DNA from: an uncultured Aureispira sp.
GTDB taxonomy: Bacteria > Bacteroidota > Bacteroidia > Chitinophagales > Saprospiraceae
Direction: 5' to 3'
DNA: 32,772 nt
Assembly (NCBI GenBank): GCA_937942475.1
Contig: CALDEP010000211.1
Coordinates: forward strand, 1 to 32,772
The notes under the pieces were generated by a model that was given only the letters and a program-made list of their open reading frames with translations, did no database searches and was not told the origin of the DNA. This document shows, piece after piece, positions 1 through 32,772 of the stretch. Both the position numbers and the translations under genes were made by a program. The number at the start of each line of letters is the position of its first letter. Position 1 is the first letter of the stretch.

Positions 1-31
1 GAAGTTGTTTAGAATTAAGTAATAATCAAAT

Positions 32-112
32 ATGAAATCACTTTTTGCCCTACTCTGCGTTGGATTTTCGTCAAATAGCTACGGCTATTCTCCTCAAATC
101 CGCCTTAATTAG
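32..112 (+). other. 26-codon ORF with signal-peptide look and hairpin
   Basis: An ATG at 32 opens 26 codons, reading MKSLFALLCVGFSSNSYG and then a few more residues before a TAG. The start resembles a secretion signal, but nothing follows it. The stretch also folds: a 6-bp stem (74-79 with 84-89) has a TACG loop, enclosed by GGATTT (62-67) pairing with AAATCC (96-101). The fold suggests a structured intergenic element rather than a gene. A remnant of a truncated secreted-protein gene is the alternative. The rest of 1-203 shows nothing else. Confidence 0.2.
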
Positions 113-203
113 GATCAAAAATTGTACTCATATTTAAAAAAGACGCAATTCTAAATAACTTCAAATTAAGACGTTGCAATCAGTTGACAATATAAATTGA
201 AAG

Positions 204-1031
204 ATGGGGAAAGAAGCAAACGAATCTAAAGAAACGGCCAATATTGTAGCCCAAAAAGAGCAAGAAATTGTGCTTTTGAAGGAACAAATGGTGCGAATGG
301 AAGCGGAGCTAAATTTAGCAAAAGACATTCAACTAAACATGATTCCAATTAGTCATCCTGATTTTGGAGGGCGTGAGGATATTGAGTTGTATGCAAAGTT
401 GATTTCTGCGAGGGAAGTAGGCGGTGATTTTTATGATTATTATCTATTGGATGAGAATCATTTAGCAATCGTGGTGGGAGATGTTTCTGGAAAAGGTGTT
501 GCAGCAGGATTTATGATGGCTGTAGGAAAGGCTTTGTTGAAATCAAGGGCAGCGACTGATTTTTCGACGGCAAGTATTATGAGCCATGTGAATCAGGAAA
601 TGGCAACGAATAATCCCGATTATATGTTTACAACTGTATTCATGGGAATTATTGATTTGGCTAAAAAAGAAATGACTTATACAAATGCAGGGCATAATCC
701 AACCTTGATTCGTGAGAAAGACGGCAATTTAGTAAAGCTATCTACTTTGCACGGACCTGTGGTTGCTGCGATGGAAGATATAGTCTATGGCGAATCTTTG
801 GTCTCTTTATCTGTTGGAGATGTTATTTTTGCTTATACAGATGGCATTACAGAAGCACATAATAGTGCTTTAGAGTTGTTTTCAGAAGCTCGACTGTGTG
901 AATCCTTGAAACGACCTTTTAAGAACGTCAAGGATACAGTAGAAGGAATCGTTATGGATATTTTATTATTCGAACGTGGAGAGGAACAATTTGATGATAT
1001 AACGGCTTTGTGTATTGAAATAAAAGAATAA
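204..1031 (+). CDS. RsbU/SpoIIE-type PP2C serine phosphatase
   Basis: Cytoplasmic Mn/Mg-dependent protein serine/threonine phosphatase of the RsbU/SpoIIE class, which in partner-switch systems dephosphorylates an STAS-domain anti-anti-sigma factor. Residues about 15-45 are charged and heptad-like (a likely coiled-coil linker or dimerisation segment). The PP2C domain fills about 60-275. Metal-binding motifs are visible: GGDF (D75), GDVSGKG (D93), a YTDG motif, and FDDIT near the C-terminus (D264/D265). No sensory domain (PAS, GAF, receiver) is present, so input probably comes through the coiled coil or a partner. The next gene, an RsbW-type HATPase, starts 3 nt after the stop, so the two are almost certainly co-transcribed and translationally coupled. 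The family assignment is firm; the substrate is not known because no separate RsbV gene is in view. Confidence 0.9.
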   Translation: MGKEANESKETANIVAQKEQEIVLLKEQMVRMEAELNLAKDIQLNMIPISHPDFGGREDIELYAKLISAREVGGDFYDYYLLDENHLAIVVGDVSGKGVAAGFMMAVGKALLKSRAATDFSTASIMSHVNQEMATNNPDYMFTTVFMGIIDLAKKEMTYTNAGHNPTLIREKDGNLVKLSTLHGPVVAAMEDIVYGESLVSLSVGDVIFAYTDGITEAHNSALELFSEARLCESLKRPFKNVKDTVEGIVMDILLFERGEEQFDDITALCIEIKE

Positions 1032-1034
1032 ACA

Positions 1035-1460
1035 ATGGGGGAAATACATTCGAAAAAAATTATAATAAAAAATACCATCGAGGAGGTTCAACGGGCTATT
1101 AGCTCCTTTGAGACTTTTGCGATACAGTACACAATACCCAATACTATCATGGTAAAGGTGAATATTGTGTTAGACGAACTGTTATCGAATATAGTTAAGT
1201 ATAGCTTTCCTGATGGGCAAGAGCATGAAATTGATATTACAATAGAATTATTTACAACTGGAAAACTGATTATCCAATTGACAGACGCTGGAATCCCATT
1301 TAATCCTTTTGATACGCCAGAACCCGATCTATCTATCCCCTTAGAAGATCGAGAAGTAGGTGGTTTGGGTATTTTGCTAGTTAAAAAATTAATGGATGAA
1401 TACAGTTATAAAAGACAAGTAAATTTGAACATTACATCTATGATCAAAAATAATTGTTAG
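1035..1460 (+). CDS. RsbW-type anti-sigma factor / serine kinase (HATPase_c_2)
   Basis: Small GHKL ATPase of the anti-sigma regulatory factor family, 141 residues, which is the usual size for a stand-alone RsbW/SpoIIAB-like protein. The N-box reads LDELLSNIVKYSF (E48, N52). The G1 box is TDAGIPFNP (D84), and the G2 box is GGLGILLVKKL (109-119). In this family the protein binds ATP, sequesters a partner (sigma factor or other) and phosphorylates an STAS protein. It follows the RsbU-type phosphatase with a 3-nt gap, making a kinase/phosphatase pair expected to act on one STAS substrate. Neither an RsbV-like STAS gene nor a sigma factor is adjacent. The nearest STAS domain is in the SulP transporter about 250 nt downstream. 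The 1461-1712 gap holds no convincing ORF or terminator. Confidence 0.88.
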   Translation: MGEIHSKKIIIKNTIEEVQRAISSFETFAIQYTIPNTIMVKVNIVLDELLSNIVKYSFPDGQEHEIDITIELFTTGKLIIQLTDAGIPFNPFDTPEPDLSIPLEDREVGGLGILLVKKLMDEYSYKRQVNLNITSMIKNNC

Positions 1461-1712
1461 TATAAGCATAGTAATCAGGCGATTAAAAAAAGAATGCTAG
1501 AGGATTAAAATTGTTCCTACTTCATCGGTTATATTATATAAAATAATAATGTTATATTAGACCAGGTTTTGTTGAAATTTCGCCCTTTTAGGCAAAAAAC
1601 AAGCAAAATATTTCTATTAATTTGATCCTTAGCTAAAGTTATAGTTTGCTAATAATTAAGTTGATAAAGCTTTCTAGTAAAAAAATGTTAGATAGCAAAT
1701 GAGAAAGAATAA

Positions 1713-3950
1713 ATGACAAAAAAGTTAACAACACTACAACACTATTTTAAAGAAGATATAACTGCTGCTTTTGGTTTAGCACTAGTTGTACTACCCATTG
1801 CGCTCGGGATTGCCGTAGCCTCTGGTTTGCCACCGATGGCAGGCGTCTTGTCTGCGATTATTGGAGGTGTTGTTGCTACGTTCTTTAGAGGCAGTCATGT
1901 TACGATTAATGGACCTTCAGCAGGGCTTATTGCGGTCATGTTATCGGGAGGAATTGCTTTGGGAGATGGTGAATCTTTAATTGGATTTCAATGTCTTTTG
2001 GCAGCTACAATCGTAGCAGGAGTAGGACAAATGTTGTTGGGCTTGCTTAAGTTAGGCGAACGTGGGGATATTATTCCCGCAGCAGCCATCAATGGAATGT
2101 TAGCAGCGGTGGGAGTGACCATTATTGTTACTCAAGTTCATCTAATTTTTGGTGCTAGCGTAGAAAGCGATAGTGCTTATGAAAGCTTTTGGCTGATAGA
2201 TGATAGTATAAGAAGCTTAAATCCAGTTATTTTACTAATTGGTGTGGTTGCAATAATTATCTTATTCTTGCACAAGCAAGGAGTCGTGAAAGCAGCACAA
2301 GCACTTCCGACACCCATTTGGATTATTCTCTTTACGATTCCAATTGTTTACTATTTTAACTTTTTTGAGACACACTATGTTCCATTCTTTAATACCGCTT
2401 ATCCTGTAGGACCAGAATACTTGGTCAATATTCCTTTAGATATTAAGAACTACCTTGTATTCCCCAGTTTTGAAAAAGTAGATCAATTAGACTTTTGGAT
2501 CGTGGCTTTGAGTATTTTAGCCGTTTCTACAATCGAAACATTGGTGAGCGCAAAGGCGGTCGATAAGCTAGATCCTTTGGAGCGAAATACAAATTTAAAT
2601 AAAGAACTTTTTGCAACAGGATTAAGCTCAATCGTTGCAGGCTGTATTGGTGGATTACCTGTTATTACAGCAATTCCTGTTTATAATGGAGCTAAAACAA
2701 AGTGGTCTAACCTGTATTATGGAATTATCTTAGCACTTTTTGTGTTGCTTTTTGCGCCCATTATTCGACTCATTCCTTTGGCTGCACTAGCCATCTTGTT
2801 GATTTATACAGGATATAAATTAGCGACGCCTAAACAGTGGGTAGATACGTATCGAAAAGGAGATGATCAGTTTCTGATCTTTTTTACTACCTTTTTTGCC
2901 ACCTTAGTTTACGGCTTATTGATTGGATTGATTATCGGAATTGTTATCACCTTGTTCAACCATTATGCAAAATCAAACTTAGACCGCAAAACGTTTATAA
3001 AATACCTAACAGAACCTTCTATTCAAACGACTCGTACAGAGAATACACACGAGCTATATGTAAAGTTAGAGGGGATTGTTAATTTTATTAATATACCCGC
3101 ATTAAAAAATGTATTAAAAACTAGTGGCAAGACTGAAAAACATATCATTGTAGATATGTCCAATGCCCGTTTGGTGGATTATACCGTATTGGAATATTTG
3201 CACGACGATGCTGCTAGATATGATCTGCCAGAGGAGATGAATTTTGAACTGGTGGGGCTAGGAGCACACGACGCTTATTCTCGTCATCCCAATGCTACTA
3301 GAATATTACCAAGTGATAAGAAACCGCAATTAAATCAACGTCAAATTGGTTTGCGTGTTTTGTCAGAAAAAAATAATGGTATTTTTTGGCCAGAAGTTCG
3401 CTGGGATTTCCAGCAGTTAAAAGATTTTGAATTCTTTAAAAGTAGAACCATTGAGTATACCTTTAATACTGCTAAAGGAAATTATAAGATGTTTTTTGAA
3501 TGGCAAACTTGTGATATTACCTTCGAAGAAGGGAGTGTTTTTTCCAACCAAGAACGTTACACCAGTGTGTCTATATTACACCTTCCATTCAACGCTCCCA
3601 AGTTTGTATTACAGCGAGAAGCTCTCTTAGATAAAATTGGCGTGAAATTAGCTTTAAGAGAAGAGGATATCAATATGGATGAATATCCAGAGTTCTCAAA
3701 TAAGTTTTTATTAGAGGGAGCAAATCGAGAAGCTGTACGCAAATTTTTTAACGAACCATTGATAGAATATTTAAAAGGTAACCCATACTATCACATGGAG
3801 TGCAACGGTACTATGCTGTTGATCTTTAAAGAAATGCGCTTTGCAACACCTTCGGCAATGACTCGTCTGCATGAGTTTAGTAACGAATTGGCAGAGATAT
3901 TGCTAGAGAGTTGGAAAGCACAGCCCTTAGATTTAGAATCTATGTTATAG
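1713..3950 (+). CDS. SulP-family anion transporter with STAS and extra C-terminal domain
   Basis: Inner-membrane anion transporter of the SLC26/SulP family (sulfate, bicarbonate or a dicarboxylate; the substrate cannot be read from sequence). Family hallmarks are GLPPMAG (38-44) and INGPSAGL (65-72), followed by a long hydrophobic region to about residue 420. A cytoplasmic STAS domain spans about 440-530, with its core around D481-T491. About 210 further residues (530-745) form a soluble extension that I do not recognise. Most SulP proteins stop soon after STAS (550-600 residues), so this one is clearly long. The ATG at 1713 is preceded by AGAAAG at suitable distance; an overlapping 5-codon ATG...TGA just upstream shares the start. 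It lies 252 nt after the RsbU/RsbW pair on the same strand. Confidence 0.9.
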   Translation: MTKKLTTLQHYFKEDITAAFGLALVVLPIALGIAVASGLPPMAGVLSAIIGGVVATFFRGSHVTINGPSAGLIAVMLSGGIALGDGESLIGFQCLLAATIVAGVGQMLLGLLKLGERGDIIPAAAINGMLAAVGVTIIVTQVHLIFGASVESDSAYESFWLIDDSIRSLNPVILLIGVVAIIILFLHKQGVVKAAQALPTPIWIILFTIPIVYYFNFFETHYVPFFNTAYPVGPEYLVNIPLDIKNYLVFPSFEKVDQLDFWIVALSILAVSTIETLVSAKAVDKLDPLERNTNLNKELFATGLSSIVAGCIGGLPVITAIPVYNGAKTKWSNLYYGIILALFVLLFAPIIRLIPLAALAILLIYTGYKLATPKQWVDTYRKGDDQFLIFFTTFFATLVYGLLIGLIIGIVITLFNHYAKSNLDRKTFIKYLTEPSIQTTRTENTHELYVKLEGIVNFINIPALKNVLKTSGKTEKHIIVDMSNARLVDYTVLEYLHDDAARYDLPEEMNFELVGLGAHDAYSRHPNATRILPSDKKPQLNQRQIGLRVLSEKNNGIFWPEVRWDFQQLKDFEFFKSRTIEYTFNTAKGNYKMFFEWQTCDITFEEGSVFSNQERYTSVSILHLPFNAPKFVLQREALLDKIGVKLALREEDINMDEYPEFSNKFLLEGANREAVRKFFNEPLIEYLKGNPYYHMECNGTMLLIFKEMRFATPSAMTRLHEFSNELAEILLESWKAQPLDLESML

Positions 3951-4051
3951 ATTAGTCCCCTAAGTCTTTTATAAAACCATAATTTCTGTCTCTAAACTAA
4001 AATCTCTCGCCCCTTGAGAGGTAGGCATTATTTACAAAAAAAAATAGCATT

Positions 4052-4861
4052 ATGAAGCATTATCAGCTAAGTCAAAAAAACAATTTTTCTAATATACGCC
4101 AACTAGGAAATATACAGTTTTGGGTCTTAGGTTTAGTTACCATTTTTTGTTTAGGGCTAACAACAACTTCTTATGGACAAAAAAAGAAGCGTGGTAACAA
4201 AAAGCACATCTTACCTTATCTGAATGATATTAAAACAGAAGAAGAAATTGCTGAAATCTATAATAAATTTGATCGATTCAAATATCAAATCATTGGACAC
4301 TTTAGCAATAAAGATCAAGTAGCCGCAGGAACAACGACAGAGCGACCACAAGAATTTATTGTAATGCCTATTTTGAAGGATCGTCCAGGAGAATTTTGGG
4401 TTTATTTAGAGTTTTTCTCTCCAAGATTGATTGATGCGCCTATGGATCAACGGGTAGAACAATATGTCCAAGTGACTAGAGATTCTTTTAGAATGGAAGT
4501 TTATTACCTTAAAAATCCAGAAAAATACGTCAACGCGTGGAAGAAGGCTAAGTTTCCAGACCTGAATATCAAAAAAGATTTGGTAAGAGGAGATGGTTGC
4601 GATTTAATTATTGCACACCAAGAGGATAAACCAGGAACATTCAAAACGGTACCACCAAAAGAGTTTAATTGTGAAATGTTAACAGCAGAAGGTCCTGCGA
4701 GATATGTTGATTTAGAGTTTGAATTAAGCGACTCTCAGTATTTAATGTGGTTTCATTTTTATACTTCTAGCAAAGAACATTTAAAACAAAGTGCTAAAGA
4801 TGGCTTAGAATTTAAGCGTTTAAAGGAAGACGAAATGAAACATCTTTTAGTGGAAGATTAA
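4052..4861 (+). CDS. Secreted CpeT/CpcT-like (DUF1001) protein
   Basis: The protein has 269 residues. After an unusually long N-terminus it carries a signal-like hydrophobic stretch (about 26-41, FWVLGLVTIFCLGLTTTSYG) followed by a basic KKKRG segment, so export is likely. The body matches the layout of the CpeT/CpcT fold known from phycobiliprotein lyases: GHFSNKDQ near 90, a PILKDRPGEFWVYLE strand pair near 115, a QRVEQYVQV stretch near 140, then a GC...GTF...FNCEM...GPARYVDLEF run between about 180 and 230. In cyanobacteria this family attaches bilins to phycobiliproteins. No phycobilisome gene is here, so the local role is open; a lipocalin-like ligand-binding role is an inference. It ends in a strong rho-independent terminator about 40 nt downstream and begins 101 nt after the SulP gene. 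Confidence 0.7.
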   Translation: MKHYQLSQKNNFSNIRQLGNIQFWVLGLVTIFCLGLTTTSYGQKKKRGNKKHILPYLNDIKTEEEIAEIYNKFDRFKYQIIGHFSNKDQVAAGTTTERPQEFIVMPILKDRPGEFWVYLEFFSPRLIDAPMDQRVEQYVQVTRDSFRMEVYYLKNPEKYVNAWKKAKFPDLNIKKDLVRGDGCDLIIAHQEDKPGTFKTVPPKEFNCEMLTAEGPARYVDLEFELSDSQYLMWFHFYTSSKEHLKQSAKDGLEFKRLKEDEMKHLLVED

Positions 4862-4900
4862 ACTTTAAGGGTTCTCTTCTTCTTATAATAATAGTTGATA

Positions 4901-4940
4901 AAATGCTCCATCAGAATTTATTTGATGGAGCATTTTTTTT
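4901..4940 (+). terminator. Rho-independent terminator after the CpeT-like gene
   Basis: A 13-bp perfect stem (4901-4913 with 4923-4935; core ATGCTCCATCA) and a 9-nt loop run into eight T residues at 4933-4940. It lies 39 nt downstream of the CpeT-like stop codon in the correct orientation. Confidence 0.88.
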
Positions 4941-4952
4941 GTAAACGCTAAT

Positions 4953-4989
4953 AAAAATGCCCCATCAACAGTATGGTCAATGAGGCATT
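4953..4989 (-). terminator. Terminator for the minus-strand hypothetical gene
   Basis: A 10-bp stem with one mismatch (AATGCCCCAT at 4956-4965 with ATGAGGCATT at 4980-4989) is followed on the minus strand by a T-run (A-run at 4953-4957 on the plus strand). It sits just beyond the stop of the minus-strand gene at 5017 and faces the plus-strand terminator, so two convergent units end here. Confidence 0.7.
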
Positions 4990-5016
4990 AGTTTTTATAA
5001 TAGGTCTATTGTTAAT

Positions 5017-5499
5017 CTATTCTGTAGGTTTGTCCTCTGCTACAGGAGCTTCCTCCTCCTCTTCGTCGTCAGAAGATAAAACGCTATAAGCAATAAAGGC
5101 TCCAATAAGCGCTAAGAAAACTAGCTTTCCCCCAATAGAATTCCAGAAAGATAAAGAAGGTGTTTCGTCTAAAGTTACATTGGCTTCTTTAGCCATTTCA
5201 TCAAGTTGCTCTTTCGTCAGAATCATATAACTATCGTCCTCTCCTGTATACCCACACCAGCGAATATCATAATTCCAAACAGGAATAAAGAAGATAGAAA
5301 CCTGTTTGTATATACAGCCTGCATCTACATAAGATCCATCTTCATTTTGAAACATTTCTGTATCTGGGAAATCTTGAACTTTTGACATGGCTTCTCCACC
5401 AAAACTAAAAAAAACAGGCATACGAGCTTCTGCTGATGTACTGTTTAATAGAGAAAATGCAAGTACTAGTAAAATAATTGAAAATAACTTGTTAGGCAT
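5017..5499 (-). CDS. Small exported protein with C-terminal membrane anchor
   Basis: I do not recognise a named family. The 160-residue product starts with a good signal peptide (KLFSIILLVLAFSLLNSTSAEA, cleavage near residue 25). It has a middle region rich in aromatic residues, with phrases such as FFSFGGEAM and IFFIPVWNYDIRWCGY. One transmembrane segment follows (about 125-144, KLVFLALIGAFIAYSVLS), and the tail is very acidic (DDEEEEE). The predicted arrangement is an exported domain held in the inner membrane with a short acidic cytoplasmic tail. It is monocistronic: it has its own terminator, and the upstream neighbour is divergent. The two Cys in the exported part (GCIY, RWCGY) could form a disulfide. 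The function is unknown. Confidence 0.75.
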   Translation of the reverse strand: MPNKLFSIILLVLAFSLLNSTSAEARMPVFFSFGGEAMSKVQDFPDTEMFQNEDGSYVDAGCIYKQVSIFFIPVWNYDIRWCGYTGEDDSYMILTKEQLDEMAKEANVTLDETPSLSFWNSIGGKLVFLALIGAFIAYSVLSSDDEEEEEAPVAEDKPTE

Positions 5500-5801
5500 A
5501 AGTAAAGAGTTTAGAGTTTTAAAAAATATGATTGTTAATCTAAAATGTATTTATTGAACGTTCCTAAGTTGTATTTTTTTAGGATTGAAGCAGCGAGTAA
5601 TAACAAACCTCGTCCCAATTAGGTGCGATTTGTGTTCTGCCTTTTGATAATTTTGAAGTCTAATTTAATGTATAAGCCACAACAATATACTGTTTAGGAA
5701 AGAAAATGTTACAAATAATCTAAATATTTTTTTAAATTTAGATTTAAGATAAAACAAGTGTCAAAGAATAAATTAACAAGATCCCTTAATCAAAAAATAA
5801 A
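5500..5801. other. Divergent intergenic region
   Basis: This 302-nt spacer lies between the minus-strand hypothetical gene and the plus-strand nucleoside hydrolase, so it must hold both promoters. A TAATTTTG at 5648-5655 fits the Bacteroidota -7 motif TAnnTTTG on the plus strand, but the nearest upstream TTTG (5629-5632) is only 15 nt away, shorter than usual. No clear minus-strand match and no strong hairpin were seen. Confidence 0.3.
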
Positions 5802-6758
5802 ATGAAAGAATTAGTATTAATGGATCACGATGGAGGAATCGACGACTTGCTTTCTGCCTTATTGTTGCTAACAATGCCCGATGTGGAATTGATTGCGATT
5901 ACAGTGACTCCAGCAGATTGTTATTTAGAACCTGCGATAGAGTCTACCTACAAACTACTTCAGAAAATCCAAAAAGAACACATTCCGATTGGTCGAGGAA
6001 CCTTTCATGGGGTAAATGCTTTTCCGAGCGAATGGCGTGCTAGACCAGAGATTGTAAATTCCTTGCCAATGTTGATTAATTTACCTGCACCGCCCAATCC
6101 ACATGAATTACCAACAGCAGTAGATTTAATGATCTCCAGTTTGCAAAAGGCAACACAGCCCGTTAAAATAATTATGACAGGACCTTGTTCTAACCTTGTT
6201 TTAGCCATCAAAAAAGAACCTTCTATTGTATCAAAAATCAAAGAAGTAATTTGGATGGGAGGCGCTTTCGGAACATCAGGAAATGTACAAACCTACCAGC
6301 ATGATGGAACCGCAGAATGGAATGTTTATTGGGATCCTATTCATGCACAGGAATTGTTTGAATTAGAATTGCCTTTGGTTTTAATCCCTTTGGATGTCAC
6401 CAATCAAGTTCCTGTTGACAAAGCTTTTTTATCAACCTTAGCCAAGCAAGCAAATTATGAATTATCAAACCTTGCAGGACAGTTTTGGGCACTAACAGTA
6501 GATAATATACCAAGTTATCACTATATTTATTATATGTGGGATATCTTGGCAACAAGCTATATTGCTTTGGAAGAATATTTTGTAGTAGAAGCAGTAACAG
6601 CAGAGGTGATGATTCATCCACCCAATGCTGGACAAACACTACTTAGTACTTCTGCAAAGAGTAGAAAGGTGAAAATCGTGACGGATGTTAATAAAAAAGT
6701 TTTTTACGATTATCTTTTTACACAGTTTAGAGCCAATTTTGCTACTTTAGTTGATTAA
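5802..6758 (+). CDS. Nucleoside hydrolase (IUNH family)
   Basis: Ribonucleoside hydrolase of the inosine/uridine-preferring family, 318 residues (normal length). It cleaves the N-glycosidic bond of nucleosides to base and ribose, a salvage reaction in the cytosol. The calcium- and substrate-binding N-terminal cluster reads MDHDGGIDD (D8, D10, D14, D15). Further family motifs are GPCSNLVLAI, VIWMGGAF, and a TAEWNVYWDP segment matching the conserved N-x-x-x-D-P region. In the C-terminal third the conserved Asp is in MWDILATSYIAL; the residue before it is Trp where many members have His, which may shift base preference. No signal peptide is seen. It appears monocistronic; the next gene is 374 nt away behind two palindromic repeats. 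Base preference cannot be predicted here. Confidence 0.9.
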   Translation: MKELVLMDHDGGIDDLLSALLLLTMPDVELIAITVTPADCYLEPAIESTYKLLQKIQKEHIPIGRGTFHGVNAFPSEWRARPEIVNSLPMLINLPAPPNPHELPTAVDLMISSLQKATQPVKIIMTGPCSNLVLAIKKEPSIVSKIKEVIWMGGAFGTSGNVQTYQHDGTAEWNVYWDPIHAQELFELELPLVLIPLDVTNQVPVDKAFLSTLAKQANYELSNLAGQFWALTVDNIPSYHYIYYMWDILATSYIALEEYFVVEAVTAEVMIHPPNAGQTLLSTSAKSRKVKIVTDVNKKVFYDYLFTQFRANFATLVD

Positions 6759-6827
6759 TATGGCTCAATTGGAAGTTTTGTGGGAACTCAATATTTAGAA
6801 TCCTTTTTAATGTTATGAATCTAGATA

Positions 6828-6900
6828 TAAGTTTTAAGTAGAAAGTCGTTTATTATCAAAAGAAAACATACGACTTTCTACTTAAAACTTACGACTCATA
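6828..6900 (+). repeat. Palindromic element, family B copy 1
   Basis: A perfect 21-bp stem (6828-6848 with 6871-6891, arms beginning TAAGTTTTAAGTAG) has a 22-nt loop, followed by CGACTCATA. The second copy at 7624-7703 carries the same arms and the reverse complement of this loop, so the two copies are in opposite orientation on either side of the 19-residue-repeat gene. It could act as a transcription terminator for flanking genes or be a miniature mobile or REP-like element. Confidence 0.85.
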
Positions 6901-7017
6901 TAGTCGGATAAAGGTGCTTCTTTTTTTATGACCACAAAACTTGTTACTGAACCATTAATATTAATGTATAGGTCAAAAGTGGTTATCATTGAAAATATAT
7001 CCTTGGTTTAGGAATTT

Positions 7018-7111
7018 TTAGATCTTAGAACCCAAGTAAATTGGGGACTAAATCACTTCGTTTTTAGATCTTAGATACGAACCCCTATTACAGCTTAATG
7101 GGGTCTAGATT
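7018..7111 (+). repeat. Double-hairpin element, family C copy 1
   Basis: Two short hairpins follow each other: CCCAA (7031-7035) with TTGGG (7041-7045), extended by TTAG/CTAA, and ACCCC (7081-7085) with GGGGT (7100-7104), extended by ATT/AAT. Both are framed by TTAGATCTTAGA-type words. The loop and right arm (AGCTTAATGGGGTCTA) are shared with the element at 14202-14296, which reads AGCTTAATAGGATCTA. It lies directly upstream of the 19-residue-repeat gene. The remainder of 6759-7132 shows nothing coding. Confidence 0.6.
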
Positions 7112-7132
7112 AATACAATAAAAAAAATAAAA

Positions 7133-7543
7133 ATGAATTTAAAAATAAAAAGAGGCAGTGCTTCTACGGCAGAAGTAATTTATAATTGGAATGGAAAAAA
7201 ATTAATTGTAGGAAATGCTTCTTATGGAACGGTTGCTTATAATTTTGATGGGGCAACCATTCGAGAAGGAAATTCTAAGCACAACAAAGTTTTGTACAAT
7301 TGGGACGGAACCAATTTGCGTGTTGGAAACCAAAAGTCAGGGAATATTATTTTTAATTTTCATGACAATAAACTTGTCGAAGGAAGTGCCCCTACAAATG
7401 ATGTGATTTGTAATTGGCCCGATGGTTTGTTGCGCATGGGAGAGGAGGAAGAAGGAGATATTCGATACAATTGGGACGGAGATATTCCAGTTCCAATTAT
7501 TGCAATTGTATTAATGGAAGAAGGCGTCATTAAGCGAAGTTAA
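7133..7543 (+). CDS. Five-fold 19-residue tandem repeat protein
   Basis: No named family is recognised. The 136-residue product is almost entirely five tandem 19-residue repeats (17-35, 36-54, 55-73, 74-92, 93-111). The consensus is roughly [YF]N[WF]DGxxLRxGNxxxxxVI, for example YNWDGTNLRVGNQKSGNII. A half repeat precedes them, and a sixth YNWDG opens the C-terminal segment. The alternation of aromatic/Asn turns and short hydrophobic strands suggests a beta-solenoid or beta-roll. No signal peptide or transmembrane segment is present, so it is probably cytoplasmic. The ATG at 7133 is preceded by an A-rich stretch and no Shine-Dalgarno sequence. The gene is isolated, flanked by palindromes on both sides (6828-6900, 7018-7111 and 7624-7703). 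The clean repeat phase argues strongly that it is a real protein. Confidence 0.75.
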   Translation: MNLKIKRGSASTAEVIYNWNGKKLIVGNASYGTVAYNFDGATIREGNSKHNKVLYNWDGTNLRVGNQKSGNIIFNFHDNKLVEGSAPTNDVICNWPDGLLRMGEEEEGDIRYNWDGDIPVPIIAIVLMEEGVIKRS

Positions 7544-7623
7544 TCAATTGATTTCCTTCTCTGACAAACTTCTCACGAGTAAATCTTGTAGTAATAATTT
7601 AAACCACTTTTCTAGTAGACAGT

Positions 7624-7703
7624 ATGAGTCATAAGTTTTAAGTAGAAAATCGTAAGTTTTCTTTTGATAATAAACGACTTACGACTTTCTACTTAAAACT
7701 TAT
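7624..7703 (-). repeat. Palindromic element, family B copy 2 (inverted)
   Basis: A 27-bp stem with one mismatch (7631-7657 with 7677-7703) has a 19-nt loop. Its arms match copy 1 at 6828-6900, its loop is the reverse complement of copy 1's loop, and its left edge TATGAGTC matches the right edge of copy 1 (GACTCATA), so it is the same element in opposite orientation. It separates the convergent ends of the 19-residue-repeat gene and the VWA gene and may serve as a bidirectional terminator. Confidence 0.85.
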
Positions 7704-7775
7704 AGCCCAATTCATAGCTGTTAAGAGATAGCCTATGTTTTAAACTCCACACGACTTGCAAGAGAACCATTGATT

Positions 7776-8954
7776 TTAACTTTTTAGTGCCTCAACGGCT
7801 TCTCCAATGCCTCGAATGGTTAATGGAAACATACGATTTTCTGTGAATTCCTCAATCATTTGTACCGATCGAGTCCATTGCCATTCCTCTTTAGCTAGTG
7901 GATTGAGCCAGACCAAATCAGAGAATTTGTTTTTTAAACGATTGAGCCAAACAATGCCAGCTTCTTCATTGTAATGTTCTACACTGCCGTGTTTCATCAT
8001 GACTTCGTAAGGAGACATAGAGGCATCGCCCACAAAAATCACTTTGTAGTCGCTGTTGTATTTGTTCAAGACATCATAGGTCGAAATATATTCGCCCCAA
8101 CGTCTAGTGCTGTCTTTCCACAGCATTTCATAAATACAATTATGAAAATAATAAAATTCTAAATTCTTAAACTCATACTTAGCGGCAGAAAAGAGTTGCG
8201 AACACAAGGCAATGTGATCGTCCATAGAACCACCAATATCTAAGAGCAACAATATCTTGACGTTGTTCTTTTTCTTTGGTAACATTTTTAGCTCCAGCAT
8301 ACCCGCATTTTCAGACGTCTTTTTGATAGTCTGATGCAAGTCTAGTTCCTCTTCCGTTCCTTCACGAGTAATTTTTCGCAAGCGTTTGAGGGCTAGTTTC
8401 ATGTTGCGAGTTTCGAGTTCTACATCATCTTTCAGGTTCTCAAAATCTCTTTTGTCCCATACCTTAATCGCGCGTCGATGCCTAGATTCGTGCTGCCCAA
8501 TCCGAATACCTTCGGGATTATAACCATAAGCACCAAAAGGAGACGTTCCCCCTGTGCCTATCCATTTGTTTCCTCCTTGATGTCGCTCGTTTTGTTCTTT
8601 AAAGAGTTCTTGGATGCGGTCAAGGGTGTCTTGGAGTCCACCCATGGCTTTGATGTTATTGATTTCTTCTTCTGAGAATAAGCGTTCTCCGTTTTTGCTA
8701 AGCCAGTCTTCAGGGATTTCGAATATTGTTTCATCTGTAATCGTTTCTATACCTTTAAAATATAATCCAAATAGACGGTCAAAATCGTCTAAATGCTTTT
8801 CGTTTTTAATTAATGAAATGCGACACAAGTAATAAAACTCGTCAATATTTTTTTGAATAACTCCTTTATCTAATGCCTCTAATAAGGACAAATACTCCAC
8901 TAAACTAACAGGAATTCCTTGATGTTTTAGGAGTAAGAAAAAATCTAAAAACAT
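7776..8954 (-). CDS. CoxE-like VWA domain protein
   Basis: A 392-residue cytoplasmic protein with a C-terminal von Willebrand A domain of the CoxE-like type that partners MoxR AAA+ ATPases. The N-terminal 120 residues are helical and charged. A conserved Gly-rich stretch (TGGTSPFGAYGYNPEGIRIG, 134-153) precedes the VWA domain. The MIDAS motif is DIGGSM (D239, G241, S243), and IFVGDASMSPYE (306-317) gives a later family-typical segment. Such pairs act as chaperone-like machines that insert metal cofactors or remodel target complexes; the target here is unknown. It starts 1 nt after the MoxR stop codon, so the pair is one operon with coupled translation. It ends against the inverted palindrome at 7624-7703. 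Confidence 0.88.
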   Translation of the reverse strand: MFLDFFLLLKHQGIPVSLVEYLSLLEALDKGVIQKNIDEFYYLCRISLIKNEKHLDDFDRLFGLYFKGIETITDETIFEIPEDWLSKNGERLFSEEEINNIKAMGGLQDTLDRIQELFKEQNERHQGGNKWIGTGGTSPFGAYGYNPEGIRIGQHESRHRRAIKVWDKRDFENLKDDVELETRNMKLALKRLRKITREGTEEELDLHQTIKKTSENAGMLELKMLPKKKNNVKILLLLDIGGSMDDHIALCSQLFSAAKYEFKNLEFYYFHNCIYEMLWKDSTRRWGEYISTYDVLNKYNSDYKVIFVGDASMSPYEVMMKHGSVEHYNEEAGIVWLNRLKNKFSDLVWLNPLAKEEWQWTRSVQMIEEFTENRMFPLTIRGIGEAVEALKS

Positions 8955-8955
8955 C

Positions 8956-9780
8956 TTAATTTTTTTGCAAATGTTTCAACAATGCCAAATCCTGCTCATT
9001 CTTAATAATTGCGCCAACCAAAGGCACTCGACCCTGTTCTTGCGCTTCTTTCAGCCCTTCAGCATTGATTTTGCCCACCATCAATAATTTGATCCAATCT
9101 AATAATTCACTGGTAGAAGGTTTTTTCTTTAATCCTCTAATATTTCGAATTGCATAAAACTGCTCCATCGCTTCTTGTACCAAACGCTGTTCCAAATCAG
9201 GATAATGCACGTCAATAATTTTAGTTAAAGTAGCTCGATCAGGAAAAGAGATGTAATGGAAAAAACAACGTCTCAAAAAAGCGTCTGGCAATTCTTTTTC
9301 ATTGTTAGAGGAGATGATGATAATCGGGCGATGTTTGGCTTTGATCGTTTTGTTTAATTCATAACAAAAGAACTCCATTTTGTCCAATTCCAACAAAAGA
9401 TCGTTTGGAAACTCAATATCTGCTTTGTCAATTTCGTCAATCAACAAGACCACTCGCTCGTCTGCGTCAAAGGCTTCCCATAGTTTTCCTTTGATAATAT
9501 AATTGGAAATATCATGTACTTTTTCATCGCCTAATTGTGAGTCTCTCAATCGAGAAACCGCATCATAATCGTACAAACCTTGCTGTGCTTTAGTCGTTGA
9601 TTTGATGTGCCAAGTGAATAGTTTTTTATTCAATCCTTTGGCAATCTCATGCGCTAATAAGGTTTTGCCTGTGCCTGGTTCTCCTTTTATTAATAAAGGT
9701 TTTTCCATAGCAATAGAGGCATTAACAGCCAATTGCAAATCATGCGCGGCAATATAATTATCAGTTCCTGTAAATTTCAT
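8956..9780 (-). CDS. MoxR-family AAA+ ATPase
   Basis: A 274-residue AAA+ ATPase. Walker A is GEPGTGKT (33-40) and Walker B is VLLIDEIDKAD (D115, E116). Sensor 1 is in IIISSNN (N159/N160), and the arginine finger region is FLRRCFF (R170/R171). A helical lid domain lies beyond about 185. MoxR proteins hydrolyse ATP to remodel or mature client proteins together with a VWA partner, which is exactly the next gene (1-nt gap). It is slightly short for MoxR (usually 300-330), with the N-terminal helix lacking, but all catalytic elements are present. The upstream spacer of over 500 nt (9781-10346) is full of palindromic repeats, and I could not pick a promoter there. The client is not identifiable from the neighbours. 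Confidence 0.9.
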   Translation of the reverse strand: MKFTGTDNYIAAHDLQLAVNASIAMEKPLLIKGEPGTGKTLLAHEIAKGLNKKLFTWHIKSTTKAQQGLYDYDAVSRLRDSQLGDEKVHDISNYIIKGKLWEAFDADERVVLLIDEIDKADIEFPNDLLLELDKMEFFCYELNKTIKAKHRPIIIISSNNEKELPDAFLRRCFFHYISFPDRATLTKIIDVHYPDLEQRLVQEAMEQFYAIRNIRGLKKKPSTSELLDWIKLLMVGKINAEGLKEAQEQGRVPLVGAIIKNEQDLALLKHLQKN

Positions 9781-9810
9781 GTTAATGCGTAGGTATTATT
9801 TAATAGTTCT

Positions 9811-9966
9811 AACTCATGTTACACATAAAACCAATTAGGCTGCTTAACATTAAGAAAATAGCTTGCCAAATAGGTTTTAATGTTGAATTTTGAATGCTTA
9901 ATTTTTAATGCCTTATTTTCATCGAAAAGGCATTAAACATTCAAAATTAAGCATTCAGCATTAAAA
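9811..9966 (-). repeat. Palindromic element, family A copy 1, with companion word
   Basis: An imperfect 40-bp hairpin (9875-9914 with 9927-9966) is built from repeated words such as TTAATG, TTGAAT and GCTTAATTTT. It is linked about 49 nt to its left to the word AACTCATGTTAC (9811-9822), the reverse complement of the word found to the right of copies 2 and 3. A further reverse copy of the word (AACTCATGTTACGCAA) lies at 10004-10019. The orientation is therefore opposite to copies 2 and 3. The stretch 9967-10089 also contains CCCGAAGGCTCACGAAGTA, which resembles part of the element at 25811-25985. Confidence 0.7.
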
Positions 9967-10089
9967 TCGTATTTTTTAAGTAAAAGTAAGTTTAATATTT
10001 CTTAACTCATGTTACGCAAAAAATAATTATGCTGATAACCCGAAGGCTCACGAAGTAAAATATCAGAATTAATCTATAAACTTGTTCTG

Positions 10090-10240
10090 AATGTTGAAGG
10101 CTTAATTTTTAATGTTGAATGCTTTATAGCACAACAAACATTAAAAATTTAGCATTAAGAATTCAACATTAAAATAGTTCTTAAATAAGTAACGATGAGT
10201 TTTAATACTAAAAAAAAAAGGTTATTGCGTAACATCAGTT
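10090..10240 (+). repeat. Palindromic element, family A copy 2, with companion word
   Basis: Left arm AATGTTGAAGGCTTAATT (from 10090) pairs imperfectly with the right arm ending ATTCAACATT at 10170, with TTTTTAATGTT/AACATTAAAAA inside. The loop GAATGCTTTATAGCACAAC closely resembles that of copy 3. After 46 nt comes GTTATTGCGTAACATCAGTT (10221-10240), which matches 24001-24020 at 19 of 20 positions. The remainder of the gap to 10346 shows nothing else. Confidence 0.75.
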
Positions 10241-10346
10241 CTTAAAATGTTCTTGTGTAAATCAGTTTCTAAGTAGAACGTGAATATAGTACTTTAGTTT
10301 GAAATGCAGACTTGATTCTTGAAAATGCTTGGATTGAGCCCTAACT

Positions 10347-10736
10347 TTAATCCTTTTCTACATTCCCTTCCATTTGTATCCACAACTGAGGGTAATCTGT
10401 TGCATTACTATGAATCATCACACTAGAATGAAACTCACTATCACTAATTGGACGCCATTTGAGGCGAATTGCCGTGCGCTCATTAGGTTTTAGAGTCCTT
10501 TTTTTGATTTTAACAGTCGTACAGTCACAGCCTTCTTCTAGTGTAGAAATAACTAAATCTTCCGTTCCTGTATTGATTAAAATTAAGGTTCGTTTGGCTG
10601 TTTTTTTTGCTTTGATAACACCAAAGTCCAGCAAAGTATATCCCTCGTCATTGATGTCCATTTCTGCTAACTCTATGGTTTGAGCAGTACTGTTGAAGGC
10701 AAGTGAGAATAGGCATAAAAATAGAAATGCTTTCAT
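10347..10736 (-). CDS. Exported DUF1573-type protein
   Basis: A 129-residue secreted or periplasmic protein. A signal peptide (KAFLFLCLFSLAFNSTAQ, cleavage after about residue 19) is followed by one DUF1573-type immunoglobulin-like domain. Family signs are LLDFGVIKAKKTAKRTLILINTGTEDL and the EGCDCTTVKI segment, in which the Cys-x-Cys-Thr is the usual DUF1573 signature. These domains are common in exported Bacteroidota proteins; no enzymatic role is established. It follows the desaturase-family gene with a 4-nt gap on the same strand, so it is probably translated from the same message. Only one domain is present, so it is a minimal member. Confidence 0.8.
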   Translation of the reverse strand: MKAFLFLCLFSLAFNSTAQTIELAEMDINDEGYTLLDFGVIKAKKTAKRTLILINTGTEDLVISTLEEGCDCTTVKIKKRTLKPNERTAIRLKWRPISDSEFHSSVMIHSNATDYPQLWIQMEGNVEKD

Positions 10737-10740
10737 GTGC

Positions 10741-11799
10741 TTAATTATCTAAAGTTTCAGAGTGATCAGAATGTGTTTTTGTAGTTGTGGCAGGAGTCCA
10801 ACCTTGAATTAATTGCCCACCAAAATTTTCAGGAAAGGCTTCAATGCCAGGAAAACCAAGGCGAATGTCACGACCATCGTGCGGAATGTGATTGGTTCCA
10901 AAAATATAATCCCAACAGCTCAAGGTTAAACCAAAATTAACCCCAGTAGATTTGTCCTTAGGCAACTCATAAGCATGATGCCAAATATGCATTTCTGGAC
11001 TGTTAAAAATGTATTTGATAACAGGACTAATAAGCAAACCAATAAGAGCAGAAATGCCAACAATGATTATAATTCCAAAGCCAGAAGCCTCAACAGCACA
11101 AAAGGCAGTAAAGAGTCCAATCAGCGTTCCAAAACCAATGCCTTTTACCCATTCAGGGAATTTTGCATTTGCATGGTTATAATGTCCAACAATAAGCGTG
11201 AAAATATGGATGATAAAAAAGTCATTCAAACCAATTCCTATCAATGCCAATGGCAAGTATTCTAAGGTCTTATAAACAACGTTTTCCATCCAGTGATAAC
11301 GCAAATGTGCTGCAAAACCCATTTCTTCAACAGAGTGGTGTACTTTGTGAAATTCCCACAAAAAGGGACTTTTATGTAATAATCTATGAATCCACCACTG
11401 CACAAAATCACGGACAAGAAAGCCGATTACCAAGTGTGCCCAAATAGGAAGGGCTTGGACTTCAAGAGCCAATAAATTGGTAATTCCAATCGCTGCCAAG
11501 CCATCTGTAAATATATTAACAATAACATCAGAAGCCGCATGAAAGATGATTAAAGAGAAGATGAAAAAGTTGAAAAACATATAAAACGCATCCAACCAAA
11601 AATCCTTTCTAAACTTAGCTTGGTTTTTTCGCCAAGGAGTCAGCAATTCCAAACCAAAGAAAATAACAGAAATTAGAATTAAGAGATAAAAATAATTTTG
11701 CCATAAGGGTTTGTAGTCATAACTCAAGGTTATTTCGTTGACCAAAAAATTATAATAGCCAGCATAGGCATCTTTAAGTGTTTGTAAATAATTACTCAT
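10741..11799 (-). CDS. Sterol desaturase / fatty acid hydroxylase family membrane protein
   Basis: Integral membrane di-iron oxygenase of the fatty acid hydroxylase superfamily. Numbered from the ATG at 11799 (352 residues), the His clusters are HRLLH (138-142), HKVHH (151-155), a GHYNHAN motif near 205-211, and MHIWHH (270-275), in the order expected for metal binding. At least four hydrophobic segments surround them. Substrates in the family are lipids (sterols, carotenoids, sphingoid or alkylglycerol chains); which one cannot be told. An in-frame TTG at 11817 would add six residues, but the ATG with an AAGAACG upstream is the more natural start. The DUF1573 gene follows by 4 nt, and the rhodanese lipoprotein gene lies 166 nt upstream on the same strand, possibly in the same unit. 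Confidence 0.85.
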   Translation of the reverse strand: MSNYLQTLKDAYAGYYNFLVNEITLSYDYKPLWQNYFYLLILISVIFFGLELLTPWRKNQAKFRKDFWLDAFYMFFNFFIFSLIIFHAASDVIVNIFTDGLAAIGITNLLALEVQALPIWAHLVIGFLVRDFVQWWIHRLLHKSPFLWEFHKVHHSVEEMGFAAHLRYHWMENVVYKTLEYLPLALIGIGLNDFFIIHIFTLIVGHYNHANAKFPEWVKGIGFGTLIGLFTAFCAVEASGFGIIIIVGISALIGLLISPVIKYIFNSPEMHIWHHAYELPKDKSTGVNFGLTLSCWDYIFGTNHIPHDGRDIRLGFPGIEAFPENFGGQLIQGWTPATTTKTHSDHSETLDN

Positions 11800-11965
11800 G
11801 TTTATCGTTCTTATCAATACTTCGTGGATTTCTTTTTTTTGTCTCTAAAAATCCAAGAAGTAGTATCATATAAAAAGGAAAATATTACCTGATAATAGTC
11901 TTAAATTAACAAAATATACTCAATCTTGTTGTCATATTTCAATGATAGTCTGAAAATAATACAAC

Positions 11966-12925
11966 TTAAAGCCCTGTCAAAATCGGTAAGCTCTTGTCAT
12001 GACTCCATTCAATCCAAGATCCATCATAATTAGCCACATTAGGAAAGTCAAGTAATTGGCGTAAAACGAAGGTAGTATGTGCCGATCGAACGCCAGATTG
12101 ACAATAAACAATGATCTTTTTGTCTTTAGGGATCGCTTGGAAAATTAGTGATAATTCTTGACTAGATTTGAATTGATGGGCTTGGTGATAAGCAATGGAA
12201 TTGGTGTAATTGATGTGAATGGCACTTGGAATACGTCCTGCTCGAAAGGCATTCTTTTTAGTGATTTTTCCTGTGAATTCATCTAGAGTGCGACAATCCA
12301 ATAAAATGGTATTACTGTCTGTTAATGCGGCAAAAATAGCTTTTTTATTGGCTCTCAAATCGAGGCGTTCAGCCTCTGCAAAGGAAAATTTTGCAGGTTT
12401 AACAGCCGTTTTTGTTTGACTGATAAGTCCTTTAGGAGAGCTTTGAAGTCCACCATTTAATAGATAGGTCTTGGAATGACCATAAGTGCTTAATATCCAC
12501 CACAAGCGAGCCGCATCTGCATTACCACTGTTATCATAAACCACAAAAATACTCTTAGAAGTAGCGCCCAACTTACCCAAAATAAGTTCCAGTTTTGGTT
12601 TCTCTAACATCATTCCTTTATAAGGAAATCGCTTACTCTCTATCTCTGGTCGCCAAAGCGAAACGGCTCCTTTTAAATGTCCTTTCTGGAAGCTGCTGTC
12701 AGGACGGGTGTCGATTAAAATAACGGAAGGGGAATCTCTTTGCCAAGCGTTTAGTTGATGATGGTTGATGACTTGTTTATCCAAAAGATTGACTTCTTTT
12801 GAAGCTATAAAAGGCTCGATAGAGGTATTTATAGACGGATTACTTGCTTCTTTTTCATTGGTACAAGCGATGCAAAAAAACAGTAGGATGCTTAGGGCGA
12901 GACCATTGCTTGGGGAGTAACTCAT
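11966..12925 (-). CDS. Two-domain rhodanese sulfurtransferase, probable lipoprotein
   Basis: Thiosulfate / 3-mercaptopyruvate sulfurtransferase type protein, 319 residues. The N-terminus is a hydrophobic signal ending in FFCIAC, so C21 is a plausible lipidation site (the -3 residue is not ideal). The first rhodanese domain (about 60-165; ILIDTRPDSSFQKGHLKGA, VVYDNSGNADAARLWW) has no Cys at the active-loop position and is structural. The second (about 195-315) carries the catalytic loop YCQSGVRS with C275 and the ILLDCRTLDEFTG entry motif. The CxxGxR loop is not typical of classical CRKGVT thiosulfate enzymes nor of CGSGVT mercaptopyruvate enzymes, so the donor is uncertain. An envelope location suggests handling of sulfur species outside the cytoplasm. 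Confidence 0.87.
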   Translation of the reverse strand: MSYSPSNGLALSILLFFCIACTNEKEASNPSINTSIEPFIASKEVNLLDKQVINHHQLNAWQRDSPSVILIDTRPDSSFQKGHLKGAVSLWRPEIESKRFPYKGMMLEKPKLELILGKLGATSKSIFVVYDNSGNADAARLWWILSTYGHSKTYLLNGGLQSSPKGLISQTKTAVKPAKFSFAEAERLDLRANKKAIFAALTDSNTILLDCRTLDEFTGKITKKNAFRAGRIPSAIHINYTNSIAYHQAHQFKSSQELSLIFQAIPKDKKIIVYCQSGVRSAHTTFVLRQLLDFPNVANYDGSWIEWSHDKSLPILTGL

Positions 12926-13120
12926 TTTTTATTTTGAATATAAGAATTATCTGCCAAGTGAATGAAGCCTTTTATTTTTTTAAGAAAAGAATAAGCTTTG
13001 ATAGGATTGGTGGATGCGCATTAATTTAGCGTTTAGAATAAAACAAGACCATCAGAAAATTTAAAAGAAAAATGAAAGTAGATAATAAGCATTAATTTTT
13101 AAACAAGAAGGCGTGCATAT

Positions 13121-13150
13121 TTTGATTCCTTGCTGAATATTGTATATTTG
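13121..13150 (+). promoter_or_regulatory. Candidate Bacteroidota sigma-A promoter for the TerY-P unit
   Basis: TTTG at 13121-13124 and TATATTTG at 13143-13150 are separated by 18 nt, close to the Bacteroidota housekeeping consensus TTTG-N19-TAnnTTTG. It would give a leader of over 200 nt before the TerY-like start at 13366. In the 12926-13365 spacer this is the only good match I found. Confidence 0.4.
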
Positions 13151-13195
13151 TTAGGTGTCAAAGTTTTTATTTGTATTTAGGAACTTTTTGGCTAA

Positions 13196-13221
13196 TATTA
13201 CTATTGTATATCATAGTAATA
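13196..13221 (+). promoter_or_regulatory. Leader hairpin / possible operator upstream of TerY-like gene
   Basis: A perfect 9-bp inverted repeat TATTACTAT (13196-13204) with ATAGTAATA (13213-13221) has an 8-nt spacer, lying about 45 nt downstream of the candidate -7 box. Its AT content and symmetry fit either an mRNA hairpin or a dimeric repressor site. Nothing follows that would make it a terminator. Confidence 0.3.
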
Positions 13222-13365
13222 CTGTTAATGATTTTAACGAAAAAATCCAATCGACTTCTATCTGGGGTTGAATAAACTGATATAGAATGGTTTTTATGTT
13301 TTTTTGTAAAAAAACTAAAAATCCTACGAAGTATTAATAAATATACACAAGAAAATTAAATAAGA

Positions 13366-14034
13366 ATGAGTTACTTTCAAGGAGAAACCCCTGACAATTA
13401 CGAGCAAAAATGTTTGTGTACTTTAGTTTTAGATACCTCTGGTTCGATGAGTGGTGCCGCTATTCGAGAACTAAACCGAGGCTTGCAAGAGTTTTATGGG
13501 GCAATAGAAGAAGACCTAATTGCTGCGAATCGCTTGGAGGTTGGAATTGTTACTTTTGGTAGCAGTATCAAAACGATCCAAGATCCTGCTTTGGTTGATA
13601 ATTTTGATATGCCAACATTGAATGTATCTGGAACAACTCGTTTGGTAGATGCTGTTCGTGAAGCGATGCGCAAAACAGAGCAACGCAAACAATGGTACAA
13701 AGAAACAGGACAGCCTTATTATCGTCCAATTATTGTCTTAATTACAGATGGTGAACCAGATAGAGATCAAGATGTAAAAGGTTTGTCTAGCGAACTTCAA
13801 GCTGCCGTAGATGCTAAGAAATTTACCTTTTGGGGATTGGGCGTAAAAGGATTTAACCAACATGTGTTGAATGAAATTTGCCCGAATTCAGCGCCAGCAA
13901 TTCCTTTGTCAGGATACAAATTTGCAGAATTCTTCAAATGGTTGAGTAACAGTATTGGAATTATTACCAAATCAAAAGAAGGGGATAGCATAGAGCTTCC
14001 ACCAGTAAGTGATTGGGCACAAATGAAATTCTAG
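13366..14034 (+). CDS. TerY-like VWA domain protein
   Basis: Stand-alone cytoplasmic von Willebrand A protein, 222 residues, of the TerY/YegL type. The full MIDAS is visible: DTSGSM (D23, S25, S27), the GTTRLVDAV threonine (T90/T91), and LITDGEPDRDQD (D128). The tail (LSGYKFAEFFKWLSNSIGI) matches the usual TerY C-terminal helix. Proteins of this class coordinate a metal ion and mediate protein interactions in Ter-linked stress systems. Here it is the first gene of a triad with a PP2C phosphatase and a protein kinase, known in comparative genomics as the TerY-P arrangement and comparable to E. coli yegL/yegK/yegI. No TerD or TerC homologue is in view. Start ATG has AATAAG just upstream. A 341-nt gap containing a palindrome separates it from the phosphatase. 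Confidence 0.88.
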   Translation: MSYFQGETPDNYEQKCLCTLVLDTSGSMSGAAIRELNRGLQEFYGAIEEDLIAANRLEVGIVTFGSSIKTIQDPALVDNFDMPTLNVSGTTRLVDAVREAMRKTEQRKQWYKETGQPYYRPIIVLITDGEPDRDQDVKGLSSELQAAVDAKKFTFWGLGVKGFNQHVLNEICPNSAPAIPLSGYKFAEFFKWLSNSIGIITKSKEGDSIELPPVSDWAQMKF

Positions 14035-14201
14035 GATAGGTCTAAAAATAGAAACAATTGGATAGTGAAGCATTTTAGCGGCATTATCCTTTTGGTTTTT
14101 AAACTCGTTTGCTGTTCCTGTAGTTTTAGTAAAAAATCTATGTACAGGACAAAAAGTAATTGGCTAATTGTATAGCATCGATCTATCAAAAAAAAATGGC
14201 T

Positions 14202-14296
14202 AGATCAGATCGCTTTGCTTTTAGATTTTAGATCGCTGTGCTCTTAGATATTAGACCCTATAAAGCTTAATAGGATCTAATATCTAAGATCTAAAG
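14202..14296 (+). repeat. Palindromic element, family C copy 2
   Basis: A 19-bp stem with one mismatch (14243-14261 with 14270-14288; arm starts CTTAGATATTAGA) has an 8-nt loop AAAGCTTA. It is preceded by two TTAGATC/TTTGC-type words and shares AGCTTAAT(A/G)GG(A/G)TCTA with the element at 7018-7111. It sits inside the TerY-PP2C gap (14035-14375) with no T-run, so it is not a classical terminator. It could attenuate transcription, stabilise an mRNA end, or be a dispersed repeat. The rest of the gap shows nothing. Confidence 0.65.
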
Positions 14297-14375
14297 ACTG
14301 TTAAATAGAGCCAATATTATTTCTTATTACAACTTTTATCTTGCACATAGTAAACCACTAATAATAACAATAAAG

Positions 14376-15275
14376 ATGTCTAGCGATAATAAAAATTCAA
14401 ATTGGGTAGTAGCCTATGCTTCTGTAATCGGAAATGGGCACGTTTTGATGAATCTACCTTGTCAAGATAGTTGTGCGCATCAAAAAATCAACGACACTTG
14501 GGGTGTTGCAGTGGTTGCTGATGGTGCTGGCTCTGCCAAACATTCAGAAGTAGGCTCTGACTTTGTGTCTCGTAATATGGCGCATTGTTTAGAGGAAATG
14601 ATCAAGAGAAATGGCTGGAATACACTCGAAGAAATGCCCTCTGAAGAAGTGTGGCGAGTAGAAGCGCTAAAAGGCTTGCAAATCGTTCGACAACGCTTAG
14701 AAAAATTTGCGGCTGCCAAGGAGTATCATATTCCTGATTTGGCTTGTACGGTCTTGGCTGTTTTGTACGCTCCTTTTGGAATTTTGACCACTCATATTGG
14801 AGATGGTCGAGCGGCTTATTCTATAGAAACAGGAAAGTGGGAATCCTTGATTGATCCTTTTAGAGGTAGTGAAGTAAACGAAACTGTTTTTATTACGTCT
14901 AATATCTGGACGACAGAAGGAGTTGATTTGTATATCCAATCGGGTATTATCAAAGAAAAAATTCGTGCCTTTGCTTTGTTGAGTGATGGTTGTGAAAACG
15001 GTTCTTTTGAAGTGAATGTATGGGATGAAGAAAACCAAAAATACCACGACCCCAATAGACCTTACCAAAAGTTTTTTGAGCCGAACTTAAATGGCATGTT
15101 ACAACTCAAAAAAGAAAATAAATCGCAGGAAGAGATCAATGCGATTTGGAGTGGTTTCTTGACGAATGGCAGCAAGCAATTCAAACATGAAACAGACGAT
15201 AAAACAATGATTTTAGGCGTTTTTGTGCCAACAGAAGCACCTGTTGTTGAAGGAACAAAAGAGGAGGCTGTTTAA
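14376..15275 (+). CDS. PP2C-type protein phosphatase of the TerY-P triad
   Basis: A 299-residue Mn/Mg-dependent Ser/Thr phosphatase (PP2C_2 type, YegK-like). Metal-coordinating positions are visible: LPCQDSC (D31), VVADGAGSAKHSEVGS (D49-G50), THIGDGRAAY (D143), LLSDGCENGS (D204) and DDKTMI (D274/D275). It has no transmembrane segment or sensory domain. It should reverse phosphorylation by the kinase encoded 82 nt downstream, as in other kinase/PP2C/VWA triads; that pairing is an inference from context. The ATG at 14376 follows an A-rich leader without a strong Shine-Dalgarno sequence. The C-terminal 15 residues are Glu/Val-rich and probably disordered. Confidence 0.9.
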   Translation: MSSDNKNSNWVVAYASVIGNGHVLMNLPCQDSCAHQKINDTWGVAVVADGAGSAKHSEVGSDFVSRNMAHCLEEMIKRNGWNTLEEMPSEEVWRVEALKGLQIVRQRLEKFAAAKEYHIPDLACTVLAVLYAPFGILTTHIGDGRAAYSIETGKWESLIDPFRGSEVNETVFITSNIWTTEGVDLYIQSGIIKEKIRAFALLSDGCENGSFEVNVWDEENQKYHDPNRPYQKFFEPNLNGMLQLKKENKSQEEINAIWSGFLTNGSKQFKHETDDKTMILGVFVPTEAPVVEGTKEEAV

Positions 15276-15357
15276 GGTTTTTGATTTAAAAATTTGTCAA
15301 TTTAAAGATTGCGACATTGCCCAATAATTTTACACGCCCAAAAGACCCAGCTCAAAC

Positions 15358-17577
15358 GTGCCAAAACAACTGTACATAAAATCCATTAATCAGGCAATTA
15401 TTATAGAGGATACCCCATTCGCTTCGGGAGGAGAGGGGGAGTTGTTTAAGGTCTTAAACCCTGTTGGTTTGGGCAATTGTGTGGCAAAAATTTTCCATCT
15501 TAATAAACGAGATGCTGAAAAAGAAGGCAAAATTGAATATTTGCTCCAAAACCCACCTGTTTTTGAAGGTGTTTTTGAGGAGCAGCCCATTGTTTGGGTC
15601 AAACATATTTTGCACGATGCCCAAGGCAATTTTGTAGGTTTTATCATGCCCAAGGCAACAGGAGAAAAACTTGAAATATTAACGTCTCCCAAATTACCAA
15701 AATATCTAGGCAAAGAGTGGAACCGATTTAAGTTGGGGGGAGATGAAGCCCTGCGCTTGCGGTTAAAGGTTTGTTATAACCTAGCGGCTGCTTTGAGAAT
15801 GGTTCACGCAACAGGTAAGTACGTTTTAGTTGACTTAAAGCCTGATAATATTTTGATTAAAAGCAATGGTGTTGTGTCGATTGTAGACACCGATTCAATT
15901 GAGGTGATTGAAAATGGAGCCACCTTGTTTCCTGCCACGGTAGCTACGCCAGAGTATACGCCCAATGAATATTATACAGGAACAAAACCTGGAAAAATAA
16001 TGATTGACCCTTCTTGGGACAATTTTAGTTTAGCCGTTATTTATTACCGTTTGTTGTTTGGCGTCCATCCTTATGCGGCTACTTCTAAGGCTCCTTATGA
16101 TAATGTCAATGCCTTGGGAGATAAAATTAAGCATGGATTGTTTGTCCACAACCTTCAATTGTCCGATCAATTTACGGTCGTTCCTCCGCCACATCGAGCT
16201 TTTGCCCAATTAGATCGAGATTTACAAAAACTTTTTATTCGCACTTTTGTAAACGGGCACGAAGATCCTATCCTTCGCCCAACGCCTGAAGAGTGGGGGC
16301 AAACCTTAACGAATACACCTTTACTGTTGACCAATCGACCTTTGCCTTCCAAATCCTTGGAGTTAAATAAAATCAATGAAAATAATTGGTTTGTGTTGGC
16401 ACTAGAAAAAGCAATGAGGGAGCAACGTTTGTCCTTGCCCAATGCGCTAAAGCCTAAAAATGCAACACCTGCGATGAATTATAGCTTTGATGTTGTATTA
16501 AGTGAAGCAGCTGAGAATTATAAAAAAGTAGGTCGAACGATTGGACTGATCCTAAAATATACGTTCCAGGTATTAATTGTTGTTTTTACCTTGTTTTTAA
16601 TCGCAACTGTACTTGCAGGGGGACCTTTGACGGATATTTTTTATGCGATAAGTTCGGTGTTTCAGTTAGCGCTTTTTATTCCTAAACTAATTTTCGATAT
16701 AGGCGGCTTTGGTTTGTTTTTCTTACTGATGTTGCTGCCTTTTTTAGCGGCTAGTTTTCCGAAATTTTCGGCTATTATAAAAGACAAAGCACAAGACACT
16801 AAAAAGAATCTAATTGGTCGCCTGTCCTTTACAGAAGGGCAGAAGCAAAAGAGCCTAGAAGAGCTGCAATACACACTTTATAATCAACGAACTAAAGTAA
16901 AGCAGCGTTTGCGAGAAATTCGAAACGAATTAATTGTTTGGTCTAAAGTGAAGGTAGATAAAGAGAAAGATTTTTTTAGAAAAAATAGCTCTAAAATACT
17001 AGCTTCTAATCGGACGATTTCTTCGCAATTGAGCCATGAAAAAAAAGGCATTCAGGCGCAAGACGATAAGGCAAAAAAATTAATGCAAGCGGAAGCCAAT
17101 GCGCTTAAACAGGCTCGATTAAAGTATGCAAATACATTAAAAGAGGATCCTGTTTATTCAACTTTGCCAGGCAAAAGTGCCGTACAAAAAATTGCCTTTT
17201 TAAACCAGCGTTTGACGGCTATTAATGCACCCAATGATAGCCTAGATATTCCAGCGACCATTGAAGCTTTAAAACAGTTGGAGGGAGATTTGAATGCCAA
17301 TCTGCAAGAGATAAAAGAGACTTACGATGAACAACACGCCATTCTATTGGGAGATACGACGGAGTATAAAATCAAAATAGAAGATTTGGTGAAAGAATCG
17401 GTCGATACCATGCGAGAAAAAACAGAAATGGATTCGAACTTAATGGACGCTAGTTTTAAAAGGCTACTCAAAAGCATTCAAAAACTACAAATTGAAATTC
17501 AAGATAAAGAAGGCGAATTATCAGAAATAAACGAAGAAATTAAGGAATTGAAAGACGAATTGAAGGTATATAAGTAA
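15358..17577 (+). CDS. Membrane-spanning protein kinase with coiled-coil tail
   Basis: A 739-residue Hanks-like kinase of the YegI/TerY-P class. The kinase domain is about 15-320: Gly-rich loop SGGEGELFKV (23-32), catalytic Lys in CVAKIF (K44), catalytic loop VDLKPDNIL (D159, K161, N164), and IVDTDS (D177) replacing DFG. A TPEYTPNEY activation-segment end is also present. Two hydrophobic segments follow (about 396-420 and 447-467), then a 240-residue Lys/Glu-rich coiled coil (about 495-739). The predicted topology is a hairpin membrane anchor with both kinase and coiled coil in the cytoplasm. The start is GTG at 15358; an in-frame TAA at 15325 leaves no upstream ATG, and the Gly-rich loop is too close to the start for an internal one. 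The HRD motif is reduced (V-V-D), as is usual for this group. Confidence 0.88.
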   Translation: MPKQLYIKSINQAIIIEDTPFASGGEGELFKVLNPVGLGNCVAKIFHLNKRDAEKEGKIEYLLQNPPVFEGVFEEQPIVWVKHILHDAQGNFVGFIMPKATGEKLEILTSPKLPKYLGKEWNRFKLGGDEALRLRLKVCYNLAAALRMVHATGKYVLVDLKPDNILIKSNGVVSIVDTDSIEVIENGATLFPATVATPEYTPNEYYTGTKPGKIMIDPSWDNFSLAVIYYRLLFGVHPYAATSKAPYDNVNALGDKIKHGLFVHNLQLSDQFTVVPPPHRAFAQLDRDLQKLFIRTFVNGHEDPILRPTPEEWGQTLTNTPLLLTNRPLPSKSLELNKINENNWFVLALEKAMREQRLSLPNALKPKNATPAMNYSFDVVLSEAAENYKKVGRTIGLILKYTFQVLIVVFTLFLIATVLAGGPLTDIFYAISSVFQLALFIPKLIFDIGGFGLFFLLMLLPFLAASFPKFSAIIKDKAQDTKKNLIGRLSFTEGQKQKSLEELQYTLYNQRTKVKQRLREIRNELIVWSKVKVDKEKDFFRKNSSKILASNRTISSQLSHEKKGIQAQDDKAKKLMQAEANALKQARLKYANTLKEDPVYSTLPGKSAVQKIAFLNQRLTAINAPNDSLDIPATIEALKQLEGDLNANLQEIKETYDEQHAILLGDTTEYKIKIEDLVKESVDTMREKTEMDSNLMDASFKRLLKSIQKLQIEIQDKEGELSEINEEIKELKDELKVYK

Positions 17578-17755
17578 TTGCTCTTAAACAATGACCAAAC
17601 TGTTCTTAAAATAGTGGTTACAAGTGTGTTTTGAACCCATAAATGAACACTTGTCTATTGTCATTTATTGATAAATTGTAATTCAAGATATAGGAATCTT
17701 TCTAAAAAAATGCTATCTTAAAGTTCACTTCAATTCAAACTTCCCTAAGTCATTG

Positions 17756-20700
17756 ATGCATCGAAAATACCTCCATATCGTTTTTGCCTACTTGCTTTTC
17801 TTTATTTGCCTGCCATCTTATGTTTCTGCAACACATATGGTAGGGGGCGAAATTAATTATCGTTGCCTAGGAAACGACCAGTATGAGATCATGGTAACGG
17901 TTTTTCGAGATTGTGACACAGGCGTACCTTGGTTTGATAGTCCTGCTTCAGTAGGCGTTTTTGATCTGAATGATTCACTGCTGTATGATTTGAGATTGCA
18001 GTTAAGAAACAACGATACCTTGGATTTGAATTTAACCGATCCTTGTTTAGTTGCGCCACCAAATGTTTGTATTCACACCACTACTTATATAGATACCGTA
18101 ACCTTGCCCTTTCAGGCAGGAGGGTATCAAATTGTTTATCAGCGTTGTTGCCGAAATCAAGATATTGTTAATATAGTAGCGCCAACGTCAACAGGCGCAA
18201 CCTATTCTTCTTATATTTCAGAAGAGGCTTTGTTGGCTTGCAATAGCAGTGCCCGATTTGTAGAGTGGCCTCCTGTTTATGTTTGTGCAGGCGTGCCGAT
18301 TGTTTACGATCATTCAGCTTTGGATGTGGATGGCGATTCTATTGTTTATGAATTGTGTACGCCTTTTACGGGAGCAACACCGAGCCAATCTAGACCACAA
18401 CCGCCCAATAATCCGCCTTATAATCCAGTGACATGGCAACCACCTTATAGTGTAGATAACATGTTAGGAGGTCCAGATTCCTTGATTATTGACCCTGTAA
18501 CAGGTTTGTTAACAGGAACGCCAGATATTATAGGCGTTTTTGTGGTAGGCGTATGTGCCAAAGAATATAAAAATGGCGTCCTTATTTCAACTACTCGAAG
18601 AGATTTTCAATATGTAGTTGGTGTCTGTGGTCGTTTGGTTTCTTCTGCCTTTTTTGCGCCAGATATTCAGTGTGATAATTCCTTGATTGTTAATTTTCAG
18701 AACAATAGTGCTTCCTTAGGGACAGGTTTTATTTGGTCTTTTGGAGATCCTGCAACCAATGCTACGTCAACCTTTCCAAACCCTGCTTACATTTACCCAG
18801 ATACAGGACGTTATACGATTACTTTAATTGCTGATCCTGGAACTTTATGTGCCGATACAGCAACCCAAGATATTTATTTACAGTACGAATCTATTGACGC
18901 TAATTTTGATGTGACAACAGCAAATTGTACCGATTCCTTTTTCTTAGATGTGACCGATTTGACCATTGATAGTATTAGTAATATTGTACAATGGGATTGG
19001 GATTTTGGAAATGGTTTAACCGATACGATTCCTTATCCTTCTACGGTCTACAACAGTTCGGGGGTTTATATTATCAACCTAAATGTGCTAGCAGCAAATG
19101 GCTGTACGGCTAGTTACTCAGATACATTAGTACTTGATCTGCCCGTAATTTTTAGTGCCGATACCATAGGAATTTGTGCAGGCGATAGCAGTGTTGTTTT
19201 AAATCCAGGAGGAAATCCCAACCATGTTTATCAATGGTCACCAGCAACAGGTTTGAGTAGTGCCACGGTGGCAAGTCCTGTGGCGAGTCCTTTAGGACCA
19301 ACGACTTATTCGGTCACGGTAACTGCTCCAAATGGAATAGATACCTGTATTTTAGAAAAAACGATTACGGTTGTTTTACCGCCAGCCCTTACTTTAGATG
19401 TCATTAGAGACACGATTACTTGTCAAGATTCTATTTCTATTGTTGCTTTTAGTAATAATGCTCAAATTATAGAATGGTTTGTTGATCCTTCTTTTAATAC
19501 GGTTTTGGCTACTGGAGATAGCGTTCGCTTAGCTGTTGGAGTCGCTACTCGGATTTATGTAAGAGCAACAGATTTTGCAGGTTGTTCTATTTTGGATACC
19601 GTTGATATTATCAGAAGAAATACCCCAATTATCGTAGATTGGACCTATAGTTTATTGACTTGTGATTCGACGTTTACCGTGCAATTTACAGACCAAACGA
19701 TTGATAATTCAGGAGGCGCACTTGCCACCTGGTCTTGGGATTTTGGAGATGCTAATAACAGCAATCAACAGAATCCGACACACATATACCAGCAATCAGG
19801 CAATTATATAGTTACGTTGGATGTCGTGACAATAGATGCTTGTATAGGGCGTTTTCAAGATATAGTTACGGTAAGTATTCCACAGTTGACCAATGGAGAT
19901 ACCCTTGGAGTTTGTCAAGGAAATAGCTCCGTACAGCTCAACCCAAATGGAAATGCTGCCTTGCAATATCTATGGTCTCCAGCAGCGACGCTAAGTAGTG
20001 CCACAGCCGTAAGCCCAGTTGCTACGCCAGTCGTTCCGACTACTTATACGGTTACGATTACAGCAATTAATGGTTTAGATACCTGTATTAATATACAACA
20101 AGTACATGTTAATTTTCCGCCACCAGTCACGGTAACAATTCCACCATTGACGGTTTATTGTGGTAATACAGTTGATTTGATAGCGAGTAGTCCTACAGGA
20201 ATCTTTTATGAGTGGGCAGGAGATCCTAGTTTTAGTACAATAATAGGAACAGGAAATCCCTACACCGCTATCCCAACTACTTTTCCTTACGCAGGCTATT
20301 ATGTTCGAGCAACCGATCCTTATGGTTGTACTGCAACCGCCTTCGCCTTGGTCGAGCAAAATCAAATTCCAGTCAATGTTAACTTTAGTTATCAATCTTT
20401 GGGTTGTTCAGATACCATTGCGATACAATTTACCGACTTAACGTCAGATACCGCTCTAAGCCCTATTTCGGCTTGGTTGTGGACGACTTCAGATGGGCAA
20501 AGTTCGACCCAACAAAATCCAATATTAACTTTTACGCAAAGTCAAGCCACCATAATTAGTTTGCAAGTAACGCTAGCAAATGGTTGTACAGGAATATTAA
20601 CAGACACTTTAGCCTTGAATATAGCTTCCTTAACAACCGATTCAACGGTTATTTTATGTAATGGAGATTCTACCTTAATCTTAAATCCAGGCGGAAATCC

Positions 20701-23700
20701 AAACTTAACGTATCAATGGTCACCAGCCGGATTTCTGTCTAGCACTAGTGCTACTTCACCCGTTGGAACCGTGCCGAATACACCTTTTACCTATACCGTA
20801 AGTATAACAGGAACGAGTGCCATTGATACCTGTATTGCCATTCATAATATAACGGTTGTTCAGGCGCCTCCAATTACAATAGAAGTACCAAAAGATACGA
20901 TTGTTTGTGGCGGAACCTTTAACGTTCAAGCAAATATTAGCAATGCGACACAAATAGATTGGTCTTTTAGTCCAAGCTTTAATCCAATTGCGATCTCCAA
21001 TATCAATAACTTTTTTGTAGGAATACCAGGTGCACCATTTAACTTATTTATCTATGTCAGAGCAACCGACCAATACGGCTGTACGGCAGAAGATACCGTT
21101 AAAATTTATCGACGAAACATACCAATTCCAACTAGTTTTATAACACAAGTAAATTCCTGTGACGATACGCTAGATGTTAACTTTATTAATACAACAAGCT
21201 TTCCCGCAGGAACACAATTGCAAGGCTATGTTTGGAATTTTGGCAATGGAACGACCACTTATACCACAAATGCACTGGTGCAATATCCTTCTAGCGGTGT
21301 TCATATCGTTAGCTTGACGGCAACAGCAACCAATGGTTGTACAGGAACGTTTGTCGATACCTTGGATTATAATTTGCCCATTATCAACTCTAGTGACAGC
21401 ATCGGTTTGTGTGATTTAGATTCCATCCAGTTGAATATAGGAGGCGATCCCAACTTAATGTATCAATGGTCGCCTGCAACAGGTTTGAGCAGTACTAATA
21501 TTGCCAGTCCAATCGCCAGTCCAGCAACAACGACACTTTATACCGTAACGGTTACGGCACCAAATGGGGGGGATACCTGTGAGTTGGTGCATACGATTTT
21601 GGTAGGCGTGGACAGTTTTATTTTTGAAGCAATGGACGATACCGTTTTGTGTGTTAACCAAATTGAGTTAAATGTAAATGCGCCAGATGCTGCTTCTGTT
21701 GAATGGGCTTTGGATCGAAATTTCAACCTAATTATAGGAGCAGGAACGACTTTAGCGACCAATGTCAATGATGCTCGGTGGTTCTATGTTCGAGGGCAAA
21801 GTAATTTTGGTTGTCAAGGCTTGGATTCTGTTTTTGTTAATTATCGAGGGAATGATATTCCAATTGATTTTAGAATGATCCCGCTTAATTGTGGCGATTC
21901 CTTAGTCGTGCAATTTCAAGATATATCAGGAGATACTTTAATTACCAATTGGAATTGGGATTTAGGCAATGGGCAAACTTCCACGGCACAAAATCCAATA
22001 ACGACCTATTATGCAGATTCCAATTATACCATCAATTTACAAATTCAAATAATAGGAAACTGTACAGGACAAGTAAGCAAACCTTTAATTGCTCAAATTC
22101 CAGTATTAGAAGTGCCTAATAATAATCTAGCGACTTGTGGCAACGATTCCATTTTATTGAATATTCAAACGAATCCAAATTTGACCTATGTTTGGTCGCC
22201 AGGACTTGGGCTTTCAGATTCTACGATTGCCAACCCAACGGTTTTAACAACAGTAAATACCACTTATACTGTTCGAGTCTATGGCTATTCTAATTTTGGA
22301 GGCGTCTTAGATACCTGTTGGCTAGAGGATTCTATTCATGTAGCCGTTCAGCCTGCACCAAGCGTTCAAATTCAAGGAGATACCATTACCTGTGATACTA
22401 GTATTAATCTGACGGCAATTAGTCCTCAAATAACCACTTATGGCTGGTCCACGAATAGAGATTTTCAAACAATAGTTGATAACGATGCTTTGCTAACAAC
22501 AGGGCTTCCCAATGTGCAGAATATTTTTTATGTACAAGTACAAGATAGTTTTGGTTGTCGTGGAGTGGATTCAATATTAGTGTATAGACGGTCTGTTCAG
22601 CTAAATTTAGACCCGACTTATGTGAGTTGTGATGCCAATCCAGTTGCTTTGTGGGTGTCTAATAATAATCCTTCGGATACGCTCAATTATACTTGGTCGC
22701 CCAATACGATTATTTTAACAGGACAAGGAACGGACAGCATTACCATACAAGGACAAACCGCAGTTAATTTAACCGTAGTGGGAATCAATCAATTTGGTTG
22801 TATAGATTCTGTTGAAACTAGTGTCAGTATTGCGCCCCCCTTGAGTTTAAATGTACCTTTGGATACGATATTATGTCAACCCAATTTGACCTTAACGGCA
22901 AATAGCAACCAAAGTGTGCAGTATATTTGGTCGGATCAGATTAATTTTAACAATATTCTAGGACAAAATCCAAGCCTACAAACCAACGTTGTGAACAATC
23001 AACACGTTTACTATGTACAGGTGGAGGACAGTTTAGGATGTACTAAAGTGGATTCTATTCTTGTGGGGTATTACCCTGTAGATATAATTTTAGATTCAGT
23101 GGCATTAATTTGTACAACAGCACCCGTTCAATTGGTTGCAACAAATTTGAATGCAAATGATTCTTTAACTTATCAATGGACTTCTACTGGCACGATTGTT
23201 TCGGGGCAAGGAACGGATAGTATTTTAGTAATGCCAACAGTGACGACAAATTATTCTGTGCTGGCTCAAAATCAATATGGATGTACTTCAACGACACAAA
23301 CATTGGTCAGTATATCGTCTAGCAATCCAGGGCTTTCTATACAGGCAGACCTAGATACGGTTTATGCAGGAAACGAGGCACAATTATTAGCAACACAGCA
23401 AGCAGGGTATGTTTATACTTGGAATGCAGATCCTACTTTGAGCGAAGATTCAATTTACAATCCAATTGCAACACCAGAAGGAACAACAACCTATTATTTA
23501 ACAATAACAGACGCTTTAGGGTGTACAACAGCGGATTCTATTATTATTTATGTTAATTTGCCAATCTGTGACGAACCGAATGTATTTGTTCCAAATGCTT
23601 TTTCGCCAGATGGAGATGGTTATAACGATATTATTTATGTAGAAGGGAACGCAATTACAGACATTAATTTTATAATTTACAACCGTTGGGGAGAGCAGGT

Positions 23701-23848
23701 GTTTAAATCAAATGATAAAAATATTGGCTGGGACGGGAAATTTAAAGGAAAAGATTGCCTACCAGATGTCTATGGTTATTATATGCAATGCCGATGTTTG
23801 GATGGCAATGAATTGATAAAAAAAGGCAACATAACTTTGTTGAGATAG
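17756..23848 (+). CDS. Giant PKD/Ig-like gliding adhesin with CHU_C (T9SS type B) tail
   Basis: A cell-surface protein of about 2,030 residues. The ATG at 17756 is preferred over the in-frame TTG at 17753. The signal peptide is RKYLHIVFAYLLFFICLPSYVSA. An N-terminal domain (about 26-295) opens with ATHMVGGEINYRC, typical of Bacteroidota gliding proteins. One PKD-like domain follows, then five copies of a ~245-residue three-domain unit, described separately. Next come further Ig-like domains with Cys-Asp-Thr signatures, and a final CHU_C / gliding-motility C-terminal domain (about 1,937 to the end; VFVPNAFSPDGDGYND, IYNRWGEQVF, GWDGKFKG). The tail is the type B signal for secretion by the type IX system. 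The downstream PorP/SprF gene fits, since such cargo often needs a SprF-like partner. The specific ligand is unknown. The short 17578-17755 spacer shows no clear promoter. Confidence 0.93.
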   Translation: MHRKYLHIVFAYLLFFICLPSYVSATHMVGGEINYRCLGNDQYEIMVTVFRDCDTGVPWFDSPASVGVFDLNDSLLYDLRLQLRNNDTLDLNLTDPCLVAPPNVCIHTTTYIDTVTLPFQAGGYQIVYQRCCRNQDIVNIVAPTSTGATYSSYISEEALLACNSSARFVEWPPVYVCAGVPIVYDHSALDVDGDSIVYELCTPFTGATPSQSRPQPPNNPPYNPVTWQPPYSVDNMLGGPDSLIIDPVTGLLTGTPDIIGVFVVGVCAKEYKNGVLISTTRRDFQYVVGVCGRLVSSAFFAPDIQCDNSLIVNFQNNSASLGTGFIWSFGDPATNATSTFPNPAYIYPDTGRYTITLIADPGTLCADTATQDIYLQYESIDANFDVTTANCTDSFFLDVTDLTIDSISNIVQWDWDFGNGLTDTIPYPSTVYNSSGVYIINLNVLAANGCTASYSDTLVLDLPVIFSADTIGICAGDSSVVLNPGGNPNHVYQWSPATGLSSATVASPVASPLGPTTYSVTVTAPNGIDTCILEKTITVVLPPALTLDVIRDTITCQDSISIVAFSNNAQIIEWFVDPSFNTVLATGDSVRLAVGVATRIYVRATDFAGCSILDTVDIIRRNTPIIVDWTYSLLTCDSTFTVQFTDQTIDNSGGALATWSWDFGDANNSNQQNPTHIYQQSGNYIVTLDVVTIDACIGRFQDIVTVSIPQLTNGDTLGVCQGNSSVQLNPNGNAALQYLWSPAATLSSATAVSPVATPVVPTTYTVTITAINGLDTCINIQQVHVNFPPPVTVTIPPLTVYCGNTVDLIASSPTGIFYEWAGDPSFSTIIGTGNPYTAIPTTFPYAGYYVRATDPYGCTATAFALVEQNQIPVNVNFSYQSLGCSDTIAIQFTDLTSDTALSPISAWLWTTSDGQSSTQQNPILTFTQSQATIISLQVTLANGCTGILTDTLALNIASLTTDSTVILCNGDSTLILNPGGNPNLTYQWSPAGFLSSTSATSPVGTVPNTPFTYTVSITGTSAIDTCIAIHNITVVQAPPITIEVPKDTIVCGGTFNVQANISNATQIDWSFSPSFNPIAISNINNFFVGIPGAPFNLFIYVRATDQYGCTAEDTVKIYRRNIPIPTSFITQVNSCDDTLDVNFINTTSFPAGTQLQGYVWNFGNGTTTYTTNALVQYPSSGVHIVSLTATATNGCTGTFVDTLDYNLPIINSSDSIGLCDLDSIQLNIGGDPNLMYQWSPATGLSSTNIASPIASPATTTLYTVTVTAPNGGDTCELVHTILVGVDSFIFEAMDDTVLCVNQIELNVNAPDAASVEWALDRNFNLIIGAGTTLATNVNDARWFYVRGQSNFGCQGLDSVFVNYRGNDIPIDFRMIPLNCGDSLVVQFQDISGDTLITNWNWDLGNGQTSTAQNPITTYYADSNYTINLQIQIIGNCTGQVSKPLIAQIPVLEVPNNNLATCGNDSILLNIQTNPNLTYVWSPGLGLSDSTIANPTVLTTVNTTYTVRVYGYSNFGGVLDTCWLEDSIHVAVQPAPSVQIQGDTITCDTSINLTAISPQITTYGWSTNRDFQTIVDNDALLTTGLPNVQNIFYVQVQDSFGCRGVDSILVYRRSVQLNLDPTYVSCDANPVALWVSNNNPSDTLNYTWSPNTIILTGQGTDSITIQGQTAVNLTVVGINQFGCIDSVETSVSIAPPLSLNVPLDTILCQPNLTLTANSNQSVQYIWSDQINFNNILGQNPSLQTNVVNNQHVYYVQVEDSLGCTKVDSILVGYYPVDIILDSVALICTTAPVQLVATNLNANDSLTYQWTSTGTIVSGQGTDSILVMPTVTTNYSVLAQNQYGCTSTTQTLVSISSSNPGLSIQADLDTVYAGNEAQLLATQQAGYVYTWNADPTLSEDSIYNPIATPEGTTTYYLTITDALGCTTADSIIIYVNLPICDEPNVFVPNAFSPDGDGYNDIIYVEGNAITDINFIIYNRWGEQVFKSNDKNIGWDGKFKGKDCLPDVYGYYMQCRCLDGNELIKKGNITLLR
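18898..22605 (+). repeat. Five tandem ~740-bp coding repeats (three-domain unit)
   Basis: Within the adhesin, a three-part unit recurs at about 18898, 19630, 20371, 21132 and 21862, ending near 22605 (spacings 730-761 bp). Each unit has a PKD-type domain (W-x-W-D-[FL]-G-[ND]-G or close variants), then an Ig-like domain with C-x-G-[ND]-S...LNPGGNP-type and WSP...LSS motifs. A third Ig-like domain with DT-x-x-C...W...D-x-x-F and a C-terminal GC follows. The copies are clearly diverged at DNA level, so this is old internal duplication rather than recent slippage. Confidence 0.8.
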
Positions 23849-23850
23849 AC

Positions 23851-24020
23851 TTAATCATGTTGAATTTTTAATGTCGAATGCCTCATAGCAGAACAAACAT
23901 TAAAAATTTGGAATTAAGCATTCAACATTAAGATAGTGTTTAAAAAAATCAACGGAGTATTATTTTATTACACAGTGTATTTAATAGCAACATAAAATAA
24001 GTTATTGCGTAAGATCAGTT
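23851..24020 (+). repeat. Palindromic element, family A copy 3, with companion word
   Basis: An imperfect hairpin (about 23851-23932) has words ATGTTGAATTTTTAATG on the left and ACATTAAAAATTT...TTCAACATTAA on the right, with the loop GAATGCCTCATAGCAGAACA nearly repeating that of copy 2. The word GTTATTGCGTAAGATCAGTT follows at 24001-24020. It starts directly after the adhesin stop codon and may double as its transcript end. Confidence 0.75.
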
Positions 24021-24130
24021 ATTATTATAAATAAAGAGTAAAAAATATTATATAGCCCCAAACGATTACAAATATACCCTGTACGCAGAAATTTTTTAGA
24101 GAAACAGACCAACCTTAATTCGTTCTTAAT

Positions 24131-24532
24131 ATGAAAAAAAACATAACTAACTTATTTATAATTTTTTTACTCCTTGCTTTGACACAGGCACTAAAAGCAC
24201 AGTGTACAAAAGAAGACATTAAGACACCTTCGAGTTGGGGATCAGCGGAGCAACTTGAAGCGTCTAAAACATTGCTTATAGAGACCAAGAATGTTAGAGA
24301 ATTAAAATTATCATTATATACGCCTAAAGGAACAAAAATTTTTGAATCAACTTCTAGTATTTTAAGCCCTTCAAAGGACGTTATGAAAATACTAGATACA
24401 GGTTGGGACGGGACGAAGCTAGGAGAAAAATTGAACGCAGGATTTTATGTTTACACCATAGAGGCAGAATGCGCAGACAGAAGCACAACGGTCTTCAAAA
24501 CAGGACAAATTGTTCTAACAATAAAAACATAA
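24131..24532 (+). CDS. Small secreted protein resembling an isolated CHU_C domain
   Basis: A 133-residue exported protein: the signal peptide ends near LKAQC (about residue 22-23), and a single domain follows. The domain shows the pattern of the gliding-motility C-terminal (CHU_C) family without the FVPNAFSPDGDG opening: LSLYTPKGTKIFE in place of IYNRWGEQVFE, GWDGTKLGEKLNAGFYVYTIEAEC in place of GWDGKFKG...PDVYGYYMQC, and FKTGQIVLTI in place of KKGNITLLR. It therefore looks like the body of that domain used as an independent protein. It sits between the CHU_C adhesin and the PorP/SprF gene, in a likely cluster. Function is unknown. Possible roles are a surface subunit or a piece interacting with the type IX machinery; both are inferences. 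Confidence 0.65.
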   Translation: MKKNITNLFIIFLLLALTQALKAQCTKEDIKTPSSWGSAEQLEASKTLLIETKNVRELKLSLYTPKGTKIFESTSSILSPSKDVMKILDTGWDGTKLGEKLNAGFYVYTIEAECADRSTTVFKTGQIVLTIKT

Positions 24533-24754
24533 GCGTAATTCTTTAAGAATAAACTTAACGTTAGATGAAGCTTGAAATTTAATTCATCTAAAAAATAACG
24601 GCTAGCATTACTAGCAGTAGCGATGATAATCTATTAGATAAGTTTTATAAAGCCTTATTGGTTGATGAAACTAAATAGACACCGTTTTAAATGCAGATTT
24701 ATCTGACAGATTATTAGCCACTAGAAATGCAAAACTGTTTATAAAAACTATGAC

Positions 24755-25771
24755 ATGATGAAGCACATTTATTTATTTTGTATGGCATGTATCATCAGCC
24801 AATCTTTATCTGCACAGGATATTCATTGGTCTCAATTTGAGTATGCTCCATTGAATCTTAATGCCGCACATACGGGTCTCTTTAACGGAGATTATCGTGT
24901 TGTTGGAAATTATCGAAGTCAATGGTTTGATGTGCCCGTGAGTTATCGAACGGTTTCCATAACCTTTGATGCCCATTTGTTGCCCTATCAATTGGAAGAC
25001 GATGTGTGGGGATTGGGCGTAACCTTTAACCATGATCAAGCAGGGGATGGACAGTTGAGTTTATTAAATGTGATGCTTTCAACGGCTTACACCAAACGCA
25101 TTACAAAGAACTTCTTTATAGGTGCAGGTGTTCAGTTGGGTTATAATAATCGACGTTATAATCTAGAAAAACTGACCTTCAACGATCAATTTAATGGAGA
25201 TGTCTACGACCCTAATTTAATTTCTTTTGATCAAACTAAATTTGCAGGGAATACAAACATCAACTACTTTGATATTAATGCAGGTTTGAACTTTAGATAC
25301 CAAGCAAGCAATCGTATGTGGATTAATTTGGGCGGTGGTATTTTTCACTTGACGCAGCCTAATATGTCATTTTTAGGCGTAGAAGGTGTTTTATTGCCCA
25401 TTCGCTGGAATGTGATGGCAAATGCTTCCATTCGAGTTTCCGAACGAATTGATATTATGCCAACGGTTATTTTTCAACGCCAGTTAGAAGCACAAGAAAT
25501 TGTATATGGAGCAAGTCTACGCTACCACTTCAACGTAAATCCTGGACGAGAAACCTCAGGAGAAATTGGAATTATGCATCGTTGGGACGATGCTATTATA
25601 GCAAGAATAGGTTTCGCTTATCAGCAATGGCATGTTGGACTAAGTTATGATATTAATGTGTCCAGCTTTGAAGCAGCGACGAGAAATAATGGAGGATACG
25701 AATTATCAGTTGTTTACATCTGGAGTAAAGTACCTTCGCTAGGAGCCGTTAAAACTTGCCCAATTTTTTAG
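24755..25771 (+). CDS. PorP/SprF-family type IX secretion outer-membrane protein
   Basis: A 338-residue outer-membrane beta-barrel protein of the PorP/SprF family. The signal peptide (KHIYLFCMACIISQSLSAQ) is followed by the hallmark DIHWSQFEYAPLNLNAAHTG and then NYRSQWFDVPVSYRT. Amphipathic beta strands run to the end (for example FFIGAGVQLGYNNRRY, MWINLGGGIFH, ARIGFAYQQWHVGLSYDIN), and the C-terminal motif GGYELSVVYIW is typical. In Flavobacterium johnsoniae SprF is required for SprB secretion, and paralogues pair with individual CHU_C adhesins. Two Met codons occur at 24755 and 24758; either could start. The 222-nt upstream gap holds two small perfect hairpins (24561-24591 and 24601-24615) but no assignable promoter. 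Confidence 0.93.
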   Translation: MMKHIYLFCMACIISQSLSAQDIHWSQFEYAPLNLNAAHTGLFNGDYRVVGNYRSQWFDVPVSYRTVSITFDAHLLPYQLEDDVWGLGVTFNHDQAGDGQLSLLNVMLSTAYTKRITKNFFIGAGVQLGYNNRRYNLEKLTFNDQFNGDVYDPNLISFDQTKFAGNTNINYFDINAGLNFRYQASNRMWINLGGGIFHLTQPNMSFLGVEGVLLPIRWNVMANASIRVSERIDIMPTVIFQRQLEAQEIVYGASLRYHFNVNPGRETSGEIGIMHRWDDAIIARIGFAYQQWHVGLSYDINVSSFEAATRNNGGYELSVVYIWSKVPSLGAVKTCPIF

Positions 25772-25787
25772 AAAGGGTATAGGTATC

Positions 25788-25812
25788 TATTATTATTATT
25801 ATTATTATTATA
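25788..25812 (+). repeat. TAT/ATT trinucleotide tract
   Basis: Eight consecutive TAT units (25 nt) begin 16 nt after the PorP/SprF stop codon. Such tracts can change length by slippage; here it is non-coding, so an effect would be on transcript end or downstream promoter spacing only. Confidence 0.8.
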
Positions 25813-25985
25813 CTTCGTGGGATTAGCTTCGCTGCTTTTACAAGGTTTTAATTTTTTTACCCAAAAACATTTTATATAAGTTTGATTATTAATGATTTAG
25901 AGTCTTTGATGTTTTAAGGCTATCTTTCTGATAATCAAACTAATATAATTTAGCTACGCTGAGCCTTCGGGTTCTCCACGAAGTA
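25811..25985. repeat. Nested inverted-repeat element between PorP/SprF and OmpA genes
   Basis: Outer arms TACTTCGTGG (25811-25820) and CCACGAAGTA (25976-25985) enclose inner arms AGTTTGATTAT (25879-25889) and ATAATCAAACT (25931-25941), the latter flanked by further complementarity (TATATAAG / TAATATA). The right side also carries AGCTACGCTGAGCCTTCGGG. TACTTCGTGG recurs at 11818-11827, and CACGAAGTA with CCCGAAGGCTCA recurs near 10030-10050, so parts are dispersed in the window. A miniature inverted-repeat element is a reasonable reading. The remaining bases to 26038 hold only the OmpA gene leader. Confidence 0.55.
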
Positions 25986-26038
25986 ATATTATTAGACATT
26001 ACAAAAGAATTCAACTCAGAACGTTAAGAGAACTTTAC

Positions 26039-28153
26039 ATGGAAAATCGCTCAAATTTATCAGCAGCCCTATATTGTCTTGTTATGGTGTGCTTATTTTT
26101 GCCCTTTACTTCTGTCCAAGCACAAAATCTGAAGGCTTATGAAAAAGCAGCAGATGAAGCTTTTGCCAAAAAGGAATATTATAATGCGATGCATTATTAC
26201 GATATTGTTTTGAGATCTAAAAAAACACCAGGAGTTTATTACAAATACGCAGAATCCTGTCGTTTGTCTTATGCTTATGATGTGGCAGAGGAGGCGTACA
26301 AGAAAGTAATTGACAGTAAGGACAAAAGTCGTTATCCAATGGTGGAATACTATTATGGCTTGACCTTGAAGCACAATGCTAAATATGTAGAAGCAAAACG
26401 TGCGTTTAAATACTTTTTGGATCGTTATAAGAAAGATAATTTTTATAAAGCAAAGGCAGAACAAGAAATGAAGTCTTGTGATTTTGCCAAGCAACTGATT
26501 CGCAAAACAATTCCTGAAAGTGAATTAGAATTTACACATCTAAGTGAAAATGTCAATACCAAATTTTCTGATTTTGGAGGACATGAGGTAGATGGCGTCT
26601 TGTATTATTCTTCCTTGCGGTTTGGACGAAAACGAGAAAAAGGAGAGAAAAAAGACAAAACATTAAGCAAGCCTTTAGTTGCTAAGATATTATCAACCCC
26701 AGACCATGAAAAAGAGAAAGGAAAGGAACAAGAAGATTTGAACCTGCCTTATGAACATTCTGCCAATTCTGCTTTGAATTATGATGGAAACTACCTCTAT
26801 TTTACACGTTGTTCTGGAAAACGCTCAGATAGCTTGCGTTGTGAAATTTTTAGAAGTGAAAAACTAGCCAATGGAAAATGGTCTGCGGCAGAGCGTTTGC
26901 CCAATCCTATTAATTCCAATAGTTCAACCACCACTCATCCTAACTTATCATGGAATGAAAGCACGCAATCTGAATGGTTGTATTTTTCATCGAATAGAGC
27001 AGGTGGAGAAGGCGGCATGGATATTTGGGCAGTAGAGCTAAAAGAAGACTTAACTAGTACAGAACCTTATAATTTAGGATCTACCATCAATTCTATTGAT
27101 GCAGAAGTGACGCCTTATTTTGATGTAAAAGAAAATCGTCTTTATTTTGCTTCAAGGTGGCATTATGGTTTAGGTGGCTACGATATCTTTTCTTCTGATA
27201 ATAAGTCAAATAATGAATGGGGAACGCCTGTTAATTTAGGACTTCCATATAATTCAGCGGCAAATGATTTGTATTATATTCGGAATGCAAATGATACGAC
27301 AGGCTATATTGCTAGTAATAGAGATGGCTCTCGTTCGTTAACAAAAGAAGCTTGTTGTAATGATATTTATTATTATGCAGAGTTGAAAGCGTATCCACCA
27401 GACAGCGTAGTATTAGATACTCCTGACTTAGTGGTCGAAGTACCACCAGTATTAGATACACCAGATGTTGTAATCGTAGAAGTACCCGTCTTAGATACGC
27501 CAGATGTTGTCATTGTGGAAGTGCCTGTAGAGACACCGCCTGATCCAACTCCAAGCACGACGACAGAGGTTGTACAAGAGTTAGATGATTTGTTGCCTTT
27601 GAGTTTGTATTTTCATAACGATGAACCAGATTCAAACGTTTCAGTAAAGTTTACAAACACAGCTTATGAGCAAAGTTATGCTTATTACACCAGCTTGATC
27701 GAGGATTATAAGAGGGAATATAGCCAACAATTTGATCCTGAGCGAGCAGCAGCAGAACAAGGTGTGGTACAGCAATTTTTTGACGACAAAGTTCGTGGAG
27801 AATACAACAGAACGCAAGAGTTTTTTGACCGTTTGTTGGAAGTCTTAGAAAAAGGAGCAAAGTTGAAACTTTACATTAGAGGTTATACTAGCCCTAAGGC
27901 AGAAAAAAACTATAATATTGCTTTGGCAAATCGACGTGTTTCAAGTTTGAAAAGCTTTATGATGCGTTATAAAGACGGCGCCTTTAAAAAATATGTGGAT
28001 CGAAAAGACCTTATTTTAACAGAAGCTATGTTAGGAGAGTCACTTGTTCCTAAGGGGGTTAGCGACGATCATAAAGACCCTTCAAACTCTATTTATAGTG
28101 TTTCTGCCTCTCAAGAACGAAGAGCTGAGATTTCTGTTCTGATACAGCAATAA
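26039..28153 (+). CDS. OmpA-family protein with TPR and PD40 modules (PorE-like)
   Basis: A 704-residue periplasmic/outer-membrane-associated protein. The signal peptide ends at SVQAQ (about residue 29). TPR-like helices (30-150) are followed by PD40/WD40-like beta-propeller repeats (about 165-450; LYFSSNRAGGEGGMDIWAVE, LYFASRWHYGLGGYDIF, GYIASNRDG, EACCNDIYYY). A Pro/Val/Asp linker (about 457-505) contains repeated LDTPDVVIVEVPV phrases. The C-terminal OmpA peptidoglycan-binding domain (about 517-704) shows LYFHNDEPD, IRGYTSPKAEKNYNIALANRRV and ERRAEI. The layout resembles PorE and other OmpA proteins next to PorP/SprF genes, which tie the secretion or gliding apparatus to the cell wall. PorE's carboxypeptidase-regulatory domain appears to be replaced by the Pro-rich linker. 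The ATG at 26039 immediately precedes the signal peptide. Confidence 0.92.
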   Translation: MENRSNLSAALYCLVMVCLFLPFTSVQAQNLKAYEKAADEAFAKKEYYNAMHYYDIVLRSKKTPGVYYKYAESCRLSYAYDVAEEAYKKVIDSKDKSRYPMVEYYYGLTLKHNAKYVEAKRAFKYFLDRYKKDNFYKAKAEQEMKSCDFAKQLIRKTIPESELEFTHLSENVNTKFSDFGGHEVDGVLYYSSLRFGRKREKGEKKDKTLSKPLVAKILSTPDHEKEKGKEQEDLNLPYEHSANSALNYDGNYLYFTRCSGKRSDSLRCEIFRSEKLANGKWSAAERLPNPINSNSSTTTHPNLSWNESTQSEWLYFSSNRAGGEGGMDIWAVELKEDLTSTEPYNLGSTINSIDAEVTPYFDVKENRLYFASRWHYGLGGYDIFSSDNKSNNEWGTPVNLGLPYNSAANDLYYIRNANDTTGYIASNRDGSRSLTKEACCNDIYYYAELKAYPPDSVVLDTPDLVVEVPPVLDTPDVVIVEVPVLDTPDVVIVEVPVETPPDPTPSTTTEVVQELDDLLPLSLYFHNDEPDSNVSVKFTNTAYEQSYAYYTSLIEDYKREYSQQFDPERAAAEQGVVQQFFDDKVRGEYNRTQEFFDRLLEVLEKGAKLKLYIRGYTSPKAEKNYNIALANRRVSSLKSFMMRYKDGAFKKYVDRKDLILTEAMLGESLVPKGVSDDHKDPSNSIYSVSASQERRAEISVLIQQ

Positions 28154-28183
28154 ATACTTATTGTTAAAAAATTGTAAAAAAAT

Positions 28184-28217
28184 AACAGTCCATTGCAACC
28201 TCTTGCAATGGACTGTT
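28184..28217 (-). terminator. Strong hairpin with T-run on the minus strand
   Basis: A perfect 15-bp stem (AACAGTCCATTGCAA with its complement) has a CCTC loop, 30 nt after the OmpA stop codon. The U-tract side is on the minus strand (an A-rich stretch at 28166-28182), and no T-run follows on the plus strand. It will cap the OmpA transcript structurally, but as a classical intrinsic terminator it points leftward. Confidence 0.5.
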
Positions 28218-28658
28218 GTCGTATTGGTAGATGGGCTGTCTAAAGCTTTATTTTACAAGACTATAAACAAGGCAATTAGCTTGTTTTATAACAGAATTAG
28301 CCTGTTTTCTTACCCAAATGGAGGGTTTTTCCTAAAAGTCATTTGTTATGTAAAGTAATTGTATATTTAAAATTTGCAATTCTGTCTTATGACCAAATAA
28401 TTAGGTCTAATTAATTCAAAAGGCAAAAGAATTAACTATAAAAACACTTTAGGAGCGCAATTTTTAACAACTTCTTTACGTAAAATTGCCTTTAATTTGG
28501 TCAGAAAATAAAAAACGGGTACTTTTACGAAATCACCCTAATAAATCAATTAATTTAGATGTAGCCATCTAAAGTTTTAATCATTTAATCCTTTTTTATT
28601 ACAGCAACTTTTTACTCCTACAGTCACCCTTTATTGGCTGTATTCAAAAAAATTAATC
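28218..28658. other. Leader region of the SprB-like gene
   Basis: No gene is supported between the hairpin and the SprB-like start; a 65-codon reading frame at 28161-28358 spans the hairpin and has no protein-like features. A weak hairpin GCAATTTTTA (28457-28466) with TAAAATTGC (28481-28489) is present. AT-rich words resembling TAnnTTTG occur (for example around 28370), but none has exact spacing. The promoter for the large adhesin gene should lie here, but I cannot place it. Confidence 0.35.
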
Positions 28659-31600
28659 ATGAAGCACCTTTTCAGTTTACTTTTGTTGTTGAGTTTTTGT
28701 TTCTCAGCGTCAAGTCAATGTACTTACGTAATTGATCTGCAAGATTCCTTCGGTGACGGATGGAACGGCGGAAGCTTAGATGTGTCCGTTAACGGTACTT
28801 TCTTTGCGAACTACACTTTAGCAACAGGTAGTGTAGGTCAATCTACTTTCAATGTAAATAATTTAGACGTTGTTACATTTACATACAATTCAGGTACGTT
28901 TGATGGTGAGGTTACTTACCAAATCTCAACTGGTGGCGTACAATTGTTTGGAGATGGTCCCAATCCTGTTGTTGGTCTTGCGTTCACGCACCAATGTGGT
29001 GGTTGTGATCCAGCAGGCTTACTAAATGCAAGCAACATTACTGCATTAACAGCTGATGTCGGATGGACGCCAGGAGGAGGAGGTCCCACGGATTGGATTA
29101 TAGAATATGGACTGACTGGGTTTGTGCCAGGAACAGGTACACTTGTAGCTACAGCATTGAATCCTACGACTTTGACAGGTTTAACACCAGGGTCAACGTA
29201 TGATTTTTATGTTTCTAGCATTTGTAGTTCAGGAGATACTAGTTTGCCTGCAGGACCTGCAAACTTTTCTACTTTATGTTTACCTGTAACGGTATTCCCT
29301 TTCTGGGAAGGATTTAACTCTAACTCTCCAACACAAAATTGTTGGACAGTAATTGATAATAACGGAGATGGAGATGCTTGGGATATGGACTATACATTTA
29401 ACCCTTTTGAAGGAGATGAATGTGCGATTATCCGAACCGACTTTAATAATGGTAATAATGATGATTATTTGATTTCTCCACAAATTACCTTAACAGGAGG
29501 AGAGCGAATGAGATTTAAGCACCGTTGTAATTCGACTTTTGAGCCAAATGACTTTAGAGTATTGGTTTCAACAACGGGAATTGCACCAGCTGATTTTACG
29601 AACGTTCTTTTAGTGGACACTTCAACAGCAACAACTTACGAAGAAGTTTTGGTTGATTTATATGCCTTTACTGGAGATGTTTTCATCGCATTCGAAATCC
29701 CTAATGGTGGTTTGGATGGTTGGATTATGTACATTGATGATGTTCTAATTGAACATCCTACGGTTAACGATGCAGGTGTTTCTGCTTTAGTTCAACCAGT
29801 AATTCCACAAACAGGAGGATTTACACCAGTAGAAGTGGAAGTAACTAATTATGGACTTGATTCTTTGACTTCTTTCTCTGTAGAGTGGGAGATTGGAGGC
29901 GTTGCACAACCTTCTGTTACTTATACAGGTGCAACAATACCAAGAGGAGCTAATGGAACTATTTTATTAGCAAATGTCAACCTTCCTGCTTCAACACTAG
30001 ACATGAGATTTTGGACAACACTTCCAAATGGTCAAATTGATGAAGCCTTTACAAATGATACTTTAGACCTTGATCTTTGTCCTGGATTAGCAGGAACTTA
30101 TTCAGTTGGTCATTCATCATCTGATTTCCCTACTACTGCTGACGCTATGGATGCGTTGATGAATTGTGGTGTAGCTGGACCAGTAACAATGGAATTCCAA
30201 CCAGGAACATATACTGGACCTTGGACAATTAATAAAATACCAGGTTCTAGTGCAACCAGTACAGTAACATTTGACGGTTTAAATGCTACTGCTGCAACAC
30301 TAACACATGATGGATTAGGCTTTAATAAAGCGGCAACACTTGTTTTGGATGGTGCTGAATATTTCTCTATCAAGAACTTTACCATTGAGAATACTGGTGG
30401 TACTGCTGCTTTTGGAGTTTTATTGACTAATAATGCAAATTATAATACAATAGAAGAGAACAACATTAGAGTTCTTGTTGGTACAAGCTTGACGAATGTA
30501 GTTGGTATTCTTGCTTCTGCAAGCTATTCTAACAGTACAGGAATAACAACAGAAGGTAATAACGCAAACTGGAATACGATCCAGAATAACGATATTACTG
30601 GTGGTGTTGCTGGAATCATTTTGGAAGGAGGAGAGCGTGATAGTGTAGATATGGGTAACAGAATTATTGGCAACACAATTCATGATGCGGATGATTATGG
30701 AGTCTATGTAGATGAGCAAGATGGTTTTGTTATGAATGGTAACAAAATATATGATATTACAGCTGCTGGTAGTGATGCTGCTATGTTGTTTGATATTCAT
30801 AATTATGAAATTATGGGCAACGAAATCACTTCTAACGATTATGGTCTTGCTATTTTTGGAGCATTTAACGATAATTGTGAAAATGGTGTGATCGTAAATA
30901 ATATGATCGAATCGAATGACGAAGCACTTTATCTTAATGATGCTACTTATGTTCAAGTTTATCATAATACCTTAACTGGAAATCGTACTTTCTTCTTAGA
31001 CGATCACATTAATGTAGACGTTCGTAATAACATTATGGTTACGGCTAATGGAGAGTGTTTCTTTACTTTTGATCAAAATGCAATGGGAGGAATGGATCAT
31101 AACATGTACTATGTTACAGGTTCAGGAAATGCAGTACGATATGGTACCACTACCTATCCTACATTAGCTGATTGGCAAGCTGGACCATACGGTTATGGTC
31201 TTAACTCTGTTACAGGAAACCCTGGTTTTGTAAATGGTTTGCACGTAACTAGTGCCCTACCAGTAGATGCAGCAGATCCTGCTTTAATCTTCCCTGTAAT
31301 GGTTGATTTTGATGGTGAAATGCGCCCAATGGGAGCAACACCAGATATTGGAGCAGATGAGCATGTTGTTATTGCAGATGATGCAATGGCAGTAGCACTG
31401 ATCGAGCCTAGTTCTTGTGGTAGTTTGAGTGCAGATGTTATTATTCAAATTGGTAACTTAGGTACAAATGACCTTGTAAGTACACCAATCACTGTAAATG
31501 TGACAGGAGCTGCAACAGCAACGTTTAACTTTACACAACCTCTTATTGCATCAGGTACTGCGGCACAAATTAACGTAGGTACATTGAATACAAATGCAGG

Positions 31601-32772
31601 TGGTGTGTTTAACTTTCAGATCATTGTATCTTCAAGCACAGATAGTAATCCATCAAACGATACTTTATTAGTTTCTACTACTATCTTACCTAGCAACCAA
31701 GTTGCTTTAACAATGGTAGGAGATGTATTGGTTTGTGAAAACAGTAGAGGTGTAATTGCTGCTACAGCAAGTTATTCACCAGCGACGATTCTTTGGTATG
31801 ATGCTCCAGTAGGAGGAAACTTGGTTCACATTGGACCAACGTTTAATACAGCACCATTGAATACAGCAATTACTTACTATGCAGCAGTTCAGGGATGTAA
31901 CTCTCCTAGAGCAATGGCAACAATTGATGTTGATACTTTAGGTATTAATATAGACTTAGGAGCGGATCAAACGATTTGTGGAGGTTCTGCTGCTACTGTT
32001 ACACCAACAGTAACTATATCTACAGCAACATCTTTAACATGGTCAGATGGTTCTCAATCTGCATTCTTGAATCCTACAGTAGCAGGTTTATATACTGCAA
32101 CGGTAATGAATGCGAATGGATGTATGGATACAGATACAATTAACTTAACAGTATCTGCTATTCCAACAATTGCAAATGTTGCTACCAATGTATCTTGTGG
32201 AGGCGCAGGAGATGGTGCTATTAATTTAACTGTATCAGGTGGAACTGGACCTTATTCTTACCAGTGGAGCAATGCTGCAACAACGGAAGATTTAACAGGT
32301 CTTTCTGGAGGTTCTTATAATGTAACTGTAAGTGACAATGGAACAGCATCTAACTGTTCTTATGTTGCTAACTTCCAAGTTACAGAACCAACAGCATTAT
32401 CTGCCAATGTAAATTCAGCAAGTGTAGCTTGTAATGGAAACGACGGAACGATTGATATTTCAGTCTTAGGTGGTTCTCCAGGGTATACTTACAACTGGTC
32501 AACTTCTGCAACTACGCAAGACTTGACAAATGCTCCTGCTGGAACACATACGGTATCTATAACAGATGCTAATGGTTGTCAAACAACAGCGACAGGAACT
32601 GTTGCCGCAACAACTCCAATTGTTATTACTGTAGATACGATCTATGCTGAGATTTTAGCAATTGCAGGTGGTATTGAAATCACAGCAACAGGTGGTACTG
32701 GAACATTACAATATACATGGAATACAGGGGCTACGACGGATGACCTTACAGGTTTGGTAGCAGGTACTTATG
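28659..32772 (+). CDS. SprB-like multidomain adhesin, 3' end beyond window
   Basis: This frame is open from the ATG at 28659 to the window edge (1,371 codons, no stop). The signal peptide is KHLFSLLLLLSFCFSASSQ. An N-terminal domain with DSFGDGWNGGSLDVSVNG comes first, then a fibronectin III-type domain (about 125-205). A MAM / cleaved-adhesin-like domain follows (about 210-366; FWEGFNSNSP, DDYLISPQI, GWIMYIDDV), then a CARDB-like domain. A parallel beta-helix (about 480-900) has many NxI and GN-type turns. A second CARDB-like and Ig-like domains come next, then SprB repeats from about 32160 (NVSCGGAGDGAINLTVSGGT, PYSYQWSNAATTEDLTGL). It is expected to be secreted by the type IX system and to carry a C-terminal sorting domain outside the window. 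SprB in Flavobacterium is the mobile gliding adhesin; the beta-helix portion is unlike classical SprB. Confidence 0.88.
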   Translation, partial: MKHLFSLLLLLSFCFSASSQCTYVIDLQDSFGDGWNGGSLDVSVNGTFFANYTLATGSVGQSTFNVNNLDVVTFTYNSGTFDGEVTYQISTGGVQLFGDGPNPVVGLAFTHQCGGCDPAGLLNASNITALTADVGWTPGGGGPTDWIIEYGLTGFVPGTGTLVATALNPTTLTGLTPGSTYDFYVSSICSSGDTSLPAGPANFSTLCLPVTVFPFWEGFNSNSPTQNCWTVIDNNGDGDAWDMDYTFNPFEGDECAIIRTDFNNGNNDDYLISPQITLTGGERMRFKHRCNSTFEPNDFRVLVSTTGIAPADFTNVLLVDTSTATTYEEVLVDLYAFTGDVFIAFEIPNGGLDGWIMYIDDVLIEHPTVNDAGVSALVQPVIPQTGGFTPVEVEVTNYGLDSLTSFSVEWEIGGVAQPSVTYTGATIPRGANGTILLANVNLPASTLDMRFWTTLPNGQIDEAFTNDTLDLDLCPGLAGTYSVGHSSSDFPTTADAMDALMNCGVAGPVTMEFQPGTYTGPWTINKIPGSSATSTVTFDGLNATAATLTHDGLGFNKAATLVLDGAEYFSIKNFTIENTGGTAAFGVLLTNNANYNTIEENNIRVLVGTSLTNVVGILASASYSNSTGITTEGNNANWNTIQNNDITGGVAGIILEGGERDSVDMGNRIIGNTIHDADDYGVYVDEQDGFVMNGNKIYDITAAGSDAAMLFDIHNYEIMGNEITSNDYGLAIFGAFNDNCENGVIVNNMIESNDEALYLNDATYVQVYHNTLTGNRTFFLDDHINVDVRNNIMVTANGECFFTFDQNAMGGMDHNMYYVTGSGNAVRYGTTTYPTLADWQAGPYGYGLNSVTGNPGFVNGLHVTSALPVDAADPALIFPVMVDFDGEMRPMGATPDIGADEHVVIADDAMAVALIEPSSCGSLSADVIIQIGNLGTNDLVSTPITVNVTGAATATFNFTQPLIASGTAAQINVGTLNTNAGGVFNFQIIVSSSTDSNPSNDTLLVSTTILPSNQVALTMVGDVLVCENSRGVIAATASYSPATILWYDAPVGGNLVHIGPTFNTAPLNTAITYYAAVQGCNSPRAMATIDVDTLGINIDLGADQTICGGSAATVTPTVTISTATSLTWSDGSQSAFLNPTVAGLYTATVMNANGCMDTDTINLTVSAIPTIANVATNVSCGGAGDGAINLTVSGGTGPYSYQWSNAATTEDLTGLSGGSYNVTVSDNGTASNCSYVANFQVTEPTALSANVNSASVACNGNDGTIDISVLGGSPGYTYNWSTSATTQDLTNAPAGTHTVSITDANGCQTTATGTVAATTPIVITVDTIYAEILAIAGGIEITATGGTGTLQYTWNTGATTDDLTGLVAGTY

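Follow-up and report, generated by a model that had tools for sequence, protein, structure and literature searches.

A MITE family with defined ends and 7-bp target duplications in an uncultured Aureispira, and a palindromic core common to a second MITE family

The short word that accompanies several AT-rich palindromes in the window (the whole stretch of 32,772 nucleotides analysed here) is the terminal inverted repeat (TIR) of a MITE, which we name MITE-A; its ends read CTSATGTTACGCAA...TTGCGTAACATSAG and the word is normally present at both of them. The repeat as a whole is very probably a non-autonomous DNA transposon with TIRs, built around a palindromic core common to another family, MITE-B, and moved by the transposase of an IS that has the same ends. 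A first-pass annotation of this DNA had described a composite repeat, an AT-rich palindrome with a fixed companion word, and the words and its three palindromes were found where it placed them. The resulting features of the window are as follows.

9806-9812, no strand: left target duplication of copy 1, GTTCTAA
9813-10265, forward strand: MITE-A copy 1, older and interrupted by copy 2; its two pieces, 9813-10005 and 10246-10265 (duplication counted once), align with copy 2 when joined
9875-9966, no strand: AT-rich palindrome of copy 1, from an inverted-repeat search
9999-10005, no strand: left target duplication of copy 2, TTCTTAA (7 bp)
10006-10238, forward strand: MITE-A copy 2, complete, 233 bp between target duplications, both TIRs present
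10006-10019, reverse strand: left TIR of copy 2, reading outward TTGCGTAACATGAG
10085-10175, forward strand: AT-rich palindrome core of copy 2
10225-10238, forward strand: right TIR of copy 2, TTGCGTAACATCAG, the word earlier assigned to this copy
10239-10245, no strand: right target duplication of copy 2, TTCTTAA (7 bp)
10251-10265, forward strand: right TIR of copy 1, TCTTGTGTAAATCAG, degenerate
10266-10272, no strand: right target duplication of copy 1, TTTCTAA
23853-24018, forward strand: MITE-A copy 3, lacking its left end; approximate start
23949-23961, forward strand: word TCAACGGAGTATT inside copy 3, identical to the end of repeat family C
24005-24018, forward strand: right TIR of copy 3, TTGCGTAAGATCAG

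Copy 2 reads CTCATGTTACGCAA ... TTGCGTAACATCAG with a perfect TTCTTAA on both flanks, and a 92% identical relative (query positions 2-237) lies elsewhere in the same genome. Its left TIR is the word at 10004 that the first-pass annotation had taken to be solitary. Copy 2 is inserted into the older copy 1, because excision of copy 2 together with one duplication restores an alignable copy 1, which then matches copy 2 from end to end (score 175). The flanks of copy 1 agree at six of seven positions. Only one word had been credited to this copy; the second, at its right end, was overlooked because copy 2 had inserted ahead of it. Neither copy contains an ORF of at least 80 aa (window ORF search), and the window has no tRNA and no Rfam match at gathering thresholds.

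For copy 3, the left end as first mapped was set aside since it ran into the upstream ORF. That ORF, of 2031 aa at 17753-23848, has internal repeats at a spacing of ~740 bp, and the remainder of copy 3 lies closely 3' of its stop codon. The family C end word within copy 3 is possibly the remnant of a nested insertion. Elsewhere in the window, two long hairpins at 6823-6905 and 7618-7704 (TAAGTTTTAAGTAGAAAGTCG...) are also inverted copies of each other and flank an ORF at 7133-7543; they form a palindrome family distinct from the MITE-A core. A further hairpin, TCTTAGATATTAGACCCTATAAAG, occupies 14242-14289 and has a partly inverted match at 7060-7090.

The identification of the word as a TIR comes from the wider genome. 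The word as first described, GTTATTGCGTAASATCAGTT, is present in the window, where the four words found at up to three mismatches are mildly unusual (1 of 100 shuffles reached four). Across the source genome (5.97 Mb, 494 contigs), which is probably that of a marine bacterium, the pattern TTGCGTAASATSAGTT at up to two mismatches gave 348 matches, compared with 30 for a reversed control. The words form outward-facing inverted pairs ~200 bp apart, and in a sample made up of the window, 60 stretches and 30 search loci (up to three mismatches) there were 76 distinct paired elements, which ranged from 84 to 659 bp and in 69 cases measured 195-310 bp, together with 57 unpaired words. From this outward-facing, inverted pairing it follows that the word is a terminal inverted repeat.

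Palindromes were sampled with a profile in 578 kb of stretches chosen around matches, not at random, and words were scored within 160 nt at up to four mismatches. Of 80 palindromes, 51 lay between two words, 23 had a word on one side only and six had none; the gaps between word and palindrome concentrate at 45-54 nt, and another group lies around 66-90 nt. In this sample the two parts thus co-occur at consistent distance, contrary to the refuting condition that the first-pass annotation had set; the single fixed side it described gives way to an inverted word on each side. Its central claim, one element with defined ends and not random AT-rich folding, is borne out by this co-occurrence and by genome counts far above control. 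The idea that AT-rich, low-complexity intergenic DNA yields look-alike palindromes and words by chance draws on a core built from a small vocabulary (TTGAAT, TTAATG); it is refuted by the control counts, with numbers, paired ends and duplications all far above controls, and we assign it next to no probability.

The plan of MITE-A is therefore one of TIRs of 13-16 bp (CTSATGTTACGCAA), ~50 nt of subterminal sequence on each side and an AT-rich palindromic core of ~85-90 nt. Most copies measure 195-310 bp, about 235 bp being usual, and short copies of 84-106 bp occur, of which at least the 84-bp copy is without a palindrome. The source genome holds at least 150 palindrome cores, families A and B taken together. 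MITE-A is thus short, non-coding and TIR-bounded, with many dispersed copies. REPs (repetitive extragenic palindromes) are described as small palindromes of 20-40 bp (PMC3733652), which does not fit the palindrome of MITE-A, at ~85-90 nt and enclosed by TIRs and target duplications.

Target-site duplications, which the first-pass annotation had named as something to look for, flank many copies. Exact duplications of 7 bp were found at 39 of 95 MITE-A copies (2.86 expected) and of 8 bp at 9 of 95 (0.24 expected); no copy belongs to both classes, and 47 of the 95 have neither. The target consensus is TTANTAA, and the ends of the element begin with 5'-CT. A 3-bp duplication (39 of 76 copies, 9.0 expected) was considered and rejected as the middle of the 7-bp duplication; this reading had arisen because the TIR had been taken to include the outer AA/TT of the target. 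A position-by-position test assigns these outer bases to the target, and in a set of IS copies from Polaromonas (described below) the outermost bases vary in concert with the target.

MITE-A copies are intergenic. None of 55 element midpoints falls within ORFs of at least 100 aa, which make up 75% of the bases in the stretches. The gene pairs that hold an element, defined by ORFs and not by curated genes, comprise 29 tandem, 8 divergent and 5 convergent pairs (n = 42), and all gene pairs comprise 257, 45 and 52, respectively (n = 354). At the window site, the neighbouring gene has no such element in its 420 upstream bases in three related genomes, where the protein it encodes is 95% (G004 and G008) or 99% (G001) identical. 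The intergenic region of G001 is otherwise different at this site, and the predicted empty site is only 29/40 identical to G004 across the junction, making that alignment supportive, not decisive, for a putative insertion. At another element (L214:5553), G004 homology ends near the insertion point and the other side has diverged.

Intergenic placement, together with a strong predicted hairpin, would also be expected of a non-mobile regulatory element or terminator, in which the palindrome folds as an RNA hairpin where genes end and the word belongs to the same signal. The arms of the core do co-vary: among 35 A cores (of 65 eligible) and four B cores, four pairs and 20 cells had both sides changed, with the pairs reached in 29 of 500 shuffles, the cells in 0 of 500 and slid controls giving at most four cells. 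Because the shuffles ignore the relatedness of the copies, this co-variation is suggestive only, and it fits either selection for a hairpin or repeated quasi-palindrome correction during replication. Such correction in replication is a known mutational process. Target duplications and nested insertion nevertheless point to mobility, convergent gene pairs are not enriched among the pairs that hold an element (5/42 against 52/354), and the 84-106 bp copies include at least one that has no palindrome at all. We therefore consider a terminator very improbable as an account of the repeat; a regulatory side effect of the palindrome in a mobile MITE-A is possible.

The palindrome is not confined to MITE-A. 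Four of the six word-less palindromes sit in a second family, MITE-B, with ends ATGCGAATCAAGRGCTAAAA and a length of ~220 bp (examples in the source genome: L219:5320-5542, L241:8361-8582, L201:9674-9896 and L218:4346-4567); of the other two, one is bordered by what by eye resembles a degenerate A end, and the second, 85 nt from a contig end, is ambiguous. MITE-B end words number 85, compared with 0 in the control, and 5-bp target duplications flank 15 of 25 copies (1.2 expected). The consensus cores of the two families are identical at 73 of 84 positions (score 124; the maximum of 500 shuffles was 50), and other palindromes of the window score 24-34. Beyond the core, the two families have unrelated 3' flanks (440 of 1,000 shuffles scored as high) and weakly similar 5' flanks (7 of 1,000). 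The composite idea of the first-pass annotation is in part borne out by the palindrome, a module that also occurs inside a second MITE family.

How the core came to lie within both families is open to two readings. The palindrome might be a mobile unit of its own, REP-like or IS200/IS605-like, that entered MITE-A and MITE-B separately: the same core stands in two families with unrelated ends, and the homology covers ~84 nt and none of the 3' flank. A core tree bears on this. It places 28 B cores of the source genome in one group (support 0.85) with a single A-labelled core, from L403; the cores of two G001 elements with B ends fall outside that group, as separate entries would give. The same two cores weaken the idea of a single A-to-B exchange of the core. 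Against a unit of its own, no clearly free-standing core was seen: 74 of the 80 palindromes lie beside a family-A word, and four of the six that do not are the B elements above. In a further sample of 61 palindromes (60 stretches picked from the listed matches), lax matching at five to six mismatches places an A or B end no more than 160 bp away from 57, some of the A labels therefore being chance, and the remaining four carry family-A ends with a one-base loss by eye.

The L403 element (L403:390-700, C65) combines a family-A end, on its left, with the core and flank of family B, on its right, as read by eye at this one locus, and is likely an A/B chimera. It is the most immediate hint that elements recombine, and the weakly alike 5' flanks also suggest such recombination, which would be the simplest route by which the core spread between MITE-A and MITE-B; we regard independent mobility of the palindrome as unlikely. 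More tentatively, the palindrome may be a distinct module, either under selection or self-perpetuating, by which a non-autonomous element can switch from one transposition system to another: one core would have recombined behind unrelated ends, of the 7-bp, IS4/IS701-like type in MITE-A and of the 5-bp type ATGCGAATCAAG in MITE-B, had its arms kept complementary by paired changes and been re-amplified under the new ends. For a parent of MITE-B, the transposase loci L089, L090 and L092 showed no convincing terminal repeats.

An autonomous IS with ends of the MITE-A type is present in the source genome. A transposase search located it at L088 (1307-2455 including the outer bases, ~1.15 kb). Its DDE transposase has 361 aa, and its ends, CTCAAGTTACGCA and CTGAAGTTACGCA, deviate from the MITE end by one base. 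The bases that flank this IS match at only 5/7 positions and, read by eye, it shares only the TIR with MITE-A. The best NCBIfam model for its transposase is NF049921 (IS701_2), at 322.6 bits against a cut-off of 250, and it is the only IS of this group assembled in the source genome. At the loci of matches to DDE_Tnp_1 (PF01609) other than G000:C387, no family-A end word was found at up to three mismatches.

Relatives of this IS were sought in one genome per species, and 79 loci were kept. Among 13 full-length relatives outside Polaromonas with locatable ends, five have the exact MITE end on both sides: L108 (a Bacteroidetes MAG), L109 (Pontibacter), L115 (Latescibacterota), L143 (Pseudarcicella) and L144 (Chitinophagaceae). 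L112 and L113 have it on one side and are one base off on the other, and the rest carry variant ends such as CTGAAG or CTCACC; CTGACC also occurs in the IS group. Exact duplications in these 13 are of 7 bp in four, of 8 bp in two and of neither length in seven. The Polaromonas set comprises 32 places from 34 loci, all but one from strain CG9_12, with 7-bp duplications in 27/32 and 8-bp duplications in 4/32; a single IS accounts for all 32 places, and two that share flanks may be one duplicated locus. In Polaromonas sp. CG9_12 (loci L117-L164), one IS of the NF049921 group is present in ~30 near-identical copies, which lend themselves to a study of its target rule. Members of the group are 1104-1203 bp long, two outer bases per side included, and their ends begin with CT; the motif Y..R...E......K (YREK) is present in 17/17 transposases examined, two of which have an in-frame stop. 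In its ends, its target and the length of its duplications, MITE-A agrees with this IS group; the ends of the own-genome copy are one base off and those of five relatives exact.

The NCBIfam label of the group disagrees with its anatomy. In the available portion of PMC2266710, IS701 has 4-bp duplications, YACT ends, a length of 1400-1550 bp and the YREK tyrosine in 4/27 members; the putative helper resembles it in the NCBIfam model only and differs in its 7-8 bp duplications, 5'-CT ends, length of 1104-1203 bp and YREK. The IS4/ISPepr1 subgroup is described in the same portion with 5'-CT ends, 7-8 bp duplications, an AT-rich target, a complete YREK and a length of 1500-1600 bp, and in all of these except size the helper group is alike. 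By anatomy and published description, it fits IS4/ISPepr1 better than IS701, except in size.

In the mechanism that we propose, the DDE transposase of the same-ended IS ('IS701_2', with IS4/ISPepr1-like anatomy) most likely acts in trans on the MITE-A TIRs, the L088 element being a candidate for the actual helper. It would make a staggered cut of 7 bp, sometimes 8 bp, at TTANTAA-like sites; the element would then be inserted and gap repair would leave the target duplication.

We next consider how MITE ends, interiors and transposase are distributed among 60 genomes including the source genome. At up to one mismatch, the word occurs 245 times in the source genome (control 2), 37 times in G001 (control 0) and 23 times in G002 (control 4), and 0-4 times in each of the other 57. 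The MITEs of G002, a related species, are 351-461 bp long with the same ends and an unrelated interior (eight read complete), and five of these eight have exact 7-bp duplications. Elements in G001 are ~180-220 bp, most with the palindrome, and a palindrome model found 46 in this genome and none in the other seven genomes of the genus. Since G002 shares the ends only and the palindrome is confined to the source genome and G001, MITE ends and interior have separate histories. G001 also holds two minimal elements of 40-44 bp (L095:1392-1431 and L103:1256-1299), which are almost only two TIRs back to back. Among the 60 genomes, NF049921 was above its cut-off in the source genome only; G001 and G002 yielded no transposase of this group, though both carry such MITEs. 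This absence is weak evidence, because in the draft assembly of G008 the termini of such an IS lie at four contig ends.

Other repeats were met in and around MITE-A. Repeat family C has ends TACTCCGTTGA...TCAACGGAGTA and measures 47-162 bp in seven pairs (loci L209:1482-1621, L237:646-807, L016:1175-1316 and L239:7322-7368), with apparent duplications of ~8-9 bp by eye in a few copies; one copy, at L016, is nested in a MITE-A. The GC-rich word GTAGCAGCGYAGCTAA has 145 matches in the source genome at up to one mismatch, compared with 0 for the reversed control, and is located in intergenic stretches (for example, L286-L295) and inside family A and C elements. A companion, CCGAAGGCTCACGAAG, was sighted 11 times, always inside MITE-A copies, and GCTCATGAGC six times inside and seven times outside them. 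These words may represent a small repeat of their own, one that inserts into MITEs.

The first-pass annotation knew of no named family that matches the repeat. The type of element, a MITE, is already known and of an ordinary kind; the family appears to be new as far as the literature searched goes, mostly without subscription journals and without ISfinder. In that literature, 'Aureispira' with 'MITE' returned nothing, no MITE with IS701-type ends was described in the accessible parts of the search on IS701 and MITE, and the end words as text appeared only in two papers, by their titles on a whelk and a reovirus.

Two published families offer a comparison, one of them from Cardinium, a Bacteroidota host. 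According to the available portion of its description (PMC9769881), MITECca01 of Cardinium is 240 bp long, has 169 copies and derives from ISCca4 of the IS982 family. MITE-A is like it in size, copy number, mostly intergenic position and ends shared with an IS; the parent of MITECca01 is a multicopy IS982, whereas MITE-A has IS4/IS701-like ends and a core common to another MITE family. The Chunjie MITE of Geobacter uraniireducens (178-235 bp; PMC10969869) resembles MITE-A in size range, intergenic copies and many partial copies; its host is different, and the available portion of that account gives neither end sequences nor a core-sharing family.

With these results, an unexplained 'composite repeat' becomes a transposon family with exact boundaries, and a target rule (TTANTAA, 7-8 bp) is now given for an IS group that occurs in several phyla. 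The work held two surprises, the mismatch of the IS701 label and the core common to two MITE families, and exchange of the core is the part that we find most interesting. If such exchange is general, it would offer a testable route by which MITEs acquire different ends and persist after their helper IS is lost.
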